The notes under the pieces are model-generated. The model had not been told where the DNA came from. It saw only the letters and a program-made list of their open reading frames with translations, and ran no database searches. A stretch of 64,000 nt of DNA from Chelatococcus caeni (lineage in GTDB: Bacteria > Pseudomonadota > Alphaproteobacteria > Rhizobiales > Beijerinckiaceae): NCBI RefSeq assembly GCF_014196925.1, contig NZ_JACIEN010000002.1:620001-684000 (forward strand). Reading direction: 5' to 3'. Each line of letters opens with the position of its first letter. Position 1 is the first letter of the stretch. Of the stretch, positions 1 to 64,000 are shown one piece after another. The translations under genes were made by a program, and so were the position numbers.

Positions 1-330
1 ATGACGTATTTCACCCTCGGGCGTTGGGGTTCGGTCATGATACGCTCACACTAACTCGACTGACCAACGTCGAGAGGGAGCTTAGACCTGCGTGATTTAA
101 GATTTGCCTAAAGCAAAAGCTGCAGCGCATCCTCGTCGGTGATGCCGTCACGACGCTGCGAAGGCGGCAGGAATTGCCGGCTTCCAAGCCTGCAGGGCAG
201 CCGCCGCCGCAAAGCCGACACACGGCCCGCCTAAGGGGAACACCGGGTTTTACTGCGCTTGCCGGGCATTATATGTATGCCCAAGCCAGCTGCACCTCCG
301 CCTTGCCGGGCGGGGAGGAGAGGATGAGCC
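1..330. other. Leader region with no supported gene
   Basis: I see no convincing gene here. Short open frames exist on both strands, but none has a recognisable product or a good ribosome site. The stretch ends in the 5' leader of mnmA and probably holds its promoter, which I could not place with confidence. Confidence 0.4.
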
Positions 331-1503
331 ATGCTCAACAGCCTTGATCTCGCCAAGCCACCCGCCGAGACGCGCGTGGTCGTCGCCATGTCGGGCGGGG
401 TCGATTCCTCCGTCGTCGCCGCGATGATGAAGCGCGACGGCTACGATGTCATCGGCATCACCTTGCAGCTCTACGACCACGGCGCCGCAGTCCACCGCCG
501 GGGGGCCTGCTGCGCCGGCCAGGACATCCATGATGCGCGCCGGGTCGCCGAGCGGCTCGGCATCGCCCACTACGTCCTCGACTACGAGTCGCGCTTCCGC
601 GACGCGGTGATCGAGCGTTTCGCCGAGAGCTACCTTGCCGGCGAGACGCCGATTCCCTGCGTCGAGTGCAACCGGTCGGTGAAGTTCGCCGACCTCCTGG
701 AGACGGCGCGCGATCTCGGCGCCGACGTGCTGGCGACCGGGCATTACGTCGCCAGCCGCCCCCTGGCGAACGGTCGCCGCGGCCTCTTCCGCGCCGCCGA
801 CCCGGAGCGCGACCAGAGCTACTTCCTCTATGCGACGACGGCCGAGCAGCTCGATTTCCTGCGTTTCCCGCTCGGCGACATGGCCAAGAGCGAGACGCGG
901 GCGCTCGCCCACGAATTCGGCCTCACGGTGGCCGACAAGGCCGACAGCCAGGACATCTGCTTCGTGCCCAACGGCCGCTACACCGATATCATCGAGCGGC
1001 TGAAGCCCGGCGCCGTGGCGCCCGGCGACATCGTGCACGTGGACGGCCGGGTGCTTGGCCGGCACGAGGGCATCATCCACTACACCGTCGGCCAGCGGCG
1101 CGGCCTCGGCCTGTCGGTCGGCGAGCCGCTGTTCGTCCTCAAGCTCGATGCGGAGAAGGGCCGGGTCATCGTCGGTCCGCGCGAGATGCTCGGCACCGAG
1201 AGCATCAGGCTGCGCGACGTCAACTGGCTTGGCCCGGTGGCGCTCGACGCGCTGCCGCCCGAGGGCCTGGAGGTGGCCGTGCGGGTGCGCTCCACGCGCC
1301 AGCCCTGCCCGGCCTTCCTGCGACGCGACGCGGAAGGTGTGGAGATCGTCCTGGCCAGCGCCGAGGAGGGGGTTGCACCCGGTCAAGCCTGTGTCATCTA
1401 CGATGGTGTAGATGGTCGTGCGCAGGTGCTGGGCGGCGGCACCATCCGCGCCACGCGTCCGGTGCCGATGCGCGAAACGCTCGGAGAGGGCGCGGTGGCC
1501 TGA
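331..1503 (+). CDS. mnmA: tRNA 2-thiouridine(34) synthase MnmA
   Basis: MnmA uses ATP to adenylate U34 of the Lys, Glu and Gln tRNAs and replaces oxygen with sulfur supplied by a persulfide relay. It acts in the cytoplasm. The 390-residue protein has the PP-loop motif SGGVDSS at residues 21-27, the catalytic cysteine region PCVECN at 109-114 and the second active cysteine in DIC at 208-210. The tRNA-binding TVGQRRGLG segment and a beta-barrel C-terminus follow. Length is normal for the family. It is host chromosome, outside the prophage, and 25 bases separate it from the next gene on the same strand. A long antisense frame over it is a coding shadow. Confidence 0.97.
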
Positions 1504-1528
1504 CGGAGACGGTTCGACGAGGGGGACA

Positions 1529-2182
1529 ATGGCAGCGGCCGACATCAAGGGGCCCGATACGGCCTCGATGCGCAAGGCCTACGAGCGGTGGGCGCCGGTC
1601 TACGATGTCGTCTACGACAAGCTGACGGCGCCGGCGCGCCAGCGGGCGGTTGCGGCGGCGCTCGCCTGCGGTACGCGCATCCTCGAGGTGGGCGTGGGCA
1701 CCGGCCTGTCGCTCGATGCCTATCCCAAGAGCGCGCAGGTGACCGGCGTCGACCTGTCCGAACACATGCTGCGGCGGGCGCAGCAGAAGGTCGACCGGCT
1801 CGGCCTTCGCCAGGTCGAGGCGCTCGCGGTGATGGACGCCTGCCGCCTCGGCTTCCCGGACGGGACCTTCGATGCCGTGGTCTCGCAGTTCGTCATCACG
1901 CTCGTGCCCGATCCCGAGGCCGCGCTCGACGAATTCGCGCGGGTGCTGCGGCCGGGCGGCGAGATCGTCCTCGCCAATCATTTCGGTGCTGCCGGCGGCG
2001 CGCTCGCCAGCCTCGAGGAGGCGGTGGCGCCGCTCGCCAGCAAGGTGGGCTGGAGCTCGGCCTTCAAGGCGGAGCGCATCGCCCGCTGGGCGCGCTCGCG
2101 CGGGGTGGCCGAAGTCGTCTCGCTCGAGTCGGTCTTCCCCGGCGGCTTCTTCAAGGTCATGCAACTGCGCAAGTTCGCCTGA
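1529..2182 (+). CDS. PmtA-like class I SAM methyltransferase
   Basis: This 217-residue SAM-dependent methyltransferase resembles the Rhodobacter-type phosphatidylethanolamine N-methyltransferase (PmtA), which converts PE towards phosphatidylcholine at the inner membrane. The SAM-binding motif ILEVGVGTGLSL lies near residues 52-63. It is followed by the acidic GVDLS turn and the late motif VLRPGGEIVLANHF. The N-terminal YERWAPVYDVVYD segment is typical of PmtA and UbiE relatives. The ATG at 1529 follows a G-rich ribosome site and gives the usual length. The gene is host DNA between mnmA and the tRNA. The lipid substrate is inferred from family likeness; UbiE-like activity on another substrate is the alternative. 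Confidence 0.85.
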   Translation: MAAADIKGPDTASMRKAYERWAPVYDVVYDKLTAPARQRAVAAALACGTRILEVGVGTGLSLDAYPKSAQVTGVDLSEHMLRRAQQKVDRLGLRQVEALAVMDACRLGFPDGTFDAVVSQFVITLVPDPEAALDEFARVLRPGGEIVLANHFGAAGGALASLEEAVAPLASKVGWSSAFKAERIARWARSRGVAEVVSLESVFPGGFFKVMQLRKFA

Positions 2183-2196
2183 CCGTCGGGGAAGGC

Positions 2197-2215
2197 GAGA
2201 GACCGCGGGTCTCTC
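2197..2215 (+). terminator. Possible hairpin terminator after methyltransferase
   Basis: A perfect 8-bp stem (GAGAGACC / GGTCTCTC) with a 3-base loop lies 15 bases after the methyltransferase stop. No T run follows, so intrinsic termination is uncertain. It may instead block 3' decay. Confidence 0.35.
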
Positions 2216-2341
2216 CCGGCGGGCAATCCAAGGGCGCACACGCCTGCTGCACAATGCGTGGAAAGCGCGCGAGCTTCCTTGACAGCCGCCGCGCCACCTC
2301 ATTATATCCCGCCGCACGGTGCCAAGCGCCGCGCCCGAAGG

Positions 2342-2418
2342 GGCGGAGTAGCTCAGCTGGTTAGAGCAGCGGAATCATAATCCGCGTGTCGGGGGTTCGA
2401 GTCCCTCCTCCGCTACCA
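2342..2418 (+). tRNA. tRNA-Met (anticodon CAT), elongator type
   Basis: This is a full cloverleaf of 77 bases with an encoded CCA end at 2416-2418. The anticodon stem GCGGA/TCCGC closes the loop ATCATAA, so the anticodon is CAT. The T-arm carries GTTCGAGT. The overall form matches elongator tRNA-Met of alphaproteobacteria; tRNA-Ile2 with lysidine is the other CAT tRNA but looks different. The 3' end is the prophage attachment site. The last bases, from about 2409, are supplied by the element, so the tRNA stays intact after integration. Confidence 0.95.
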
Positions 2419-4006
2419 CTTCTATAGCCGAAACTCCGGATGGCCAGATCTGCTGCCCTGTCAGGGCGGTCAGTACACCCATGATCCGGATCTCATAAGG
2501 CTCGCGCGCCGCGCGCGGCATCACGATAACGCTGTCGACGACTTCGCGCAGCGGTGCGACGATCTCCCAGGGCAGTTCCTTGCTGCCGCTCATGATCATC
2601 CCGAGCTCGGCAACGTTCTGGCGATAGCGCTCGATCGCCTGGGGATGCAGCTCCACAACATTAGTGTCGCTGCCGGCAAGCCTCAGTTGTGCGTTCAGAT
2701 CCTCGCGCTCGGCCTTAAGCTCTGCCATACGCGCCGCGACGTCATCCTTTTCCACCGTGCCGTCGGCAAGGGCGTCGACGAGCCTCTTGATCGACGTGTC
2801 GACTTCGGCAAGCCGCCGTTCGACGTTGGCCCGTGAGCGGCGCGCGTCAGCTTCCAAGGCTCGCCTCTTGGCCTGATACCGCTTGAGGTAGGCCGCGATG
2901 ACGTCAGGGTCGGCGAGCTGCTGCCGAAGCGCATCCAGAACGATACGCTCGACCTTCTCGATGTAGTAGCGACCGCGATTGGAGCACGAGCCGCTCTCCT
3001 TGAACGTGCTGCAGATGATGCGCTGACCGCTACGGTCACTGCCGGAGATGACCATGCTGCCGCCGCAGCACCCGCACTTGAGAAGGCCTGAAAGCATCCT
3101 CTTTGTCCGCGGCTCTTTACGCGTCACGTCCCGCGTCCTTTCCGCCTTGCGCTGGATCGCTGCCTCTGCGTCGCCGTCCTCAACTATGCGCAGGTGAGGA
3201 GCGTCGGCATAGCGCCATTCCGATTCGGGATTGACCCGCGAGATGCGCTTGCCCGTGTCCGGGTCGAGCACCATGCGGACCCGGTTCCAGACGATCTGGC
3301 CGCGGTAGAGCGGGTTCTGGATGATGCCGTGCCCGCGCGCCTTGTTGCCGTTGATCGTCGAGGCGTTCCAGGCGCGGCCACGCGGCGGCGGAACGCCGTC
3401 CTTGTTGAGCATGGCGGCGATTGAGCGCGGCGAGGTCCCCCTGCGGTAGAGGCCGAAGATGCGGCGCACCACCTCGGCCTCTTCCGGGACGATCTCGAGC
3501 TCGCCCGGCTTGCCCGGGATCGGCCGATAGCCATATGCACGGCCGCCGGCATGCCGGCCGTCGCGGATCACGCCATCCATGCCGCGGCGCACCTTGTTCG
3601 CCAGATCGAGCAGGTAGAGGCTTCCGAGCATGCCACGCACGCCGATCTGCACCGGATCGGCCGCGCCGTCGTGCACGGCGATAATTTTCACGCCCTGGAA
3701 CGTGAGGCGCTTGTAGAGGCCGGCGAGGTCTTCCTGGTCGCGCGAGAGACGATCGAGGGCCTCGACGATCAGGATGTCGAAGGCCTGCGCACGCGAGGCC
3801 TCTATCAGGCGCATCAAGCCGTCCCGGCCGAAGATGGATGCGCCGGAGCGCGCCCGGTCGTGGAACGTGGCGACAACTTCGTACCCACTGCGCTCGGCGA
3901 AGGTACGGCAGAGCGCCACCTGGTCGTCGATGGACCGGTCCCGCTGAAGGTCAGTCGAGAACCGGGCGTAGACGGCGGCGCGGGTTCCTCGAGCGTGTCT
4001 GGTCAT
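2375..4006 (-). CDS. int: Large serine recombinase, phage integrase
   Basis: This enzyme integrates and excises the prophage by a serine-linked double-strand exchange. Its 543 residues show a resolvase domain (about 9-155) with the nucleophile Ser17 in YARFST, and a recombinase domain (about 160-290). A zinc ribbon with Cys311, Cys313/314, Cys333 and Cys342 follows, then a coiled coil (about 370-445). The frame runs into the tRNA: residues 530-533 (VVAE) come from the att core and the last ten, ending PPTRGL, from host tRNA DNA. In the excised circle the same frame would continue into 63061-62957 and give a 567-residue protein with a different tail. A secretion of early-left genes lies upstream on the same strand. 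Confidence 0.96.
   Translation of the reverse strand: MTRHARGTRAAVYARFSTDLQRDRSIDDQVALCRTFAERSGYEVVATFHDRARSGASIFGRDGLMRLIEASRAQAFDILIVEALDRLSRDQEDLAGLYKRLTFQGVKIIAVHDGAADPVQIGVRGMLGSLYLLDLANKVRRGMDGVIRDGRHAGGRAYGYRPIPGKPGELEIVPEEAEVVRRIFGLYRRGTSPRSIAAMLNKDGVPPPRGRAWNASTINGNKARGHGIIQNPLYRGQIVWNRVRMVLDPDTGKRISRVNPESEWRYADAPHLRIVEDGDAEAAIQRKAERTRDVTRKEPRTKRMLSGLLKCGCCGGSMVISGSDRSGQRIICSTFKESGSCSNRGRYYIEKVERIVLDALRQQLADPDVIAAYLKRYQAKRRALEADARRSRANVERRLAEVDTSIKRLVDALADGTVEKDDVAARMAELKAEREDLNAQLRLAGSDTNVVELHPQAIERYRQNVAELGMIMSGSKELPWEIVAPLREVVDSVIVMPRAAREPYEIRIMGVLTALTGQQIWPSGVSAIEVVAEEGLEPPTRGL
2407..2432. other. Left attachment site (attL)
   Basis: It contains the 13-base core at 2407-2419, which is the end of the tRNA, and the phage half-arm CTATAGCCGAA at 2422-2432. 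That arm is the exact reverse complement of TTCGGCTATAG at 63037-63047 beside attR. Rejoined, the two arms flank the core 28 bases apart, making a 50-base attP. The centre of symmetry falls on CC at 2407-2408. Confidence 0.8.
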
Positions 4007-4175
4007 TGGGGCTACCCTTGCCTAGCGCCGCCTCGTGGTCGATCAGAGCTTGCCGATCGGCGAGCGCCTCCACGAACCTGATCAAAGCGGCCTTTGCCTT
4101 GGCGCGCAATTCGGGATCGAGGGATGGACCAGACGTTGTCCCCGGCGGCAGAGCCGCTGTGGATTTCGTCGTCAT
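3951..4175 (-). CDS. Small protein upstream of integrase, unknown function
   Basis: This 74-residue frame overlaps the start of int by 56 bases. Its middle, LRAKAKAALIRFVEALADRQ, looks like a real amphipathic helix and resembles small proteins often found just before serine recombinases in rhizobial elements. An AAAGG about ten bases upstream could serve as ribosome site. The C-terminus is basic and lies over the int start. I do not recognise a function; a recombination directionality factor is one possibility by position and size only. Confidence 0.45.
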   Translation of the reverse strand: MTTKSTAALPPGTTSGPSLDPELRAKAKAALIRFVEALADRQALIDHEAALGKGSPNDQTRSRNPRRRLRPVLD

Positions 4176-4235
4176 TCAAGGGAGGCCTTTCCGCTCCGCA
4201 CATCTGGCGAGCTCTTCTTTGCAGGTGGGGAAGGG

Positions 4236-4706
4236 TCATGTGGTGGCGCTGCACCAGTCGATGCGCCGTGGGCAGCGGCCGCGCGGGCAATCATAGGGCA
4301 CGGCATGACCGGCACGGATCATGATCGCGGCGACGTCGCGGCCGTCGATGTAGACCCGTGCGAGGGTGCGGCGATAGCGATCGCGGCCCTGCCGGCGGAT
4401 GGTGACGGTGCCGCCGGTGAGCAGGCGCCGCAGGTGGGCGGTGGCCCGGTGGCCCCGCTGCCGCTCGCTGTCGCACCGCGCCTGGTACGTCTCTGGCGCG
4501 TCGAGGCCGACGATGCGGATGCGCTCGTCGTCGACGTGGATCGTGTCGCCGTCGACGGCCACGATGAGCGGCTCGGCGCCCCACGCGCGCTCGGCAAGGA
4601 GCGCCAGCACGATCCCGAGCAGGCAGGCTGCGATCACGACGAGGCAGCCGGTGCGCATGCGCTCCTGCACCTCTCGCGGTGGGATGGGATCCGGCCTCTC
4701 AGCCAT
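4236..4706 (-). CDS. Membrane-anchored thermonuclease (SNase-like)
   Basis: This 156-residue protein belongs to the staphylococcal nuclease family, which cuts DNA or RNA with a calcium-dependent site. A hydrophobic segment at about 20-43 is a signal peptide or membrane anchor, so the nuclease should act outside the cytoplasm. The fold motifs are visible: VDGDTIHV, then IRIVGLDAPET with the first catalytic Arg/Asp region, and RDRYRRTLARVYIDGRDV with the second Arg. Cysteines near the end may form disulfides. Its start overlaps the stop of the next upstream gene. It may degrade extracellular or incoming DNA; that role is inferred. Confidence 0.88.
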   Translation of the reverse strand: MAERPDPIPPREVQERMRTGCLVVIAACLLGIVLALLAERAWGAEPLIVAVDGDTIHVDDERIRIVGLDAPETYQARCDSERQRGHRATAHLRRLLTGGTVTIRRQGRDRYRRTLARVYIDGRDVAAIMIRAGHAVPYDCPRGRCPRRIDWCSATT

Positions 4707-4908
4707 CCTGCGTCTCCCTGAGGACGGCGGCCCGCAGCTTCTCGGCGAAAGCGGCCGTGCACCAAATGACGTTGCCTTTTATCGCGACGGAGTTGTTCGT
4801 AATCTCTATGCTCTCGCCCGAGCGCTCATCCATGACAGTCGTGCCCGACGGCACCAGGTAGACGTGCATGCCGCGGAGGGGCCCGGCATAAGTGGCGACT
4901 TCACTCAT
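4699..4908 (-). CDS. Hypothetical protein, 69 residues
   Basis: I do not recognise this protein. It is mostly beta-like with one cysteine and a helical C-terminus, and has no membrane segment. It overlaps both neighbours by a few bases, so it is clearly part of the overlapping early-left transcription unit. Confidence 0.65.
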   Translation of the reverse strand: MSEVATYAGPLRGMHVYLVPSGTTVMDERSGESIEITNNSVAIKGNVIWCTAAFAEKLRAAVLRETQDG

Positions 4909-5233
4909 CTCGTCCCTCCTTCAGGGCGGCGAGCTTTCCCCGGAGTTCATCTCGGCGTTTCGTGGCGAAATGGCATTCGGTGAAAGCCGAGCACCGGGGC
5001 GCGTCGCCTGACGGTCCTTGGCTGCGCCCGTTTACATTCCGTTCGCGCGGGCATTCCCGGCTCTTCATCCACTTCGAACAATCGACGCACCGTGTGCCGA
5101 TGCGGACGATGTCTGTGGAGATGCGGCGGATCTGATCTTGCCGCTGGACATGTGCCGAGAACGCGGCGGCCCATGCCCAAACCTCGCGACCATCCGATGA
5201 GATGTGTTCTGGCAATTTGGGAGCGTTTGTCAT
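4901..5233 (-). CDS. Cysteine-containing hypothetical protein
   Basis: This is a 110-residue soluble protein I do not recognise. The middle has CVDCSKW, then a single Cys in RECPRE and further Cys in PRCSAFTEC. That spacing could bind zinc or an Fe-S cluster. A helical region lies at each end. It overlaps both neighbours by 4-8 bases, typical of translational coupling in this operon. Confidence 0.65.
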   Translation of the reverse strand: MTNAPKLPEHISSDGREVWAWAAAFSAHVQRQDQIRRISTDIVRIGTRCVDCSKWMKSRECPRERNVNGRSQGPSGDAPRCSAFTECHFATKRRDELRGKLAALKEGRDE

Positions 5234-6195
5234 CGCCCCAACTCCGGTGCAGCGAGATGCGGAGGAATCACGCCATTGACTTGATCGCCCTCGGTGACGA
5301 AGCGGATAAGCATCGCCAACAGCTGCACGATTTCATCTTCAACCTCGTACCAGTTCATGCGCCCTTCGGCGTAGTGGACTGCGCCCCGAACGACCTCTCC
5401 GGCCTCCTCCGCGATTTTCAGCGTCACATAGTTGGGCTGCGGGTACTTCGCCGACGCCTTGACGGCAGCCTCGTGCGCTCTACCGATCAGTTCGGCGATG
5501 TAATCGTCACCGCGCAGGGTCGCCAGCTCCGACATGAATGTCCTGATGCCTTCGCGGTTCGCCATGTCGGTGTAGCCCCAGTTCAGGAGCTCATCAGCGA
5601 TGCCGTCCAGGACCAATTCCGGATCGCTCACACCATCCGCGCTGTCATAGAGGCCGCAGCCGGTATGAATCGCGCGCCCGCAAGACGGGCACTCCGCCGG
5701 TAAGTTGTCCGGAGAGCCGTGCATAGGACACCTAGGCGACGCCACCGGCTCAGCGGCCGGCGCGGCGACAAGAGCCGAACGGATGCGGCGCTCGTAGTCC
5801 GCTTGGGCGGCGGCTTTGGCGGCTTCTAGCGAGGGAAAATCATGACCGACGCAACGCCACGTCTCGCCATTGAGATACGCGACGTAGTTTTCGCCAAATC
5901 CGTGCGGGGCAAGCCATGAGTTATCCCGCCACGTGCTCGCGTGCCACTCCAGCGGCTTCACGGCCACCGGCGCTGGCGGGGCGGTGTAGAGCGGTTCCGC
6001 GTCCCATGCCGATGGTTTGCGTTCGTCCGCAATCCAGCCGCCTTTGGGTCCGCGCCATCTCCACATAGCTGGGTCGGCCGGCGCGGCGCGGAGAGCGGCG
6101 AGTTCCTCCCTCAGTCTTTTTGCCTCCTCTGCTTCGGAGAGGAGGGCGTCGTACTCGGCGCCTGAAAGCGTCACAACGTCGTGTTCACGGCTCAT
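5230..6195 (-). CDS. MazG-like protein with variable N-terminal part
   Basis: The C-terminal third of this 321-residue protein reads as a MazG-like all-alpha NTP pyrophosphohydrolase domain. It has KIAEEAGEVVRGAVHYAEGR, then EVEDEIVQLLAMLIRF, which holds the acidic metal-binding residues. Such enzymes remove unusual nucleotides or lower alarmone-type signals. The N-terminus has a short coiled coil (10-40), a segment with paired Trp residues and a Cys4-like cluster (CPMHGSPDNLPAECPSC), so it is a composite. It overlaps the gene after it by 4 bases. The substrate is unknown. Confidence 0.75.
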   Translation of the reverse strand: MSREHDVVTLSGAEYDALLSEAEEAKRLREELAALRAAPADPAMWRWRGPKGGWIADERKPSAWDAEPLYTAPPAPVAVKPLEWHASTWRDNSWLAPHGFGENYVAYLNGETWRCVGHDFPSLEAAKAAAQADYERRIRSALVAAPAAEPVASPRCPMHGSPDNLPAECPSCGRAIHTGCGLYDSADGVSDPELVLDGIADELLNWGYTDMANREGIRTFMSELATLRGDDYIAELIGRAHEAAVKASAKYPQPNYVTLKIAEEAGEVVRGAVHYAEGRMNWYEVEDEIVQLLAMLIRFVTEGDQVNGVIPPHLAAPELGR

Positions 6196-6196
6196 C

Positions 6197-6880
6197 TCAC
6201 CCCTCCATGGCGTCGATATTGGCGAGGACGGGCCGGAAGCCGTAGACGGCCACCCAGGGGTTTGCCTCCCATGAGCCGGGGCCGTGGAGGCTGTTCCAGA
6301 GAGTCATGAACCAGACGCGAGGGCTATTCGCCACGCTCGCCGGCATCCCCTCGGCCATCGCATCGGCTTCGCTGATGTCGTTCAGGCGCTCGACGCGCAC
6401 GTCGGTCACGAGGAGCGTGATGCGGCTCGCCCATCTCGGCATGAAGCGGGCGTGGCGGTAGCGACCGAGGTTCTTGGGCCTGCTGCTCTCGGATGCGGGC
6501 CATTCAGATGTGCGACGGTATCCTTCGGACGCCTCGCTCGATCCGCCAGCCCCGTATATTACAATCGCATCAGTCCGGAGATCGCGCGGCGGGAGTTTGT
6601 CGACACCGGCCCATACTCGCCACGCCTCCTTCACCCAGAGGCGGTCTCCGGCGCGCGGCTTGCGGTGTAGATTAAGCAGGCCACGGTCGGTGATGCAGAT
6701 GCGCCCGCCGACAACGCCGCTGGCATTCCAGCAACGGAGCCCATCGCCCGGGTGGGGGAAGTCATAGGGCTGCGGCTTCAACACCCGCCGCGTCTGCGTC
6801 TTGCCCGTGCCGGGCTGCTCGATCTCGCGCAGGATCGCGCGGACCATGGGCGGGGAGAACGGGATCGGGCGGTCAGTCAT
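6197..6880 (-). CDS. ASCH-domain-like phage protein
   Basis: This 227-residue protein matches a common prophage family with an ASCH-like fold, a beta-barrel thought to bind RNA or nucleotides. Telling segments are RPIPFSPPMVRAIL near the start, KTQTRRVLKPQP, GDRLWVKEAW, then MPRWASRITLLVTDVRVERLNDI and NPWVAVYGF at the end. The ATG at 6880 is preferred over an upstream one because it begins the conserved block. The start overlaps the HNH gene by 8 bases. Older annotations call it a morphogenetic protein, without good support. Confidence 0.75.
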   Translation of the reverse strand: MTDRPIPFSPPMVRAILREIEQPGTGKTQTRRVLKPQPYDFPHPGDGLRCWNASGVVGGRICITDRGLLNLHRKPRAGDRLWVKEAWRVWAGVDKLPPRDLRTDAIVIYGAGGSSEASEGYRRTSEWPASESSRPKNLGRYRHARFMPRWASRITLLVTDVRVERLNDISEADAMAEGMPASVANSPRVWFMTLWNSLHGPGSWEANPWVAVYGFRPVLANIDAMEG

Positions 6881-7251
6881 TGGCCCGCGCCTCCGAAATG
6901 TCGTTGTGCTCACGGCCGTCGAGGAGGCGGCGGGGGAGCAACCGCCCTGTCACTCGGCACCGGCGGCCATCTTCGGCGAGGTGATGCGCGTTGTGGGCGC
7001 GACGCTTCATCAGCTCCAGATTTGCAATCCGGTTGTCCGTCTTGTCCCCATTGCGATGATGAAGGATCTCGTCGCGCTTCGGACGCGGACTGCCTGCAGC
7101 GCACCAGACCACAAGATGCTCGTAGGCCCAGCCGTTCGGATCGGCCAAGGGGTGTCCTTTTCCGACCCTCACCTTGACGTAGCCATTGCTCCCGACACGG
7201 CTACCCGGCTTCCATCGGTGTTGTTGCGAAGCCTTCGGGTGGTTGTTGTGC

Positions 7252-7265
<14 letters not shown>
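6873..7265 (-). CDS. HNH endonuclease
   Basis: This 130-residue protein has the HNH_3-type core: WAYEHLVVWCAAGSPRPKRDEILHHRNGDKTDNRIANLELM. The catalytic His pair is in ILHHRNGDKTDNR, and NLELM completes the motif. It is a free-standing phage nuclease, either homing or helping DNA processing. Its start overlaps the DUF5131 gene by 14 bases. It is far from the terminase, so a packaging role is less likely than for HNH genes next to cos sites. Confidence 0.85.
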
Positions 7266-7995
<730 letters not shown>

Positions 7996-8007
7996 GACGT
8001 CGGCCCT

Positions 8008-8433
8008 CTACTGCATGACCGAGAAGCAATTCGGCGTCGTGCACTGGGCGTGCAGATGGCCGTTGCGCGGGGATCGGGACCAATGCACCCGGCCGACCTT
8101 GCAGGCTGGGCAATCGATCACGCCGCCCTGGCCCTTCGGGATCGCCGGCATGACGATACGGACCCGCTCAAGGCTTTCATTGACCCATGCGCGCCAGGCT
8201 GCGCGCTCCTCATCGGTGTAGTCTTCGCGCAGTGGGCAATCGATCCTTGCGCGGAACTGGCTGCCAGCCGGCAGGCAAGGACTGGCTTCGCCCGGTCCCG
8301 AGATGTCGATCCCCCTGGCGCATCGCGGGCCGGTGCCGGAGAGGAACCCGTCGAGATCGAAGCTGTAGTGCCGGCAGTGGTCGCTTGTGCAAATCGGCGG
8401 CGAGAAATCAGGGATGGTCTTGATGTCGCTCAT
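8008..8433 (-). CDS. Cysteine-rich hypothetical protein
   Basis: This 141-residue protein starts at the ATG that overlaps the stop of the upstream zinc-ribbon gene (ATGA). The C-terminal half has a likely zinc knuckle: IDCPACKVGRVHW, then a second Cys pair in CTTPNC. The N-terminus has further scattered cysteines and His. I do not recognise a function; nucleic-acid binding is the usual role of such small zinc proteins. Confidence 0.7.
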   Translation of the reverse strand: MSDIKTIPDFSPPICTSDHCRHYSFDLDGFLSGTGPRCARGIDISGPGEASPCLPAGSQFRARIDCPLREDYTDEERAAWRAWVNESLERVRIVMPAIPKGQGGVIDCPACKVGRVHWSRSPRNGHLHAQCTTPNCFSVMQ

Positions 8434-8729
8434 GGCCGTTCGCCCTCCCATCCGCATTCGGAGCAATAGAGGTGCGCGCTCAGGCAGTAGCCGCAGGGGG
8501 CGTGTCCCCGATGGCACGAGCAGCCCCCCATTTCTTCGTCCTGGCGCCATTCGAGGCCGATGGTCCGGCAATGCGGGCACGGGCCGCCCTCGTCGGGCTC
8601 CTCGTTCTGTGCCGGTTCGGGCGCCGGGCCTGAGGCGCTCCAGCCGCAGGCGGTGCATCGGATCCCGGTCGGTGCCAGGATGCTGCCGGTCCATTGGACG
8701 GTGTCGGTGTTGCAGTGGGCGCAGATCAT
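8430..8729 (-). CDS. Multi-zinc-ribbon small protein
   Basis: This is a 99-residue protein with CAHC near the N-terminus, CTAC at about 32-35, CPHC at about 52-55 and CGYC/CSEC later. That gives at least two zinc ribbons. A proline- and glutamate-rich linker separates them. Function is unknown. The gene overlaps both the methyltransferase stop side and the next gene, so the three are coupled. Confidence 0.75.
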   Translation of the reverse strand: MICAHCNTDTVQWTGSILAPTGIRCTACGWSASGPAPEPAQNEEPDEGGPCPHCRTIGLEWRQDEEMGGCSCHRGHAPCGYCLSAHLYCSECGWEGERP

Positions 8730-10702
8730 GGCCTCACCTCCGGCACCGGCGTGTCGACGGCGAGCGCGACCTCGATCGGCTGCACCCAGATGCGATCCGC
8801 GCTCAGCATAAAGGTCTCGCCCATCTCGGCGAGCAGCAGTGTGCGGCCCATTACCTCCGCGATTGCCTGCGCGGCATCGGGCGGCACGGCATTGCCGATG
8901 TGCTCACGCCACGCGCTGTCCGACGAGCCGGCGAGGCACCAGGTGCCGACTTCCTCGGGATCGACGAGCGATTGCAGGGCGGCCAGTTCGAGTGTCGTGA
9001 AGGGCCGGTGCCACGTGCCGTCGAGGGCGCGGATGACGGCGACGAGGCGATCGTCGGGCGCCGGTAATGCGCCCGCGTCTCCCGACGCCTGCGGCTCGCG
9101 CGGATCGGCGACAGCCCAAGCGCCCCGGTCGTACTTGGCATAGGCCGGCACCGCGCCGGTCGGCTCCGTCCAGCGCCGGACACCGTAGTGCCCTTGCGTC
9201 CGGTACGTCTCCCGGTCGGCCGGCAGGCAGTCGGGACGGGGATCGGCCACCGCGAATGCGCCATCTCCGGCGTGGCTGGCGCCGATCACCGTCTTAGACG
9301 CCTCGTCCCAGCCAGAGACTTTGTACTTGATCGGCTTATAGTTTTCGCGCTGCGGAGCGCGAGGATCGGCAACCGCGAGGCCGCCTGCCGGACCGCCGGG
9401 GCCGGCAATGGCCGGCGACGTGCTGCCCCACGGCACGATGCGGAACACGTTGTTGAAGCGGGGCGGCCCGGGGATACGCGGATCCGAAACGGCGAAACCA
9501 CCTTGGCCCGGCGACTTCACATTGATGACGGCGCCGGCCGTCTCCTCCCACCGCCGGACGCCGTACTGGCCGTATTCCGAGGAGCCTTGCGGCATGCGCG
9601 GATCGGCCACAGACAGTGCCCCGGAGGCGACGTGCTGCGCGCCGGTGACGCAGAACGAGGAGCCGTTCCAGTCCGTGACGCGGAGCTTCGCGCTGGAGGC
9701 GCCATCGTGCCAGTTGCCATAGCGCGGGTCGGCGACACTGTACGAGCCGTTCGTCGGGCTCGACCGCCCGGCGACCGTGCCGCTCGGCTCCTCCCATTTC
9801 CGCACGCCGAGGACGCTCGCCTGCCAGTCGCCTTCGGGCGCGATCCCGTAGTCTGCGAGCGCGCCGTCCTCGACGCGAAGCCGATTGAGCGACCGCCAGT
9901 CGGAACCGGCCTCGACGAACGCGAGCCGCACCCATGTCTTCCACTGCAGGCTCGGCATGCGATGCATCGGGCCGGCGGCGGGATCGCCCGGCAGCGGCAG
10001 CTTCTCGAGCACCTCGCCGACGCCGCGGAGCCGGCGCTTGGGCGGTTCATAGAGGAACGGCGGCACCTTCTCGCGGTGCCGGGCCACCATCAGGAAGCGC
10101 TTGCGTGATTGCCCGAGGCCGCCGAGCTCGCCGCAGTCGTGCGTCGTCTCGGCCCATGCGTAGCCATAGGCGTCGTAGATCGCCTGGATCTGGTCGAGCA
10201 GCCATCGGCCCCGCGTCGCGATGCGCGGGACGTTCTCGAAGAGAAGGAATTCCGGCGGATCGTCCTTGTAGGCTTCGAGCAGGAGCCACACGCCGCGCAG
10301 CGTGAGGCCGTTGAGCGCCTGGTATTTCGGACTGAGGGAAACCTTCTCGGCGAGTAGGCCGGAGAAGCCCTTGCAGGGCATCGACATGAATACTATGTGC
10401 GGCCGCTCGTAGCCGAAGGCGCGGTGGATGTCCGCCGGCGTCGCCTCGCGCCAGCCCGGCGGCGGCTCCTTGCCGTGGAACGCGCGGTACTGGTCGAGCG
10501 AGAACAGGTCGAGCAGCGTGCCCTTGCAGCCGGCCATGTGCTCGAAATCGGCGAGTGCCGACGGCACGACGTCGATGCCGCCGATGTTGCGGAACTTCGC
10601 CCGCATGCTGCCGACGCGGGCACTGCCCTTGCGGAATCCCTTGGCGCCGCCGCCGATGCTGCAGCACATATGGGCGACGCGATATTCGCGCTCGATGTCC
10701 AT
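8726..10702 (-). CDS. C5-cytosine DNA methyltransferase with six-repeat recognition region
   Basis: This 658-residue Dcm-type enzyme methylates cytosine at C5, probably to protect phage DNA from restriction. Visible motifs are I-like (CCSIGGGAKGF), IV with the catalytic Cys110 (SMPCKGFSG), VI (ENV, 156-158), VIII-like (LGQSRKRFLMVA), IX-like (TTLELAALQS) and X (HIGNAVPPDAA). Between VIII and IX, where the target-recognition domain sits, are six repeats of about 40 residues. Each ends VADPR or VSDPR, at residues 323, 365, 405, 444, 485 and 531. The ATG at 10702 has a GGAGG site; it overlaps the upstream stop. The target sequence cannot be read from the protein. Confidence 0.92.
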   Translation of the reverse strand: MDIEREYRVAHMCCSIGGGAKGFRKGSARVGSMRAKFRNIGGIDVVPSALADFEHMAGCKGTLLDLFSLDQYRAFHGKEPPPGWREATPADIHRAFGYERPHIVFMSMPCKGFSGLLAEKVSLSPKYQALNGLTLRGVWLLLEAYKDDPPEFLLFENVPRIATRGRWLLDQIQAIYDAYGYAWAETTHDCGELGGLGQSRKRFLMVARHREKVPPFLYEPPKRRLRGVGEVLEKLPLPGDPAAGPMHRMPSLQWKTWVRLAFVEAGSDWRSLNRLRVEDGALADYGIAPEGDWQASVLGVRKWEEPSGTVAGRSSPTNGSYSVADPRYGNWHDGASSAKLRVTDWNGSSFCVTGAQHVASGALSVADPRMPQGSSEYGQYGVRRWEETAGAVINVKSPGQGGFAVSDPRIPGPPRFNNVFRIVPWGSTSPAIAGPGGPAGGLAVADPRAPQRENYKPIKYKVSGWDEASKTVIGASHAGDGAFAVADPRPDCLPADRETYRTQGHYGVRRWTEPTGAVPAYAKYDRGAWAVADPREPQASGDAGALPAPDDRLVAVIRALDGTWHRPFTTLELAALQSLVDPEEVGTWCLAGSSDSAWREHIGNAVPPDAAQAIAEVMGRTLLLAEMGETFMLSADRIWVQPIEVALAVDTPVPEVRP

Positions 10703-10902
10703 CAAAGTCCTCCGAGGAGACGGGTGAGCGCGGCGAGCGCGAAGGCGAGCAAGAAGGAGATGACGGCCGCGATTGCGAACCGCTCCTCCTGGTAGCTGTC
10801 GGCCGATGCGGCGGCGAACTTCCGCATGGACACGATGAAGGCGAACATGAAGAAGAGCGCTCCGCCGTAGCCGAGGAGCGAGATGAGGATGGTGCCGATC
10901 AT
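10702..10902 (-). CDS. Small two-helix membrane protein
   Basis: The 66 residues contain two hydrophobic helices, about 4-24 and 46-64, with a short charged loop between. That is a simple helical hairpin in the inner membrane. Function is unknown. It overlaps both neighbours by a few bases in the leftward operon. Confidence 0.7.
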   Translation of the reverse strand: MIGTILISLLGYGGALFFMFAFIVSMRKFAAASADSYQEERFAIAAVISFLLAFALAALTRLLGGL

Positions 10903-11465
10903 GTCCGCTCCTTCAGCGCAGCATCGCGCGCGGCATTGATCTCGGCGGCAGCCGCTTCCGAGCCGCCGCTGTCCGGGTGGTGCTGGCGGATGAGGAGACG
11001 ATGGGCGGCCTCGATCTCGTCCCTGCCGGCCGTGCGCGAGACGCCGAGCACCTCGGACCAGTGGCGGCCGGCCGGAGCGGGGAGGGCGGCGAACCCCTTC
11101 ATCGACGCCATGACGAGGGCGAGGGTGCCGTGCCGGAGTTCGACGCGGCGCGCCTCGAGCACGTGGTGGATCGCCTGCAGATTCGCGGCAGGCGTCGCGT
11201 AGCGATCGACCGGGATGCAGACCTGCATGCCCTGCCAGCGGAACCAGACCGCGACACCCGGATCGGCCGGCTTCTCGCACCCGAGCGAGACGTTCGACGA
11301 CAGCACGACGTCGGTGACAGGCTTGCCGCTGTCGCGCCCGAAGAGGTTGAGGCTCGTGCGCACGTTGTTCAGCGCGCCTGCCAGCGACGTCCGGAACTGG
11401 CCCGTCTCGCGGCTCTTCGACCGCGGAAAGCCATCCGGCCAGGAGAGCGGGAAGGCCGTCGTCAT
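10899..11465 (-). CDS. J-domain (DnaJ-like) phage protein
   Basis: The C-terminal 60 residues of this 188-residue protein form a J domain: HWSEVLGVSRTAGRDEI, helix II, and the HPD signature in RQHHPDSGG, then a final helix. J domains stimulate the ATPase of host DnaK. The N-terminal part (1-125) is a conserved prophage domain with a WFRWQGMQ segment. Phages use host chaperones to remodel replication complexes, as lambda P does, so a role in starting replication is possible but inferred. It overlaps its neighbours by 4 bases. Confidence 0.88.
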   Translation of the reverse strand: MTTAFPLSWPDGFPRSKSRETGQFRTSLAGALNNVRTSLNLFGRDSGKPVTDVVLSSNVSLGCEKPADPGVAVWFRWQGMQVCIPVDRYATPAANLQAIHHVLEARRVELRHGTLALVMASMKGFAALPAPAGRHWSEVLGVSRTAGRDEIEAAHRLLIRQHHPDSGGSEAAAAEINAARDAALKERT

Positions 11466-11689
11466 TGCGAGGCCTCTTCCTGCAGGACCTGGCGAACGTC
11501 GTTCGCGAGGCCTTCCAGCGTGTCGGCGATGCTGCGCTTTACTGCCGCCTCGGCCGTGGCGATCGCAACGTCGTCCCCGGTCTTGGTCGGGACGGTCGTG
11601 GACATTCTCTCAGCGCCGGCCCGGTGAGCCTGGGCTGCCGCGTCGAGCCGATCGGCGACGATGTTCCAGATGGCGATGTCGGTTTTCAT
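11462..11689 (-). CDS. Small helical protein, unknown
   Basis: A 75-residue, almost entirely helical, acidic protein. I do not recognise it. It may be a coiled-coil dimer. It overlaps the J-domain gene start by 4 bases, so it belongs to the leftward operon. Confidence 0.65.
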   Translation of the reverse strand: MKTDIAIWNIVADRLDAAAQAHRAGAERMSTTVPTKTGDDVAIATAEAAVKRSIADTLEGLANDVRQVLQEEASQ

Positions 11690-11696
11690 GACACCC

Positions 11697-11963
11697 TCAG
11701 AACGGGATGGAATACCAGTCGGTATCGGCCTCGACGGGCCGTGCCGGCGGCCCGGCATGGCGTCGGACGCGCTGCCCGGCGGCCGGCACGATCCAGATGC
11801 CGGGTTGGAGCCGGCGGCGGGTGACGTCGTCACCGGTGCGGCTGGCGGCGTAGCGCTCGCTCGTGATGAGCCCGCGCAACTCGCCCTCGGCTATGACCTC
11901 GGCGAGAGGTCCCGTCGCGACGACGTTGCTCCCGCTCATGAGGTGCCAGCCGCCCGGGATCAT
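11697..11963 (-). CDS. Hypothetical protein, 88 residues
   Basis: I do not recognise this small, mixed alpha/beta protein with an Arg- and Pro-rich middle. Its ATG overlaps the stop of the exonuclease gene (TGATG-type junction), which supports this start and co-translation. Confidence 0.6.
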   Translation of the reverse strand: MIPGGWHLMSGSNVVATGPLAEVIAEGELRGLITSERYAASRTGDDVTRRRLQPGIWIVPAAGQRVRRHAGPPARPVEADTDWYSIPF

Positions 11964-12715
11964 CACGCGACTTCCCCGGCCGCAGCCTCGGCGCGCCGCT
12001 GGTCGAGCCAGTAGCGGCACGTGTGATGCACGTCCTCGTCGAAGTCGCGCTCGAGCACCCACCAGAGGAAGCCGCTGTCGATGTCGCGCCACGGCGTGCC
12101 GCGATACCGGCCGATGTGGCACGTCACCAGAAGCGCGGGCTCGCTCGACCACTGCACGAGCTCGTCGATCGTGGCGATCTGCAGCATGTCGCGCAGCAGG
12201 TGCGCCGTGACATAGGCGTCAGGGCCGGCGCGGTGCGCGAAGTCGGCGACATGCCGGTCGAGCCCCTCCGGATTGCGCCAGTAGCGCAGCGCCTGGTTGC
12301 TGTGCCCCGGCGCGTCGGGCCAGAGCCTCAACGCGCACTTGTAGGTGCAGATGATCGGCCGGCCGGCGAGCACCTCGTCCGTGAACCACTGGCGCTCGAA
12401 TTTCGCGTTGTGCGCCGCGAACATGGTCGCGTCGGCAGGAGCGGCGACCATCTCAAGGGCCTCGGGCCAAGAGGGGGCGCAGGCGACGTCCTCGTCGACG
12501 ATGTGATGGATGGCCGAGGCCTTCGCCGGGATCGCATGCCCGGGATGCACATACATCTGCACCATCGGGCAGATCGTCCATTCCCGCGGCCATCCGAGGA
12601 ATTCGGCAGAGGTCGGCACGAGGTCGACCCAGCCGAGATCGCAGACGCCGGTGCCGACGCCATCTTCAGGGGGCGCGAAGCCCGTCGTTTCGAGGTCGAC
12701 GACGCGAATGCGCAT
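11963..12715 (-). CDS. DnaQ-like 3'-5' exonuclease (DEDDh)
   Basis: This 250-residue exonuclease belongs to the RNase T/DnaQ superfamily. Exo I is VDLETTG (Asp and Glu bind metal), exo II is FAAHNAKFERQW and exo III is AHRAGPDAYVTAHLL with the catalytic His and Asp. It degrades single strands or trims ends with two metal ions. It sits with a probable annealing protein and a YqaJ exonuclease, so it is likely part of the phage recombination/replication set. The C-terminal 60 residues carry a conserved GRYRGTPWRDIDSGFLWW block found in phage versions. Confidence 0.9.
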   Translation of the reverse strand: MRIRVVDLETTGFAPPEDGVGTGVCDLGWVDLVPTSAEFLGWPREWTICPMVQMYVHPGHAIPAKASAIHHIVDEDVACAPSWPEALEMVAAPADATMFAAHNAKFERQWFTDEVLAGRPIICTYKCALRLWPDAPGHSNQALRYWRNPEGLDRHVADFAHRAGPDAYVTAHLLRDMLQIATIDELVQWSSEPALLVTCHIGRYRGTPWRDIDSGFLWWVLERDFDEDVHHTCRYWLDQRRAEAAAGEVA

Positions 12716-12718
12716 GGC

Positions 12719-14212
12719 TCACTCGCCTCCCTTGCTGTCGGCGTAGGCCGCTAGCTCGTTCAACTCGTCGGCGATGGGCGCGAGGAGCTTCTCGTGCTCG
12801 GCCGAGAGGGCGCCGCGCCACAGCTTGAGGCGCTTGCTGCCCAGCTTCGCCTTGGCCCGGGCCGTCTCCCGGAGCTGGCGAACCTCTTCCGTCTCCTCCT
12901 CGGCCGGCGCGGCGGCAGACTTGATGCGCGCCTCGTGCGCCTCGAAGGCGTTCTGCACGCGGGTGCGCTCGTCGAGGCTCATCTCGTCGAGGGCGTCGGT
13001 GACGATGTCGGTGGCCTTGTCGAGGTCCTCGATCGTCGCCGCTGCGGAGCAGGCCGCTTCATACTTCTCGATAAGCTCGTCGTAGGAGGTGGACGCCGAG
13101 CCGGCCGATGGCTCCGGCCCGGCGTCCTGCTGCTGTTCGACAGGCGCAGCGTCCTTGGGCTCTTTCGAGCCCGCCTTCGGCCCAGTGGCCGAGGCCTCTG
13201 CAGGCGCGGTCTGCGCCTGGCTGTTCCGGGACTTCTTCGCGGTCGACGCCGGGGCGCCCTCCTGGGGCTGGGGGGCTGATTTGGCAGGCGCCCCGGCGTC
13301 CTTCCGGGCCGCTTCGGTCGGCCCGGGTTCCTCGGCCTCGTCGGCCTTGTTCTGCTGCGTGTCGCCCTCCGCGACCTGGTCGAGCTTGCTCTTGAGGTCC
13401 TTGGGGCGATCGGTCGCCGCTCCGGCGGGAGCAATGCGCGGGAACATCTCCTCGACGGTGGCCTCGCCGGTTTTCAGTGACGAGTGCATGCCCGTAAGCG
13501 TCGCCATGTGGTCGAGCGTGATGTCGTCGACGCCTTGGACGTCGAGGGCGGTGAAGATCTGCTCCGGCGTCACGCCGAATGCGGCGAAGGCCTTCATCGC
13601 GCGGTCGCGGCGCTCGACGAGCGTCTTCACGTCGCCGGCGAGCACGCTCTCGACGGCGGTATAAGCCTTGCGCCACACGGCTTTCGGAACGGCGCCGAGG
13701 ATCGCATTGCGTTTGGCGATGGCGCAGGCGGCATTGCCGGTGACGACGATCATGTCGTCGTTGAACACGCGCCCGCTCTTGTCGCTGATGCGGCGCCGGA
13801 CGCGGGCCGTTGTCGCGGTGTTCGTCTCCAGGTCGTGGAATACGCCTTCGGCCTCGATGTATTTCTCGAAGCGATCGACATGCACGACGCGGGCGCCGAC
13901 GCGGCAGTTGCCCCACTGGCCGGCGATGATCTCGGCGAGGCGCACGGACGGCCCCTTGATCGGCTTGCCGCCGCGCGGGAGCGCGTAGACGCATTCCTCC
14001 GCCGTCTCCTCGTCGAGCGTCGCGAGGGTGAGGATGTTCTGCACGGCGCGCTGGATGCTGCGGGGCATCGCCCGCGCGGTCGCGATCTGCGTGTCGACCT
14101 CGGCACGGGAGAGGGCAACGGCGAGGCTCTGCATGCCGCCGCCCTCATAGCCGACGGGCAACTGGTGGCTGATCTCTTCGTCCTGCACGACGGCGGGAGC
14201 ATTCGCGTTCAT
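12719..14212 (-). CDS. Probable single-strand annealing recombination protein
   Basis: This is a 497-residue protein of a family common in rhizobial prophages. The first 230 residues are conserved-looking (PRGGKPIKGPSVRLAEII, GNAACAIAKRNAILGAVPK). The middle (about 255-370) is a low-complexity linker rich in Ala, Pro, Glu and Gln, and the end is helical. It lies beside a YqaJ exonuclease, the usual pairing with RecT, Erf or Rad52-type annealing proteins, so I infer that role. The KRNA segment resembles RecT-like proteins only loosely. The ATG at 14212 is chosen because AGGAGA stands ten bases upstream. Confidence 0.65.
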   Translation of the reverse strand: MNANAPAVVQDEEISHQLPVGYEGGGMQSLAVALSRAEVDTQIATARAMPRSIQRAVQNILTLATLDEETAEECVYALPRGGKPIKGPSVRLAEIIAGQWGNCRVGARVVHVDRFEKYIEAEGVFHDLETNTATTARVRRRISDKSGRVFNDDMIVVTGNAACAIAKRNAILGAVPKAVWRKAYTAVESVLAGDVKTLVERRDRAMKAFAAFGVTPEQIFTALDVQGVDDITLDHMATLTGMHSSLKTGEATVEEMFPRIAPAGAATDRPKDLKSKLDQVAEGDTQQNKADEAEEPGPTEAARKDAGAPAKSAPQPQEGAPASTAKKSRNSQAQTAPAEASATGPKAGSKEPKDAAPVEQQQDAGPEPSAGSASTSYDELIEKYEAACSAAATIEDLDKATDIVTDALDEMSLDERTRVQNAFEAHEARIKSAAAPAEEETEEVRQLRETARAKAKLGSKRLKLWRGALSAEHEKLLAPIADELNELAAYADSKGGE

Positions 14213-14253
14213 GGATAGTGGTCTCCTGTCGGGATTGCGGGGGCGAGGAGGGA

Positions 14254-15024
14254 TCAGCGGAACGAGGCCTTCACGTCCTCGAAGATCTTCGCGCCGGCCA
14301 GCTTGCGGCCGCCCATGCGCACGAAGGTGTTGAGCGCCATCTGCACGTGGTCGCGCTTGAGGTACGGGCGGAGCGCGTTGAGATCGATCGCGTCCATGGA
14401 GACGATCTCTCCCTTCCACTCGGCGCGGGCGCTGGCGACGGTCCCGGTATCGCTGCGCACCCGCGTCAGGTCCGCCGCCTTCGCGGCCGCGGCGGCTTCA
14501 GCCTGGGCCGCGCGTTCGGCGAGATCCTCGGCCTTGTCCTCGTGCTTGGCGGATGCCGTCGGCCGGTTCCGCTCGGCCTCGCGCTCCGCGATCTGGCGCT
14601 GGCGCTCGGCCTCCTCCGCCAGCTTGCGCGCCTCTTCCTCGGCCTTGCGGCGAGCCTCGGCGGCCTTCTCGCGCTGGTAGACCGTGGCCCGGTCGCCGAG
14701 CTTCTTGGCGATGTTGTCGAGACGTTCGATGAACACCTTGAAGAAGGCATCGACGTCCCGACCGCCCTGGAGGAACGGTTCCTTTTCCGCAACGCGCGCC
14801 CGGTCGACGCGCTTCGTCAGTTCCCGCGCGTCCTTGATGATCTCGCCTACGGCGACGAGGTCATCGTCCGACTTGACCTCCTTGGGCGCGCCGTTCGCGC
14901 GACTGGCGATCTTCTCGATTTCATGCCGCAACTGGGCATGGTCCTCGGCCAGTCGCTCACGCAGGTCGGGCGGGTTGTTGCCTCCGATGCCGAGGCGGGG
15001 ATCGATGGCTTCTGCAACGGTCAT
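14254..15024 (-). CDS. Long coiled-coil phage protein
   Basis: The 256-residue protein starts GIGGNNPPDL, a motif often seen in rhizobial prophage proteins. It has a helical block to about 110, then a very charged coiled coil (about 115-190, rich in Glu, Arg, Ala) and a C-terminal globular part ending near FVRMGGRKLAG. It lies between the YqaJ exonuclease and the annealing protein, so it probably joins the same recombination machine. The exact role is unknown. Confidence 0.75.
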   Translation of the reverse strand: MTVAEAIDPRLGIGGNNPPDLRERLAEDHAQLRHEIEKIASRANGAPKEVKSDDDLVAVGEIIKDARELTKRVDRARVAEKEPFLQGGRDVDAFFKVFIERLDNIAKKLGDRATVYQREKAAEARRKAEEEARKLAEEAERQRQIAEREAERNRPTASAKHEDKAEDLAERAAQAEAAAAAKAADLTRVRSDTGTVASARAEWKGEIVSMDAIDLNALRPYLKRDHVQMALNTFVRMGGRKLAGAKIFEDVKASFR

Positions 15025-15038
15025 TTCGGCGGCTCCTT

Positions 15039-16028
15039 TCAGGCGATGGCCTTGAGGTTGAGCCGGCGATAGGTCGTCGGCTTCACGGCGTATCCGGCGC
15101 GGTTGATGGTCGACCATTCGACCTTCCAGCCGGGCACGTAGGCGCGCTCGTACTCGCCGAGCTTCGCCTTGATCTCGTTCTCGATTTCGCCGATGCGGCT
15201 CTCGCGCTGCTTGATCTCGGCCTTGAGCTGCGAGCGCTCCTGCAGGATGACCGGCATCATGTTGTCGCGGGACAGGTCCTTCTCGAGGCCGTTGTCCTCA
15301 CGGTAGAGCGAGGCGATCAGTTCGCCGTCACGGCCGTAGTCGGGATCGGGCGCGTCCCGCTCCGCGACGCGGCGCCAGAAGTCGGCCACCACGTCGCCGA
15401 CACGCTTGACGATGCCGGCGTGCAGCGGCACCTCGACGGGGTAGATGTCGATGCCGTAGCTGACGACGAGCGGCGCGACGCATGCCCAGCTCGCGCCGGC
15501 AAGTTCGGCTTCGACAATGGCCTGCACCGCGATCCAGAGCGGCGGCTCGATCTCATCGGTATCGGGTTCGCGCCATTTCTGGCGGAAGATGCCCGGCTCG
15601 ACGGACTTGAATTGCACGATGCCGAAGCCCGGCCGCTCCGGATCGACGGCGAAGGCATCCGGTGTCGCACCAATCCGGCGCGCCGGGTCCCGCAGGTAGA
15701 CGCCTCCCGGGACCGGGTTCGCCATGATCTGCCAGGTCGGGCGCTCCTCGCCGAGCAGCTTGATGCCGACCGGCTCAAGAAGACGGCCGCGGCGCATGGC
15801 CGGCGTCTCTTCCGGATCGGCCTGCACCAGGCCGGCCTTGAGCGCCCACAGGCCATAGGCCGTCTGATATTCGTGAACCCCGAGCAGGGCGCCGATCGTC
15901 GAGGCGGTCACGTCCTGGCGACGATTGCCGAGCCAGCTGTCGTGCGACGCGATCTTGAGCACTTCGGTGCCCCGCTTCTTCGCCGCGAGGTTGAGCAGAG
16001 CGGCGGCCGAAAGGCGTTCGGGTTTCAT
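15039..16028 (-). CDS. YqaJ-family recombination exonuclease
   Basis: This 329-residue PD-(D/E)XK nuclease of the YqaJ/lambda-Exo type chews double-strand ends to leave 3' tails for annealing. The evidence is DVTASTIGALLGVHEYQT, the RRGRLLEPVG helix, then GATPDAF (catalytic Asp), IVQFKSV (Gln/Lys of the PD-xK site) and WIAVQAIVEAEL. The C-terminal 70 residues are a coiled coil. It overlaps the next gene by 4 bases. With the annealing protein it forms a Red-like pair, which would serve genome concatemer formation or repair. Confidence 0.9.
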   Translation of the reverse strand: MKPERLSAAALLNLAAKKRGTEVLKIASHDSWLGNRRQDVTASTIGALLGVHEYQTAYGLWALKAGLVQADPEETPAMRRGRLLEPVGIKLLGEERPTWQIMANPVPGGVYLRDPARRIGATPDAFAVDPERPGFGIVQFKSVEPGIFRQKWREPDTDEIEPPLWIAVQAIVEAELAGASWACVAPLVVSYGIDIYPVEVPLHAGIVKRVGDVVADFWRRVAERDAPDPDYGRDGELIASLYREDNGLEKDLSRDNMMPVILQERSQLKAEIKQRESRIGEIENEIKAKLGEYERAYVPGWKVEWSTINRAGYAVKPTTYRRLNLKAIA

Positions 16029-16267
16029 GCGGAAATCCTCTCGGCATCGACGCGCAGTCGCTGCAGCGAGCGGGCCTCGCTGATGGCTTCGTCGATGTTC
16101 TGGTCGATGAGCTCGGGCCCGTAGCCGCGGCCCATGAGGGCGCGCAGCACGTCGCCTTCGTCGTCGAGATCTGCTTCGTCGGCGATCAGGTTCGCCGCCA
16201 TCGCCGCGATGTTGAGGCGGCGGATGTCGAGCGGGCGCTCACGGCGCGGGCGATGGTGCCTCGTCAC
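16025..16267 (-). CDS. Hypothetical protein, 80 residues
   Basis: A small helical protein with an Arg/His-rich N-terminus and an acidic middle (DEADLDDEGD). I do not recognise it. It overlaps both neighbours by 4 bases. Confidence 0.65.
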   Translation of the reverse strand: MTRHHRPRRERPLDIRRLNIAAMAANLIADEADLDDEGDVLRALMGRGYGPELIDQNIDEAISEARSLQRLRVDAERISA

Positions 16268-16557
16268 GGCGTGGTCTCCTCGTCAATGGCGCGGGTATGG
16301 GGCACATCGCCGTGCGGCTCGGCGTGCGGATCTTCCAGGCCGCGGTGCATGTCGCGCAGCACGGCGCGGACGCAGAAGGCGATGAGGATGAGGGACGGCA
16401 GGATGAAGAACGTCCCGACCGCGAAGGCGGCGTAGTCGTGCCACGCCCAGCGCGGCCAAGGCTCGGCGGCATGGGCGGGCGTGACGATCCAGAAGGCGAA
16501 GAACAGGCCGAAGATCACGGCCCAGCCGGCGGCGGCTTCGATGTGGTCGCGGTTCAT
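16264..16557 (-). CDS. Two-helix membrane protein, unknown
   Basis: The 97 residues show hydrophobic helices at about 11-28 and 43-67, with a Trp-rich loop facing the periplasm and an acidic, His-rich cytoplasmic tail. The first helix could also be a cleaved signal (THE pattern TPAHAAEP). Function is unknown. It overlaps its neighbours by 4 bases in the leftward operon. Confidence 0.65.
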   Translation of the reverse strand: MNRDHIEAAAGWAVIFGLFFAFWIVTPAHAAEPWPRWAWHDYAAFAVGTFFILPSLILIAFCVRAVLRDMHRGLEDPHAEPHGDVPHTRAIDEETTP

Positions 16558-16892
16558 GACGGTTGTGCTCCATGCGAAGCGAGCGTCAGGGACAGGGACA
16601 CCGGTAGCCGGGAGCGCAGGCCGAGTTCGGCCGCTACAGCCAGAGCGTCGCGCGGGTCATCGATGTCGGTGATTGCCTCGGCCTCTCCCTCGGCGCTGCG
16701 GCCGTAGACGCAGAAGAACTCGGCGACCGCCGCGGACTGCCCTGCCGCGACCATCGTCGCCTCTGGGTCAGCGGGGATGATGAGATCGCAGCAGCCGGCG
16801 AGCTCCAGCGACGCGAAGCGCGACCAGTCCGGCTCGGCGTAGTCCGTGCAGCAGTTGAAAAGCCGGGCGTCGGCCATGGGGCAGGGGGTCAT
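16554..16892 (-). CDS. Hypothetical protein, 112 residues
   Basis: I do not recognise this protein. It has a Cys pair near the start (NCC) and another at GCCDL, with an otherwise soluble alpha/beta composition. The start could be 16892 or the Met five residues later. It overlaps both neighbours by 4 bases. Confidence 0.6.
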   Translation of the reverse strand: MTPCPMADARLFNCCTDYAEPDWSRFASLELAGCCDLIIPADPEATMVAAGQSAAVAEFFCVYGRSAEGEAEAITDIDDPRDALAVAAELGLRSRLPVSLSLTLASHGAQPS

Positions 16893-17215
16893 GACCGCTC
16901 TCCCCTTGCTAGGGCGAGGGCGGTGCGAAACTGGGTGGCTGCCCTATGGAGCCCCCGCGCCTCCTTACTGCCGGCCGCCGCAAGGGCGTTCTCGGCTGCA
17001 GCGGATACCGGGAAGCCGTATCGAGACAGAGCGTCGGACAGTTCCTCGGCCGCCTCCACCATCGCGTCGAAGGCATTGATGGCGCGGAGGGCGAACTCGG
17101 CATCGTCCTTGTCGAGGCCGTAGGATCCCTGATTGGCGAACTGGTACTGCCGGCAGGATGGGTGCCCGCAGGGGCACTTCAGCAGTTTCCACGGCCGCGC
17201 GGTGATCATGCTCAT
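16889..17215 (-). CDS. Hypothetical protein with N-terminal zinc-like motif
   Basis: The 108-residue protein starts near the stop of the upstream gene. An early LLKCPCGHPSCRQY segment could bind zinc and the rest is helical (ALRAINAFDAMVEAAEELSDAL). This pattern is common in small prophage proteins of rhizobia, but no function is known to me. Confidence 0.7.
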   Translation of the reverse strand: MSMITARPWKLLKCPCGHPSCRQYQFANQGSYGLDKDDAEFALRAINAFDAMVEAAEELSDALSRYGFPVSAAAENALAAAGSKEARGLHRAATQFRTALALARGERS

Positions 17216-17216
17216 G

Positions 17217-17459
17217 TCAGGCAACCTCCAGCGTGGCGTAGGCCTGCGTGGCCGCTGCCGTGAGGTTTCGTTCGACGAAAGCCTTGGTGGCCTCGAAGGT
17301 CGGGAATTCGCGGACGCCCAGATGGATTGGGCTGCAATCGCTCGACCACGCGTAGGACCAGCGGTCGGCATCGAGGCGCTGGATGGAGAAGCGGGTGCCG
17401 TCGACGTCGGTGGCGTGCCACAGACCCGAGACGAAGTGAGCGGTCCAATCGAGGGGCAT
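17217..17459 (-). CDS. Hypothetical protein, 80 residues
   Basis: A small protein with several Trp and an alpha/beta pattern, ending in a helix (FEATKAFVERNLTAAA). I do not recognise it. It is the second gene of the leftward operon, six bases after the first. Confidence 0.65.
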   Translation of the reverse strand: MPLDWTAHFVSGLWHATDVDGTRFSIQRLDADRWSYAWSSDCSPIHLGVREFPTFEATKAFVERNLTAAATQAYATLEVA

Positions 17460-17464
17460 GGCGG

Positions 17465-17815
17465 TTACTCCGCGGCCTGCAGAAACGCCGGGGCGACCGT
17501 GTCGAGCGCCGCCAGTTCGGCCTCGATCCGCGCCGTCTCACGCTTCCATGCGGTGAATTCGCCGATGCAGTTCGCGGCATAGAGCGCGTGCTGCAGCTCA
17601 TCGCGACAACGCTCGACCGCCGACATGCGGGAGCGCGCATCATCGATTTCCCACTGGCTGCGCTGGATCGAAGCCTGCTTCCAGACCTTGCGCAGGAATG
17701 CGCCGAGCGGTGCCGGCTTGCCCCACTTGCGACGCAGGGCCCACGCCTCGCGCATGATCGCAGGACGGTCGTAGCGGCCGTCGGCGGTTATGAAGGGATA
17801 GGACGAGAGGGCCAT
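17465..17815 (-). CDS. First gene of the early-left operon, helical protein
   Basis: This 116-residue protein is mainly helical, rich in Arg, Trp and Ala, with a segment MREAWALRRKWGKPAPLGAF. Function is unknown. The ATG at 17815 is chosen over one five codons upstream because a strong GGAGG stands seven bases before it. It is the first gene after the strong leftward promoter at 17842-17870, so it is made earliest from that unit. Confidence 0.7.
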   Translation of the reverse strand: MALSSYPFITADGRYDRPAIMREAWALRRKWGKPAPLGAFLRKVWKQASIQRSQWEIDDARSRMSAVERCRDELQHALYAANCIGEFTAWKRETARIEAELAALDTVAPAFLQAAE

Positions 17816-17837
17816 CGGTGCCTCCAACATCGAACAT

Positions 17838-17886
17838 GTTGACGCTACCGGCTTACATGTAGCGTGTCAACACGAATTATGTTGAT
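17838..17886. promoter_or_regulatory. Operator half-sites over the left promoter
   Basis: GTTGAC (17838-17843), GTCAAC (17866-17871) and GTTGAT (17881-17886) are arranged as inverted pairs around the promoter. The pair TGTTGAC-GCTAC / GTAGC-GTGTCAACA makes a long imperfect inverted repeat. The same half-site occurs between the repressor and Cro-like genes, so these are likely CI/Cro operators. Confidence 0.55.
17842..17870 (-). promoter_or_regulatory. Early-left promoter (P_L-like)
   Basis: Read on the minus strand, a perfect -35 TTGACA (17865-17870) stands 17 bases from TAGCGT (17842-17847). Transcription would start near 17835, about 20 bases before the first gene, and run left to the integrase end. 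The -35 is inside a GTCAAC half-site, so a repressor would block it. Confidence 0.65.
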
Positions 17887-17995
17887 GCGGGACGACGGCG
17901 ATCCTCGCGCGCACGCGACGCGCGCGGCGGCCGATCTCAAGCGGGAATCGTTGTGAACGAAGGGGGCGCTCCCAGCGCCCCACCCTTCATCTCAG

Positions 17996-18016
17996 GAACA
18001 ACGTTATAGGTTGTTC
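17996..18016. repeat. Inverted repeat after the repressor gene
   Basis: Perfect 7-bp arms GAACAAC / GTTGTTC flank a 7-base centre in the gap between the early-left promoter and the repressor stop. No T run follows. It may be a weak terminator of the repressor transcript or another operator. I see no gene in the rest of 17887-18105. Confidence 0.4.
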
Positions 18017-18059
18017 TCAATCCCCGCGCGCGTGGGCGCGCGGGTTGTCGCCCGAGCCG

Positions 18060-18100
18060 CTGTCCCTGTGGGAATAGGTTCTGTCCCTGCGAATGTCCCT
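18060..18100. repeat. Three TGTCCCT repeats beyond the repressor gene
   Basis: CTGTCCCT at 18060, CTGTCCCT at 18081 (21 bases on) and ATGTCCCT at 18093. The same motif forms the larger iteron array at 28641-28898. It is probably a binding site of one protein at both places. Confidence 0.5.
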
Positions 18101-18105
18101 GACGT

Positions 18106-18825
18106 TCAGGACTGCTTGCGATCCTCGAGCGGCAGCTCTTCCATGCCGACGCCCATAGCCGCGCGGTTGTTATCGCGCCGCAGCTGCGCTGCGCGTGCCC
18201 GCTGCTCGATTCGGCGGATCTGCCCACGTTTCACGGTCACCCAGATCTCGCCGACCCAGGCAACGCGAGCCCCGATGATCGGCCGTGCGTTAAAGCTCTC
18301 CAGCGTGAACGTGTACGGCTCCGGCCCCGGCGCCAGGCGCTTCAGGAAGCGGCGCCCATCGTGGGTACGCACCGCGGCCTCCTCGCCGATGTAGGTGGCC
18401 GGGTCGTACCGCTGGTCGCGATACACGACGACGACGTCCCCATCGCTATAGGCCGGCAGCATCGAATCGCCCCTGACCTCAAGGCCGATCATGTCGTCCG
18501 GCACGGGGAAGGGGAGCTCTACCGTGTCGAGCCCCTCCGGCGGCACTTGCTCGAACTCGGGCTGGATCTCCGCGCCGGCGCCGATATAGCCCATGATCGG
18601 GACGGAATGGCCGGCTTGCGCGTCCCCTTCGCCGGTCAGCAGCCAAGCTGCTGAGGTCTTGAACGCATCGGCGTATTTCCGGGCGGCCTTTTCGTCGAAG
18701 CGGTTCTGGCCGTTCTCATGCGCGGCATAGGTCGACGGCGACCAGCCGAACCGCTTGGCCGCGCCCATCGCAGAGCTGAACCCGGCTTCGATACGCGCCT
18801 GCCGGAGGCGATCGCCCATTTCCAT
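18106..18825 (-). CDS. CI/LexA-type phage repressor with S24 peptidase domain
   Basis: This is the likely lysogeny repressor. Its 239 residues have an N-terminal helix-turn-helix (about 5-60; GAAKRFGWSPSTYAAHENGQNRFD) and a C-terminal S24 domain. Ser121 lies in RGDSMLPAY and Lys162 in RRFLKRL, the self-cleavage pair. The linker has GYIGAGAE, where such proteins may be cut. RecA-stimulated cleavage after DNA damage would lift repression. A second possible Met is at 18819. There is no clear ribosome site, so the message may be nearly leaderless. It faces the Cro-like gene across shared operators. Confidence 0.93.
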   Translation of the reverse strand: MEMGDRLRQARIEAGFSSAMGAAKRFGWSPSTYAAHENGQNRFDEKAARKYADAFKTSAAWLLTGEGDAQAGHSVPIMGYIGAGAEIQPEFEQVPPEGLDTVELPFPVPDDMIGLEVRGDSMLPAYSDGDVVVVYRDQRYDPATYIGEEAAVRTHDGRRFLKRLAPGPEPYTFTLESFNARPIIGARVAWVGEIWVTVKRGQIRRIEQRARAAQLRRDNNRAAMGVGMEELPLEDRKQS

Positions 18826-18845
18826 GGCAGAACCATGCCACGGCG

Positions 18846-18892
18846 TGTTGACATAAATCATGTTGACTTCATCAACACGTTGCGTGTAGATG
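18846..18892. promoter_or_regulatory. Divergent CI/Cro operator and promoter region
   Basis: GTTGAC at 18847-18852 and 18862-18867 and TCAAC at 18872-18876 lie here. The last two form GTTGACTTCATCAAC, a palindrome with a 5-base centre. Plus-strand -35 candidates are TTGACA (18848) and TTGACT (18863). With the latter, transcription could begin close to the ATG at 18902, giving a nearly leaderless cro message. Confidence 0.6.
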
Positions 18893-18901
18893 TTTCTCGC
18901 C

Positions 18902-19171
18902 ATGCAAACCATCGCTGACATCTTTGACGCTTTCGGAGGGTCGAGTGCCGTCGCCAGGGTTCTTGGCGTAGGGGCATCCACCGCGTCCGAAATGAAGCGG
19001 CGCGGGAACATCCCGCCGAAATACTGGATGGGCATCGTCGAGGGCGCCAAGCGATTGGACCTTCCGGGCGTCACCTATGAGGCGCTCGCGAAGATTCATG
19101 CCGGCGCTGTCGGTGGCGCACCAGGCGCCGTGTCGGACCAGGCTCCGGAAGCAAGCGAGGCCGCCCAATGA
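18902..19171 (+). CDS. Cro-like small DNA-binding protein
   Basis: This 89-residue protein is divergent from the repressor, the place of Cro. The helix-turn-helix reads FGGSSAVARVLGVGASTASEMKRRGNIPPKYW, the form seen in small YdaS/carph-isopro-type phage regulators. The C-terminal 25 residues are an Ala/Gly-rich tail. The start could also be ATG 18890, four residues earlier. It would bind the GTTGAC operators and turn off the repressor during lytic growth; this is inferred from position and fold. Confidence 0.8.
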   Translation: MQTIADIFDAFGGSSAVARVLGVGASTASEMKRRGNIPPKYWMGIVEGAKRLDLPGVTYEALAKIHAGAVGGAPGAVSDQAPEASEAAQ

Positions 19172-19188
19172 CGGCCCCTCTTCCTGCT

Positions 19189-19452
19189 TCAGCTGTGTCG
19201 GCGTGGCTCTTCTCGGTGGCCTGCGCTCTGCCGCAGGGATCGCATCAGATTGGGCAGGCTCGAGCGCGGAATGACGACATGAGCGACGACGCGTCGTTCG
19301 TGTTTTGCGTCCCCATCATCGATGCCGGGCCGCGCGTCTGCCCAGAACGTCATTCGGATCCAGTCTTCCCAATCGTGGACATCAACGCCGCTGGCGAAGA
19401 CGTCCGGGGTATGGATGATCTCGTTCGGGGCGATGTGCTTCGCCTTCGGCAT
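19189..19452 (-). CDS. Small conserved-looking protein on the opposite strand
   Basis: The 87-residue frame reads like a real protein (PNEIIHTPDVFASGVDVHDW, WIRMTFWADARPG, RRVVAHVVIPRSSL). AAGAGGT stands well placed before the ATG at 19452. The plus-strand frame over it is Ser-rich and looks like a shadow. The minus frame stays open up to 19800 and that extension also reads sensibly, so a longer form is possible. It interrupts the plus-strand early genes. The function is unknown. Confidence 0.6.
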   Translation of the reverse strand: MPKAKHIAPNEIIHTPDVFASGVDVHDWEDWIRMTFWADARPGIDDGDAKHERRVVAHVVIPRSSLPNLMRSLRQSAGHREEPRRHS

Positions 19453-19777
19453 GGCGACCTCTTTTCCATCTCCTCCCGAGGCGCTCCCATGGGGCGCCCG
19501 ACTTGCCGGCGCGCGAGCGTCGGCCCTTCTCTTCCTCTGGAGGCGCTCTGACATGCCCGCCTCCGCCTCTGTTTCCCTGTCGGCTTTCGCCATCTCCGGA
19601 CCGGGTGTTCCCAGTACCTCGGGCCGTCCGGCTTCGACCACCAAGCGTTCCCAGCGCTCGGTCGCCGCTCCGATGTCCAAAGCATCGGAGAAAGCCGCGA
19701 TGATATCTGCACGGAACCAGGGGCAATCCTGCCCCGGTGTGGGCCAGAACTGGTCCGGATCGATCGATGCCGATGGG
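19453..19777. other. Gap with an in-frame extension on the minus strand
   Basis: No separate gene is supported here. The minus strand is open through this stretch in the frame of the 19189-19452 gene and looks protein-like (DQFWPTPGQDCPWFRADII). A plus-strand frame leading into the next gene is Ser-rich and less convincing. One of the two may be a longer gene start. Confidence 0.4.
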
Positions 19778-20056
19778 ATGGCGCGTTTCCTGCGCTCCAT
19801 CTACCCGCAGAAGACGGCCATGCACGTCGCTGCGGACACCGGCCTGCCCGTCGAAAGCATCAAGAACTGGCTCAACGGCGTCAGCGCGCCGGGGTTCCGA
19901 GCGACGGTGACGCTCGCGCTGAACTATGGGCCCGAGTTCCTGGCATCGATGGTGAAGGAAAAGCCGCGGTGGCTCGATCGGGCCGCGCGCGAGCACCGTC
20001 AGCAAGAACTTGAGCGAAAGCTGGAGAGTATCAAAGCCGAGCTCGCCTCTCTCTAA
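19778..20056 (+). CDS. HTH-like small protein of rhizobial prophages
   Basis: This 92-residue protein has a conserved pattern: MARFLRSIYPQKTAMHVAAD, then GLPVESIKNWLNGVSAPGF, which looks like a degenerate helix-turn-helix. YGPEFLASM and a charged C-terminal helix follow. It is frequent near the switch of rhizobial prophages and is likely an early regulator, but no function is proven. The Met at 19778 begins the conserved part; upstream in-frame Mets exist. Confidence 0.65.
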   Translation: MARFLRSIYPQKTAMHVAADTGLPVESIKNWLNGVSAPGFRATVTLALNYGPEFLASMVKEKPRWLDRAAREHRQQELERKLESIKAELASL

Positions 20057-20065
20057 GGAACCAGT

Positions 20066-20209
20066 ATGAGCGGCATCGGTCGTTATTTCTGGCTTGCGCT
20101 GGCGATCATCCTGCAACGCCTCGCGGAGTTCTTCGCCGATTTTGCGGGGGTACTTCTGAAGTGGTCTCGAAGGTGTGAGGAGCGCGCCCGATCCACGGGA
20201 CGCGATTGA
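20066..20209 (+). CDS. Small membrane protein, 47 residues
   Basis: It begins ten bases after the preceding stop, with AAGGA placed for initiation. A hydrophobic helix (about 5-29: YFWLALAIILQRL then FFADFAGVLL) is followed by a basic, Arg-rich tail. The protein should sit in the inner membrane. No function is known. Confidence 0.55.
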   Translation: MSGIGRYFWLALAIILQRLAEFFADFAGVLLKWSRRCEERARSTGRD

Positions 20210-20226
20210 GCAGCCCGGAGGCGCTT

Positions 20227-20466
20227 ATGCAGAACACGCTGACCGCGTCCACCTCCGAAGAGATGGTCAAGACCATCCTGCAGCTCGAAAGCGATAGGGG
20301 CCCGGCAGTGGCCCACGAGTTCGCCGAGGGATGCCTATACGGGGCGCTCGGATACCTGGTGGTCCGGCTCGGCTCCCGCTCCGCTTACGACATCATCCAG
20401 GCCGCGGCCGATGCCGTGGTCTCCCGGCACATCGAAGAACATGGAGAGCATCAGCATGAGCGCTGA
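20227..20466 (+). CDS. Hypothetical protein, 79 residues
   Basis: A small, mostly helical protein starting at the ATG that follows a GGAGG site by seven bases. It ends in a His/Glu-rich tail and overlaps the next gene by 11 bases. I do not recognise it. Confidence 0.65.
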   Translation: MQNTLTASTSEEMVKTILQLESDRGPAVAHEFAEGCLYGALGYLVVRLGSRSAYDIIQAAADAVVSRHIEEHGEHQHER

Positions 20467-20656
20467 TCCGATTGAGGCGAGCCGCAACGTGGCAGCGGAC
20501 GAGAAGCGCCGCATGCAGACCGTGCGTGCCGCCGTCACGAACATCATCCTGCTCGCCAAGCAGCAGTTCGACGAGGCTCAGCATTTCTCGGCCGACGACA
20601 AGGACGCCGAGGACGAGATCGTCGCCATCCTGACGCGGCGCCGCGAGGTCCGCTGA
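20456..20656 (+). CDS. Small helical protein, 66 residues
   Basis: This acidic, wholly helical protein overlaps the genes on both sides by a few bases, as expected in a coupled early operon. No known domain is visible. Confidence 0.65.
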   Translation: MSADPIEASRNVAADEKRRMQTVRAAVTNIILLAKQQFDEAQHFSADDKDAEDEIVAILTRRREVR

Positions 20657-20898
20657 TGTCGCGCGCGCCGACCTTTGCCGAGATCGCGGTCGAACTGCAG
20701 CTCGCGGCGACGCGGGAAGCGTTCGGGCTGGAGAAGCTCGAGCATCTGTCGGCGAGCAGCGGCGAGAGGGCCCTTGCGGTGGCCGTCGTCGAGGTCCGCC
20801 GGTCGGCAGAAGTGATCGCCGCCGCCGCCGGGATCTTCAAGTCCCTGATCGGCCACGAGGCCGAGGTCCGCAAGCTTCTGGGGCAGACCGATGGCTAG
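20656..20898 (+). CDS. Small helical protein, 80 residues
   Basis: Ala/Glu-rich and helical throughout, with no membrane segment. It overlaps the preceding stop by one base and the GcrA gene by eight. I do not recognise it. Confidence 0.65.
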   Translation: MSRAPTFAEIAVELQLAATREAFGLEKLEHLSASSGERALAVAVVEVRRSAEVIAAAAGIFKSLIGHEAEVRKLLGQTDG

Positions 20899-21613
20899 GT
20901 TCGATTGGACCGAGGAGCGGCTCGCAGACCTGCGCCGCCTTTTTCACCGAGGCCTCGGCGCGACGGAGATCGCGGTCGAGATAGGCGCCCCTACGCGCAA
21001 CGTGGTCGCAGGCAAGCTGCATCATCTCGGATTGCGGCGGCGCGACTTCCCGGCCCTCGACGAGAGGCCGTCGCAGAAGCGACGCCACGCACCGCGGGCC
21101 GCCAAGGCGGCGAAGAATTCCAGGATCCCTTCCGGGGGAGACATCACCGCGGCCCGGGTCGACGGGGCGGCCGGTGCAAGTCCGGAAAAAGGGCGATCTG
21201 CGTGCGGGACCTCCGGAAGGGGAGGGCGTGAGCCTTCAGCAATGGGCTGCCCGCAAGATCGCCAGGTCGGCACGACGGGGGCGGCGGCTCCGGCCGCCGT
21301 CCCCGCGAAAGAACAGAAGCAGCGCCTCCATCCCGGCAACATCGCGCGCAAGGCCGAAGCCAAGCGGATCGAGCACGTCAATCCGGAGGCGCGCCGCGGA
21401 CGCGAGACCCTCGCTCTGATGGAAGCCGAGGCAACCGCACCCGGCAGGGTCTCCCTCATCGACCTTCGTGAAAATCACTGCCGCTGGCTCTGCGCACCGT
21501 CTCCAGGCGGCATGCCGACCTACTGCGGCTGCCAGACGAAATTCGGCTCGTCCTACTGCCCGGAGCATCACGCCCGGGTGTGGATGGCCCCGCCACAGCG
21601 GGACAAGAAATGA
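20891..21613 (+). CDS. GcrA-family cell cycle regulator, phage-encoded
   Basis: GcrA is an alphaproteobacterial transcription cofactor that binds sigma-70 RNA polymerase and promoters with CcrM-methylated GANTC. The 240-residue protein has the GcrA helix-turn-helix (about 3-48: FDWTEERLADLRRLFHRGL, then APTRNVVAGKLHHLGL). Its end has the matching LIDLRENHCRWL and SSYCPEHHARVW block (about 194-232). The linker between is long, basic and Ala/Gly-rich. A phage copy could redirect host polymerase to phage promoters in a cell-cycle-dependent way. It overlaps the helicase-methyltransferase gene by 4 bases, which couples a methylation reader to a DNA methylase. Confidence 0.88.
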   Translation: MARFDWTEERLADLRRLFHRGLGATEIAVEIGAPTRNVVAGKLHHLGLRRRDFPALDERPSQKRRHAPRAAKAAKNSRIPSGGDITAARVDGAAGASPEKGRSACGTSGRGGREPSAMGCPQDRQVGTTGAAAPAAVPAKEQKQRLHPGNIARKAEAKRIEHVNPEARRGRETLALMEAEATAPGRVSLIDLRENHCRWLCAPSPGGMPTYCGCQTKFGSSYCPEHHARVWMAPPQRDKK

Positions 21614-24270
21614 GCGATCCCTATCGCCAGTTCCTCGAGGGGAAAATCAAGGTCGCGCCGGTGCGCGGCTTCGAGGTCGATCCGGCCGAGGTCAACCCCG
21701 ACCTGAAGGACTTCGTGCGCGCCATCGTGCCGGTGCTCGCCCACGGCGGCCGTCGCGCGCTCTTCTCGCGCTTCGGCATGCACAAGACGAGCGCCCAAAT
21801 CGAGCTCGCGCGTCTCGCCATGAAGAACACCGGCGTCGTGCCGCTCATCGGCGTGCCGCTCGGCGTGCGCCACGAGTTCTTCGAGGAGGCGGAGACGCGC
21901 TTTCGCGGCGACTGCGCCGTGAAGATGCGCTTCATCCGATCCATGGACGAGGTCGACGAGCATTCGATCAACCTCACGAACTACGAGACCCTGCGCGAGG
22001 GCAAGATCGATCCATCCGCCTTCGGCTTCGTTTCGCTCGACGAGGCCGCGGTACTGCGCGGATTCGGCAGCACGAAGACCTTCCGCCAGTTGATGGCGCA
22101 ATTCGCCGGCGATGATCGCAAGGCGGGCGTGCGGACGGAGGGCGTGAAGTATCGCTTCGTGGCCACGGCGACGCCGGACCCGAACGAGTATATCGAGTTG
22201 CTCGCCTATGCCGCCTTTCTCGACATCATGGACGTCGGGCAGGCCAAGACACGTTTCTTCAGGCGCGACAGCGAAAAGGCCGATCGGCTCACCCTCCATC
22301 CGCACAAGGAACGCGAGTTCTGGCTGTGGGTCGCGTCCTGGGCACTCTTCCTGCAGCGGCCGTCCGATATCGGCTTTTCCGACGACGGCTATGAGCTGCC
22401 GCATCTCGACATCCGCTGGCACGAGGTCGCGAGCGACCACGCCGCGGCTGGGGAGGAGCGAGACGGGCAGATGCGCCTGTTGCGCGATGCTGCCCGTGGC
22501 GTGCAGGAGGCGGCGCGCGAGAAGCGGGACAGCCTGCCCGCGCGCATGGCGAAGCTGGCGGAGATCCGAGCCGAGGACCCGCAAGCCCATCGGATCATCT
22601 GGCACGATCTCGAGGACGAGCGGCGCTCGATCGAGCGCGCCATCCCGACCGTCAGGTCGATCTACGGCTCGCAGCCGACCGAGGTGAACGAGCAGACCGC
22701 GCTCGACTTCAAGCACGGCCGCTTTGCGGAACTCGCCACCAAGCCCTCGATGTCGGGGGCGGGCTGCAATTTCCAGTTCCATTGCCATTGGGCCGTGTTC
22801 CTCGGCATCGGGCCGAAGTTCCACGACTTCATCCAGGCGCTGCACCGCCTCGTGCGGTACGGCCAGCCCAGTCCTGTCGTCCGCATCGACCTCATCTACA
22901 CGGAAGCCGAGCGCGAGCAGCGCCGGAACCTCGAGGCGAAATGGCGCCGTCACGAGGATCAGGCAGAGCGGATGAGCGCCATAATCCGCGAGTACGGCCT
23001 CGGCCGGGCCGCGCTGACGGAGGTGTTGAGCCGCTCGATCGGCGTCGAGCGCGAGGTAGTGGAGGGCGACGGATACCGCCTGGTCCACAACGATTGCGTC
23101 GATGAGACCCGACGAATGGAGGCCGACAGCGTCGACCTCATCGTCACGTCGATTCCCTTCTCGACCCAGTACGAATACACGCCGAGCTACAACGACTTCG
23201 GCCACACCGACAGCGACGAGCACTTCTTCGAGCAGATGGATTTCCTGACGCCGGAGCTGCTGCGCGTCCTGAAACCTGGGCGCAACGCGGTCATCCACGT
23301 CAAGGACCGGATCGTGCCGGGCGGCATCAACGGGTTCGGCTTCCAGACCGTGTCGCCGTTCAGCGACCTGACGGTGGCGCACTTTCGGCGGCACGGCTTC
23401 GCCTTCCTCGCGCGCAAGACCATTGCGACCGACGTCGTGCGCGAGAACAGCCAGACCTATCGCCTCGGTTGGTCCGAGCAATGCAAGGACGGCACGCGGA
23501 TGGGCGCCGGCATGCCGGAATACCTCCTCATCTTCCGCAAGCCGCCGACCGATCGCGGCAACGGCTATGCCGACGAACCGGTTGTGAAGGACAAGCCGCT
23601 CGTCTATGTCGCCGGGTCCGATGGGCCGACGGAGCCCTTTCAGCGGGACAAGCGCCCGGTGCCGGGCACCGGATACTCTCGCGGCCGGTGGCAATTGGAC
23701 GCCCACGGCTACATGCCGTCGGACGGCAACCGCTTCCTGCTGCCAGCCGAGCTGCAGGACCTCGTCCGCGTCGGGCGCGCCAATCCCGACGACAAGAAGC
23801 CGATCTTCCGCGGCTGGAAGCGGTATTGCGAAGAGCACGCCTACGACTTCGGAACGCACGTCGCGTTCGCCGAGGAGCTCGACCGCTACAACCTCCTGCC
23901 GCCGGATTTCATGCTCATCCCGCCGCATTCGCGGCACCCGGACGTGTGGACTGACGTGACGCGGATGCGCACGCTCAACACGATCCAGGCCGCAGCCGGC
24001 CGCGAAAAGCACCTGTGCCCGCTGCAGTTCGACATCGTCGACCGCGTCATCGTGCAGATGTCGATGCAGGGCGAGACCGTCCTCGATCCCTTCGGCGGCC
24101 TCATGACCGTCCCTTATTGCGCGATCCGGCTCGGTCGCCGGGCCATCGGCATCGAACTCGATCGGAAATACTTCCGCGACGGCGTCTCGCATGTCGAGGC
24201 CGCCGCCGAGCGGATGGCGGTGCCGACCCTGTTCGATCTCCTGGAAATCACCGCCGAGCAAGCCGCCTGA
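21610..24270 (+). CDS. SF2 helicase-like / N6- or N4-DNA methyltransferase fusion
   Basis: This 886-residue protein joins two machines. The N-terminal half (about 40-470) resembles a DEAD/SNF2-like helicase: GMHKT at 56-60 replaces the usual GxGKT, SLDEAA at 142-147 is the Walker B site and VATATP at 184-189 is motif III. The C-terminal half is an amino-methyltransferase with TSIPF (513-517) in place of the (D/N/S)PP(Y/F) motif. The SAM-site block DPFGGLMTVPYCAI lies near 826 and RAIGIELDRKYF follows. Such fusions are known in phages and may move along DNA before modifying it. The target base and sequence are unknown. A 900-residue antisense frame over it is a codon-bias shadow. Confidence 0.88.
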   Translation: MSDPYRQFLEGKIKVAPVRGFEVDPAEVNPDLKDFVRAIVPVLAHGGRRALFSRFGMHKTSAQIELARLAMKNTGVVPLIGVPLGVRHEFFEEAETRFRGDCAVKMRFIRSMDEVDEHSINLTNYETLREGKIDPSAFGFVSLDEAAVLRGFGSTKTFRQLMAQFAGDDRKAGVRTEGVKYRFVATATPDPNEYIELLAYAAFLDIMDVGQAKTRFFRRDSEKADRLTLHPHKEREFWLWVASWALFLQRPSDIGFSDDGYELPHLDIRWHEVASDHAAAGEERDGQMRLLRDAARGVQEAAREKRDSLPARMAKLAEIRAEDPQAHRIIWHDLEDERRSIERAIPTVRSIYGSQPTEVNEQTALDFKHGRFAELATKPSMSGAGCNFQFHCHWAVFLGIGPKFHDFIQALHRLVRYGQPSPVVRIDLIYTEAEREQRRNLEAKWRRHEDQAERMSAIIREYGLGRAALTEVLSRSIGVEREVVEGDGYRLVHNDCVDETRRMEADSVDLIVTSIPFSTQYEYTPSYNDFGHTDSDEHFFEQMDFLTPELLRVLKPGRNAVIHVKDRIVPGGINGFGFQTVSPFSDLTVAHFRRHGFAFLARKTIATDVVRENSQTYRLGWSEQCKDGTRMGAGMPEYLLIFRKPPTDRGNGYADEPVVKDKPLVYVAGSDGPTEPFQRDKRPVPGTGYSRGRWQLDAHGYMPSDGNRFLLPAELQDLVRVGRANPDDKKPIFRGWKRYCEEHAYDFGTHVAFAEELDRYNLLPPDFMLIPPHSRHPDVWTDVTRMRTLNTIQAAAGREKHLCPLQFDIVDRVIVQMSMQGETVLDPFGGLMTVPYCAIRLGRRAIGIELDRKYFRDGVSHVEAAAERMAVPTLFDLLEITAEQAA

Positions 24271-24284
24271 AAGGAGAGCGAGCA

Positions 24285-24791
24285 ATGCCTGAAGCTGCGA
24301 AGTCCAACGGGTTCGATGCGGAGAAGCTCAAGCGCTGGATCGGCGAGATCGACCGGCACAAGGCCGACATGCTGTCTAAGCAGGGCGAGTACATGAAGTA
24401 CTGCCGCGACAAGCGCGAGATGATCAACAAGGTCTTCGAGCTTGCCGGCAACGACGGCGTGCCGAAGCGCGCCCTCAAGGCTCACCTGAAGATGCGCGAT
24501 CTGCAGGCGAAGGCCGAGGCCGTGCTCGAGGGCCTCGAGGAAGAGGACCAGGAGAGCGTTGAGTTGATCCGGGAGGCCCTCGGCGGCCTGTCGGACCTGC
24601 CGCTCGGCCAGGCCGCAGTGCAGAAGGCCGAGGAGACCCAGACGCAGAAGAACGTGAAGGCCCTCAAGAAGGGCATCAAGGGCATCGTCGGCATGCCCGG
24701 GGCCGACGACGAGGGCGAGGATCCGCGGCCGCGCTTCCTGAAGAACAAGGATGGCAGCGGGGATCAGCCGCAGCCGCCGGCGGCGGCGTAA
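24285..24791 (+). CDS. Coiled-coil protein, loosely GapR-like
   Basis: The 168-residue protein begins at an ATG after AAGGAGAG. Helices at about 10-115 have a layout like the GapR/DUF2312 DNA-binding proteins (coiled coil, then GxPKRALKAHLKMRD), but identity is too weak to name it. The C-terminus is charged and Pro-rich. It could bind DNA ahead of the replication genes; that is inference from shape and place. Confidence 0.6.
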   Translation: MPEAAKSNGFDAEKLKRWIGEIDRHKADMLSKQGEYMKYCRDKREMINKVFELAGNDGVPKRALKAHLKMRDLQAKAEAVLEGLEEEDQESVELIREALGGLSDLPLGQAAVQKAEETQTQKNVKALKKGIKGIVGMPGADDEGEDPRPRFLKNKDGSGDQPQPPAAA

Positions 24792-24809
24792 AGCGGACGG
24801 GGCGGCGCG

Positions 24810-25334
24810 ATGCTGATCTGGACGCTCGACCTCGGCGGTCGCACCGGCTGGGCGATGGGCCCGGCCGGGAAGCGGCCGACCAGCGGATCGTGGGTGCTGA
24901 AGGGCGATGACGACACTCGTGAGGAAGCGTGGGCGCGCCTCGGGCGCCGTCTGCGCGATCACCTCTCGGTCGAGCGTCCCGATCTCATCGTCATCGAGGC
25001 CGCGCTCGAGCCGGGCGGCCAGAAGTCCGGGCATGCCGCCGCCAACACCTTCGGCTATCTCGGCGCCGTCTATGCCGTCGCCGGCTGCTACCGGGTCCGC
25101 GTCGCCGCGGCGCACGCCCAGTCGATCTCGAAGCACTTCATCGGCCGCGGTCGTGTCGGTGACCGCAAGCTCAAGAAGCAGCTCTTCATCGACCGCTGCC
25201 ATCTGCTCGGTCTGCTCGACCGGGACTGCCGCGACGACAACCGGGCCGATGCTGTCGCGCTCCACGACTATGCCTCGGCGCGCTGGGGCCGCGCCGCTCC
25301 CAAGGAACTGGTGTTGTTCGGAGGCTCGCCATGA
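24810..25334 (+). CDS. RuvC-like Holliday junction resolvase
   Basis: This 174-residue RNase-H-fold nuclease has acidic residues in the RuvC arrangement: Asp7 in TLDLGGRTGWA, Glu63 in LIVIEAAL and the late DDNRADAVALHDYA block. It should resolve branched DNA during replication, recombination or packaging. The Gly-rich GGQKSGHAAANTFGYLGAV segment resembles the substrate-facing helix of phage RuvC homologues. The gene overlaps the next by 4 bases. Confidence 0.88.
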   Translation: MLIWTLDLGGRTGWAMGPAGKRPTSGSWVLKGDDDTREEAWARLGRRLRDHLSVERPDLIVIEAALEPGGQKSGHAAANTFGYLGAVYAVAGCYRVRVAAAHAQSISKHFIGRGRVGDRKLKKQLFIDRCHLLGLLDRDCRDDNRADAVALHDYASARWGRAAPKELVLFGGSP

Positions 25335-25564
25335 CGGAACAGCCACGAAAACCCACGCTCGCCGAGATGCAGGCGCTGACAGCTCGGATCGTCGACCGCT
25401 GCACGGATCGGCACGGTCGCCTCTGCGCCACCTTTGTGCGCCTGGAGCCCGAGGACGTGCGGCTCCTTCTTGCGGTCGATGCGACCCTCGCCCGGCTGCT
25501 GTGCGTCCAGGATGAGGCCCGAAAGCTCCTCGCCAAGGTCACTGTCGGGGGGAGGGCGGCATGA
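25331..25564 (+). CDS. Hypothetical protein, 77 residues
   Basis: A small helical protein with no recognisable domain. It overlaps its neighbours by 4 bases on each side and so is coupled to the RuvC-like gene. Confidence 0.65.
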   Translation: MTEQPRKPTLAEMQALTARIVDRCTDRHGRLCATFVRLEPEDVRLLLAVDATLARLLCVQDEARKLLAKVTVGGRAA

Positions 25565-25932
25565 ATGCGATGATGGACACACCGCGCCGTCAGCCGAAAC
25601 CGCGACGGCGGATGATCGACCACAACACTGTCCTTGATCTCTGGGCCCAAGGGTTACCGGGGCACGAGATAGCGCGGCTCGTCGGGGCTAACCGCACGAA
25701 TACGGTGTTGATGGCCGTCAGGAAGGCGCGCCTCAAGGGCGATCCGCGTGCGGCGTCTCGCCTGCCCCGTAAGAAGTGGACCGTCAACATCGACGAAAAC
25801 CTTGGCGAACTTCTCGTGCCACACGCGAAGGCGCGGAAGCTTTCCATGGAAGCGCTCTGCTATCGGCTCCTGGCCGATGTTGTCGAAGGCAATCTCGTCA
25901 ATGCGGTGCTCGATGACGGGGTGTCGACGTGA
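25561..25932 (+). CDS. HTH-type protein, first of an adjacent pair
   Basis: The 123-residue protein has an N-terminal helix-turn-helix (about 20-55: VLDLWAQGLPGHEIARLVGA). A C-terminal block follows with KWTVNIDENLGELLVPHAKARKLSMEALCYRLL, like a ribbon-helix-helix or copy-control type domain. It overlaps the next gene by 4 bases; that gene has the same two-part layout. A regulator of the replication genes is likely by position. Confidence 0.65.
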   Translation: MNAMMDTPRRQPKPRRRMIDHNTVLDLWAQGLPGHEIARLVGANRTNTVLMAVRKARLKGDPRAASRLPRKKWTVNIDENLGELLVPHAKARKLSMEALCYRLLADVVEGNLVNAVLDDGVST

Positions 25933-26273
25933 GCGATGCCTATGGCGATCGAAAACGGCGCCTCATGCGCGCATCATTCCTCGCCGGCCGAGGCCTGCGC
26001 GCCGCCGACATCGCTGCCGATCCCGTCGTCGCTTCCACGCCCGACGCGGTTCGCCAGTTCCTGCGGCGCGCCGGCATCTCGGTCCAGTCTCCCGACGGGG
26101 GTACCACGATCTGCATCACGGCGGTCACGCCGGCCACGGTGCGGGTGCTCGACCTGGCGGCCAAGGCGCGCGGCATAACGCGATGCGCTCTGGTTTACCG
26201 GCTGATCGAGAGCATCGGACATGACACGCGCGCTCTCGATCTGATCAGCAACATCCTTGACGACGCCCGATAA
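25929..26273 (+). CDS. HTH-type protein, second of an adjacent pair
   Basis: The 114 residues repeat the design of the preceding gene: an N-terminal helix-turn-helix (about 14-48: SFLAGRGLRAADIAADPVV) and a C-terminal domain (TICITAVTPATVRVLDLAAK, then a helix CALVYRLIESI). The two may be diverged paralogues acting together. It ends 14 bases before the primase-helicase gene. Confidence 0.65.
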   Translation: MSDAYGDRKRRLMRASFLAGRGLRAADIAADPVVASTPDAVRQFLRRAGISVQSPDGGTTICITAVTPATVRVLDLAAKARGITRCALVYRLIESIGHDTRALDLISNILDDAR

Positions 26274-26287
26274 GGACAACGAAAACG

Positions 26288-28657
26288 ATGGCTCGTCCCA
26301 GCGACATTGATTTCAGCAAATGGATGGAACCGGCGGCCCGCCTCCTGCGCGGCGAGCCGAACCGAGTGCTGTCGAAGAACAAGACGTTGCGCTGGGGCCG
26401 GGGCGGCTCGTTCTCGGTCGACATCGAAAAGGGCACCTGGTTCGACCATGAGGAGGGAATCGGCGGAGGCGTGCTCGACTTCCTCAAGCGCGAGAAGGGC
26501 ATAGATGGGCGCGAGGCGGTAGAATGGCTGAACCGGGAACTCGGTGCGTCTATCTATGTCGAGCAGCAGAAGCGCCGCGCCAACGGCAGCGGCCGTTCCC
26601 ACTCTGTTCATGACCATGATGATGACGGTCTCGACAGCAGTGTGCCGCCCTGGGATGAGCGCGACGTGCCGGCGGCGGCCGCCCAACCGTTCCTGTCTAC
26701 CAAACCAGAGATCACGGCGGTGTACGACTACACCGACCTTGCCGGCGAACTGCTCTATCAGGTTTGTCGGAAGGAGTGGATCGACAACGCAAAGCGCAGG
26801 AAGACATTTTCGCAGCGCCGACCTTCGCCCGATGAAAAAGGCGTTTGGTTTTGGGGCCTTGATGCCGGCGAATATATGAGGCGAGCGCCGGGCCAGGACT
26901 GGCTCAAGTATGACAAGGACCGGTGGAAGGAGTGGGGCTGCAAAGAAAAGAGAAGGCTTGAAGAGCCGATTTCGCACACGCTGTACCGCCTTCCCGAGAT
27001 TCGTGAGGCTATTGCCGCCGGAGAGACGATCTATCTCTGCGAGGGCGAGAAGGACGTCGAGACGCTCGTCCGCATGGGACTAGCGGCGACTACGAATTCG
27101 GGCGGTGCCAAGCATTGGGATCCGGAACTGCACGCTGAGCTCCTACGCGGTGCAGACGTGGTCATCGTGCCGGACCACGACAAGGCGGGGCGTGAGCGCG
27201 TTCCCAAGGTCGCCGGCGCGCTGCGCGGCATTGCCGCTCGCGTGCGCGTCTGTGACCTCTCGGCAATCTGGCCAGATATCGGTGAGAAGGAAGACGTCAC
27301 CGATTGGATCGAGAAGGGCGGCGGCACGCGCGAGCGGCTCGAGGCGTATGTCGCCGACTTGCCGAGCTGGGAGCCGCCGCCGTACAACTCACGCTTCGGC
27401 GCCATCACATGGGGCGACATCTTCAAGACCGGGCCGGCCTATGAATGGCTGGTCAAGGGCATCGTGCCGATGCGCGAGGCTGTCCTGGTCTACGGGGCGC
27501 CCCAGACCGGCAAGAGCTTCTGGACACAGGACCTCGCCGCCCACGTCGCCCGTGGCGTCGACTTCTTCGGCCACCGGGTGCGGCGCGCCGGCGTGGTCTA
27601 CTGCGCCTTCGAGGGCGGCAAGGGCTTCCGCAAACGCCAGCAGGCCTATGCGCTGCACCACAAGCTGCGGCCCGAGGACAGCATCGACATGGTGGTGCTG
27701 ACCCGCCGCGCCGACCTCTTCTCCGGCGACGAGGACGTCGAGGCGCTTATCGCCGAAATCCTGCACTGGGGGTCCGTCTTTTCGGAGCCGCTCGGGCTCA
27801 TCGTGCTCGACACCTGGTCGGCGGCGACGCCGGGGGCGAACGAGAACGCCAGCGAGGACGTGTCCCGCGTCCGGGCCCGCGTGATGCGGATCGTCGAGGC
27901 CTGCCAGTGTTCCGTCCTGGTGGTGCATCACAAGCCCGCCGGCGGCGGCCGGCCCCGCGGACATGGATCGCTCACCGGCGACTTCGAGACGACGATCGAC
28001 GTCGACTGGGCAACCCGCGAGGAGGGCAAGCACGCGATCCAGCTCAAGGACGCCGATGGCCGGCCGCTGCGCAAGGCGGTGCTGACCAAGCAGCGGGAGG
28101 GCGAGACTGGGCCCGTCTGCACCTTCGTGCTGCGCCAGGTCGAGACCGGCCGGGACGCCGACGGCGACCCCGTGACGTCCTGCGTCGTGACCGCGCCGGC
28201 CGGTGCCGTCGAGGACACGAGCGCCCGCATCGCCGATACCAAGGGGCCACGCATCTCCGAGGATGGCCGCTGGCACCTCAAGCCGAACCTCGAGACGGCA
28301 TTCCGTGGCCTTGCCGAGGCGCTCAAGCGCAAGGGCCGTGCGGCGCCGCAGGAAATCCGGGCGCCGGCTAATGTCGAGTGCGTCACCCTGAGCGAATGGC
28401 GCGACGAATATGAGCGCCTTGCGCAGGGCGAGGACGAAGATCCGGACAAGCTCAAGGAGCGGGTGAAGAAGGCCCGCGACCGGGCGGCCGAGAAGCTTCT
28501 TCTGGCGGGCTTCATCGGTAAGGACGGCGAATGGATATGGCGCACGAGCAAGAGGGTGTTCGGCATTGATCCGCCGGAGACGCGAAAGCGTTCGGAGCCC
28601 ATTGCGGAGGCCATTGCGGAGGCGATCGATGATCTGCTCGATGTCCCCTTTGCCTGA
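26288..28657 (+). CDS. Replicative primase-helicase (Toprim and RecA-like ATPase)
   Basis: This 789-residue protein probably starts replication. The N-terminal part (about 35-70: WGRGGSFSVDIEKGTWFDHEEGIGG...) is typical of primase-like proteins. The Toprim block has IYLCEGEKD near residue 247 and VVIVPDHDKAG near 296. The RecA/RepA-like ATPase has Walker A GAPQTGKS at 403-410 and Walker B LIVLDTW near 502. The C-terminus has a charged helical region. Beside it lie iterons and DnaA boxes, which fits an initiator helicase. Length and order match phage primase-helicases of rhizobial prophages. Confidence 0.9.
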   Translation: MARPSDIDFSKWMEPAARLLRGEPNRVLSKNKTLRWGRGGSFSVDIEKGTWFDHEEGIGGGVLDFLKREKGIDGREAVEWLNRELGASIYVEQQKRRANGSGRSHSVHDHDDDGLDSSVPPWDERDVPAAAAQPFLSTKPEITAVYDYTDLAGELLYQVCRKEWIDNAKRRKTFSQRRPSPDEKGVWFWGLDAGEYMRRAPGQDWLKYDKDRWKEWGCKEKRRLEEPISHTLYRLPEIREAIAAGETIYLCEGEKDVETLVRMGLAATTNSGGAKHWDPELHAELLRGADVVIVPDHDKAGRERVPKVAGALRGIAARVRVCDLSAIWPDIGEKEDVTDWIEKGGGTRERLEAYVADLPSWEPPPYNSRFGAITWGDIFKTGPAYEWLVKGIVPMREAVLVYGAPQTGKSFWTQDLAAHVARGVDFFGHRVRRAGVVYCAFEGGKGFRKRQQAYALHHKLRPEDSIDMVVLTRRADLFSGDEDVEALIAEILHWGSVFSEPLGLIVLDTWSAATPGANENASEDVSRVRARVMRIVEACQCSVLVVHHKPAGGGRPRGHGSLTGDFETTIDVDWATREEGKHAIQLKDADGRPLRKAVLTKQREGETGPVCTFVLRQVETGRDADGDPVTSCVVTAPAGAVEDTSARIADTKGPRISEDGRWHLKPNLETAFRGLAEALKRKGRAAPQEIRAPANVECVTLSEWRDEYERLAQGEDEDPDKLKERVKKARDRAAEKLLLAGFIGKDGEWIWRTSKRVFGIDPPETRKRSEPIAEAIAEAIDDLLDVPFA

Positions 28658-28898
28658 TGCGAGTAGAGCGTCCCTCGTTTCTGAAGAAATGTCCCCAACC
28701 CATCCAGATCATGTCCCTTCATTTTCGCTCTCATGTCCCCAGCATGGCGCGTTCCTGTCCCTGATTGATCGGGCACCATTGCTGGGAAAATGCCCAGGAA
28801 TGGGCGATCCGCCGGCTTTGCGCCGGTTTTCCCTTGAGGCCGCAAGTCCGTCCCTCTGAAATCGGAACATGTCCCTATGAAAGGACAATGATGTCCCC
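28641..28898. repeat. Iteron array with 22-bp spacing (consensus ATGTCCC)
   Basis: ATGTCCC starts at 28641, 28689, 28711, 28733, 28869 and 28891, with variants at 28668 (GTCCCT core), 28755 (CTGTCCC) and 28848. Four copies from 28689 to 28755 are exactly 22 bases apart, as are 28869 and 28891. The array begins in the end of the primase-helicase gene and ends at the start codon of the next. Spacing near two helical turns puts all sites on one face of DNA, as in iteron origins. Confidence 0.65.
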
Positions 28899-29424
28899 CA
28901 AGCTGCGCGCCGACGCTATCGACCTCGATGCCCTCAAGGTGAACAACCTCGAGCGGCGGCTCGATCCCAATGTCGAGCCCCCCGCCGGCACACCCGGATG
29001 GATCGCCTGGCATCTGCGCCGCGCCTTTCAAACGCTCGACGCCATGCCCGAAGGTATGCGGCCCCGCGGCTACGGCCGCGCCATGCCGGCCTACGTTCAT
29101 GAGGAGCTTGATCTCTGGTTTCAGGGCACGCAAACCGCCGATGATCGCCGCAATGACGATGCCGGCCGCAACCGGACGCGTGTGCGCCCAACCGCCGCCG
29201 AAATCAGCAGCATGCACGCTGCCTTCGGCTGGCTCCTATGGCTCCGCCAGACCGAACCCGGTGCAGCCACAACGTTACAGGCATGGGCTTTTGCAACCTC
29301 AAGGCGATACAACCTGCGTCGCCTATGTCGCAACCGGGGATGGTCCTATTCCGGCTTCAACCGGAAGGTCGACCGTGGTCTTATCCTGTTGACAGAGCAC
29401 GTTTATTCGACTTCCGGAAGATGA
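28891..29424 (+). CDS. DUF6362-like protein
   Basis: The 177-residue protein has the layout I associate with DUF6362: GWIAWHLRRAFQTLDAMPEG, then RVRPTAAEISSMHAAFGWLLWL, then a C-terminal helix-turn-helix (RRLCRNRGWSYSGFNRKVDRGL). These proteins lie near terminase genes and may control late transcription or packaging. The start has an iteron over it (ATGTCCCC) and AAAGGA upstream. DnaA boxes follow two bases after the stop. Confidence 0.7.
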   Translation: MSPKLRADAIDLDALKVNNLERRLDPNVEPPAGTPGWIAWHLRRAFQTLDAMPEGMRPRGYGRAMPAYVHEELDLWFQGTQTADDRRNDDAGRNRTRVRPTAAEISSMHAAFGWLLWLRQTEPGAATTLQAWAFATSRRYNLRRLCRNRGWSYSGFNRKVDRGLILLTEHVYSTSGR

Positions 29425-29425
29425 C

Positions 29426-29596
29426 TTATCCACACGTTTTCCACATGTCACAGCTTTTTCCACAGCCTTAATAAAAGATCATTTTATTTCAACGCCTTAC
29501 AGAAGCTGTGACAAAATCGGCGCGCAATACAACCGGCTCAAACGCAAGCTGCGCTTGGTGTTGAGCCTCTGTCACAGCGCCCCCTCAAATGTCACA
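29426..29596. other. Candidate replication origin with DnaA boxes
   Basis: TTATCCACA (29426-29434) is the exact DnaA-box consensus; TTTTCCACA follows at 29437-29445 and 29456-29464. An AT-rich tract lies at 29468-29490. TGTCACA occurs at 29446, 29570 and 29590, and inverted as TGTGACA at 29507. Such a cluster beside a primase-helicase and iterons is typical of an origin that recruits host DnaA. No gene is seen here. Confidence 0.6.
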
Positions 29597-29989
29597 CCTA
29601 CCCCTCTTGACAAGTGGAACTGGAACCCCCGATTTTCCTCGCGTTCCCCCTACGATAGCCGAACCTTTCACGCGCGGCCTCCTGGTGCGTCGCTCCCAGT
29701 CTCACCGTCACGACATGAGCGAGCCACAAGGCGAGCGCTCGCCCAGTCATGACGTCTCCATTGGAGAACGACGAGAAGAACCCCGCGCGCGATGGGCCCG
29801 GGAATCGGTCACCACCACCTGAAATGCGCGCCGATCGTGAAGAGCAGCCCCGCTGCGGCAATCACGGTGGTCAGGTCGATCATCTTCTTCATCGCTTGGT
29901 CTCCATTGGTGTCGACCGAGCGTGGCGCGCCAATGGTTGTCGTGACCAACAGCGCATCAGGGGGGCGTCGAAAACTAGACGAGAAGTAG
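29597..29989. other. Non-coding gap before the packaging genes
   Basis: No plus-strand gene is supported. A TTGACA at 29607 could be a -35 for late genes, but its -10 partner is poor. One small minus-strand peptide frame at 29809-29892 is listed separately. A GAATC (GANTC type) lies near 29803. Confidence 0.4.
29809..29892 (-). CDS. Possible 27-residue membrane peptide
   Basis: The frame MKKMIDLTTVIAAAGLLFTI and a His/Trp end make one membrane helix. GGAGA stands 11 bases upstream. The size and lack of known relatives keep confidence low; it might be a regulator or small toxin-like peptide. Confidence 0.35.
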   Translation of the reverse strand: MKKMIDLTTVIAAAGLLFTIGAHFRWW

Positions 29990-30325
29990 ATGGCCAAGGG
30001 ATTTAAGACCGGAGGTCGCAAGAAGGGGGTGCCGAACAAGGTGACCCTCAAGCGCGAGGCCGAGATCAAGGCCTCCGGCCTCACCCCGCTGGACTACATG
30101 CTCCAGCTCCTGCGCAACCCGAAGAACCCGCGCGACGTGCGCTTCGAGGCGGCCAAGGCCGCCGCTCCCTACGTGCATCCGAAGCTTGCGGCCATCGAGC
30201 ATTCGGGGCCCGGCGGCGGACCGATCCAAACCGAGGATGTGAGCCCGCGTGAGCGCATCGCTGGCAGAATCGCTCGCCTCGCTTCCCGAGCGGGAGCGGA
30301 TGGCGATCCTTCGAAGCCTGAGTGA
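29990..30325 (+). CDS. Probable small terminase / packaging-site protein
   Basis: This 111-residue protein begins with a Lys/Gly-rich arm (GGRKKGVPNKVTL), a form often seen in DUF5681-like proteins just before terminases. A helical core follows (DVRFEAAKAAAPYVHPKL). It overlaps the large terminase gene by 77 bases. A small-terminase role is inferred from position and the DNA-binding-like arm. Confidence 0.7.
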   Translation: MAKGFKTGGRKKGVPNKVTLKREAEIKASGLTPLDYMLQLLRNPKNPRDVRFEAAKAAAPYVHPKLAAIEHSGPGGGPIQTEDVSPRERIAGRIARLASRAGADGDPSKPE

Positions 30326-31589
30326 GGAAGAGGCGTCCGCCCTCGAATGGGACTGGCAGTTCTGGGCCCGTCCCGAGCAGTTGCCGCCGCCGGGCCAGTG
30401 GCTGACCTGGCTGATCCTCGCCGGGCGCGGCTTCGGCAAGACGAGGGCCGGTGCCGAGTGGATCAGGGCTGAGGTCTGCGGCGCGACGCCGCTTGAGCCG
30501 GGCAGGCGGATGCGCCTGGCGCTCGTTGCCGAGACGGCAGCCGACGCGCGAGACGTCATGGTCGAGGGTGACAGCGGCATTCTCGCCGTTCACCCGAAGG
30601 CCTTCCGGCCGATGTACGAGCCGTCGAAGCGGCGCCTGACGTGGCCGAACGGTGCGACGGCGACGCTGTTCAACGCGACCGAGCCGGATCAGCTGCGCGG
30701 CCCTCAGTTCGATGGCGCATGGTGCGACGAGATCGCGAAGTGGCGTTATGCCCGCGAGACCTGGGACATGCTGCAGTTCGGCCTGCGCCTCGGGTCCGAT
30801 CCTCGCCAACTGGTGACGACGACGCCGAAGCCGATCCCGGTGCTGCGCGAGATCATCGCGGCCGAGAGCACGCGCGTGACGCGGGGCGCGACGCGCGACA
30901 ACGCAGGCAACCTGGCGCCGACCTTCCTCAAGTCCGTGACCGAGCGCTATGCCGGCACACGGCTCGGGCGACAGGAGCTCGACGGCGAGATCATCGATGA
31001 CGTCGCCGGGGCACTGTGGACCCGCGCCATGCTCGACGAGGGCAGGGTCAAGGCGGCCCCGGATCTTGCTCGCATCGTGGTCGCGGTCGACCCTTCCGGT
31101 GCTTCGGATAATCCCGACCAGCGCTCCGATGACATCGGCATCATTGTCGCCGGCCGGGGAATCGACGGGGACGCCTATGTCCTTGCCGACCGCACCTGCC
31201 TGTTGTCCCCGGCCGGCTGGGGCCGGCGCGCCGTCGAGGCCTATCATTCCTTCGCCGCCGACCTCCTCGTTGCCGAGCGCAACTTCGGCGGCGGTATGGT
31301 CAAGTTCGTCATCGAGACAGCGGACAAGCAGGTCGCGTTCAAGGAAGTGGTCGCGTCGCGCGGCAAGGCCGTGCGAGCGGAGCCTGTCGCCGCGCTCTAC
31401 GAGCAGGGGAGGGTGCACCACGTCGGTGCCTTCCACGACCTCGAGGATGAGATGTGCAATTTCACGTCGAGCGGCTACATCGGCGAGAACTCGCCCAACC
31501 GCGCCGACGCCCTTGTGTGGGCCATCACCGAGTTGATGCTCGGCGACGGCTTCGACCCTGAACTCTGGAAGAGGCTCGCCGGCGGATGA
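30249..31589 (+). CDS. terL: Terminase large subunit
   Basis: This 446-residue motor packages DNA into the prohead. The Walker A motif GRGFGKT is at 59-65, Walker B is near 157-161 (GAWCDEI) and the coupling motif VTTTPKP follows. The C-terminal nuclease begins near 278 with VAVDPSG, then LVAERNFGGG. GTG at 30249 is chosen because its first residues (LAESLASLPERERMAILRSLSEEE) match the family's usual N-terminus; an ATG lies at 30300. The gene overlaps the portal gene by 4 bases. Confidence 0.95.
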   Translation: MSASLAESLASLPERERMAILRSLSEEEASALEWDWQFWARPEQLPPPGQWLTWLILAGRGFGKTRAGAEWIRAEVCGATPLEPGRRMRLALVAETAADARDVMVEGDSGILAVHPKAFRPMYEPSKRRLTWPNGATATLFNATEPDQLRGPQFDGAWCDEIAKWRYARETWDMLQFGLRLGSDPRQLVTTTPKPIPVLREIIAAESTRVTRGATRDNAGNLAPTFLKSVTERYAGTRLGRQELDGEIIDDVAGALWTRAMLDEGRVKAAPDLARIVVAVDPSGASDNPDQRSDDIGIIVAGRGIDGDAYVLADRTCLLSPAGWGRRAVEAYHSFAADLLVAERNFGGGMVKFVIETADKQVAFKEVVASRGKAVRAEPVAALYEQGRVHHVGAFHDLEDEMCNFTSSGYIGENSPNRADALVWAITELMLGDGFDPELWKRLAGG

Positions 31590-33049
31590 CGAAGGAGGCT
31601 CCGAAGCAGCGTGTCCGCGTACCGGCGGTATCGGTCCGCACAAGCGACAGCTTCCAGAACTTCGAGGCTCGGCTCGGCATCGGCACCGACAACATGCTGT
31701 CGGCGTCGACATACGGCTTCAACCCGGTCACGAGAAACCGGGTGCTGCTCGAATGGATGTATCGCGGGTCCTGGCTCTGCGGCCAAGCGGTCGACGTCAT
31801 CGCCGAGGACATGACCCGCGAGGGCATCATCATGAACGGCGGCCTGAAACCCGACGAGCTCGGCGAAATGGCGGCCGAGATGTCGGACCTCGCCTTCTGG
31901 GAGAGCCTGAACGAAGCGATCAAGTGGTCGAGGCTCTATGGCGGCGCGATCGCGATGCACCTCGTCGACGGCCAGGACCCCGCGACCCCACTGCGGCCTC
32001 AAACCGTGACGAAGGGGCAGTACAAGGGCCTCTTCGTCCTCGACCGCTGGATGGTCCAGCCGAGCCTGTCGGACCTGGTCTCGGACTTCGGCCCCGACCT
32101 CGGGCTGCCGAAGTTCTACGACATCACGGCCGACGCTCCGGCCCTGCGCGGCAAGCGCGTCCACCACAGCCGGTGCATCAGGCTCGTCGGCGTCGACCTG
32201 CCGTACTGGCAGCGGATCACCGAGAACCTGTGGGGCATCAGCGTCATCGAGCGCCTCTACGACCGGCTGGTGATGTTCGACAGCACGACAACGGGCGCGG
32301 CCCAGCTCGTCTACAAGGCGCATCTGCGGACCGTGAAGGTCGAGGAACTGCGCAAAATACTCGCGACGGGCGGCCAAGCCCTCGAAGGCCTGGTCAAGCA
32401 GATGGACTTCATCCGCAAGTTCCAGTCGACAGAGGGCCTGACGCTGCTCGACGCCAAGGATGAGTTCGCCGCCTTCAACTACACCTTCTCGGGCCTGTCG
32501 GACCTGCTGCTCCAGTTCGGGCAGCAGATCTCGGGCGCGTTGCAGATACCGCTCGTACGGCTCTTCGGCCAATCGCCGGCCGGGCTCAACTCCACCGGCG
32601 AAAGCGACCTGCGGACCTACTACGACGGCGTGAAGAACGCGCAGGAGACGCGCCTGCGGCGCGGCATCGAGGTGGCACTCGATCTCGTCGCCAGGTCGCG
32701 CCTGTCGAAGGAGACGCCACGCGAGTTCGGCTTCGAGTTCCGGCCGCTGTGGCAGCTCACTGACATGCAGAAGGCCGAGGTGGCCCGCGGCACAACCGAC
32801 GCCGTGCTGGCGGCGGAAGAGGGCGGCGTCATCAGCCGCGCCACCGCGCTCAAGGAGCTGCGGCAGGCGAGCACGACGACGGGCGTATTCGGGGCAATCA
32901 CCGACGAGGAAATCGCCGAGGCGGAGAAGGACCCGCCGCCGGCGGGCGAGATCATCGGCGACCTGCCACTGCCCGGGATCGATCCGGCCCTTGCCGACCT
33001 TGACCCCAGGGGAGCGAAGCTTGCACCGGAGCCCATATCGAACCCGTGA
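31586..33049 (+). CDS. Portal protein, DUF1073 family
   Basis: The portal is the dodecameric ring through which DNA enters the head. This 487-residue protein has the DUF1073 pattern: WLCGQAVDVIAEDMTREGI, then FSGLSDLLLQFGQQISGALQIP and LFGQSPAGLNSTGESDLRTYYDGV. Databases often label this family anti-CBASS Acb1, because some members carry such a domain; I find no paired HxT active-site motif here. It lies between terminase and MuF as expected. Confidence 0.93.
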   Translation: MTKEAPKQRVRVPAVSVRTSDSFQNFEARLGIGTDNMLSASTYGFNPVTRNRVLLEWMYRGSWLCGQAVDVIAEDMTREGIIMNGGLKPDELGEMAAEMSDLAFWESLNEAIKWSRLYGGAIAMHLVDGQDPATPLRPQTVTKGQYKGLFVLDRWMVQPSLSDLVSDFGPDLGLPKFYDITADAPALRGKRVHHSRCIRLVGVDLPYWQRITENLWGISVIERLYDRLVMFDSTTTGAAQLVYKAHLRTVKVEELRKILATGGQALEGLVKQMDFIRKFQSTEGLTLLDAKDEFAAFNYTFSGLSDLLLQFGQQISGALQIPLVRLFGQSPAGLNSTGESDLRTYYDGVKNAQETRLRRGIEVALDLVARSRLSKETPREFGFEFRPLWQLTDMQKAEVARGTTDAVLAAEEGGVISRATALKELRQASTTTGVFGAITDEEIAEAEKDPPPAGEIIGDLPLPGIDPALADLDPRGAKLAPEPISNP

Positions 33050-33785
33050 TCGCGCCGCGGGCAGAAGCCAGCGATCGGCTTTTACCCGCGCGCGCAAGCT
33101 CGAGGCTCGCTATGCGGCACAGCTGCGCCGGATCGCCCGGCATGTCGGGGAGATCGTCGAGGCCTTCCCGCCGGGCGATCCGGAGGCGCTGCCACGGCTC
33201 GATGCTGCGCTTCAGCGCTACGCCGAGACCATCCGGCCGTGGGCCGAGGCGGTCGGGCAGCGGATGGTATCCGAGATCGCGGCGCGCGATGAGCGCGCCT
33301 GGATGCAAGCCTCGCGCGAGATGGCGGCCGAGCTACGGCGCGAGATCAGGACAGCACCCACCGGGCAGGCCATGCGAGAGGCGCTCGCCGAGCAGGTCAA
33401 GCTCATCACGAGCCTGCCGACCGAAGCGGCCGAGCGCGTCCACCGGCTGACCCTCGAAGGCATCGAGAACGCAAGCCGGGCGAGCGAGATCGCCAAGGAG
33501 ATCATGCGCTCGGGAGAGGTGACGGAAAGCCGGGCGAACCTCATCGCCCGCACTGAGGTCGGACGCGTCTCGACCGAGCTGACGAAGGCGCGGGCGAAAC
33601 ATATCGGCAGCACCGGCTACATCTGGCGCACGGCCGGCGACAGCGATGTGCGCGATTCCCATCGGCGCATGGCGGGCAAGTTCGTCGCCTGGGACGATCC
33701 GCCGACGCTCGACGGCCTGACCGGCCATGCCGGCGCACTGCCGAACTGCCGGTGCTATCCGGAGCCGGTCATTCCGGAGGAGTGA
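33021..33785 (+). CDS. Head morphogenesis protein (MuF / SPP1 gp7-like)
   Basis: A 254-residue minor head protein that binds the portal and may enter the cell with DNA. The C-terminal MuF signature is ESRANLIARTEVGRVSTELT, then GYIWRTAGDSDVRDSHRRMAGK and GALPNCRCYPEPV. The TTG at 33021 is chosen because GGGGAG stands seven bases upstream; an earlier TTG is at 32991. It overlaps the portal gene end by 29 bases. Confidence 0.9.
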   Translation: MHRSPYRTRDRAAGRSQRSAFTRARKLEARYAAQLRRIARHVGEIVEAFPPGDPEALPRLDAALQRYAETIRPWAEAVGQRMVSEIAARDERAWMQASREMAAELRREIRTAPTGQAMREALAEQVKLITSLPTEAAERVHRLTLEGIENASRASEIAKEIMRSGEVTESRANLIARTEVGRVSTELTKARAKHIGSTGYIWRTAGDSDVRDSHRRMAGKFVAWDDPPTLDGLTGHAGALPNCRCYPEPVIPEE

Positions 33786-34035
33786 CGCTGCCCGCGTCGT
33801 CGAGTGCGTCCCGGGCGATCCGTGCCGGATCTGGCGCGTCGCCCGCGATCTTCCGCAGCGCCTCGACGAAGCGCCGGATCATGGAAGCGGCCTGCCATTC
33901 GGCGGTGTCTTCCTTGCCGACGTCCGGGACACGGATGACCTGCGCGAGCGGGGCGTTCGCCTCGTTCAGATCATCGGCCGAAATGGCGGCCAGCTCTTCG
34001 AGCTCCTCGACGATCTCTTCCGGCGTGCTGCGCAT
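33769..34035 (-). CDS. Small acidic protein encoded against the head operon
   Basis: The minus-strand frame of 88 residues reads like a real acidic helical protein (PEEIVEELEELAAISADDLN, AASMIRRFVEALRKIAGDAP). The plus-strand frame over it is Ser-rich and looks like a shadow. It overlaps the MuF gene end by 17 bases. A cargo gene expressed from the prophage or a structural-module antisense gene is possible; the function is unknown. Confidence 0.55.
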   Translation of the reverse strand: MRSTPEEIVEELEELAAISADDLNEANAPLAQVIRVPDVGKEDTAEWQAASMIRRFVEALRKIAGDAPDPARIARDALDDAGSVTPPE

Positions 34036-34091
34036 GGCCGGGAACTCTACCTGCAACCCGACTGCAATTCCACCACATGGGGGGACGCGGC

Positions 34092-34466
34092 ATGTCCGAC
34101 TATGCACCGAAGGGCCGATTGGCAGTGGCGGAACTCATCGTCGGCCGGTCCATCTCCGGCGCCGGGGCGCCAGCGGCCGGTATTCCGCAGAGCGAAAAGG
34201 GCGCCCCGAACGGCGTGGCGACGCTCGATGAGGAAGGCAAGCTGGACGCCGAGCAGTTCGGGTTCGGCGGCATCGGCGATCCGGCCGGTCCGCTCGACGA
34301 AGGCGGCCAGATGCCGGCGTCGCAGATCCCGGCCGCAACCCAGACCGATGCCGGCGGCGTCAGGCAGATGGCGCCCATCGCCGACCTGTCCGATGCGCCG
34401 ACCCAGCAGGACTTCAACGATCTGCTCGCAGCCCTGCGGGATGCCGGCATCCTCGCAACATCCTGA
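34092..34466 (+). CDS. Virion protein with fibre-like motif
   Basis: The 124-residue protein carries GVATLDEEGKLDAEQF and GGQMPASQIP, a motif common in tail fibres (here also in the 818-residue fibre: GYAGLDEGGKIPTNQLP). The last 30 residues are helical. It lies between head genes, so it may be a head fibre or decoration. Function is inferred. Confidence 0.65.
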   Translation: MSDYAPKGRLAVAELIVGRSISGAGAPAAGIPQSEKGAPNGVATLDEEGKLDAEQFGFGGIGDPAGPLDEGGQMPASQIPAATQTDAGGVRQMAPIADLSDAPTQQDFNDLLAALRDAGILATS

Positions 34467-34477
34467 TCGGCACAGCC

Positions 34478-35824
34478 ATGAAGTTCTATACGTCCGAGAA
34501 GATCGGGGAGACGCGCGAGCTCACCCCCGAGGGCTTCCTGCTGTGCCGTCGCGTGCCGATCGCGCGCACCGGCGAAATGCTCTACCGGGCGAAAGAGGTC
34601 CCCGTCGAAGCCGGCCGGGACGGCATTATCCGGATCTATCGCGATGCCGACGACCTGTTCGCTCCGGACACGATCGCCAGTTTCGCGGGCAAGCCCGTCA
34701 CCCTCGACCATCCCGACGAGGATGTCACACCGGACAACTGGGACGAATTGTCCGCCGGCGTCGTGATGGATCCGCGGCGCGGTGAAGGCGACATGGCCGA
34801 CTGCATCGTCGCCGACCTCCTGATCACGAAAGCCTCGGCCATCGCCGCTGTCCGCGATGGCATGCGCGAGGTGTCCTGCGGCTACGACGCCGACTACGAG
34901 CAAGTCGAGCCTGGACGAGGACGGCAACGCAACATCATCGGCAACCACGTTGCGCTGGTGAAGGACGGGCGTTGCGGCCCGAGATGCTCGATCGGAGACA
35001 AGGACATGACCAAGAAGAGGAGCTGGAAGGACCGCGTGCTCCGCGCCTTCAAGTACAAGGACGAGGACCTTCTGAACGAGGCGCTCGAGAGCGCCCCGGA
35101 CACCATGGACGAGCACGAGGAAGGCGAGGGCCAGACCCATCGCCTAGTGATCGAGGTGGCGCCCAAGGGCGAAGAGAAGCTCGGCCAGGAGGGAGCGCAG
35201 GACGAGGGCGAGCCCGATCCCTACGAGGAGCGCTTCGCCCGCATCGAGGCTTCCATCGCCACCCTCGCCGAAGCCGTCGGCAAGCTCTCCCAGACCGCAA
35301 CCGCCGACGAGGAAGGCGAGGAAGAGGAGGCGAAGACGGAGGACGGCGAGGAGGAAGAGGAGGGCACCCGGACAGACGACGAGGACGAGATCGGCGGCGA
35401 CGATCCGCTCGGCGAGGCGGCCCGCACCTCGGACAGCGCCGGCCTCAAGGATGAGTTCCAGGACCTCATTGCCCGGGCTGAGATCCTCTCGCCGGGCATC
35501 AAGCTCGCCACCTATGACGCCGCGATGCCGCGCAAGAAGATGCGCGACAACATGTGCGCCATGCGCCGCAAGGCGCTCGGCAAGGCGCTCGCCGATGAAG
35601 TCCGGGGCAAGATCGTGCGTCAGGCCATCGGCGTGAGCGAGGTCACGCGGATGACCTGCGACGCGGTCGGCGTGGCATTCATCGCCGGGTCGGAGGCCGT
35701 GAAGACCTTCAACAACGGCCGCCGCGGTCTCGACATCGCGACCCGCGACCAGAGCAAGGTGGCGATCACGCCGCTCGCCGAGATCAACCGCAGGAACCGG
35801 GAGTTCTGGGGAAGCCGGAAGTAA
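34478..35824 (+). CDS. DUF2213 prohead protease / scaffold-like protein
   Basis: The first 190 residues match DUF2213, a herpes-type maturation protease fold: SFAGKPVTLDHPDEDVTPDNW holds the conserved His, and VSCGYDADYEQVEPGRGRQR with IIGNHVALVKDGRCGP follows. The middle (about 235-320) is a strongly acidic Glu-rich stretch like a scaffold. The final 110 residues are helical. The 448-residue protein would assemble the head shell and cut it. It precedes the decoration and capsid genes. Confidence 0.9.
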   Translation: MKFYTSEKIGETRELTPEGFLLCRRVPIARTGEMLYRAKEVPVEAGRDGIIRIYRDADDLFAPDTIASFAGKPVTLDHPDEDVTPDNWDELSAGVVMDPRRGEGDMADCIVADLLITKASAIAAVRDGMREVSCGYDADYEQVEPGRGRQRNIIGNHVALVKDGRCGPRCSIGDKDMTKKRSWKDRVLRAFKYKDEDLLNEALESAPDTMDEHEEGEGQTHRLVIEVAPKGEEKLGQEGAQDEGEPDPYEERFARIEASIATLAEAVGKLSQTATADEEGEEEEAKTEDGEEEEEGTRTDDEDEIGGDDPLGEAARTSDSAGLKDEFQDLIARAEILSPGIKLATYDAAMPRKKMRDNMCAMRRKALGKALADEVRGKIVRQAIGVSEVTRMTCDAVGVAFIAGSEAVKTFNNGRRGLDIATRDQSKVAITPLAEINRRNREFWGSRK

Positions 35825-35864
35825 GCCTCACCTCATCCCCGCAGCATCCAGAAGGATCTGAAAC

Positions 35865-36356
35865 ATGGTTGCATTCGCTTTCCGGATGCCGGCAGGCATC
35901 CCCGGCACGATCACGCGCCCCGACCAGGCGAGCGTCGAGCCCAATGTCATCGACAGCGCCGCCCCGCCGACCTCCTATGGCGTCCCGGTCAAGGTCGTGG
36001 GCGGCAAGATCCAGCGCTACGCCGGCGGTGAGACCGCGGCCAGCCTCTACGGCATCAACGTGCGGCCGTTCCCGACTACGGGCAGTGGCACCGATGGCCT
36101 TGGCGTGTCCACCCCGCCGACTGCTGGCATCGGCGACGTCCTGAAGCGCGGCTATGTCAGCGTGCAGCTGCGCGGCGCGACCGCGGCAGCCAAGAACGGC
36201 GCCGTCTATATCCGCGTCGGGAGTGCCACCGCGCAGCAGCCCATCGGCGGCTTCGAGGCTGCGGCGGATGGAGCGAACACGGTCCAGGTCACGAACGCCT
36301 ACTTCACCGGCGCGGCGGACGCCAACGGGATCACCGAGATCGCGTACAACCTCTGA
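35865..36356 (+). CDS. Structural cement (decoration) protein, Gp24-like
   Basis: This 163-residue, beta-rich protein is placed before the capsid gene, where DUF2190/Gp24-like cement proteins lie. It begins FAFRMPAGIPGTITRP and continues with VPVKVVGGKIQRYAGGETA, the usual family pattern. It should bind the outside of the shell and stabilise it. No catalytic motif is seen. Confidence 0.85.
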   Translation: MVAFAFRMPAGIPGTITRPDQASVEPNVIDSAAPPTSYGVPVKVVGGKIQRYAGGETAASLYGINVRPFPTTGSGTDGLGVSTPPTAGIGDVLKRGYVSVQLRGATAAAKNGAVYIRVGSATAQQPIGGFEAAADGANTVQVTNAYFTGAADANGITEIAYNL

Positions 36357-36410
36357 TCACCCGAGCGGGAGCCGATCGGCCCATCCCGACAATACGAAAG
36401 GTATAGACCA

Positions 36411-37622
36411 ATGAGGAACTGGAATGTCCTCGCGCTCGCGGTGCTCACCATCGCGGCGCTCTTCAGCGCGACCGGCGCCTATGCGGATGCCGGCGCAGCG
36501 CAGGCCGTGGCGGCAGGCCTCGGCGCCCTCTCGCCTGTCGGCATCGCCGCCGGCGCCATGCTCGGCCGCAAGGTCGTGCCGGGCATGTTCGCACTGGCCA
36601 AGCCGGCCATCATCCGCGCCCGCACCCGGGATGGGATGCTGACCTTCGACCAGCGCACCATCGACTCGACCGGCGCGTTTCTCATCGGCGAACTGGAACG
36701 TCTCGACCAGAACCTCTACGAGCCGCTCGTCGACGTCACGTGGGGTCGCGATATCGACCTGCGCGAAGACGTCTCGATCGCCGACGAGGTGTCGAGCTTC
36801 ACGAACTCGTCCTTCGCGGCCGCTGGCGGCGTCAACCCGAACGGCAAGGCCTGGATCGGTAGCGACAGCAACTCGATCTCGGCCATGCAGCTCGATATCG
36901 GCAAGACGGCCCAGCCGCTCACCCTATGGGGCCAGGAGATTTCCTACACGATCCCCGAGCTCGAGAGCGCCATGAAGCTCGGCCGGCCGGTCGATGCCCA
37001 GAAGTACGAGGGCATGCAGCTCAAGCACCAGATGGACACCGACGAGATGGTCTACGTCGGCGACGAGGTGCTGGGCTACAACGGCCTCGTCAATGCCAAC
37101 ATCGGCGGCAAGGTCACGAACGTCAGCAACGTCGCCAACGGCGCCGGCGGCACGCCTGGATGGACGACGAAGACGCCCGACGAGATCCTCGGCGACGTCA
37201 ACGAGCTGCTGACCTCTGTCTGGCAGGCCTCGGCCTGGGCGGTCACGCCGAACCGTCTGCTGCTGCCGCCGGCGCAGTACGGCTACATCGCCACGGTGAA
37301 GGTCTCCGAGGCCGGCAACGTGTCGATCCTGAAGTACATCCTGGAGAACAACATCTCCCGCCAGAAGGGCGTCAACCTCGAGATCTACCCGCTCAAGTGG
37401 CTCATCGGCCGCGGCGTGGGTGGCACCCCGGGGCAGCTCGGCACGGTGGACCGCATGGTGGCCTATACCAAGGACATCCGGCGCGTCCGCTTCCCCATGA
37501 CGCCGCTCCAGCGCACCCCGCTGGAGTACCGGTCGATCTGGCAGATGACGACCTACTTCGGGCGCCTCGGCGTCGTCGAGTTCGTCTATCCGGAGACGAT
37601 CGGCTACCGCGACGGGCTGTGA
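36411..37622 (+). CDS. Major capsid protein, DUF2184 family
   Basis: The 403-residue HK97-fold shell protein is recognised by its middle and end: MLTFDQRTIDSTGAFLIGEL, WGQEISYTIPELESAMKLG, VYVGDEVLGYNGLVN, and RVRFPMTPLQRTPLEYRSIW. The first 26 residues (NVLALAVLTIAALFSATGAYADA) look like a Sec signal peptide with an AYA|D cleavage site, which is odd for a cytoplasmic capsid. The maturation protease could remove it, or a leader may anchor assembly at the membrane. It is the expected neighbour of the cement and DUF2213 genes. Confidence 0.92.
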   Translation: MRNWNVLALAVLTIAALFSATGAYADAGAAQAVAAGLGALSPVGIAAGAMLGRKVVPGMFALAKPAIIRARTRDGMLTFDQRTIDSTGAFLIGELERLDQNLYEPLVDVTWGRDIDLREDVSIADEVSSFTNSSFAAAGGVNPNGKAWIGSDSNSISAMQLDIGKTAQPLTLWGQEISYTIPELESAMKLGRPVDAQKYEGMQLKHQMDTDEMVYVGDEVLGYNGLVNANIGGKVTNVSNVANGAGGTPGWTTKTPDEILGDVNELLTSVWQASAWAVTPNRLLLPPAQYGYIATVKVSEAGNVSILKYILENNISRQKGVNLEIYPLKWLIGRGVGGTPGQLGTVDRMVAYTKDIRRVRFPMTPLQRTPLEYRSIWQMTTYFGRLGVVEFVYPETIGYRDGL

Positions 37623-37625
37623 TCC

Positions 37626-38129
37626 ATGCCGGAGATCCGCGTTCACACTCCCTTCACGCTCACGCTGGACATCAACCAGCGTGAGCATTTCCCCGTTGGC
37701 GTGCATCGGGTGAGCGAGGCAGTTGCCTCGCACTGGTACACCAAGCTGCACACCAAGGACGATGATCAGGAGCAGCCGGCCGAGGCCGACGCCGCGACTG
37801 ACGATCTGCGCAGCAAGGTCGACGAGCTCATCGCCGACCTTGCGAAGGCGACCGAGGAAATGGCCGCCGCCGTCGCTCAGCGCGACGAGGCGCTGGCCCG
37901 TGTCGACGAGCTCGAAGCGATCCTCGAGCATGCGACCGAGCCGGAAGCCTCATCCGAACCGCCTGCCGCGGGCGAGCAGAAGGATGAGGCCAAGGCGGAA
38001 GGTGCCAGCACCGAGGCGGACGAGAAGGCCGCGCTTCTTGCCAAGGCGGCCGAGCTCGGTGTCCAGGTCGACAAGCGCTGGGGCATCGACCGCCTGCGTG
38101 CAGCCATCGAGGCCGGCCAGAAGGCCTGA
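37626..38129 (+). CDS. STY1053-like phage protein with coiled coil
   Basis: The N-terminal 40 residues (VHTPFTLTLDINQREHFPVG, then HRVSEAVASHWYTKLH) match the small STY1053-type proteins found after capsid genes. A coiled coil (about 60-105), an acidic linker and a SAP-like helix pair at the end (AAELGVQVDKRWGIDRLRAA) follow. It probably takes part in head completion. The total is 167 residues. Confidence 0.8.
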   Translation: MPEIRVHTPFTLTLDINQREHFPVGVHRVSEAVASHWYTKLHTKDDDQEQPAEADAATDDLRSKVDELIADLAKATEEMAAAVAQRDEALARVDELEAILEHATEPEASSEPPAAGEQKDEAKAEGASTEADEKAALLAKAAELGVQVDKRWGIDRLRAAIEAGQKA

Positions 38130-38163
38130 CACCGGCCGGCATCGAGACAGAGAGGCGAGGGCC

Positions 38164-38547
38164 ATGGACGTCGCCACCTTCCGGCAGACCTTTCCGGAGT
38201 TCAGCAGCGAAACCACCTATCCCGATGCCCAGATCACCTTCTGGCTCGGGCTCGGCGAGAAGCTGCTGAACGCCTGCCGGTGGGGCGACGTCCTCGACTA
38301 TGCCCTCGCCCTCTTCGCCGCGCACAACCTCGTGCTCGAGGCGCAGGCGCAGCGGACGGCCGCCGCGGGCGGCATTCCGGGCCAGTCGAGCGGCGCGACG
38401 TCGAGCAAGACCGTCGACAAGGTGTCGGTCTCCTACGACGTGAATGCCGGCATCGTGGCCGGCGCGGGCCATTGGAACCTGACCACCTATGGAACGCGCT
38501 TCATCGACCTCGTGATGATGTTCGGCGCCGGGGGCATCCAGCTATGA
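38164..38547 (+). CDS. Head-tail connector (DUF4054)
   Basis: The 127-residue protein has the DUF4054 pattern: DVATFRQTFPEFSSETTYPD, a helical block CRWGDVLDYALALFAAHNLVLE, and DKVSVSYDVNA near the end. It binds below the portal as a connector ring. The ATG at 38164 follows GAGGCGAGGG. It overlaps the next gene by 4 bases. Confidence 0.88.
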   Translation: MDVATFRQTFPEFSSETTYPDAQITFWLGLGEKLLNACRWGDVLDYALALFAAHNLVLEAQAQRTAAAGGIPGQSSGATSSKTVDKVSVSYDVNAGIVAGAGHWNLTTYGTRFIDLVMMFGAGGIQL

Positions 38548-39041
38548 GCGTCACGATCACGAAGGACACCGTCGCCGAGGTGCTCAAGCAGGTCCGCGAG
38601 TTGACCCACAAAGAGGTCCTCGTCGGCATCCCGGACGCAAATGCCGGGCGCAAGCCCGATGAGGGCGAGAGCGTGCCGATCTCGAATGCTGAGATCGGCT
38701 ACCTCATGGAATTCGGTTCTCCCGCTGCGAACATCCCAGCCCGGGCGCACCTGGTGCCGGGCGTAGAGGATGCGCTCGATCCGATCACGAAGCGGCTGCG
38801 CGCCGGCGCCAAGGCGGCGATCGACGGCAAGCCAAGAGCGGCCGACCAGGCGATGCACGCGGTCGGCCTGACTGCGCAGGCATCCGTGCAACGCAAGATC
38901 ACGGATGGTCCATTCGAGCCGCTATCGCCGAAGACGTTGGCGAAGCGCCGTGCGCGCGGCCGCACCGGGGAAAAGCCCCTGATCGACACGGGGCAGTACC
39001 GGCGGGCCATCACCTATGTAATCCGGCCGAAGGGAAAGTGA
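38544..39041 (+). CDS. Tail completion protein (Mu gpG / HK97 gp10-like)
   Basis: This 165-residue protein has YLMEFGSPAANIPARAHLVPG, the conserved block of virion-morphogenesis proteins. It ends with FEPLSPKTLAKRRARGRTG, then a second block LIDTGQYRRAITY. It helps finish the head-tail joint or tail end. It lies between the DUF4054 connector and the stopper gene, as usual. Confidence 0.88.
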   Translation: MSVTITKDTVAEVLKQVRELTHKEVLVGIPDANAGRKPDEGESVPISNAEIGYLMEFGSPAANIPARAHLVPGVEDALDPITKRLRAGAKAAIDGKPRAADQAMHAVGLTAQASVQRKITDGPFEPLSPKTLAKRRARGRTGEKPLIDTGQYRRAITYVIRPKGK

Positions 39042-39042
39042 C

Positions 39043-39417
39043 ATGCCGCTGCTCGACGTCTCGGACGTGCTGTCCGACCCGGACTTCGTCGACAACACGC
39101 TCGTGTGCTTCCGGTCCGTCGAGACCGTCGACGACAGGGGGCGCTCGACACTCCAGACGACAGCTACGCCCTTCTCCGGTGTCGTCACCTCGGATCGCGG
39201 CGACATCCTCGAGCGGATCGCCGAGGGCGAGCGCATCACGGGCTCGATCCTCATCTGCACCACCTTTCGGCTCACCGACGGCAACGCGGACGGCACCACG
39301 GCCGACGAGGTCGAGTGGCAGGGCCGGCGCTACACCGTCGCGGCGGTGAACGACTACTCCACCTACGGGGCCGGCTTCGTCGAGGTCGTCTGCGACCTGA
39401 AGCCCCTGTCCGGCTGA
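39043..39417 (+). CDS. Head-tail stopper / joining protein
   Basis: A 124-residue, beta-rich protein placed between the completion and neck terminator genes. It has RRYTVAAVNDYSTYGAGFVEV near the end, a pattern like head-tail stopper rings that keep DNA in the head. The name rests mostly on order and length. Confidence 0.75.
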   Translation: MPLLDVSDVLSDPDFVDNTLVCFRSVETVDDRGRSTLQTTATPFSGVVTSDRGDILERIAEGERITGSILICTTFRLTDGNADGTTADEVEWQGRRYTVAAVNDYSTYGAGFVEVVCDLKPLSG

Positions 39418-39429
39418 GGCATCCTTCAC

Positions 39430-40032
39430 ATGGCAAACGACAGCTCAACCGGGGGCTATCTGGTCCCCGATGGGCCTCCTGCGCCCCAGCCGCTGCAGGA
39501 CGATGCGCTCGATGATTTCTTCCAGGGCCTTATCGTCGGCCTGACCGGACTGCCCGGGCCCATGGTGCGGCCACGCTGGCAGCCCAAGCCGCCCAAGCAG
39601 CCGCCCGCCGATGCGGACTGGTGCGCCATCGGCATCGTCAATGTGACGCCGGACGACAACGCCTATGTCGGGCACGTCCCGGATGGCGCCGGCGGAGAGG
39701 GCGTCGACCAGCTCCAGCGTCACGAGGTGCTCGACATCCTCGCGAGCTTCTACGGGCCGAACCGGCAGCACTATGCCGGCATGGCCCGCGACGGGCTGAG
39801 CATCGCGCAGAACCGCGAGCCCCTGTTCCACGCGGACATGGGCTTTGTCGGCGTCGGGCCGCTCATCGCGGCGCCCGAATTCGCCAACCAGCAATGGATC
39901 AAGCGATCCGACTTCACGATCCAGGTGAGGCGCCAGGTCACGCGCGTCTACCCGGTCCGCAACCTGCTTTCGGCCCAGGGCGAGTTCATCGCCGACAACG
40001 GGCTTTCGCAATCCTTCACCGTGGAGAACTAG
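39430..40032 (+). CDS. Neck terminator protein (gp12-like)
   Basis: The 200-residue protein has the LIC_12616-type neck-terminator pattern: DWCAIGIVNVTPDDNAYVGH, QLQRHEVLDILASFYGPNRQ and SDFTIQVRRQVTRVYPVRNL. It joins the neck to the tail sheath and tube. The sheath gene follows after three bases. Confidence 0.88.
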   Translation: MANDSSTGGYLVPDGPPAPQPLQDDALDDFFQGLIVGLTGLPGPMVRPRWQPKPPKQPPADADWCAIGIVNVTPDDNAYVGHVPDGAGGEGVDQLQRHEVLDILASFYGPNRQHYAGMARDGLSIAQNREPLFHADMGFVGVGPLIAAPEFANQQWIKRSDFTIQVRRQVTRVYPVRNLLSAQGEFIADNGLSQSFTVEN

Positions 40033-40035
40033 GCC

Positions 40036-41517
40036 ATGGCATCGGGTCTTTCCGTCAGCGGCGTCGTCAATGTGAACATTGTCATGTCGCCCCTGGCCGC
40101 GCCGACGCGCAACTTCGGTGCGGGCCTCCTCGTCGGCTCGTCCGACGTGATCGACGTGGCCGAGCGCATCCGCCAGTACGCCAACCTGGCCGGCGTCGCC
40201 GGGGACTTCGGCACCACGGCGCCGGAATACCGGGCCGCGGCGCGCTTCTTCGGGCAGATCCCGCAGCCGTCGCTGGTCTACATCGGCCGGTGGGCGCAGA
40301 CCGCGACCTCGGGCCTGATCCGCGGCGGCGTGCTGCAGGCCGCCGAGCAGGACATGGCGAACTGGACAGCCATTGCCAACGGCTCGATGAAGATCAGCAT
40401 CGACGGGGTCGAGAAGACCCTCTCGGCGCTCGACTTCAGCGCAACGACGAACCTCAACGGCGTCGCCGCGATCATCACGACGGCGCTCGCCGATGCGACG
40501 ATGACCTGGGATGCCGCATCGTCCCGCTTCACGGTGGAGAGCAGCTCGGCGGGCGCGACCTCGACGGTCAGCTACGCGGAGCCGGCCGGATCCGGCACGG
40601 ACGTGTCGGGGATGCTCAAGCTGACCAATGGCACGGCCTCGGCCCCGGTCGACGGCATCGCGGCCGAGACGCTGGTCGACGGGCTGCACATTCTCGCCGA
40701 CCACAACAGCGACTGGTACGCCGCCATCATCGCGGTGCCGACGCTTCCGGATATTCAGCAGGTCCTCGCGGCTGCCGACTACATCCAGGGTTCGCAGCGC
40801 AAGCGGCTCCTCGGCATCACGATCACGTCCTCGACGGTGCTCGATCCGCTGTCGACCAGCGATCTCGGCTATCTCCTCAAGCAGGGGAATTACAGCCAGG
40901 TCTTCTGGCAGTATTCGGCGGACCCTTATGCGGTCGCCAGCTTCTTCGGCCGCGCGGCCACGGTGAACTTCAACGCCAGCCGCAGCACGATCACGATGAA
41001 GTTCAAGCAGGAGCCCGGCGTTGCGGCGGAGACGCTGACCGAGACGCAGGCCGCGACCCTGCGGGCGAAGAACGGAAACGTCTTCGTCAACTACGACAAC
41101 GACACCGCCATCATCCAGGAAGGCGTGATGGCGAACGGCTTCTTCTTCGACGAGGTGCACGGTCTCGACTGGCTGGAGAACTATGTCCAGACCGCCGTCT
41201 GGAACCTGCTCTACACGTCGACGACGAAGATCCCGCAGACCGACGAGGGCACCAACGAGATCGTCACGACGATCGAGAATGCGCTCGGACAGGGCGTGAC
41301 GAACGGCCTTGTCGCGCCGGGCGTCTGGAATGCGGGCGGCTTCGGGCAGCTGAAGCGCGGCGACACGCTGACGAAGGGCTACTACGTCTACGCGCCTCCC
41401 GTTGCGACCCAGGCCCAGGCCGACCGCGAGGCGCGCAAGTCGGTGCCGGTCCAGAGCGCCGTCAAGATGGCCGGCGCGGTGCACTTCTCGGACGTCACCA
41501 TCAACGTCAACCGCTGA
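40036..41517 (+). CDS. Tail sheath protein (DUF3383)
   Basis: This 493-residue contractile sheath is the mark of a myovirus. DUF3383 signs are [22 protein letters not shown] early, [22 protein letters not shown] in the middle, and [21 protein letters not shown] with [11 protein letters not shown] late. A variable beta domain lies near 110-210. It contracts on host contact and drives the tube. A 695-residue antisense frame covers it but is a shadow. Confidence 0.95.
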
Positions 41518-41530
41518 TCGGAGGTGATCC

Positions 41531-41986
41531 ATGGCGACCTACAGCTTTGCGAACGTGACCGCCGCCATCACCGGCCCGGGCGGCGGTTTCAACCTGGGCA
41601 ACGGGGCCGGCGCCTCGGAGGAGGGCATCAGCATCTCGATGGTCGAGGACAAGGACACCATGACCATCGGCGCCGACGGTTCGGTGATGCATTCGCTGCA
41701 CGCCGGCAAGGGCGGCACGGTGACGGTGCGCCTCCTCAAGACGAGCCCGACCAATGCCCGGCTGCAGGACCTCTACAACTTCCAGCAGCAGTCGAGCGCC
41801 AACTGGGGCAACAACACGATCGTGGTGCGCGATCCGGTCCGCGGCGACGTCGCGACCTGCCGGCAGTGCGCCTTCCGGCGCCAGCCCGACCTGACCTACG
41901 CCAAGGAGGGCGGCGTGGTCGAGTGGTCCTTCAACGCCGGCATGATCGACGAGATCCTCGGCGTCGGCACCCCCGAAATCCTCTGA
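41531..41986 (+). CDS. Tail tube protein (DUF3277)
   Basis: A 151-residue beta-rich protein directly after the sheath. It has SFANVTAAITGPGGGFNLGNG, EGISISMVEDKDTMTIGADG and LKTSPTNARLQDLYNFQQ, the form of DUF3277 tube proteins. It stacks as hexamers inside the sheath to form the DNA channel. One Cys pair (CRQC) is present. Confidence 0.92.
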   Translation: MATYSFANVTAAITGPGGGFNLGNGAGASEEGISISMVEDKDTMTIGADGSVMHSLHAGKGGTVTVRLLKTSPTNARLQDLYNFQQQSSANWGNNTIVVRDPVRGDVATCRQCAFRRQPDLTYAKEGGVVEWSFNAGMIDEILGVGTPEIL

Positions 41987-41997
41987 AGAGCTGAGCG

Positions 41998-42405
41998 ATG
42001 AGCGAATTCACCGTCAGGGGGCACACCTACAAGACGCGGCGCCTGCCGGCCATGGAGCAATTCCATGTCATGCGCCGGCTCGCGCCCATCATCAATCACC
42101 TCGGAGACCTGTCGTCGCTACAGAGCGCGACCGGCCTCGACGCGCTCGGGCCGGTGGCGCAGGCCATTGCCAACCTGCCCGATGACCACTGCAACTTCAT
42201 CTTCGCGACCTGCCTCGGCGCCTGCGACCGCCGGCAGGAGGGCGGCAGCTGGGCGCCGGTATGGAGCAAGGGCGCCAAGGGCCCGATGTTCGAGGATATC
42301 GACCTCCTCGCCATGCTCGAGATCACCATGCGCGTGATCCAGGAGGCCCTCGGCGATTTTTTTCCCGACCTGCCGCTGGGATCGAGCGGCAGGGGCCCGC
42401 TCTGA
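41998..42405 (+). CDS. Tail assembly chaperone (short, 0-frame form)
   Basis: The 135-residue protein binds the tape measure and recruits tube protein during tail assembly. It has KTRRLPAMEQFHVMRRLAPI and LPDDHCNFIFATCLGACDR, the pattern of chaperones in DUF3383-sheath phages. Near its end, codons GAT TTT TTT form the slippery heptamer T_TTT_TTT at 42357-42363, so part of the ribosomes should shift to -1 and make a 204-residue fusion. Confidence 0.85.
   Translation: MSEFTVRGHTYKTRRLPAMEQFHVMRRLAPIINHLGDLSSLQSATGLDALGPVAQAIANLPDDHCNFIFATCLGACDRRQEGGSWAPVWSKGAKGPMFEDIDLLAMLEITMRVIQEALGDFFPDLPLGSSGRGPL
42357..42393 (+). promoter_or_regulatory. Programmed -1 ribosomal frameshift signal
   Basis: T_TTT_TTT at 42357-42363 is in the correct frame for tandem -1 slippage. 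A 5-base spacer follows, then a 9-bp hairpin (CCTGCCGCT / AGCGGCAGG, 42369-42393, 7-base loop). The -1 frame is open to 42611 and has no good independent start. Confidence 0.8.
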
Positions 42406-42611
42406 ATTTCGAGCCCATAGCACTCGCCGACGACCTCGACTGGCTCATGCGGCCGGTCATGCGGGGGCTTTGCCGGTTCGAAAGCCTGAAGGACGGCACG
42501 CTCGACCTGTGCGACCTCGCCCTCATGAACGAGGCGATCGATGTGCAGGACGAGAATGCCTATCGAGCCCAAGAGGCGATGCAAGGCCGAGAGGCGATGA
42601 ACCGTGGCTGA
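42363..42611 (+). CDS. Frameshift extension of the tail assembly chaperone (GT-type)
   Basis: This is the -1 frame segment fused to residue 122 of the chaperone. It adds 82 residues, including ALADDLDWLMRPVMRGLCRF and DLALMNEAIDVQDENAYRA, a small helical domain (DUF6889-like) that should contact the tape measure. It ends over the first bases of the tape-measure gene. Without a shift it would need a CTG or an internal ATG, so the fusion is the better reading. Confidence 0.78.
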   Translation, partial: SRPAAGIERQGPALNFEPIALADDLDWLMRPVMRGLCRFESLKDGTLDLCDLALMNEAIDVQDENAYRAQEAMQGREAMNRG

Positions 42612-44451
42612 CAGCAAGACGATCAAGGAGTTTCTTGTCGGCCTGGGTTACAAGGTCGACGCGAGCTCCGAACGCAAGTTCAACGCCAGCGTTGCCGCTG
42701 CCACGAAGCATGTGCTTGCCCTCGGCGCGGCGCTGTCGAGCGCCGTGTCCGGCATCTCGGCATCGGTCGTCGCCATCGCGCGCAAGTTCGACGACCTCTA
42801 CTACGCCTCGCAGCGCACCGGCGCCTCGGTCGAGAACATCCGGGCCCTGTCCTATGCCGTGTCGCAGATGGGCGGCACCTATGAGGGTGCCCGCTCCTCG
42901 ATCGAGAACTTCGGACGCGCCCTGCGCACCAACCCCGGCTTCGGTTCCCTGATCCGCAGCCTTGGCGTCGCGACCGAGCAGAACGGCCGCCTGCGCGACA
43001 CGGTCGATGTGCTGCAGGACCTCGGCAAGGTCTTCTCCCGGCAGCCCTATTACATCGCGAACCAGTACGCCCAGGCGCTCGGCATCGACGAGGGCACGCT
43101 GCGCGCCCTGATCGAGGGCACCGGCAAGTTCGCCGACGAATACAAGCGCATGGCCGAGCGCGTCGGCCTCGACAACAAGCAGGCTGCCGAATCGGCCAAG
43201 GAGCTGATGCGGGAGTTCCGGTCACTGGAGACGGCGATCATCGTCGTCGCCGACAAGATCCTCATCGAGCTCCAGCCGACCATCACCCGCTACATGCGGG
43301 ACCTGAAGGAGTGGTTCCTCCAGAACGAGGACACGATCAAGAATGCGCTCCACACGATCCTCGAATCGATCCGCTCGCTGACGAATGCCTTCGGCGCGCT
43401 CGTCGAGGGCATCAAGCCGGTCTGGCAGGCCTTCGACAGGCTCGCCGAATCGATCACCGGCCAGAATGGCCTGCAGGTCGCATTCGAGGCCTTCGCGATC
43501 TACCTGACCACGAAGTGGCTCATGCGGGTGCTCGGCGCCTTCAGCGCGGTCGGGCTCGGGTGGAACGCGCTTCTCCTGCGCCTCGGCATCGTCGGGGCTG
43601 GCGCCTATATCGCTTCCGAGGGTGCCACCGCGGTCACCGGCATCACGCCCGGGCAGGCGTGGGAGAGCTACCAGAAGGAAGGCCTCGGCAACATCAACGA
43701 CTTGCGCGGCTGGTGGAGCCGGAACATGCCGACCTGGCTCGGGGGCGGCGGCAAGACCGCTCCGCCGACCAGCGAGCAGAAGCGGGCCTATGCCAAAGAG
43801 AGCTATCTCTTCTGGCGTTCGAAGGGCCTCAGCCACGAAGCGGCCCTCGGGCTCGTTGCCAACGAGCAGGCCGAGAGCGGCTTCAATCCGAACGCCCGCG
43901 GTGATGGCGGCCGGGCACACGGCATCTTCCAGCATCACCCCGACCGGCGCGCCAAGATCCTCGCCGGCACTGGCATCGACATCTCGACGGCCTCGCATGC
44001 CGACCAGCTCAAGGCGGCCTACTGGGAGATGACGGAAGGGCAGGAGCGGGCGACCTGGCGGGCGCTGCAGGGCGTCAAGTCGGCCGGCGAGGCGGCTGCG
44101 ATCGTGACGAGGCTCTACGAGCGCCCGGCGGACATCGCCGGAGAATCGAGGAAGCGCGCCGCCATCGCAGAGGGATGGTCGGAACTGGCCCATGGGTGGA
44201 CCGCGCCGCCGGCATTCGATCCCGGCCGGTTCGCCATCGGGGGGCGCTCGCCATGGCAGATGGGGGGTGGCCGCACCATGCTGATGCCGCCCGACGTGGC
44301 CGGCGGATCGTCGAACGTCAACCTGCACCAGCGGACCGAGATCAACGTGCTCGGCTCCTCTGATCCGGCCGCGACGGCGCAGCAGGTGGCCGGCCAGCAG
44401 CAGGGCGTCAACTCGACGCTGCTCCGCAATGCGCAGGGGGCATTCCGATGA
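42604..44451 (+). CDS. Tape measure protein with tail lysozyme domain
   Basis: The 615-residue protein sets tail length and enters the envelope first. GTG at 42604 overlaps the chaperone fusion end. The N-terminal two-thirds are helical with a hydrophobic segment near 285-345. At about 400-525 is a lysozyme-like domain of the phage tail-tip type: YAKESYLFWRSKGLSHEAALGL, NEQAESGFNPNARGDGG and GIFQHH. It should open peptidoglycan locally during injection. The length is short for a tape measure, so the tail should be short too. Confidence 0.9.
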   Translation: MADSKTIKEFLVGLGYKVDASSERKFNASVAAATKHVLALGAALSSAVSGISASVVAIARKFDDLYYASQRTGASVENIRALSYAVSQMGGTYEGARSSIENFGRALRTNPGFGSLIRSLGVATEQNGRLRDTVDVLQDLGKVFSRQPYYIANQYAQALGIDEGTLRALIEGTGKFADEYKRMAERVGLDNKQAAESAKELMREFRSLETAIIVVADKILIELQPTITRYMRDLKEWFLQNEDTIKNALHTILESIRSLTNAFGALVEGIKPVWQAFDRLAESITGQNGLQVAFEAFAIYLTTKWLMRVLGAFSAVGLGWNALLLRLGIVGAGAYIASEGATAVTGITPGQAWESYQKEGLGNINDLRGWWSRNMPTWLGGGGKTAPPTSEQKRAYAKESYLFWRSKGLSHEAALGLVANEQAESGFNPNARGDGGRAHGIFQHHPDRRAKILAGTGIDISTASHADQLKAAYWEMTEGQERATWRALQGVKSAGEAAAIVTRLYERPADIAGESRKRAAIAEGWSELAHGWTAPPAFDPGRFAIGGRSPWQMGGGRTMLMPPDVAGGSSNVNLHQRTEINVLGSSDPAATAQQVAGQQQGVNSTLLRNAQGAFR

Positions 44452-44972
44452 GCATTCTCGACGAGGCCTTCGCCCTGCTGATCCGCAACGGCCGGGCGAT
44501 CGGACCGATCATGCCCCACGTCGTGGTGCAGGAGGTGCACCGCGACGACTTGATCATTACCGATCACCCGGTCGAGCGGGGCGCCGCGATCTCGGACCAT
44601 GCCTTCAAGCGGCCGTCCGAGATCGAGATGCGTTGCGGCTGGTCGAACAGCACGGCCCGCGCCGAGGGCTATGTCCAGGAGGTCTACGAGACGCTGCTGG
44701 CGCTCCAGGCGGTGCGCGAGCCGTTCGACGTCTACACCGGCAAGCGGGCCTACGAGAACATGCTCCTGGGCTCGCTGTCGGTCACGACGGACGAGCATAC
44801 CGAGTTCGTGCTGATGGTCACGGCACGGCTGCGCGAGGTGATCATCGCCGATACGCAGACGACCTCGGGAGCGCCTCAGAGCGCGCAGGCCTCGCCCCAG
44901 AAGACGGCAGCTACGGCGAACACGGGCCAAAAGCAGCTCGCGCAGGCCCAGTACGCGCCGGGTGGCCTGTAG
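44448..44972 (+). CDS. Baseplate protein with Dit-like N-terminal domain
   Basis: This 174-residue protein begins at a 4-base overlap with the tape measure. PHVVVQEVHRDDLIITDHPV, HAFKRPSEIEMRCGWSNSTA and FDVYTGKRAYENMLLGSLSV match the Dit-like tail protein pattern. The C-terminal 40 residues are a flexible Gln/Ala-rich tail. It likely starts the baseplate hub. Confidence 0.85.
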   Translation: MSILDEAFALLIRNGRAIGPIMPHVVVQEVHRDDLIITDHPVERGAAISDHAFKRPSEIEMRCGWSNSTARAEGYVQEVYETLLALQAVREPFDVYTGKRAYENMLLGSLSVTTDEHTEFVLMVTARLREVIIADTQTTSGAPQSAQASPQKTAATANTGQKQLAQAQYAPGGL

Positions 44973-44979
44973 CGCTCGC

Positions 44980-45336
44980 CTACTTGCTGCCGTCGATCAT
45001 CATGAGGCGTTCGTTGACCCAGCCGCTGCCGTAGGCGGTCTGGACCTGCCAGCGCTTGCCGTCCTTGCCCAGGATCTTAGCGGGCGCGTGGTCCGGGACC
45101 GATCTGCACACGACCTGGTCACGGTCGCAGACCGGAGCCCCGGACTTCACCCAGCATGCCTCCTGCTGGGTGGAGGTGCACAGGCGCCTGATGCTCTCGT
45201 CCCACGTCTCGGCGCCCGCCGACGGCATCTGCACCAGGATGTACAGGATGCCGAGGCCGATCAGGCCGAAGACGACCCGCATGAACCCCGGGAAGAGGAT
45301 CGCGAGCAGGATCAGGACGAGAAGGGAAATCAGCAT
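44980..45336 (-). CDS. Membrane-anchored SH3-like cargo protein
   Basis: The 118-residue minus-strand gene sits between baseplate genes. Residues 1-36 are strongly hydrophobic, one or two membrane helices. The rest should face the periplasm, with Cys53, Cys61, Cys70 and Cys77, probably two disulfides. The end (ILGKDGKRWQVQTAYGSGWV) resembles a bacterial SH3 repeat. Superinfection exclusion is a fair guess for a membrane protein of a prophage encoded against the late operon, but there is no direct sign of it. Confidence 0.7.
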   Translation of the reverse strand: MLISLLVLILLAILFPGFMRVVFGLIGLGILYILVQMPSAGAETWDESIRRLCTSTQQEACWVKSGAPVCDRDQVVCRSVPDHAPAKILGKDGKRWQVQTAYGSGWVNERLMMIDGSK

Positions 45337-45401
45337 GTGTCGGCTCCCATGCCGCGCATCCTACCAGATCCGACCGGCCCTTACACGAGGATGCCGACCT
45401 C

Positions 45402-45719
45402 ATGGCAACGACCTTCGAAGTGCCGCTGTCGCCCATGCCGCAGCGGTTCCTGATCACGCTCGGCGATACCGAGTATCAGCTGACGCTGACCTATCGTGAC
45501 GCGCCCGAGGCGGGATGGATCCTCGACATTGCGGACGTCGACGGGAACACGATGATCGCCGGCATCCCGCTCGTGACCGGCGCCGACCTCCTCGAGCAAT
45601 ACGGCTACATGGGGTTTGCCGGCGCGCTCACGGTTGCGACGGACGGCGACCTCGACGCGGCGCCGACCTTCCATAACCTCGGCACCGAGGCTCATCTCTT
45701 CTTCACGGTCGAGGACTGA
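45402..45719 (+). CDS. Baseplate plug protein
   Basis: A 105-residue beta protein with FEVPLSPMPQRFLITLGDTEYQL-type start (key part QRFLITLGDTEYQLTLTYR) and AGIPLVTGADLLEQYGYMGF. It matches the small plug proteins found between the Dit-like and hub genes in simple contractile phages. It overlaps the hub gene by one base. Confidence 0.82.
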   Translation: MATTFEVPLSPMPQRFLITLGDTEYQLTLTYRDAPEAGWILDIADVDGNTMIAGIPLVTGADLLEQYGYMGFAGALTVATDGDLDAAPTFHNLGTEAHLFFTVED

Positions 45720-46663
45720 TGGCGAAGCAGTGGCTACGCGAGATCCGGCTCAAGGTCGGCAGCAACTCGCAGGAGATCGACGTCTCCCAGATGCGCATCA
45801 AGTTCGTGGTGCGGCACTGGGAGCTCCAGACGCCGGCGCATTCCGACATCATCATCTACAACCTGTCGGACGAGACCGCGAACCGCATCAAGAAGGAGTT
45901 CACCACCGTCTCGCTCGAGGCGGGCTATCGGGAGAACTTCGGCCTCATCTTCCGCGGGGAGGTGAAGCAGATCCGCAAGGGACGCGAGAACCCGGTCGAC
46001 ACATACCTCGCCATCCTCGCTGCGAATGCCGACCGCGCCTACAACTACGCCGTTGTGAACAAGACCCTCGCGGCCGGACACACCTTCCGCGATCAGGTCG
46101 AGACGTGCATCCAGGCGATGAAGCCCTACGGGGTGCAGGTCGGCCATATCGCGGATCTCGGCTCGCAGAAGATGCCGCGGGCGGCCAGCCTCTTCGGCAT
46201 GGCGCGCGACGTGCTGCGGCGCGTCTGCTTCGCGACGAACATGAGCTGGTCGATCCAGAACGATCGGCTGCAGATCGTGCCGAACCGCGAGGCCGCGCCG
46301 GGTGAGGCCATCGTGCTGAACTCGCGGACCGGTATGATCGGCCTGCCCGTGCAGACCATCGACGGCATCCTCGTGCGCTGTTTGCTCAATCCGCAGATCG
46401 TGCCCGGCAAGCGGGTGAAGATCGATCAGGCGAGCGTGCAGGAGGCCCGGTTCAATCCGTCGTTCACGGCCGAGGTGCACAACGCCATGATCCCGTCCAC
46501 GGCCGACGACGGGCTCTACAAGGTGCTCGCGGTCGACCACATCGGCGATACGCGCGGCCAGCCCTGGTATTCCGACCTCACCTGCATCCGCGCCGACGGC
46601 CAAGGGCCGCTGCCGCTCGGCCTCGCCCAGCGAGGCATCGCACTCGACCCGGAGCAAAGCTGA
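45719..46663 (+). CDS. Baseplate hub protein (gpD/gp27-like)
   Basis: The 314-residue protein has the hub form: ELQTPAHSDIIIYNLSDETA, a middle with NKTLAAGHTFRDQVETCI, and QTIDGILVRCLLNPQIVPGK, then KVLAVDHIGDTRGQPWYSD. It builds the trimer under the tube that holds the spike. It overlaps the spike gene by one base. Confidence 0.85.
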   Translation: MAKQWLREIRLKVGSNSQEIDVSQMRIKFVVRHWELQTPAHSDIIIYNLSDETANRIKKEFTTVSLEAGYRENFGLIFRGEVKQIRKGRENPVDTYLAILAANADRAYNYAVVNKTLAAGHTFRDQVETCIQAMKPYGVQVGHIADLGSQKMPRAASLFGMARDVLRRVCFATNMSWSIQNDRLQIVPNREAAPGEAIVLNSRTGMIGLPVQTIDGILVRCLLNPQIVPGKRVKIDQASVQEARFNPSFTAEVHNAMIPSTADDGLYKVLAVDHIGDTRGQPWYSDLTCIRADGQGPLPLGLAQRGIALDPEQS

Positions 46664-47367
46664 TGGACCTTCGCGAACGCATCGGCGACCTCGACGAGGG
46701 CTTGCAGGCGGCGCTCGACGGACGCCAGGCCGCGATGTGGACCGCGCTGCCGTGCACCGTCGTCAGCGTCGACCTCGCGAACCAGACCTGCGTCCTTCAG
46801 CCGACAGTCAAGGCGGCGGTGCGCAAGCCCGACGGCTCCCAGGAATGGGTCAGCCTGCCGGTCCTGCAGGACGTGCCGCTGCACTTCCCCGGCGGCGGCG
46901 GCGTGACCATGACCTTCCCGATCAAGGAGGGCGACGAGGCGCTCGCCGTCATCTCGTCGCGGCCGATCGACAGCTGGCATCAGTCCGGCGGCGAACAGCA
47001 GCAGACCAGCGCCCGGATGCATGATCTGAGCGACGCCATGGCCTTCGTCGGGTTCCGGTCGCAGCCGCGCAAGCTGAGCAACGTCAGTGCCGAATCGACG
47101 CAGATCAGAAGCGACGATGGCCAGACGAACATCGACCTGCACCCGTCGAACGGCATTGGCCTGACGACGCCGCAGAAGGTCGGCATCAGCGCCGGGAACG
47201 GCCTGGAGATGGAGATCAACGGCGGCTCGGGCACGGCGACCATCAAGGGGACGCTGGTCGTCGAGGGCGACGTCATCGCCGGCGGTGCCGGCGGCGTCAG
47301 CCTCCTGAACCACGTCCATACCAACGTCGAGCCGGGCGCAGGCCTGTCGGGTCCGCCGGATCAATAG
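46663..47367 (+). CDS. Membrane-puncturing spike protein (Gp138-like)
   Basis: The 234-residue spike has an N-terminal OB-like domain (about 20-110: TVVSVDLANQTCVLQPTVKA, FPGGGGVTMTFPIKEGDEAL) of the Gp138 family, then a beta-helical part and a Gly-rich end. It sits at the tip of the tail and pierces the outer membrane. The order hub-spike-wedge is canonical. Confidence 0.9.
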   Translation: MDLRERIGDLDEGLQAALDGRQAAMWTALPCTVVSVDLANQTCVLQPTVKAAVRKPDGSQEWVSLPVLQDVPLHFPGGGGVTMTFPIKEGDEALAVISSRPIDSWHQSGGEQQQTSARMHDLSDAMAFVGFRSQPRKLSNVSAESTQIRSDDGQTNIDLHPSNGIGLTTPQKVGISAGNGLEMEINGGSGTATIKGTLVVEGDVIAGGAGGVSLLNHVHTNVEPGAGLSGPPDQ

Positions 47368-47378
47368 GAGGCAAAGGG

Positions 47379-47732
47379 GTGCGCTATCGCAAGCTCGACG
47401 AGAACGGCGACTATGTCTTCGGCCGCCAGCAGGCCGATTTCTGGCGCGACGTGCCCGAGGCGCCGGCACAGGCGGTGTGGACCCGGCTGCAGATGCAGTA
47501 CGGCGAATGGTTTCTCGACACCACGGACGGGACGCCGTGGAAGACCAGGGTGCTCGGCAAGTACACCGGATCGACGCGCGATCCCGTGATCCGGGCCCGC
47601 ATCCTCGGCACCGAGGGCGTAACCGAGGTCGTGAGCTACTTCAGCGACCTCGATCGCAACACCCGCAAGTTCTTCGGACAGGCCGAGATCGACACGATCT
47701 ACGGCCGCACCACGGTTCAGGGGCCGATCTGA
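47379..47732 (+). CDS. Baseplate wedge protein (gp25/W-like)
   Basis: The 117-residue protein starts with GTG at 47379 after GGAGG. It has RQQADFWRDVPEAPAQAVWT and FLDTTDGTPWKTRVLG, a pattern I associate with the small wedge protein before gpJ genes. It overlaps the J gene by one base. Confidence 0.8.
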   Translation: MRYRKLDENGDYVFGRQQADFWRDVPEAPAQAVWTRLQMQYGEWFLDTTDGTPWKTRVLGKYTGSTRDPVIRARILGTEGVTEVVSYFSDLDRNTRKFFGQAEIDTIYGRTTVQGPI

Positions 47733-48910
47733 TGGCGACGCCGGTTTGCACGATCGACGAGAATGGCATCCATGCCCCGACCTATCAGGCGTGCCTCGAC
47801 TACTTCAAGGCGGAATACCGCGGCATCTACGGCCAGGACGTCTACCTCGAGAACGACAGCCAGGACGGCCAGCTCCTCGCGCTCTTCGCGCTCGCCCTGC
47901 ACGATGCCAACAGCATGTCGGTGTCGGTCTACAACGCCTTCTCGCCCTCCTCGGCGCAGGGCGTCGGACTGTCGCGCGTCGTCAAGATCAACGGCCTCAG
48001 GCGGAACGTCGCCACATCGTCGACAGTCGATCTCAGGATCGTCGGCGTCGCCGGCACGACGATCAGCAACGGCGCCGCGGCCGACGATGCCGGCAACCGC
48101 TGGCTTCTCCCCGTCAATGTCACCATTCCGCCGGCGGGCGAGATCACGGTCACCGCGATCGCGGCGCAGCCCGGCGACATGAAGGCCGCACCGGACACCA
48201 TCACGACCATCGCCACGCCGACGCGCGGGTGGCAGTCCGTGACCAATCCGAGCGATGCGGTCCCGGGCGCGCCGGTCGAGCGTGATGCGGCGCTCAGGCG
48301 CCGGCAGGCCGTCTCGACCGCACTGCCCTCGCGCACCGTCCTCGAGGGCATCGTCGGCGCCGTGGCGTCGATCAGCGGCGTCAACCGGTACCGGGTCTAC
48401 GAGAACGACACCGACATCACGGACGTGAACGGCATCCCGTCGCACTCGATCGCGTTTGTGGTCGAGGGCGGCGATGCCCAGACGATCGCCGAGACGATCG
48501 CACGCAAGAAGACGCCGGGTGCCGGGACCTTCGGATCGACCACGGTCACCGTGATCGACGCCTATGGCGTGACCCACGACGTCAGGTTCTCCCGGCCGGT
48601 GCAGGTCGACATCAGCGTCGCCATCGTGCTCAAGCCGCTCGCCGGCTACACGACCGGCGTCGAGGAGAGCATCAAGCAGGCGGCCGTCGACTATATCAAC
48701 GCCGTCGAGATCGGTGGCGGCGAGGCCCGCGTCGTCGAATGGGGCGAGGTCATCGAGGCGATCAAGAGCATCGCCGGCAAGGATGCGTTCCGCCTCGTGT
48801 CGCTCGACCTGTCGTCGCCCGGCGGCCCGGGAACGCCTGATATCACGCTCGCCTTCGACGAAGCGTCGCATTGCGACATCGCCGACGTCACTGTCTCCAT
48901 CGCCCCGTGA
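47732..48910 (+). CDS. Baseplate J/gp47-like wedge protein
   Basis: This 392-residue protein makes the baseplate arms. The ATG at 47732 overlaps the preceding stop; a longer frame upstream is only open by chance. J-family signs are ERDAALRRRQAVSTALPSRT, GVNRYRVYENDTDITDVNGI and FVVEGGDAQTIAETI. An Ig-like insertion lies near 110-175. Confidence 0.92.
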   Translation: MATPVCTIDENGIHAPTYQACLDYFKAEYRGIYGQDVYLENDSQDGQLLALFALALHDANSMSVSVYNAFSPSSAQGVGLSRVVKINGLRRNVATSSTVDLRIVGVAGTTISNGAAADDAGNRWLLPVNVTIPPAGEITVTAIAAQPGDMKAAPDTITTIATPTRGWQSVTNPSDAVPGAPVERDAALRRRQAVSTALPSRTVLEGIVGAVASISGVNRYRVYENDTDITDVNGIPSHSIAFVVEGGDAQTIAETIARKKTPGAGTFGSTTVTVIDAYGVTHDVRFSRPVQVDISVAIVLKPLAGYTTGVEESIKQAAVDYINAVEIGGGEARVVEWGEVIEAIKSIAGKDAFRLVSLDLSSPGGPGTPDITLAFDEASHCDIADVTVSIAP

Positions 48911-48917
48911 GCGTCCC

Positions 48918-49688
48918 ATGGCTGACTTCGACACGACCGCTGCGAGCTTCGTGCTCACGGCGGACAGCACGGTCGTCACCGCGGACGTGGCGCCGGCACC
49001 GCCTGCACCGGCCGAGAACGTCGAGGAATACCTCGGCCGCATCACCTCCTGGCACCGCGGCAAGCCGAAATTCGTCGCGACGGTCCGGGCGGTCGCCCAG
49101 GTCATGGTCGACGTCGCCGACTTCACGGCCGACCTTCCCGAGGATTTCGACCTCGACCAGGCCATAGGGGCGCAACTCGACGTCGTCGGCGAGTGGATCG
49201 GGCGGTCCCGCTTCATCGAGACGCCGATCCCCGGGCTCTACTTCTCGTTCGACACCGAGGGGAGGGGTTTTGACGAGGGTATCTGGAAGGGGCCGTACGA
49301 CAGCGAAACCGGCATCAACCGGCTCGACGACGACACCTACCGGATCCTGCTGCGCGCCAAGATCATCGCGAACCAGTGGGACGGCACCAACGAGACGATC
49401 AAGGAGGCGCTCGACACGATCTTCACCGATGGATCGACATACCTGTCCGTCATCGACAACTACGACATGTCCATGACCATCGGCGTGTCCGGCAAGGTCC
49501 CGTCCATTCTGTTCCTTGCCATCCTGAGCCAGGGCTACATCCCGCTGAAGCCTGAAGGCGTTCGCGTCAATTACCTGATCACGTCGGTCAACTACGCGCC
49601 GCTCTTCGGCTTCGATATCGAGAACGAATACATCGGCGGCTTTGACAAGGGCGCGTGGGGCGTCCCGCCGGAGCATTTCACCTCCTGA
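48918..49688 (+). CDS. DUF2612 baseplate protein
   Basis: The 256-residue protein has a helical start with PENVEEYLGRITSWHRGKP-like segment (AENVEEYLGRITSWHRGKPK) and the DUF2612 core: LDVVGEWIGRSRFI, DDDTYRILLRAKIIANQWDG and ALDTIFTDGSTYLSVIDNYD. It is the gpI-equivalent that links the baseplate to the fibres. Confidence 0.9.
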   Translation: MADFDTTAASFVLTADSTVVTADVAPAPPAPAENVEEYLGRITSWHRGKPKFVATVRAVAQVMVDVADFTADLPEDFDLDQAIGAQLDVVGEWIGRSRFIETPIPGLYFSFDTEGRGFDEGIWKGPYDSETGINRLDDDTYRILLRAKIIANQWDGTNETIKEALDTIFTDGSTYLSVIDNYDMSMTIGVSGKVPSILFLAILSQGYIPLKPEGVRVNYLITSVNYAPLFGFDIENEYIGGFDKGAWGVPPEHFTS

Positions 49689-49707
49689 CCCATAGGGACC
49701 ATCATCG

Positions 49708-50850
49708 ATGGCAACGAATGACTTCCTGCCGTTCGGCACGGGGGCGGGCGCGAACGTGCTCGACCAGGCGAGCTGGGCTGCCCTTCAGGCGCGCCAGACG
49801 GGCTTTCAGGCGGGCATCGCCCAGTCCCCTCAGTTGAACAAGACGTGGCGCCAGGCCGCATTCATGGCTGCGATGATCGGGCAATTCATGGCCGATCTGA
49901 CTGGCCAGGACGTGTTAGATGACGGCGATATGGCGCAAAAGCTGGCCATCTTCGAGGCTGCAATCCGTAGCCAGAGCCTCAACTACATCGTAGCTGGCGG
50001 AACGGCCACGGCGATGACATTGTCGCTCGACCCGGCGCCCACGGATTATTCCGCCATCATCGGAACGCCTCTGCGGATTGTCGTTCCACTGGCTTCCACG
50101 GGCCCCGCGACCCTCAACGTGAATGCCCTAGGCGCTCGTCCCGTTCGCTATCCTCGAGACAGCGAGATTGCAGCCGGTGACTGGGGTGCCTCCGAACTCA
50201 TTGAGGTGGTTTTGGATGCAGGTCAGGTCTTTCGGTTCCGACGGGTTTTCTCGCCGATGGACATCTCGACGCTTGGTGCCATTCCGAGAGGCGCCCAGAT
50301 CTTCACTTCGACCGGATCTATCATCGTTCCCCCAAACGTATTCCGCATGCGCGCACGCGTTTGGGGCGGCGGAGGCGGGGGGGGTGGTTCCAATGCTGGC
50401 TGGGCCGGCGGTGGTGGCGGCGGGGGCGGCTACGCCGAGGGCTTCTTCGCCGTCACCCCGGGGCAGTCGATACCGGTCACAGTCGGCGGCGGCGGGGGGG
50501 CGGCAGGTGGTAACGGAGGTGCTGGAGGGACATCGTCGTTCGGTGCGTTCTGCTCCGCGAGTGGCGGCGACGGTGGCCTGGGCGGCTTCGGGAATCTCGG
50601 GACGCGCGGCTTGGGGGGCACAGGCACGGGAGGTGCAATCAACTTGTCTGGATCACCGGGCAACTCGGGTGGAGGCAACAACGATCGGTTGGGCGGAGCA
50701 GGCGGGGCGGCACCATTCGGGGGCTCGGGAACCTGGTTTGGAACCTCCGTTGGTGGCCAGTCGAATTCCCCTGGCGGAGGCGGCGGTGGATCCGCCAATG
50801 GCAATACACCGGCGCCTGGTTCTCCGGGCCTCGTGATTGTGGAGTGGTAG
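49708..50850 (+). CDS. Tail fibre or adhesin with glycine-rich tip
   Basis: The first 200 residues of this 380-residue protein hold a helical anchor and a beta domain (FLPFGTGAGANVLDQASWAA). From about 215 on the chain is extremely Gly-rich, with runs of 6-8 Gly and short hydrophobic strands, ending GLVIVEW. Such polyglycine-sandwich domains, as in T-even gp38-like adhesins, bind receptors through their loops. This is probably one receptor-binding part. The base composition differs slightly from the neighbouring genes. Confidence 0.8.
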   Translation: MATNDFLPFGTGAGANVLDQASWAALQARQTGFQAGIAQSPQLNKTWRQAAFMAAMIGQFMADLTGQDVLDDGDMAQKLAIFEAAIRSQSLNYIVAGGTATAMTLSLDPAPTDYSAIIGTPLRIVVPLASTGPATLNVNALGARPVRYPRDSEIAAGDWGASELIEVVLDAGQVFRFRRVFSPMDISTLGAIPRGAQIFTSTGSIIVPPNVFRMRARVWGGGGGGGGSNAGWAGGGGGGGGYAEGFFAVTPGQSIPVTVGGGGGAAGGNGGAGGTSSFGAFCSASGGDGGLGGFGNLGTRGLGGTGTGGAINLSGSPGNSGGGNNDRLGGAGGAAPFGGSGTWFGTSVGGQSNSPGGGGGGSANGNTPAPGSPGLVIVEW

Positions 50851-50851
50851 T

Positions 50852-51415
50852 ATGAAGGCAGTGCGTTTGCAGGGGGGCATCGTCGTCGAGGTCGCCCCGG
50901 TCCCCGACGGGTTCGGTATCCAGGACTGCTTTCATCCGGATGCCGGAATGCTGGCGGCGCCAGACGTCGTTGATGTCGGTATGGTTTACATCGACGGCGA
51001 GTACCATCCCGCTCCCACACCGCCCGGCGGGCCACATTCCACCATCGGTGTGGCCAAGGAACGACTTCTGGCCGCGATCGACGAGGATGCTGAACGGGAG
51101 TACCAGCGCTTCATCGTTCCGGGGACTGGCCATGGGCTCGTCTATCTGGCCAGGCTTGATCAAGCGCGGGAAGCGCTGACCGCCAGCCGACCAAAGGCCG
51201 CCGACTTTCCATTGCTCGCAGCCAGCCTCGGCGTTGACGGAAAATCAATCACGGAGATCGCCGAATCGGTCCTCGCGAAAGAAGACGCATGGCGGAAGGC
51301 GGCTGCCAGAATTGAGCGTGTCAGGATGGCTGCACGGCAAGCGGTCAAGGCTGCATTGGATGATTCCGAGGCATTGGCGGCGTATCAGTCCGTGACATGG
51401 CCGGGCCCGCAATAG
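50852..51415 (+). CDS. Tail fibre accessory / assembly-like protein
   Basis: A 187-residue protein right after the first fibre gene. It begins MKAVRLQGGIVVEVAPVPDG and has a segment VGMVYIDGEYHPAPTPPGG-like (IDGEYHPAP), which is typical of small fibre-linked proteins. The rest is helical. It could assist fibre folding or sit on it. The ATG at 50852 is preferred over an in-frame start five codons upstream. Confidence 0.7.
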   Translation: MKAVRLQGGIVVEVAPVPDGFGIQDCFHPDAGMLAAPDVVDVGMVYIDGEYHPAPTPPGGPHSTIGVAKERLLAAIDEDAEREYQRFIVPGTGHGLVYLARLDQAREALTASRPKAADFPLLAASLGVDGKSITEIAESVLAKEDAWRKAAARIERVRMAARQAVKAALDDSEALAAYQSVTWPGPQ

Positions 51416-51491
51416 CGGGATCCTTATCATCACTTCTGGAAATCGAGCCGTTCGGCGCCGAGGGGCTGCCGGACGCAGGAGGCTTTTTGCA

Positions 51492-53948
51492 ATGGCTCAG
51501 CAGGTCATCAACATTGGCACCGCGCCGAACTCTGGAGATGGAGATCCGCTGCGCGAGGCATTCTCTAAGGCAAACGCGAACTTCAGCGACCTGTATGCCG
51601 GTCAGGCCGCCACGAACTCCGCGCTGTCGGTTGAGCAACAGACGCGCGCCAATGCCGACGATGGGATGCAGGCCCAAATAAGCGCACTGAACTCCACCGA
51701 CGGGATCGTCTCTGCCCTTGGTTATGCGCCCGAGAATGCGGCGAGAAAGGGCGAACCGAACGGCTATGCTGGCCTCGACGAAGGCGGGAAGATACCGACC
51801 AACCAGCTGCCAGAGACGGTGCTCGGCGCTGTCTCGTATCAGGGCACGTGGAACGCGGGCACAAACTCCCCTGCGGTTCCGGCAGCGGCCCCCGGGAACA
51901 AGGGATGGTACTACATCGTCGCTGTTGCCGGAGCGACGGATATCAGCGGCATTACCGATTGGGAAGTGGGCGATTGGGTAATTTCCGACGGTGTAGCATG
52001 GAGCAAGGTCGATAATACAGAGCCGCCGGTCTTCCAGGGGGACAGCGGGGAGGGAGGGGCGATCGGTCTTGTCCCGGCGCCTGCCGTTGGCGATGCGCAG
52101 AAGCCTCTTCTCGGTAACGGATCGTTCGGCAAGCTAACCGTGGAAGGTCTCGCCGATGGCGCCCTGTCAGCCGACGCGGATGGCCGGGCGAAGATGGCTA
52201 AGAATTTCCTGCTTGACGAGCATGTCGATCCGAACGCTGGGATCTCTGCAACGAAGATTGGGTATGAGAACGCCAACAGCGGCCTCGACGCGCAGACCGT
52301 TCAGGATGCGATTGATGAGGTAGCGGTGGGAGGCCCGCTCGGCCCGCGGCCTGGCACACCGCTTGGGACCCATGTCGCGACACCTTATCGAACGTGGACC
52401 TCGATCACCACACCATCAATACCTCTCGACGGAACGCCGCCGCGCTTCGACGAGGGACTGCGATTGCAGGCCGTGTCCTTTGAAGTCAGCCGACCGAATA
52501 ACCGGCTGTGGGTCGAGTGGGAGGGCGTGGTTGCGAGAGGCGCCAACACCACGCACCCAGCGGTCACGCTGTTCCTGGACAATGAGACCAGCGCGCGAGC
52601 CGGCGCGTGGTTGACGCCACCGGCGAATTCCGCGGCAATTCTGCGAGCGGCCGGGGAAATGATCCCTGGAGCGGCTGGCGTCCACACGGTCTATGCAAAC
52701 GTGGGGCCCGGCAACAACAACGAGCCGGTCTACCTCAACGGATCGAGCGCCTCTGCCACCTGGGGCGGCGCGCTTGGAACGCAGCTCCGGGTGACCGAAG
52801 TAGCCGGCGAGGTGATCACGTGGGCCGGCGGTCAGGGGCCCAGCTCGCTTCAGAGCGAGCCTCAAAGCGGAACGTTGTCGGCGCCAGCACCAAGCCTCAC
52901 GAACTACACCGTCGGCGCACCGAGCGGCGCGGCGCCGACCCAGGGCGATCTGGCTTCCCATCGGTACCGCCACCATACCGCAGTCGCAGAGCATAATGGC
53001 CGCGTGTGGGTTGCCAACAGCAGCAGCGGGACGAACGAGGATGCGGGCGGCCAGATGACGGTCGTGGCGCAGAGCCCCACGGGGACGGTATCCTTCTCCG
53101 CGCCCATCCTCGTCATGCCGCCGCAGTCGGCATTTTCTGGCACCGGTGCGAGCTATGTCGCCGGTACACGAATCAGTTATCCGCGGTGCTTCGCCAAGCA
53201 TGAAGGAAAGCTCTACGTCATCTCGGCCGTTGATCAGGTCATCGCGCCGAACCAGATGTTGGGCATTCTTCTCGGCGCTCGGGAGTGCCTGGACGATGGC
53301 ACTGTAGGTCCGCTGTTCCGCATCTCGACGGAGAGCTACACGCCGGCCAGCGGGGTTGCCGCCATCGACTACGACCCGGTGCTGGGACCGCCGCTGCTTG
53401 AACAGGCGATCCTTTACGGCCAATGGGGCGGCACGACCCCAGGACTATCACCGACGGTGTCCTGGACGATGTGGGCGCAGCAGGCTGGGGATCTGTTCGC
53501 CGAGCCGACAACGGTTGACGCGAAAGGGGACGGCTACGCACTTGTGCGACTGTGGCGCCGCGTCACAGCTCCGACCAACAACCTGTGGGCGCAATACTCG
53601 ACCGACGGCGGCCTTTTGTGGAGCGATATCCGCGAGACCGACCTGCCGAACTCGCCGAGCACCGCCTACGGCATTAGGTTGCCTGATGGCCGCATTGCCG
53701 TGACGGGCAACCTCAACTCGGACCGAGACCCCCTCTATCTGGCTCTGTTCGAAGAGGAATATCGGGTTCGGCAGTCGCTCTGGTATGTCCGCCAAGGCGT
53801 ACCGACGACGCCGACTTATCCCGGCGAATACAAGGGGGGCGGCGCCTCCTACGCCTCGCTTGCCATCGGCGCCACGGACCTGTGGGTCAGCTACTCGATC
53901 GCGAAGGAGACGATCGGGGCGACCAGAATACCGCTATCTGGTTTGTGA
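51492..53948 (+). CDS. Large tail fibre / receptor-binding protein
   Basis: The 818-residue protein begins with VINIGTAPNSGDGDPLREAF, a fibre N-terminus seen in many phages. A repeat-like shaft follows with GYAGLDEGGKIPTNQLPETV. The C-terminal half (about 480-818) is beta-rich with segments such as YSTDGGLLWSDIRETDLPNS, which look like BNR/sialidase-type blades. It may bind or cut surface polysaccharide. It is immediately followed, on the other strand, by the polysaccharide cargo operon, so both may concern the same host glycan. Confidence 0.82.
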   Translation: MAQQVINIGTAPNSGDGDPLREAFSKANANFSDLYAGQAATNSALSVEQQTRANADDGMQAQISALNSTDGIVSALGYAPENAARKGEPNGYAGLDEGGKIPTNQLPETVLGAVSYQGTWNAGTNSPAVPAAAPGNKGWYYIVAVAGATDISGITDWEVGDWVISDGVAWSKVDNTEPPVFQGDSGEGGAIGLVPAPAVGDAQKPLLGNGSFGKLTVEGLADGALSADADGRAKMAKNFLLDEHVDPNAGISATKIGYENANSGLDAQTVQDAIDEVAVGGPLGPRPGTPLGTHVATPYRTWTSITTPSIPLDGTPPRFDEGLRLQAVSFEVSRPNNRLWVEWEGVVARGANTTHPAVTLFLDNETSARAGAWLTPPANSAAILRAAGEMIPGAAGVHTVYANVGPGNNNEPVYLNGSSASATWGGALGTQLRVTEVAGEVITWAGGQGPSSLQSEPQSGTLSAPAPSLTNYTVGAPSGAAPTQGDLASHRYRHHTAVAEHNGRVWVANSSSGTNEDAGGQMTVVAQSPTGTVSFSAPILVMPPQSAFSGTGASYVAGTRISYPRCFAKHEGKLYVISAVDQVIAPNQMLGILLGARECLDDGTVGPLFRISTESYTPASGVAAIDYDPVLGPPLLEQAILYGQWGGTTPGLSPTVSWTMWAQQAGDLFAEPTTVDAKGDGYALVRLWRRVTAPTNNLWAQYSTDGGLLWSDIRETDLPNSPSTAYGIRLPDGRIAVTGNLNSDRDPLYLALFEEEYRVRQSLWYVRQGVPTTPTYPGEYKGGGASYASLAIGATDLWVSYSIAKETIGATRIPLSGL

Positions 53949-53950
53949 CC

Positions 53951-55252
53951 CTAAGGCGTCGAATTCGGCTCAAAGGCGAGGACTGTCAACCGACTGTCCC
54001 TGCCCACATTCCAAGGCTCGACGTCGTAACGAGCGTAGGCGGCCTTCTCCGCGTGGACCAAACGGAACCCAAGAGCTTGCATCGCCAGGATGTAGCTCTC
54101 AGGGTTCCGGTTGAACACCGGGGGATCGCCGTCTCGACGCCAGCGGTCGTCCATAATCTCGGCGATGATGAAGCGCTTCCGACCTCCTGCAGCCTTCCGA
54201 AGAATGCCTGGCAGTACATCGTCATTTATGTGCAGGAGGACTGTATAGAACAGCACGCAAGGAGCGGGAGGGTACGCATATCCTTCGTCGAAGATGCGAA
54301 TGTCGTGTGCTGGCAATAACGACCTTGCGACATTTACTGCCGTTGGATTGATCTCGACACCGAGATATTCGTCCGGTTTGAACAGCGATGCTATCCGACC
54401 AACTCCGCATCCAATCTCAAGAACTGGTGAGTGGCCACCTATCGCATTATCAAGGACCCGGCGGATATCGAAGCCTTCTGGGAAGTCGTGGCCGATTTCC
54501 GGCTTGATGTGAGCGGTGCCCTGGGAGATCCAGAATGCCTCCTCCGAATTGCGCCACGGTTTGCCGGATTTTCGCTGCTCAATGCCCTCGGGTGTGATTT
54601 CGAACTGCGGCTTGCTACTCGCTCTTCCATCGGTCTTGGGCCCGCGAGAGGCCTGCCAATGCTTGATAACCGGATCCGCCTCCTGCTCAGCGTCGAATAT
54701 CTGGAGGTATGAGCGCGGTAGCCAATACGTGCGCAGTCGGTGAGTCGCTGCCGTGTCGCACCACGCCGACTGGAGATGTGTTTGATCCCACGTTATCGGA
54801 TCCGCTTCGCATCGAAGGACCCATTGATCGAGCAGCGCTCCAGCGGCCGGCGACTTGCCGAAATAGAGTGTCCCGCTGCCGAATTGCCAGCCATTCCAAC
54901 GATGGACGGCGAAGTCGGCATCGATGGTATTGAAGAGCTTTGGGTAAGTCTCGACCGTTGCGTCGGCGTCGAGCCATACGATAGGAACGCCGGAAGCGTT
55001 CCAAGCGTCCCGGATAAACCTGGCCTTTCGGGCGCAGTCGGCCTCCCATACACCTGAGCTTCGTAATGGGGCGATTTCGTAAGGAACCTGCCAGCGGTCG
55101 AGAGTTTCCCGGAGCCGCGCCGCATGTTCTGCGTATTCGTTGTCCTCCGTAAAGAACGACACGACCTTGTATCGAGGCTCGCCGCTGGTGCCTGTGCGCA
55201 GTCGAGACATCAGGTTCCGGATCATTGCGTCAGCCCCCCCAAAAAATGACAT
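53951..55252 (-). CDS. Two-domain glycosyltransferase-like / SAM methyltransferase
   Basis: The 433-residue protein has a nucleotide-sugar-transferase-like N-terminal half with a DxD motif (Asp95 and Asp97 in VWLDADATV) and FAVHRWNGWQFGSGTLYFGK. The C-terminal half is a class I methyltransferase with motif I VLEIGCGVGR at 277-286. A plausible job is adding a sugar and a methyl cap to a surface glycan. In polysaccharides made by Wzm/Wzt systems a terminal methyl often sets chain length. It is the third gene of the cargo operon. A later start (55225) is possible. The exact reaction is unknown. Confidence 0.75.
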   Translation of the reverse strand: MSFFGGADAMIRNLMSRLRTGTSGEPRYKVVSFFTEDNEYAEHAARLRETLDRWQVPYEIAPLRSSGVWEADCARKARFIRDAWNASGVPIVWLDADATVETYPKLFNTIDADFAVHRWNGWQFGSGTLYFGKSPAAGALLDQWVLRCEADPITWDQTHLQSAWCDTAATHRLRTYWLPRSYLQIFDAEQEADPVIKHWQASRGPKTDGRASSKPQFEITPEGIEQRKSGKPWRNSEEAFWISQGTAHIKPEIGHDFPEGFDIRRVLDNAIGGHSPVLEIGCGVGRIASLFKPDEYLGVEINPTAVNVARSLLPAHDIRIFDEGYAYPPAPCVLFYTVLLHINDDVLPGILRKAAGGRKRFIIAEIMDDRWRRDGDPPVFNRNPESYILAMQALGFRLVHAEKAAYARYDVEPWNVGRDSRLTVLAFEPNSTP

Positions 55253-55266
55253 TCGATACTTCTTAC

Positions 55267-56013
55267 CTATGCAGCTTTCTTGTATTCACGCATGACATCG
55301 TCAACGCTGCCGATTGCCTGAATGACCCCTGCTTTCAGGTAGACAGCCTTGTTGCACCAAGTCTTGATGATCTCCTCGGAATGTGAGGCGACCACGAGGA
55401 TGCTAGCTTTTTCTACGAACCGCGACATCCGCTCGCGCGCCTTCGATAGGAACTTCGCGTCTCCGGCGAGAACCCACTCGTCCATGAGCAGGATGTCCGG
55501 TTCCAGGGTGGTTGCGACCCCCAGTGACAGGCGCATCTGCATGCCCGACGAATAGGTGCGAACCGGCAGGTCGAGATATGGGCCGAGCTCGGTGAACTCC
55601 TCGATCTCAGGCGCGAACCGCTCAAAATCCTTCGGTGGAATGCCTAGGTACATGCCGCGGGTCAGGATGTTCTCTCGGCCGGTCATGTCGCCGTTTAAGC
55701 CGAGATTTAGATCGAGCAGCGGGACGATCTCGCCATCCGTACGGATATAGCCGGCGGTCGGCTCATAAATGCCGGCCATGACGCGCAGGAGCGTCGACTT
55801 GCCCGAACCGTTCGGGCCAATGAGTGCGATACGATCGCCAGGATGGATGTGCATCGAGATGCCCTGCAGCGCGTGCACAATGGGAAGGGCTCTCGCGTCT
55901 CGCTGGATAGCGCCTCCCGTCGCCGTGGAGACGATGGTTTTCTTGAGTGAACGATGTCCAGTGTGGAGCACCGGAAAGCTGAGATGGAGGTCTTCGATCA
56001 GAATTTCGGCCAT
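55267..56013 (-). CDS. wzt: Polysaccharide ABC exporter ATP-binding subunit (Wzt)
   Basis: The 248-residue ATPase powers export of undecaprenyl-linked polysaccharide. Walker A is GPNGSGKST (66-74), the signature is YSSGMQMRL (154-162), Walker B ends LLMDEW (175-180) and the switch His is in VASHSEE. It has the long N-terminal stretch and DGEIVPLLDLNLGLNGDMTG typical of Wzt/RfbE/TagH. It lacks a C-terminal glycan-binding domain, so chain-end recognition may not occur here. It pairs with the permease upstream, 10 bases away. It is highly unusual inside a prophage. Confidence 0.92.
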   Translation of the reverse strand: MAEILIEDLHLSFPVLHTGHRSLKKTIVSTATGGAIQRDARALPIVHALQGISMHIHPGDRIALIGPNGSGKSTLLRVMAGIYEPTAGYIRTDGEIVPLLDLNLGLNGDMTGRENILTRGMYLGIPPKDFERFAPEIEEFTELGPYLDLPVRTYSSGMQMRLSLGVATTLEPDILLMDEWVLAGDAKFLSKARERMSRFVEKASILVVASHSEEIIKTWCNKAVYLKAGVIQAIGSVDDVMREYKKAA

Positions 56014-56023
56014 GCTTAATGCC

Positions 56024-56851
56024 TCAGACCCAGTAGACAATCTGCCGGCGCGCCCGCACGAATAAGGCCGCGGCTACCGCGAAGCCCACGGGAAGACACC
56101 CCAGGGCGAGCAGGACGAGGGGAGCTGAAATGACCTCGCCCAGCAGCGGGGCCCGGATGAGTTCGATGAGCGCCGCGAACGGATTGATGTTCACGATCCA
56201 CGGACTGACGTTCTGAAGCTTATAGCTCCACATGACCGGCGTGATGAAGAACCCGATTTGCAGGATGGAGCCAATAATAGGGGCGATATCTCTGAAGCGG
56301 GCGCACAGGATAGCGACAACCACCCCCATCCACACGAGATTGAGGCATACGATCACGAAACCGGGAATGACGAGCAGCGTCTCCCAGGTCAACGGTATCT
56401 GGAACCACAAGAAGATGATCACGTAGATCGGAAGGTTATGAATGAAGGCGATGATGCTGCGCCATATGACCTGAAAGACGATGGCGAGCCGTGGAACCTT
56501 CATCTGCTTCATGACATGGCTCGCCGACACGAACGCGTTGCAACTATCGTTGATCGTGCCCGTGATGAAGCCCCACGTCGTGACACCCAGTGCCATGTAG
56601 GGCAGATAGTGCGCCATATCGAGCGAGAAGAGGCGGGCGTAGAGCGGCCCGAGACCGGCGATGAACACGCCAGTCGTGATTGTGAGCCAGAACGGACCCA
56701 GCATCGAACCCCGATAGCGCTGGACGATATCCTGCCAGCCGAGCGAGACCCAGAACCAGGTGAGGCTGAGGGCCCGCTTCAGGTCGTCGATTGCCATCTC
56801 GACTTGGCTCGGCATTTTGCGCGTCCGCGCGTCTTGGCTTAGGTCACTCAT
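56024..56851 (-). CDS. wzm: Polysaccharide ABC exporter permease (Wzm)
   Basis: The 275-residue inner-membrane permease has six predicted helices and the ABC-2 style start (WFWVSLGWQDIVQRYRGSML then GPFWLTITTGVFIAGLGPLY). It continues with GVTTWGFITGTINDSCNAFV and ends NPFAALIELIRAPLLGE, followed by two helices. Family members move O-antigen, capsule or teichoic acid. ATG 56851 is chosen to match the family start; the frame is open further. The operon begins about 280 bases from the endolysin and is divergent from it. Confidence 0.9.
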   Translation of the reverse strand: MSDLSQDARTRKMPSQVEMAIDDLKRALSLTWFWVSLGWQDIVQRYRGSMLGPFWLTITTGVFIAGLGPLYARLFSLDMAHYLPYMALGVTTWGFITGTINDSCNAFVSASHVMKQMKVPRLAIVFQVIWRSIIAFIHNLPIYVIIFLWFQIPLTWETLLVIPGFVIVCLNLVWMGVVVAILCARFRDIAPIIGSILQIGFFITPVMWSYKLQNVSPWIVNINPFAALIELIRAPLLGEVISAPLVLLALGCLPVGFAVAAALFVRARRQIVYWV

Positions 56852-57129
56852 ATTCGACCATTCTCTGACGGTAGGAGCCGTCGTTGGGCTGCATGTTGCA
56901 GCGCGCTCATTAGCGGCTTTGGGCCGCGAGGACAATTCCGCCGATGCACCCATCGGGAGGGGGTAGAACGGCGACAGGTAGCTCGACAGAGTGAATTTCC
57001 CAAGACGGATCATCGACATATCCCGCACCATCGCATTTCTCATGGTGGTCGCGCTCGCGGTAGTTCTCGCTGCCAGCGTCCACCGCCCTGTTCCCGCGCG
57101 TGAAATGATGAGCTTCTGAAGGAGACCCC

Positions 57130-58323
57130 ATGCGCACCGTCACCGTCGCCGACCTGCGGGCCATCGCAGGCGGGCCGGCTCCGCTCGCCTCGAAGCTGGT
57201 CGGGCCCATCAACACGCATGCCGCATCGCAGGGCATCACGACGCCGCTGCGCATGGCGCACTTCCTGGCGCACATGGCCGAAGAGACCGACGGGTTCCGC
57301 GCCCTGGTCGAGAACCTCAACTACACTTCGGCCGCGAGGATCCGGCAGGTGTGGCCGTCCCGGTTCAAAACGGACGCCGCGGCAAAGCCGTTCGTGCGCA
57401 AGCCGGAGGCGCTCGCCGAGAAGGTCTATGGCCGGAGGCTCGGCAACACGGCGCCCGGCGACGGCTGGCGCTATCGCGGCGGCGGAGCGTACATGCTCAC
57501 CGGCCGCGACAACTACCGGCGCTTCGGTGCCGCGGCCGGCATCGATCTCGAGGGCAACCCCGAGCTGGCGCGAGATCCGGAAACGGCGATCGAGGTGGCG
57601 GCGCGGTACTTCGCCGCCCGGATGACGGCGGCGGCCGACCGGGACGATATCGAGGGCACCACGCGCGCGCTCAACGGCGCACTCACGAACCTTGCTGCGC
57701 GCCGCACCTATCTGGCGCGCGCCAAGTCGGCGTTCGGCGTGATGGCCGCCCCGGCGAAGGTGTCGGGGGGCAAGGATGCCTCCCGGGCGTCGAAGGCGGA
57801 TCTCATGCGCCTGCAAGGGATGTTGCGCGATCTCGGCTATGCCGAGGTGGGCATGGTCGACGGCAAGTGGGGCAGCCGCACGCGCGGTGCGCTGCTCGCC
57901 TTCAAGGCCGACAACGGGCTGCCGGTCTCGACCGAGCTCGACGAGGCGACGTGGGCCGCGCTGGCACGTGCTGCGCCGCGGGAGGTCTCGACGGCGCGAG
58001 CGGAGGCCAAGACGGCGCCGAGCGCAGCCGCGAAGGCGGCGCAGGCCACGAAGCTGATCGGGGGCACGGCAGCGGGCGTCGGCGCGGCCGACGCGGCCCT
58101 TGAGCCGGCCGGGGGCATCAGCGGCTTCCTCGGATGGCTGACGGGCATCGGCGATATGGTCGGCTCGTTCACGGGCGCGCTCGCGCCGTTCCGCGATCTG
58201 TTCGCGTCGCTCGCCGGCAACTGGCCCCTGCTGCTCCTGATCGGAGGCGCCATCCTCTTCCTCGTCGGCCGTCACATCTTCCGAGACGAGGTCGAGAGCT
58301 ACCGCGCCGGGGAATGGTCATGA
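57130..58323 (+). CDS. Membrane-anchored endolysin (GH19-like with PG-binding domain)
   Basis: The 397-residue lysin has a GH19 chitinase-like muramidase domain (about 1-205: LRMAHFLAHMAEETDGFRAL, then WRYRGGGAYMLTGRDNYRRF) and a PG_binding_1 domain (about 217-285: MRLQGMLRDLGYAEVGMVDG). A linker leads to a C-terminal membrane helix (about 358-380: WPLLLLIGGAILFLVGRHIF). The C-terminal anchor is unusual and may tether the enzyme until the holin acts. AAGGAG stands before the ATG. It begins the lysis group, overlapping the spanin gene by 4 bases. Confidence 0.9.
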   Translation: MRTVTVADLRAIAGGPAPLASKLVGPINTHAASQGITTPLRMAHFLAHMAEETDGFRALVENLNYTSAARIRQVWPSRFKTDAAAKPFVRKPEALAEKVYGRRLGNTAPGDGWRYRGGGAYMLTGRDNYRRFGAAAGIDLEGNPELARDPETAIEVAARYFAARMTAAADRDDIEGTTRALNGALTNLAARRTYLARAKSAFGVMAAPAKVSGGKDASRASKADLMRLQGMLRDLGYAEVGMVDGKWGSRTRGALLAFKADNGLPVSTELDEATWAALARAAPREVSTARAEAKTAPSAAAKAAQATKLIGGTAAGVGAADAALEPAGGISGFLGWLTGIGDMVGSFTGALAPFRDLFASLAGNWPLLLLIGGAILFLVGRHIFRDEVESYRAGEWS

Positions 58324-58646
58324 TCTCCGCCGTCGTGTCGGCGGCGACGTCCCGTGCCGGCCTGGCGGCGATCGGGCTCGTCGCCGGCTTTCTCTACGGT
58401 CACCACGTCGCCGGCCGCGGCGCAACTGTCCGCGATCTCCGGTCGGAGGTCGCCACGCTGCGGATCGACCTCGCCATTGCCAAGGGGGCGGCCGAGATCG
58501 TCGCGGTCGAGACGGCCGATCTCGACCGGCTGCAGGCCGAACTCAGGGGGAAGAACGATGCCTATGCCGCCGATCTGGCGAAGAGGCCGGATGATCGCTG
58601 CCGCCTCACTGGCGCTGATGTACGCCGCGTGCACGGCAACCGGTAA
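58320..58646 (+). CDS. Inner-membrane spanin (Rz-like)
   Basis: The 108-residue protein has one N-terminal helix (about 11-30) and a coiled-coil periplasmic part (RDLRSEVATLRIDLAIAKGA), the standard i-spanin form. Its last 56 bases overlap the start of an o-spanin gene in another frame. It bridges to the outer membrane after the endolysin has acted. Confidence 0.85.
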   Translation: MISAVVSAATSRAGLAAIGLVAGFLYGHHVAGRGATVRDLRSEVATLRIDLAIAKGAAEIVAVETADLDRLQAELRGKNDAYAADLAKRPDDRCRLTGADVRRVHGNR

Positions 58647-58860
58647 TGCGCCGGCATCGCGAGATATACCGTCGACCGCGACCGCCGGCGCCCTATTCCA
58701 GCCGGTGCCGCATCCACCCGTCCGGGAAGGCGACGACGCCCGGCAGAAGCTCGCCGAAACCACAGCGGCGCTGACGATCGCCAACCGCCGGATCGTCGGC
58801 GCCCGGGCGTGGGTCGAGGACATCAGGGCGCGCCTGATGCAAGGGGCAAGGGGACAGTAA
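58591..58860 (+). CDS. Outer-membrane spanin lipoprotein (Rz1-like), overlapping
   Basis: This 89-residue protein starts inside the Rz-like gene in a different frame (ATG 58591), as Rz1 genes do. A short signal ends in the lipobox-like MYAAC at residues 9-13; Tyr at -3 is not canonical, but Ala at -1 and Cys fit. A Pro-rich segment (FQPVPHPPV) follows, as in Rz1. A C-terminal helix is present. It would be lipidated and sorted to the outer membrane. Confidence 0.8.
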   Translation: MIAAASLALMYAACTATGNAPASRDIPSTATAGALFQPVPHPPVREGDDARQKLAETTAALTIANRRIVGARAWVEDIRARLMQGARGQ

Positions 58861-59228
58861 TGCCGGATCTGCAGCCGCCTTCGGGCAACCTGGTGTTCCT
58901 CGGCGTCAACGTCGTTCACCTCGCGTCGGGGGTAGCCGGCGGCATCGTGCGGGGCCTGATCAATCCCTCCTACACCTGGACGGCCCGGATCTCGTCGGCG
59001 GTGGTCGGCGGCCTCACGGCCGGCTACGGCACGCCCGCGACGGCACACTTCGTCCGCCGCTGGCTTGAGCTCTGGGGGTACCCCTTCGGCGATGTCGAGG
59101 GCTCGGTGGGCTTCCTGCTCGGGCTGTGCGGCATGACGATCTGCGATGCCGTGATCCGCTGGGCGCGTCGCTGGCGCGACGGTCCACCGTCCGCTCCCCT
59201 TCCGCCCCCACCGCAAAGAACATGTTGA
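58860..59228 (+). CDS. Putative holin
   Basis: The 122-residue protein has three hydrophobic stretches (about 11-31, 40-57, 83-99), a basic end and a Pro-rich tail. This fits a small holin that opens the inner membrane. Its ATG overlaps the spanin stop by one base, so the four lysis genes are coupled. The order (lysin, spanins, holin) is not the usual one. Confidence 0.7.
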   Translation: MPDLQPPSGNLVFLGVNVVHLASGVAGGIVRGLINPSYTWTARISSAVVGGLTAGYGTPATAHFVRRWLELWGYPFGDVEGSVGFLLGLCGMTICDAVIRWARRWRDGPPSAPLPPPPQRTC

Positions 59229-59310
59229 GCCCACGGGCCACTTTATCGCTCAGTTGTTCGAATGGCCAGGGATCAGCGAGCGCCGCGAGATTTGAGTTGC
59301 GCGTGAGGGC

Positions 59311-59916
59311 TCAATAAATCCGGACTTCTAGCAGCCTCTTATCATAGGGTTCCGCAACGGGGTCGACGTCACATTCATACATCTTGCGCGCCCACGAGCC
59401 GAATTCATCCCGCATCGCAATCTTGTCTCCAATAAGCGTGATAATGCCATTTTCTTTATCCTGCCAGCGAACTCTCGACAGCCGATCAAATACCCCCCCA
59501 AGCCACTCATATTCGTACTCGGCCATTGTTTGGACCCGCTTTAGACAAAGGGATATCCCCACCTGTACGGCTTTCTTGCTCCAGCATTCGAGATCAGATC
59601 GGCATGCCGCCACCTTCTGCTCTTCATCGGCTTTTTGTTTCGCGAGCTTTTCCTCGTTGAAAGCGCGCCATTCATCAGCCCGTGAAAAACCCTCCTTCTC
59701 GGCAGCGATGCGGTCTTTGTTGTCGATAAATCCTGCCCTGCGAGAATTATAGTCGGCGTATTCCATGCCAGCATACACGGCAATAGCTGCAATAACTAAG
59801 AAGAATCCGGCTAGCGCCTTGCGCTTCTCCTTGTCTCCGAAGAAAGCGGCGGCCGCCAAGTTCCAAATTATCGCTGCAATAGCGAAAAAGCAAATAGACG
59901 CAAAGATAAACTCCAT
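59311..59916 (-). CDS. Membrane cargo protein with cytoplasmic/periplasmic coiled coil
   Basis: The 201-residue protein starts with two membrane helices (about 3-26 and 35-54), then a charged coiled coil (about 60-105) and a globular end with several Cys. GGGAGG precedes the ATG. The DNA is clearly richer in A and T than its neighbours, a mark of recent transfer. It is convergent with the lysis genes and probably expressed in the lysogen. No function is recognised; exclusion or defence are possible. Confidence 0.7.
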   Translation of the reverse strand: MEFIFASICFFAIAAIIWNLAAAAFFGDKEKRKALAGFFLVIAAIAVYAGMEYADYNSRRAGFIDNKDRIAAEKEGFSRADEWRAFNEEKLAKQKADEEQKVAACRSDLECWSKKAVQVGISLCLKRVQTMAEYEYEWLGGVFDRLSRVRWQDKENGIITLIGDKIAMRDEFGSWARKMYECDVDPVAEPYDKRLLEVRIY

Positions 59917-60083
59917 GCCAGCCTCCCGCCCAAAATTGCCCCGGGCCACGTATCTAATGGGATATGAAGCGCCTCGCAAACGCGGCGACCTCGCCGTCGG
60001 CTGGGCACGCAAGCTCCGCGACAGCCTGCCGCCATCGCCTCCCATCAACCGCTGTTGAGAATTGGCGCTCCGGCGCCTCATAG

Positions 60084-60100
60084 ATCCGGACAGTCCGGAT
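60084..60100. repeat. Perfect 17-bp palindrome
   Basis: ATCCGGACAGTCCGGAT is symmetric about one central base. It lies in the gap between the membrane cargo gene and the terminator. It could be an operator for the nearby HTH protein. I see no gene in the rest of 59917-60141. Confidence 0.4.
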
Positions 60101-60141
60101 GCCGAGTGGCTCCCAGCGCCACTCTGGCTGTTGCCTGACTT

Positions 60142-60174
60142 GCCCCGCTCGGCTTCGGCCGGGCGGGGCTTTTT
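60142..60174 (+). terminator. Rho-independent terminator
   Basis: GCCCCGC / GCGGGGC form a GC-rich stem with an inner CGGC-TTCG-GCCG hairpin, followed by TTTTT. It should stop plus-strand transcripts running out of the late/lysis region. Confidence 0.75.
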
Positions 60175-60180
60175 CACGTT

Positions 60181-60390
60181 TCAGGGGCCGGCGCGGTCGA
60201 TCAGCGTCATCAGCCGTCGCAGGCTTGCCTCGCGGTCGCATTTTCCGCCGTCGCACCATTTGTCATAGGTGGAGCGCGGCACGCGCAGCTCGGCCGCAGC
60301 CTGGTTGCGCGTCCAACCGCGCTCGGCGACCCATGCCTTGAGACACTCGCTAAATGGCCGCGGGTCTGCCTCCCAATCGTGATCAGCCAC
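60181..60390 (-). CDS. Small HTH transcription regulator
   Basis: The 69-residue protein has a Cro/Xre-like helix-turn-helix (about 15-52: LKAWVAERGWTRNQAAAELR, VPRSTYDKWCDGG). It is the last gene of a leftward cassette, overlapping the gene before it by 8 bases. It may bind the palindrome at 61904-61922 or that at 60084-60100 and control the cassette. Confidence 0.75.
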   Translation of the reverse strand: MADHDWEADPRPFSECLKAWVAERGWTRNQAAAELRVPRSTYDKWCDGGKCDREASLRRLMTLIDRAGP

Positions 60391-60826
60391 GGGGCGCGTC
60401 TCCCATCTCGATCCATGCCCAGGCGATGCAGCGCTCGTAATCAGCTAACCACGAGGCGGCCGGGATAAGCAGATCGGGATTATCGATCCGCACCGCGAGC
60501 CATGGCGCATCAGGCATTGGGCCGATATCTCCCGCGCTCGCCTTATGGAGGCTACGCCACAGCTTGTCCGCGCCCCGCGATCGAGGCGCGACGCCGAGGG
60601 TCGCCAGCGGCATGCCGTCGCCATCCTCGACCGTCGCCACGAGAAATCCACCGTGCGATGTGGCGCGCAGGCGATACGGCGCGAGCGTCGGGACCGGATC
60701 GCGGCCGTCCTCGAGCGCTCGCGACAAATGCACCCGCATGGCGCGCAATACGTGCTCCGGTATCTCGTCTCGCGGCGAGCGTCGGCTATGGCCGGTGTCG
60801 ATGGTATAATGCCAGAGATAGGTCAT
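60383..60826 (-). CDS. Hypothetical protein, 147 residues
   Basis: A soluble alpha/beta protein with IPEHVLRAMRVHLSRALEDG and a Trp-rich end (ASWLADYERCIAWAWIEMGD). I do not recognise it. The ATG overlaps the stop of the gene before it (ATGA), so the two are coupled. Confidence 0.7.
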   Translation of the reverse strand: MTYLWHYTIDTGHSRRSPRDEIPEHVLRAMRVHLSRALEDGRDPVPTLAPYRLRATSHGGFLVATVEDGDGMPLATLGVAPRSRGADKLWRSLHKASAGDIGPMPDAPWLAVRIDNPDLLIPAASWLADYERCIAWAWIEMGDAPRG

Positions 60827-61218
60827 GCGGGGGCGCCCTCTTTGGCGTATTTGACTGTGATAATCCCCTTGAGGATCGGCAGTATCTTGCGCATCTCGCG
60901 CCACCGCTCCGCCGGCACGGACCACATCCAGACGTGCCCCTCTCTGACCAGGCCGCGCGGCCATTTACGGGCACCCTGAACGCTCTCGATCAGGCGCACG
61001 CACCGACTGTCCGGTGGCAACGCGACCTCGAAGCCGGGCGCGCCATCCAAGAGCACGGCCCTCCCATGGAGGGTGCAGCTATAGACGGGTCTGCCCGTCG
61101 GACGCTTGCCAACCGGATGGCTGGTATATCGTGGGCCTCCGCCCAGGTCTCGCCATGCCGACCAGTCCTCGAAAAAGGCCCCGTCTCTGAGCCTTTGGGT
61201 CTCGGGTGAGACGTCCAC
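60823..61218 (-). CDS. Hypothetical protein, 131 residues
   Basis: The GTG at 61218 is chosen because GGAGG stands seven bases upstream, inside the end of the previous gene. The protein is beta-rich (VYSCTLHGRAVLLDGAPGFE) with several Trp. No known domain is seen. It belongs to the leftward cassette under the promoter near 61901-61928. Confidence 0.65.
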   Translation of the reverse strand: MDVSPETQRLRDGAFFEDWSAWRDLGGGPRYTSHPVGKRPTGRPVYSCTLHGRAVLLDGAPGFEVALPPDSRCVRLIESVQGARKWPRGLVREGHVWMWSVPAERWREMRKILPILKGIITVKYAKEGAPA

Positions 61219-61220
61219 GA

Positions 61221-61466
61221 TCAAGCCTCCTCGCGCGTCCGGTAGCCGGTCAGGTACTTCGCGGCATGGATCAACTCGTAACCGATGGCGCGGCCATGCA
61301 CCTGCGCATCCATGCCGATCCACGCCCATTGGGAGCCGTCGTCGCGGCCATGCCGGCTGCGCCAGCCGCGGCCGCGGGTGATCTTGGCCTCGAGGTAGAG
61401 ACCGGCCTGACGGCCGGCCTCGACCAGGGAAAGGAGCGCCATGCGAGGGCGGGGAGCGACGAACAT
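61221..61466 (-). CDS. Hypothetical protein, 81 residues
   Basis: A small basic protein with RQAGLYLEAKITRGRGWRSR and DGSQWAWIGMDAQVHGRAIG. The function is unknown. Its ATG overlaps the stop of the preceding gene, and its own end holds the ribosome site of the next. Confidence 0.65.
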   Translation of the reverse strand: MFVAPRPRMALLSLVEAGRQAGLYLEAKITRGRGWRSRHGRDDGSQWAWIGMDAQVHGRAIGYELIHAAKYLTGYRTREEA

Positions 61467-61840
61467 CAGCGGACCTCCTTCGCGAGGGCAGCAAGACCCA
61501 GGTCGCGGCGGTCGATCCACCATTTGGCGCCCGACTGCGCGAAGATCTTGATGAGGGCCCGTTCGCCGGCGAGCTTCTCGGTGAGGGCGGCCGCCTTGGC
61601 CTTGGTCTCATCGATCCACTCGGCCGGATCGTCGAGGCGGATCGGGCCAACGCTCATGCCGTGCGCCTGAGCGGCGCGAGCGACCATGTCGGCGACCTCG
61701 TCAAGCGCCTTGGCGCGGATGTCCTTGGCCCAGGCGACCTGCTTTTCGGAGCCCACGAGTTCCGGCGCCTCGACGAGCTCGACGCGATAGCCGGTGTAGG
61801 CGCTGCCGTTGTCCTTGAGGGTGACGACGAGGCGGGTCAT
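61466..61840 (-). CDS. Hypothetical protein, 124 residues, first gene after the palindromic promoter
   Basis: This begins with a beta hairpin (MTRLVVTLKDNGSAYTGYRV) and is helical after that. I do not recognise it. The ATG at 61840 lies 60 bases after a promoter with a built-in palindrome. It overlaps the following gene by one base. Confidence 0.65.
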   Translation of the reverse strand: MTRLVVTLKDNGSAYTGYRVELVEAPELVGSEKQVAWAKDIRAKALDEVADMVARAAQAHGMSVGPIRLDDPAEWIDETKAKAAALTEKLAGERALIKIFAQSGAKWWIDRRDLGLAALAKEVR

Positions 61841-61900
61841 CTTTGTATCCTTCCCACTGTTGGCCCCGAGGAGCGGGCTCAGCGCGTCGCTGATGGAATT

Positions 61901-61928
61901 AACATACACCGTTATGGTGTATAGTCAA
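61901..61928 (-). promoter_or_regulatory. Promoter with palindromic operator
   Basis: On the minus strand TTGACT (61923-61928) and TATGTT (61901-61906) are 16 bases apart. ATACACCGTTATGGTGTAT (61904-61922), with 7-bp perfect arms, fills the spacer and touches the -10. A dimeric repressor there would close the promoter. The -35 overlaps the stop of the upstream gene. Confidence 0.6.
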
Positions 61929-62200
61929 GCGCCGCCTCGCTCCTCGGCGGTCTTCCACGCTGGGCGAGGATCCGGGTGCACTGTGAGCTGGACGCGCTTG
62001 CCGCCGCAGGCCTTGCATCTGAGGAGCGGCGCCAGGTGCTTGTGCAGGGTGCTGTGATCCGGGCCAAGGCGCTCGGCGAGGGCGTGCAGGTCAAGCTCCT
62101 GCGAGTGTCGGCAGTCGAGATTGAGGCAGTACGCCGTGATGCGGTGCCCGTACCGAATGCACTGTGCGATCGTGGCGATCGTGATCGAGCGGCCCGACAT
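61925..62200 (-). CDS. LexA-controlled zinc-knuckle/HTH-like small protein
   Basis: The 91-residue protein has CLNLDCRHSQELDLHALAER, then LGPDHSTLHKHLAPLLRCKA with CKACGG: two Cys pairs that probably hold zinc around a helix-turn-helix-like core. AGGAGG precedes the ATG. A perfect LexA box overlaps its promoter, so it should be made after DNA damage. An SOS-induced antirepressor or regulator is a fair hypothesis; the family function is not known to me. Confidence 0.7.
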   Translation of the reverse strand: MSGRSITIATIAQCIRYGHRITAYCLNLDCRHSQELDLHALAERLGPDHSTLHKHLAPLLRCKACGGKRVQLTVHPDPRPAWKTAEERGGA

Positions 62201-62224
62201 GATACCCTCCTGTTCGGAAGGGGC

Positions 62225-62255
62225 GTTCTTGTATCGTTCTCATGTGGGAGGTCAA
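62225..62255 (-). promoter_or_regulatory. LexA (SOS) box over a leftward promoter
   Basis: GTTC-TTGTATC-GTTC (62225-62239) matches the alphaproteobacterial LexA consensus GTTCN7GTTC exactly. On the minus strand TTGACC (62250-62255) and TACAAG (62228-62233) are 16 bases apart, so the box covers the -10. LexA cleavage would switch on 61925-62200. Confidence 0.75.
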
Positions 62256-62266
62256 GCGGCGAGGCG

Positions 62267-62920
62267 CTACTCCGGGCGCTCCGGCGGCGGCACGATCGCC
62301 AACATGTCGTCGGGCAGTGGGCGTTGCAGCTCGCGGGCGATCTCCCACGGCGCCGTCATCCACGTCTCGACCTCTTCGGCGTCTGTGAGGATCACCGGCA
62401 TGGCCTTGGGATGGATCGGTGCGACCACAGCGTTTGGCGGGCAGGTCAAGAAGCCATAAAGCTCAAAGTCTCTCTCGCCGTCCCGCACCTTCTTGACGCC
62501 GCGCCACGGCGCCCAAATGCCTGCGAAGAACATGATCGGCCGCTCATCGCGGTGTGCGAACCAGGCGTTCGGTGTCCGCTGCCCCTCGACCTTGGCCGCC
62601 GGGTTTGGCTCGGCGAACCTGGAGAACGGCACGACGCAGCGGCTCTCGGGGCCGAGCCACCGGCGCCAGTGCGGCGAGCTCGTGTTGCGGATGTTAGTCA
62701 CGCCGGGGTCGTAGTTTTTGATGAAGGCCGGCGGCGAGGGCATGCCCCAGGTCGCCATGACCATCTCACGCTCACCGTCCGCCCCGACGCGGACGACAGG
62801 TGCGAGCGTGCCGGGATAGATGTCGCGCGACGGTTCGTTCCAGCCGCTTCGGTCGACCATGCCGCGCGTAAGGTCAAGGATCGCTTCGCGGTTGCTCCGG
62901 ACATTGTAGAGATTGCACAT
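62267..62920 (-). CDS. SOS response-associated peptidase-like (SRAP / YedK-HMCES)
   Basis: SRAP proteins crosslink through Cys2 to abasic sites in single-stranded DNA and protect them. This 217-residue protein starts MCNLYN, so Cys2 is exposed after Met removal. Asn76 (TNIRNTSS), Glu104 and His170 (PIHPKAMPVIL) complete the site. ATG 62920 is chosen for this reason and has GGAG upstream; the frame is open to 62956. In the excised circle it would lie directly after int, 36 bases behind its stop, in one transcription unit. Confidence 0.93.
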   Translation of the reverse strand: MCNLYNVRSNREAILDLTRGMVDRSGWNEPSRDIYPGTLAPVVRVGADGEREMVMATWGMPSPPAFIKNYDPGVTNIRNTSSPHWRRWLGPESRCVVPFSRFAEPNPAAKVEGQRTPNAWFAHRDERPIMFFAGIWAPWRGVKKVRDGERDFELYGFLTCPPNAVVAPIHPKAMPVILTDAEEVETWMTAPWEIARELQRPLPDDMLAIVPPPERPE

Positions 62921-62956
62921 GGGCGGCTCCTCGTCGGCTCGCCGCCATTTCATCAA

Positions 62957-63061
62957 TCAAGCGGCCAGTTCGGCAACCTCATTCGGCGCGCCGAACCCGC
63001 GCCACAATCCGAGGTCAATGATTTCAACGGCTTGCGTTCGGCTATAGCGGCCGAAACGGGC
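62957..63061 (-). CDS. Alternative C-terminal coding tail of the integrase (excised form)
   Basis: This is not an independent gene. When attL and attR are rejoined, integrase residues 1-533 read in frame into this segment, which codes for 34 residues and then TGA at 62957-62959. The tail begins ARFGRYSRTQAVEI and ends GAPNEVAELAA. In the prophage it is fused instead to a decayed host frame. The LAA end resembles the ssrA degron. Confidence 0.75.
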   Translation of the reverse strand, partial: ARFGRYSRTQAVEIIDLGLWRGFGAPNEVAELAA

Positions 63062-63073
63062 CTCCGCTACCAC
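63037..63073. other. Right attachment site (attR)
   Basis: It contains the phage arm TTCGGCTATAG (63037-63047) and the core CCTCCGCTACCAC (63061-63073). Identity with attL starts exactly at 63061/2407. Host DNA begins after about 63062. Confidence 0.8.
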
Positions 63074-63245
63074 CTTTCCCCACACCCCACGCACGCCGTT
63101 CGGATAGGCCGTCTCCCCGAGGAGGGCATTGAGCCGGCCGGCGATCTCGACCTGGACCCCGCCCGGCTTCGAGGGATCGCGAGACGACCAGCCTGTCGAT
63201 CTCGCGGTCGAGTTCTCCCATCCTGGGTTGGAGCCGGCTCGGCAC
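63063..63245 (-). pseudogene. Decayed serine integrase C-terminus in host DNA
   Basis: Read towards the tRNA, the frame VEIAGRLNALLGETAYPNGV matches IRIMGVLTALTGQQIWPSGV of the present integrase in pattern, and both end VVAE at the att core. A second frame just upstream has GELDREIDRLV, a typical integrase coiled-coil piece, so a frameshift separates them. An older related element probably used this tRNA before. Confidence 0.6.
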
Positions 63246-63726
63246 GCAGCTTCTCGATGATCGCGTCGTCGTCGGGATAGCTCCGGAAACCGCCGTCGGC
63301 GTCGACGACGCTCGTCATCCCGAGGCTGTTCCGCTCGCGCATGCAATGGCGGGACGAATTGATCTGGTACTCGCAATCCAGCTTCGGCCCCTTTGGCCAG
63401 CGGCGAACAGAGGATCGTCGCATTGGGCTGCGCCGGCAGCAGCCTGGTCGGATTGCCGGCGTCATCTCCTGAGACCTCTATGACCGAGCGATGGCACGGT
63501 ACGCGCCTCGCCACGATGTTCCGGGGCAGGAATCCGTCTGCGGCGGCAATCGGCCCGCAAGATCGGCACTTGCGCAGCAGCTTCCGCGCCGCAGCACGTT
63601 CGCCAACCCGCTAGAACCATCACGCGAAAAGCAGGTGGCAAGCGTTGCGACCCGGTGAGAGCGCCGCTACGAAAGACTCCTGCCATTTCGGGTATCCGCT
63701 CAACCTGGTTTGGAAGGAGACGTGCA
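63246..63726. other. Host stretch with no intact gene
   Basis: No intact gene is supported. A minus-strand frame reads [20 protein letters not shown] and later fragments, perhaps further decayed mobile-element genes with frameshifts. The last 30 bases carry the ribosome site of the next gene. Confidence 0.4.
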
Positions 63727-64000
63727 ATGGCAACCATCACCACATCCGACGGGACCACCCTCTTCTACAAGGATTGGGGACCGAAAGACGCGCAGCCTAT
63801 CGTGTTTCACCATGGCTGGCCGCTCAGCGCCGAGGACTGGGACAACCAGATGCTGTTCTTCCTGTCCGAAGGCTACCGAGTGATCGCGCATGATCGGCGC
63901 GGCCACGGCCGGTCCGACCAGACCGACACCGGCAACGACATGGACACATATGCCGCGGACGTGGCTGAGATCGCCAAGGCGCTCGATCTGCGCGACGCGG
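63727..64000 (+). CDS. Alpha/beta hydrolase, chloroperoxidase-like (cut by window end)
   Basis: The first 91 residues are in the window. The start [18 protein letters not shown], then [16 protein letters not shown] (oxyanion-hole region) and [14 protein letters not shown], are typical of cofactor-free haloperoxidase/arylesterase-type hydrolases. AAGGAG precedes the ATG. The catalytic Ser, Asp and His should lie beyond the window. It is host DNA. Confidence 0.9.

Follow-up and report, generated by a model that had tools for sequence, protein, structure and literature searches.

Predicted exchange of the C-terminus of a large serine integrase upon phage integration: a possible stability switch in Alphaproteobacteria

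Introduction

Serine integrases serve widely as tools for genome engineering, and to our knowledge none of them has been described as changing upon integration. A prophage in the genome of Chelatococcus caeni raises the question of what becomes of such an enzyme when the phage attachment site is situated inside the integrase gene itself, and what the two resulting forms of the protein might mean for the phage. The region analysed, hereafter the window, is a stretch of 64,000 nucleotides (contig NZ_JACIEN010000002.1, positions 620,001 to 684,000). It contains a contractile-tailed prophage, with a portal protein, a major head protein, a tail sheath and a baseplate found among the 20 proteins scanned (features in table 1).

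Table 1. Features of the prophage and its attachment sites in the window.
Feature	Position	Strand	Basis or remark
tRNA-Met (CAT) gene, attB target, left prophage end	2342..2418	+	ARAGORN
Prophage form of int (large serine integrase, 543 aa)	2375..4006	-	Pfam, phrog_95 integrase
attL core CCTCCGCTACCAC, 13 bp	2407..2419		at the 3' end of tRNA-Met
Putative crossover dinucleotide CC (GG on the int strand)	2407..2408
attP inverted repeat, one 11-bp half CTATAGCCGAA	2422..2432		within int codons
SRAP gene	62267..62920	-	Pfam SRAP; start M-C-N-L-Y from sequence
Free-phage Int tail codons, 34 residues ending VAELAA, and stop	62957..63061	-	similar tail in L162
attP inverted repeat, other 11-bp half TTCGGCTATAG	63037..63047		within tail codons
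attR core, second copy of the 13-bp CCTCCGCTACCAC	63061..63073
3'-terminal remnant of another, related integrase (..GGVQVEIAGRLNALLGETAYPNGVRGVWGK-VVAE)	63074..63178, outer limit approximate	-	abuts attR

An attachment site within the integrase gene

The int product contains the Pfam domains Resolvase (E = 5.7e-22), Recombinase (1.9e-22) and Zn_ribbon_recom (1.8e-13), in keeping with the initial annotation, made from the sequence alone, which regarded the protein as a serine integrase. Ser17 near the N-terminus, presumably the catalytic serine of large serine integrases, is invariant in 15 of 15 aligned sequences, and a profile of the int relatives matches the solved structures of the SPbeta, TP901-1 and A118 integrases. 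When the two prophage ends are rejoined at the core, the resulting attP measures 50 bp, with perfect 11-bp inverted arms (TTCGGCTATAG ... CTATAGCCGAA) 28 bp apart and the GG of the int strand (GG/CC) at its centre, i.e. a short attP with arms as is typical of large serine integrases. The int coding sequence contains this attP in its entirety, and the putative crossover bases fall within the int frame, as had been proposed. Of the 53 attL/attR pairings tried, among them that of the window, 46 have matching arms (at least 8 of 17 positions, with the centre fixed at the GG position). In the circular phage the SRAP gene directly follows int in the same direction, and integration parts the two.

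Two C-termini for one integrase

The prophage form of Int ends VVAE-EGLEPPTRGL, with Glu533 followed by ten residues (EGLEPPTRGL), because the last ten int codons lie antisense within the tRNA-Met gene. Since the tRNA dictates this end, the prophage Int cannot carry the tail of the free phage. In the frame that crosses the rejoined core, 34 other residues come after Glu533 (VVAE-ARFGRYSRTQAVEIIDLGLWRGFGAPNEVAELAA); they end PNEVAELAA, with a stop at 62957 and a total of 567 aa. Both ends had been deduced in the initial annotation; the 543-aa reading frame agrees with the former, and the latter was recovered when the reading was repeated and has a similar counterpart in nature.

This counterpart is L162, a viral contig (IMG/VR 3300011102_000211) with an undivided attP and an integrase 81% identical to that of the window. 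The L162 integrase comprises 569 residues and ends ARSSRYSRTQVIEIIDLGMWRGFGRPNEVAELAA (..NEVAELAA), and the window's predicted tail can thus be regarded as natural. The tail codons of L162 and the window differ by nine synonymous and six non-synonymous differences (4, 3 and 11 changes at codon positions 1, 2 and 3, respectively), the last eight residues are identical despite three synonymous changes, and the DNA beyond the stop is unrelated. The same design is found in two named free phages, namely Rhizobium phage RR1-A (VVAG-ERFEQSPQIILGRFVA, ending GRFVA) and Microcystis phage Mae-JY30 (VVAE-VRSNPSPPFRFGVIAA, ending GVIAA). In ten related tail pairs, 52 of the 91 changes located beyond the attP arm affect third codon positions (p = 2.7e-6), and 31 of 67 changed codons are synonymous, compared with the 24% expected. 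The notion that the free-phage tail is a translated and selected C-terminus is supported, and, as far as sequences can tell, the exchange of the Int C-terminus at each integration and excision is real and conserved. Note that prophage-annotated integrases of this family carry host-encoded C-termini (EGLEPPTRGL-like), not the end of the integrating enzyme.

Distribution among relatives

Some integrase match (E <= 0.001) occurs in 266 of 397 genomes of the family sample, and a match at E <= 1e-120 in 21 of 397 genomes of the order sample (the C. caeni genome included). The named genome loci examined for a tRNA at the int end were the best 80 of 188 relatives, including representatives of Methylocystis, Mesorhizobium, Bradyrhizobium, Chelatococcus, Bosea and Rhodobacter. 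A tRNA was called at the int end in 62 of these best 80 loci; int runs into it in the same frame in 58 of the 62, giving ends of the VAxEG[LF]EPPT type, and in another frame in the remaining 4. Among 80 viral contigs scanned, the same-frame run-in was seen in 17 of the 18 with a called tRNA. Judging by these gene ends, the design with attP inside int is widespread in Alphaproteobacteria. The target is not always tRNA-Met, as the gene overlapped in L143 is tRNA-Thr(CGT); L143 and its fellow relative L220 end QEGFEPPTPSLRMRCSTS. Two integrases (L025 and L030) stop ahead of the core, and no tRNA was found adjoining the prophage relatives L144-L147 (the 37-45% group).

Terminal alanine is enriched in the tails of the free form

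The VAELAA end had prompted the proposal that integration removes a possible ssrA-like degron. We assembled 58 free-phage tails, of which 43 were rebuilt from attL/attR pairs and 15 are contiguous. Alanine is the last residue in 34 of the 58, and 18 end AA (11 and 8, respectively, of the 15 contiguous tails). With clustering at 50% identity as the sole handling of relatedness, the tails fall into 32 clusters, 17 of which have a majority of terminal alanines, compared with 16 of 136 background proteins (Fisher 1.5e-6); for AA the figures are 9 of 32 clusters and 5 of 136 proteins (Fisher 1.2e-4). The background is small, consisting of the 136 annotated CDS in 50 kb of each of the RR1-A and Mae-JY30 records.

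The signal is tied to the frame of the integrase. Read in int's frame, 21 of 35 tails end with alanine (12 with AA) and their lengths range from 14 to 47 residues with a median of 21, whereas the two other frames give terminal alanine in 2 of 35 and 4 of 34 cases (together 6 of 69; Fisher 4.5e-8) and lengths between 1 and 238. In three integrases the core is read in a different register, and their own-frame tails end LHLVA, FRLVA and RRAQ; the tail of L223, whose pre-tail end is of the other-register type, ends ARAA. A second viral scan, directed at more distant relatives, yielded terminal alanine in 14 of 19 tails and AA in 10 of 19 (unclustered). A chance frame as the origin of the tail is ruled out by L162, the frame control and the third-position bias.

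In the largest group of close tails the final alanine is kept in nine of nine cases while the preceding residue takes five identities, which points to recognition of the carboxyl end. The terminal alanine is encoded by each of GCT, GCC, GCA and GCG, and each of the three stop codons is used, so the signal resides in the protein; overlap with the start of a next gene (GCATGA) as the source of the alanine is ruled out by the same variation.

The ending is not universal. No majority of terminal alanines was found in 15 of the 32 clusters, with ends such as KSL, WRS/WAS, RSG, STP and PRR; a Chelatococcus asaccharovorans tail homologous to that of the window ends LDLD/LDFD, and some tails have lost an early stop and extend to 39-47 residues. 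An enrichment of -A/-AA endings specific to the integrase's own frame is supported by the sequences compared. Of the proposal made for the window, the replacement of VAELAA by PPTRGL stands; such ends are enriched, but an ssrA-like end is not common to all tails of the family.

Composition of the tail set

Eight pairings were dropped from the count as their arms failed or as they were second candidates for one int, namely (with their ends) G340 (SVA), G087 (DFD), G145b (ELV), G256b (GLQ), G134b (LRL), G276b (SFA), G586b (LVA) and G301 (DAA). G173A and G145a were retained despite arm scores of just 7 and 6, respectively; nine retained pairs lie on separate contigs and are supported by arms alone, and G276a spans contig ends. 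A further 21 core matches had no assignable int (L071-L075, L077-L080, L083-L085, L087, L088, L114-L116, L118, L124, L125 and L136). Several of them resemble degraded copies of the tRNA or fortuitous matches in host DNA, and L124, L125 and L136 do have an int, the tail there being that of an adjacent or duplicated site; alanine in the usual frame is found in 2 of the 21, the frame being uncertain and some of the sites being chance or decayed. Another seven ends in named genomes look free (L243, L247, L260, L279, L285, L295 and L298; terminal alanine in 2 of 7) and may be tandem junctions.

From the first viral scan we omitted L163 (degenerate and attL-like), L171 and L218 (running off the contig), L228 (contig end), L238 (a copy of L237) and L240 (ending FCH). 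The second viral scan gave 58 new loci, of which 48 were read and the other ten repeat first-scan contigs; 24 were flagged as free, and L324 (20 stops), L326 and L338 (copies of L234 and L165, respectively) and L339 and L350 (prophage-type ends) were dropped. When 37 left-out rows (the dropped pairings, the unassigned core matches, the free-looking ends in named genomes and L240) are added as separate units, the excess of terminal alanine becomes weaker, at 25 of 69 (p = 5.6e-5), and that of AA likewise (p = 0.003).

A possible switch of integrase stability

With attP placed in the 3' end of int, we hold it to be the probable reading, though with considerable reserve, that the -AA tail of the free Int is most likely a ClpXP-type degradation signal, lost on integration and restored by excision. 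In the free phage, int would encode a flexible tail ending -AA that most likely marks Int for ClpXP-type proteolysis. Integration at tRNA-Met would replace the tail by EGLEPPTRGL and leave an untagged Int in the lysogen, and excision would give Int its tail back. Int would then be short-lived both during infection and after excision, which would limit integration and re-integration, and the Int produced by the prophage could persist long enough to excise it together with a directionality factor. Since the candidate degron is encoded in the attP-bearing coding DNA, which integration deletes and excision regenerates, excision would automatically disarm Int. Degradation of the tail, the protease responsible and the consequences for the phage life cycle are inferred. 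The recurrence of this layout in numerous phages suggests that integration serves as an integrase-stability switch; whether a whole alphaproteobacterial family of serine-integrase phages uses integration as a reversible switch of this kind, with excision disarming Int and limiting re-integration, seems to us evenly poised. If true, this would offer a simple protein-level explanation for directionality in time, and natural pairs of Int forms, as well as serine integrases that target tRNA genes, would be at hand for examining it.

An AlphaFold2 model of the L162 integrase, made with 34 relatives, has a mean pLDDT of 83.6, and the only segments below 50 are residues 1-3 and 523-569, the latter holding attP and the tail; the terminal -AA of VAELAA thus sits on a tail predicted to be unstructured in this model. 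The host encodes ClpX, and its tmRNA carries the predicted tag ANDNYAPVAAAA, which ends AAAA and not LAA. In Sinorhizobium and Caulobacter the stability of CtrA is controlled by its C-terminal residues, C-terminal alanines being a known determinant in the class (PMC4433202). The tmRNA and sspB genes adjoin each other in the host genome (L098 and L379; G000:C3:327344-328314).

The tail might alternatively be a functional element of the recombinase that makes contact, for example, with a partner, with the coiled coil or with the directionality factor, its loss altering activity or direction and not stability. We consider this unlikely, yet the most serious competitor. A hydrophobic-G-x-aromatic motif (type IIxLGxW), which a bare -AA degron would not need, lies upstream of the alanine in 28 of 83 tails when a loose pattern is applied; many free-form integrases of a more distant group (L321-L333, L344 and L356) have a C-terminal motif of the type I-I-x-L-G-R-W-x-x-A-A, and the window's tail a weaker IIDLGLW. 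In Mx8, moreover, integration gives int a new 3' end and modifies specificity without inactivation, according to a review (PMC6070905). The body of Int is, however, predicted to end at about residue 522 with a disordered tail beyond it, and a terminal alanine conserved behind five different residues argues for the end itself as the part recognized. It is highly improbable, and we disfavour the idea, that the tail is a mere by-product of the overlap between attP and int, with the alanine coming from chance or composition: integration does inevitably alter the end of any gene that overlaps its own att site, several tails are long or devoid of terminal alanine, and the unassigned core matches rarely have it, but the frame control, the second data set, the excess of synonymous changes and the LVA ends of two integrases using another frame all speak against this. 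Recognition of the alanine by another protease or adaptor (ClpAP, Tsp or Lon), with the same biological outcome, appears the least probable, for although the ends -CA, -SA, -FA and -RA are looser than -LAA, nothing specific separates the proteases and the host has ClpX, SspB and the AAAA tmRNA tag.

Comparison with known systems

The integrases of the Myxococcus phages Mx8 and Mx9 are tyrosine recombinases, whereas the enzyme of the window is a serine recombinase; the two systems are alike in that attP lies within int and host DNA supplies the new C-terminus. The Mx8 attP is located in int and integration creates a new int 3' end, an arrangement termed a switch, with Mx9 following a similar principle; the passages concerned mention no terminal -AA degradation signal, whereas the free tail of the window ends -AA (PMC6070905). 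The initial annotation had pointed to mycobacteriophage BPs as the parallel. The attP of BPs and its relatives is located in the repressor frame, attB is at a tRNA, and the free form of the repressor has an ssrA-like -LAA/-XXXAA end that is lost on integration, while the integrase carries a tag of its own that the integration described does not remove (PMC9262239, PMC8092301). The parallel stands at the sequence level in that an ssrA-like end of the free form is lost at integration (VAELAA giving way to PPTRGL in the window). In BPs, however, the switched gene and the seat of attP is the repressor, in the window it is int, and the BPs integrase is of the tyrosine type while the window has a serine recombinase; as to the architecture with attP in int, Mx8 and Mx9 are the closer precedent.

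The window's system shares with the large serine integrases of A118, TP901-1, SPbeta, phiC31 and Bxb1 the protein domains, an attP of about 50 bp, inverted arms and a short core. As far as we know, attP lies outside int in all five and Int is left unchanged by integration. The system of the window works like the Mx8 and BPs types combined, although its enzyme class places it outside both. Among the literature matches listed, none describes a serine integrase whose gene contains attP or whose degron is removed by integration, which leave the subscription literature mostly uncovered. If our reading is true, two features so far seen in phages with tyrosine integrases, attP inside int and a degron lost on integration, would be joined in serine integrases.

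Tandem insertions and double cores

The remnant integrase at the right end of the prophage, which in a wider delimitation spans 63074-63514 on the minus strand, reads in frame across attR into the tail of the window's phage, and with one integrase fused in this way to the tail of another element, two elements have integrated in tandem at the window's tRNA. Related elements are also arrayed in tandem at a single tRNA-Met in other genomes (L044-L046 and L057 at G055:C1 640501-729557; G173:C82, G230:C3 and G305:C1), and in such arrays the tail of the next element provides the C-terminus of an int. A second serine integrase of the C. caeni genome (L151; G000:C1:40051-41616) has a similar tRNA-type end, VVAGAGFEPATFRL. 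Finally, two att cores in a row occur at the int 3' ends of L136, L256, L265, L275 and L319 (e.g. ..MVAGDRYSAKPTFEDSGGRMVAGEGLEPPTPGL), which looks like the incorporation of a former att site into the gene.
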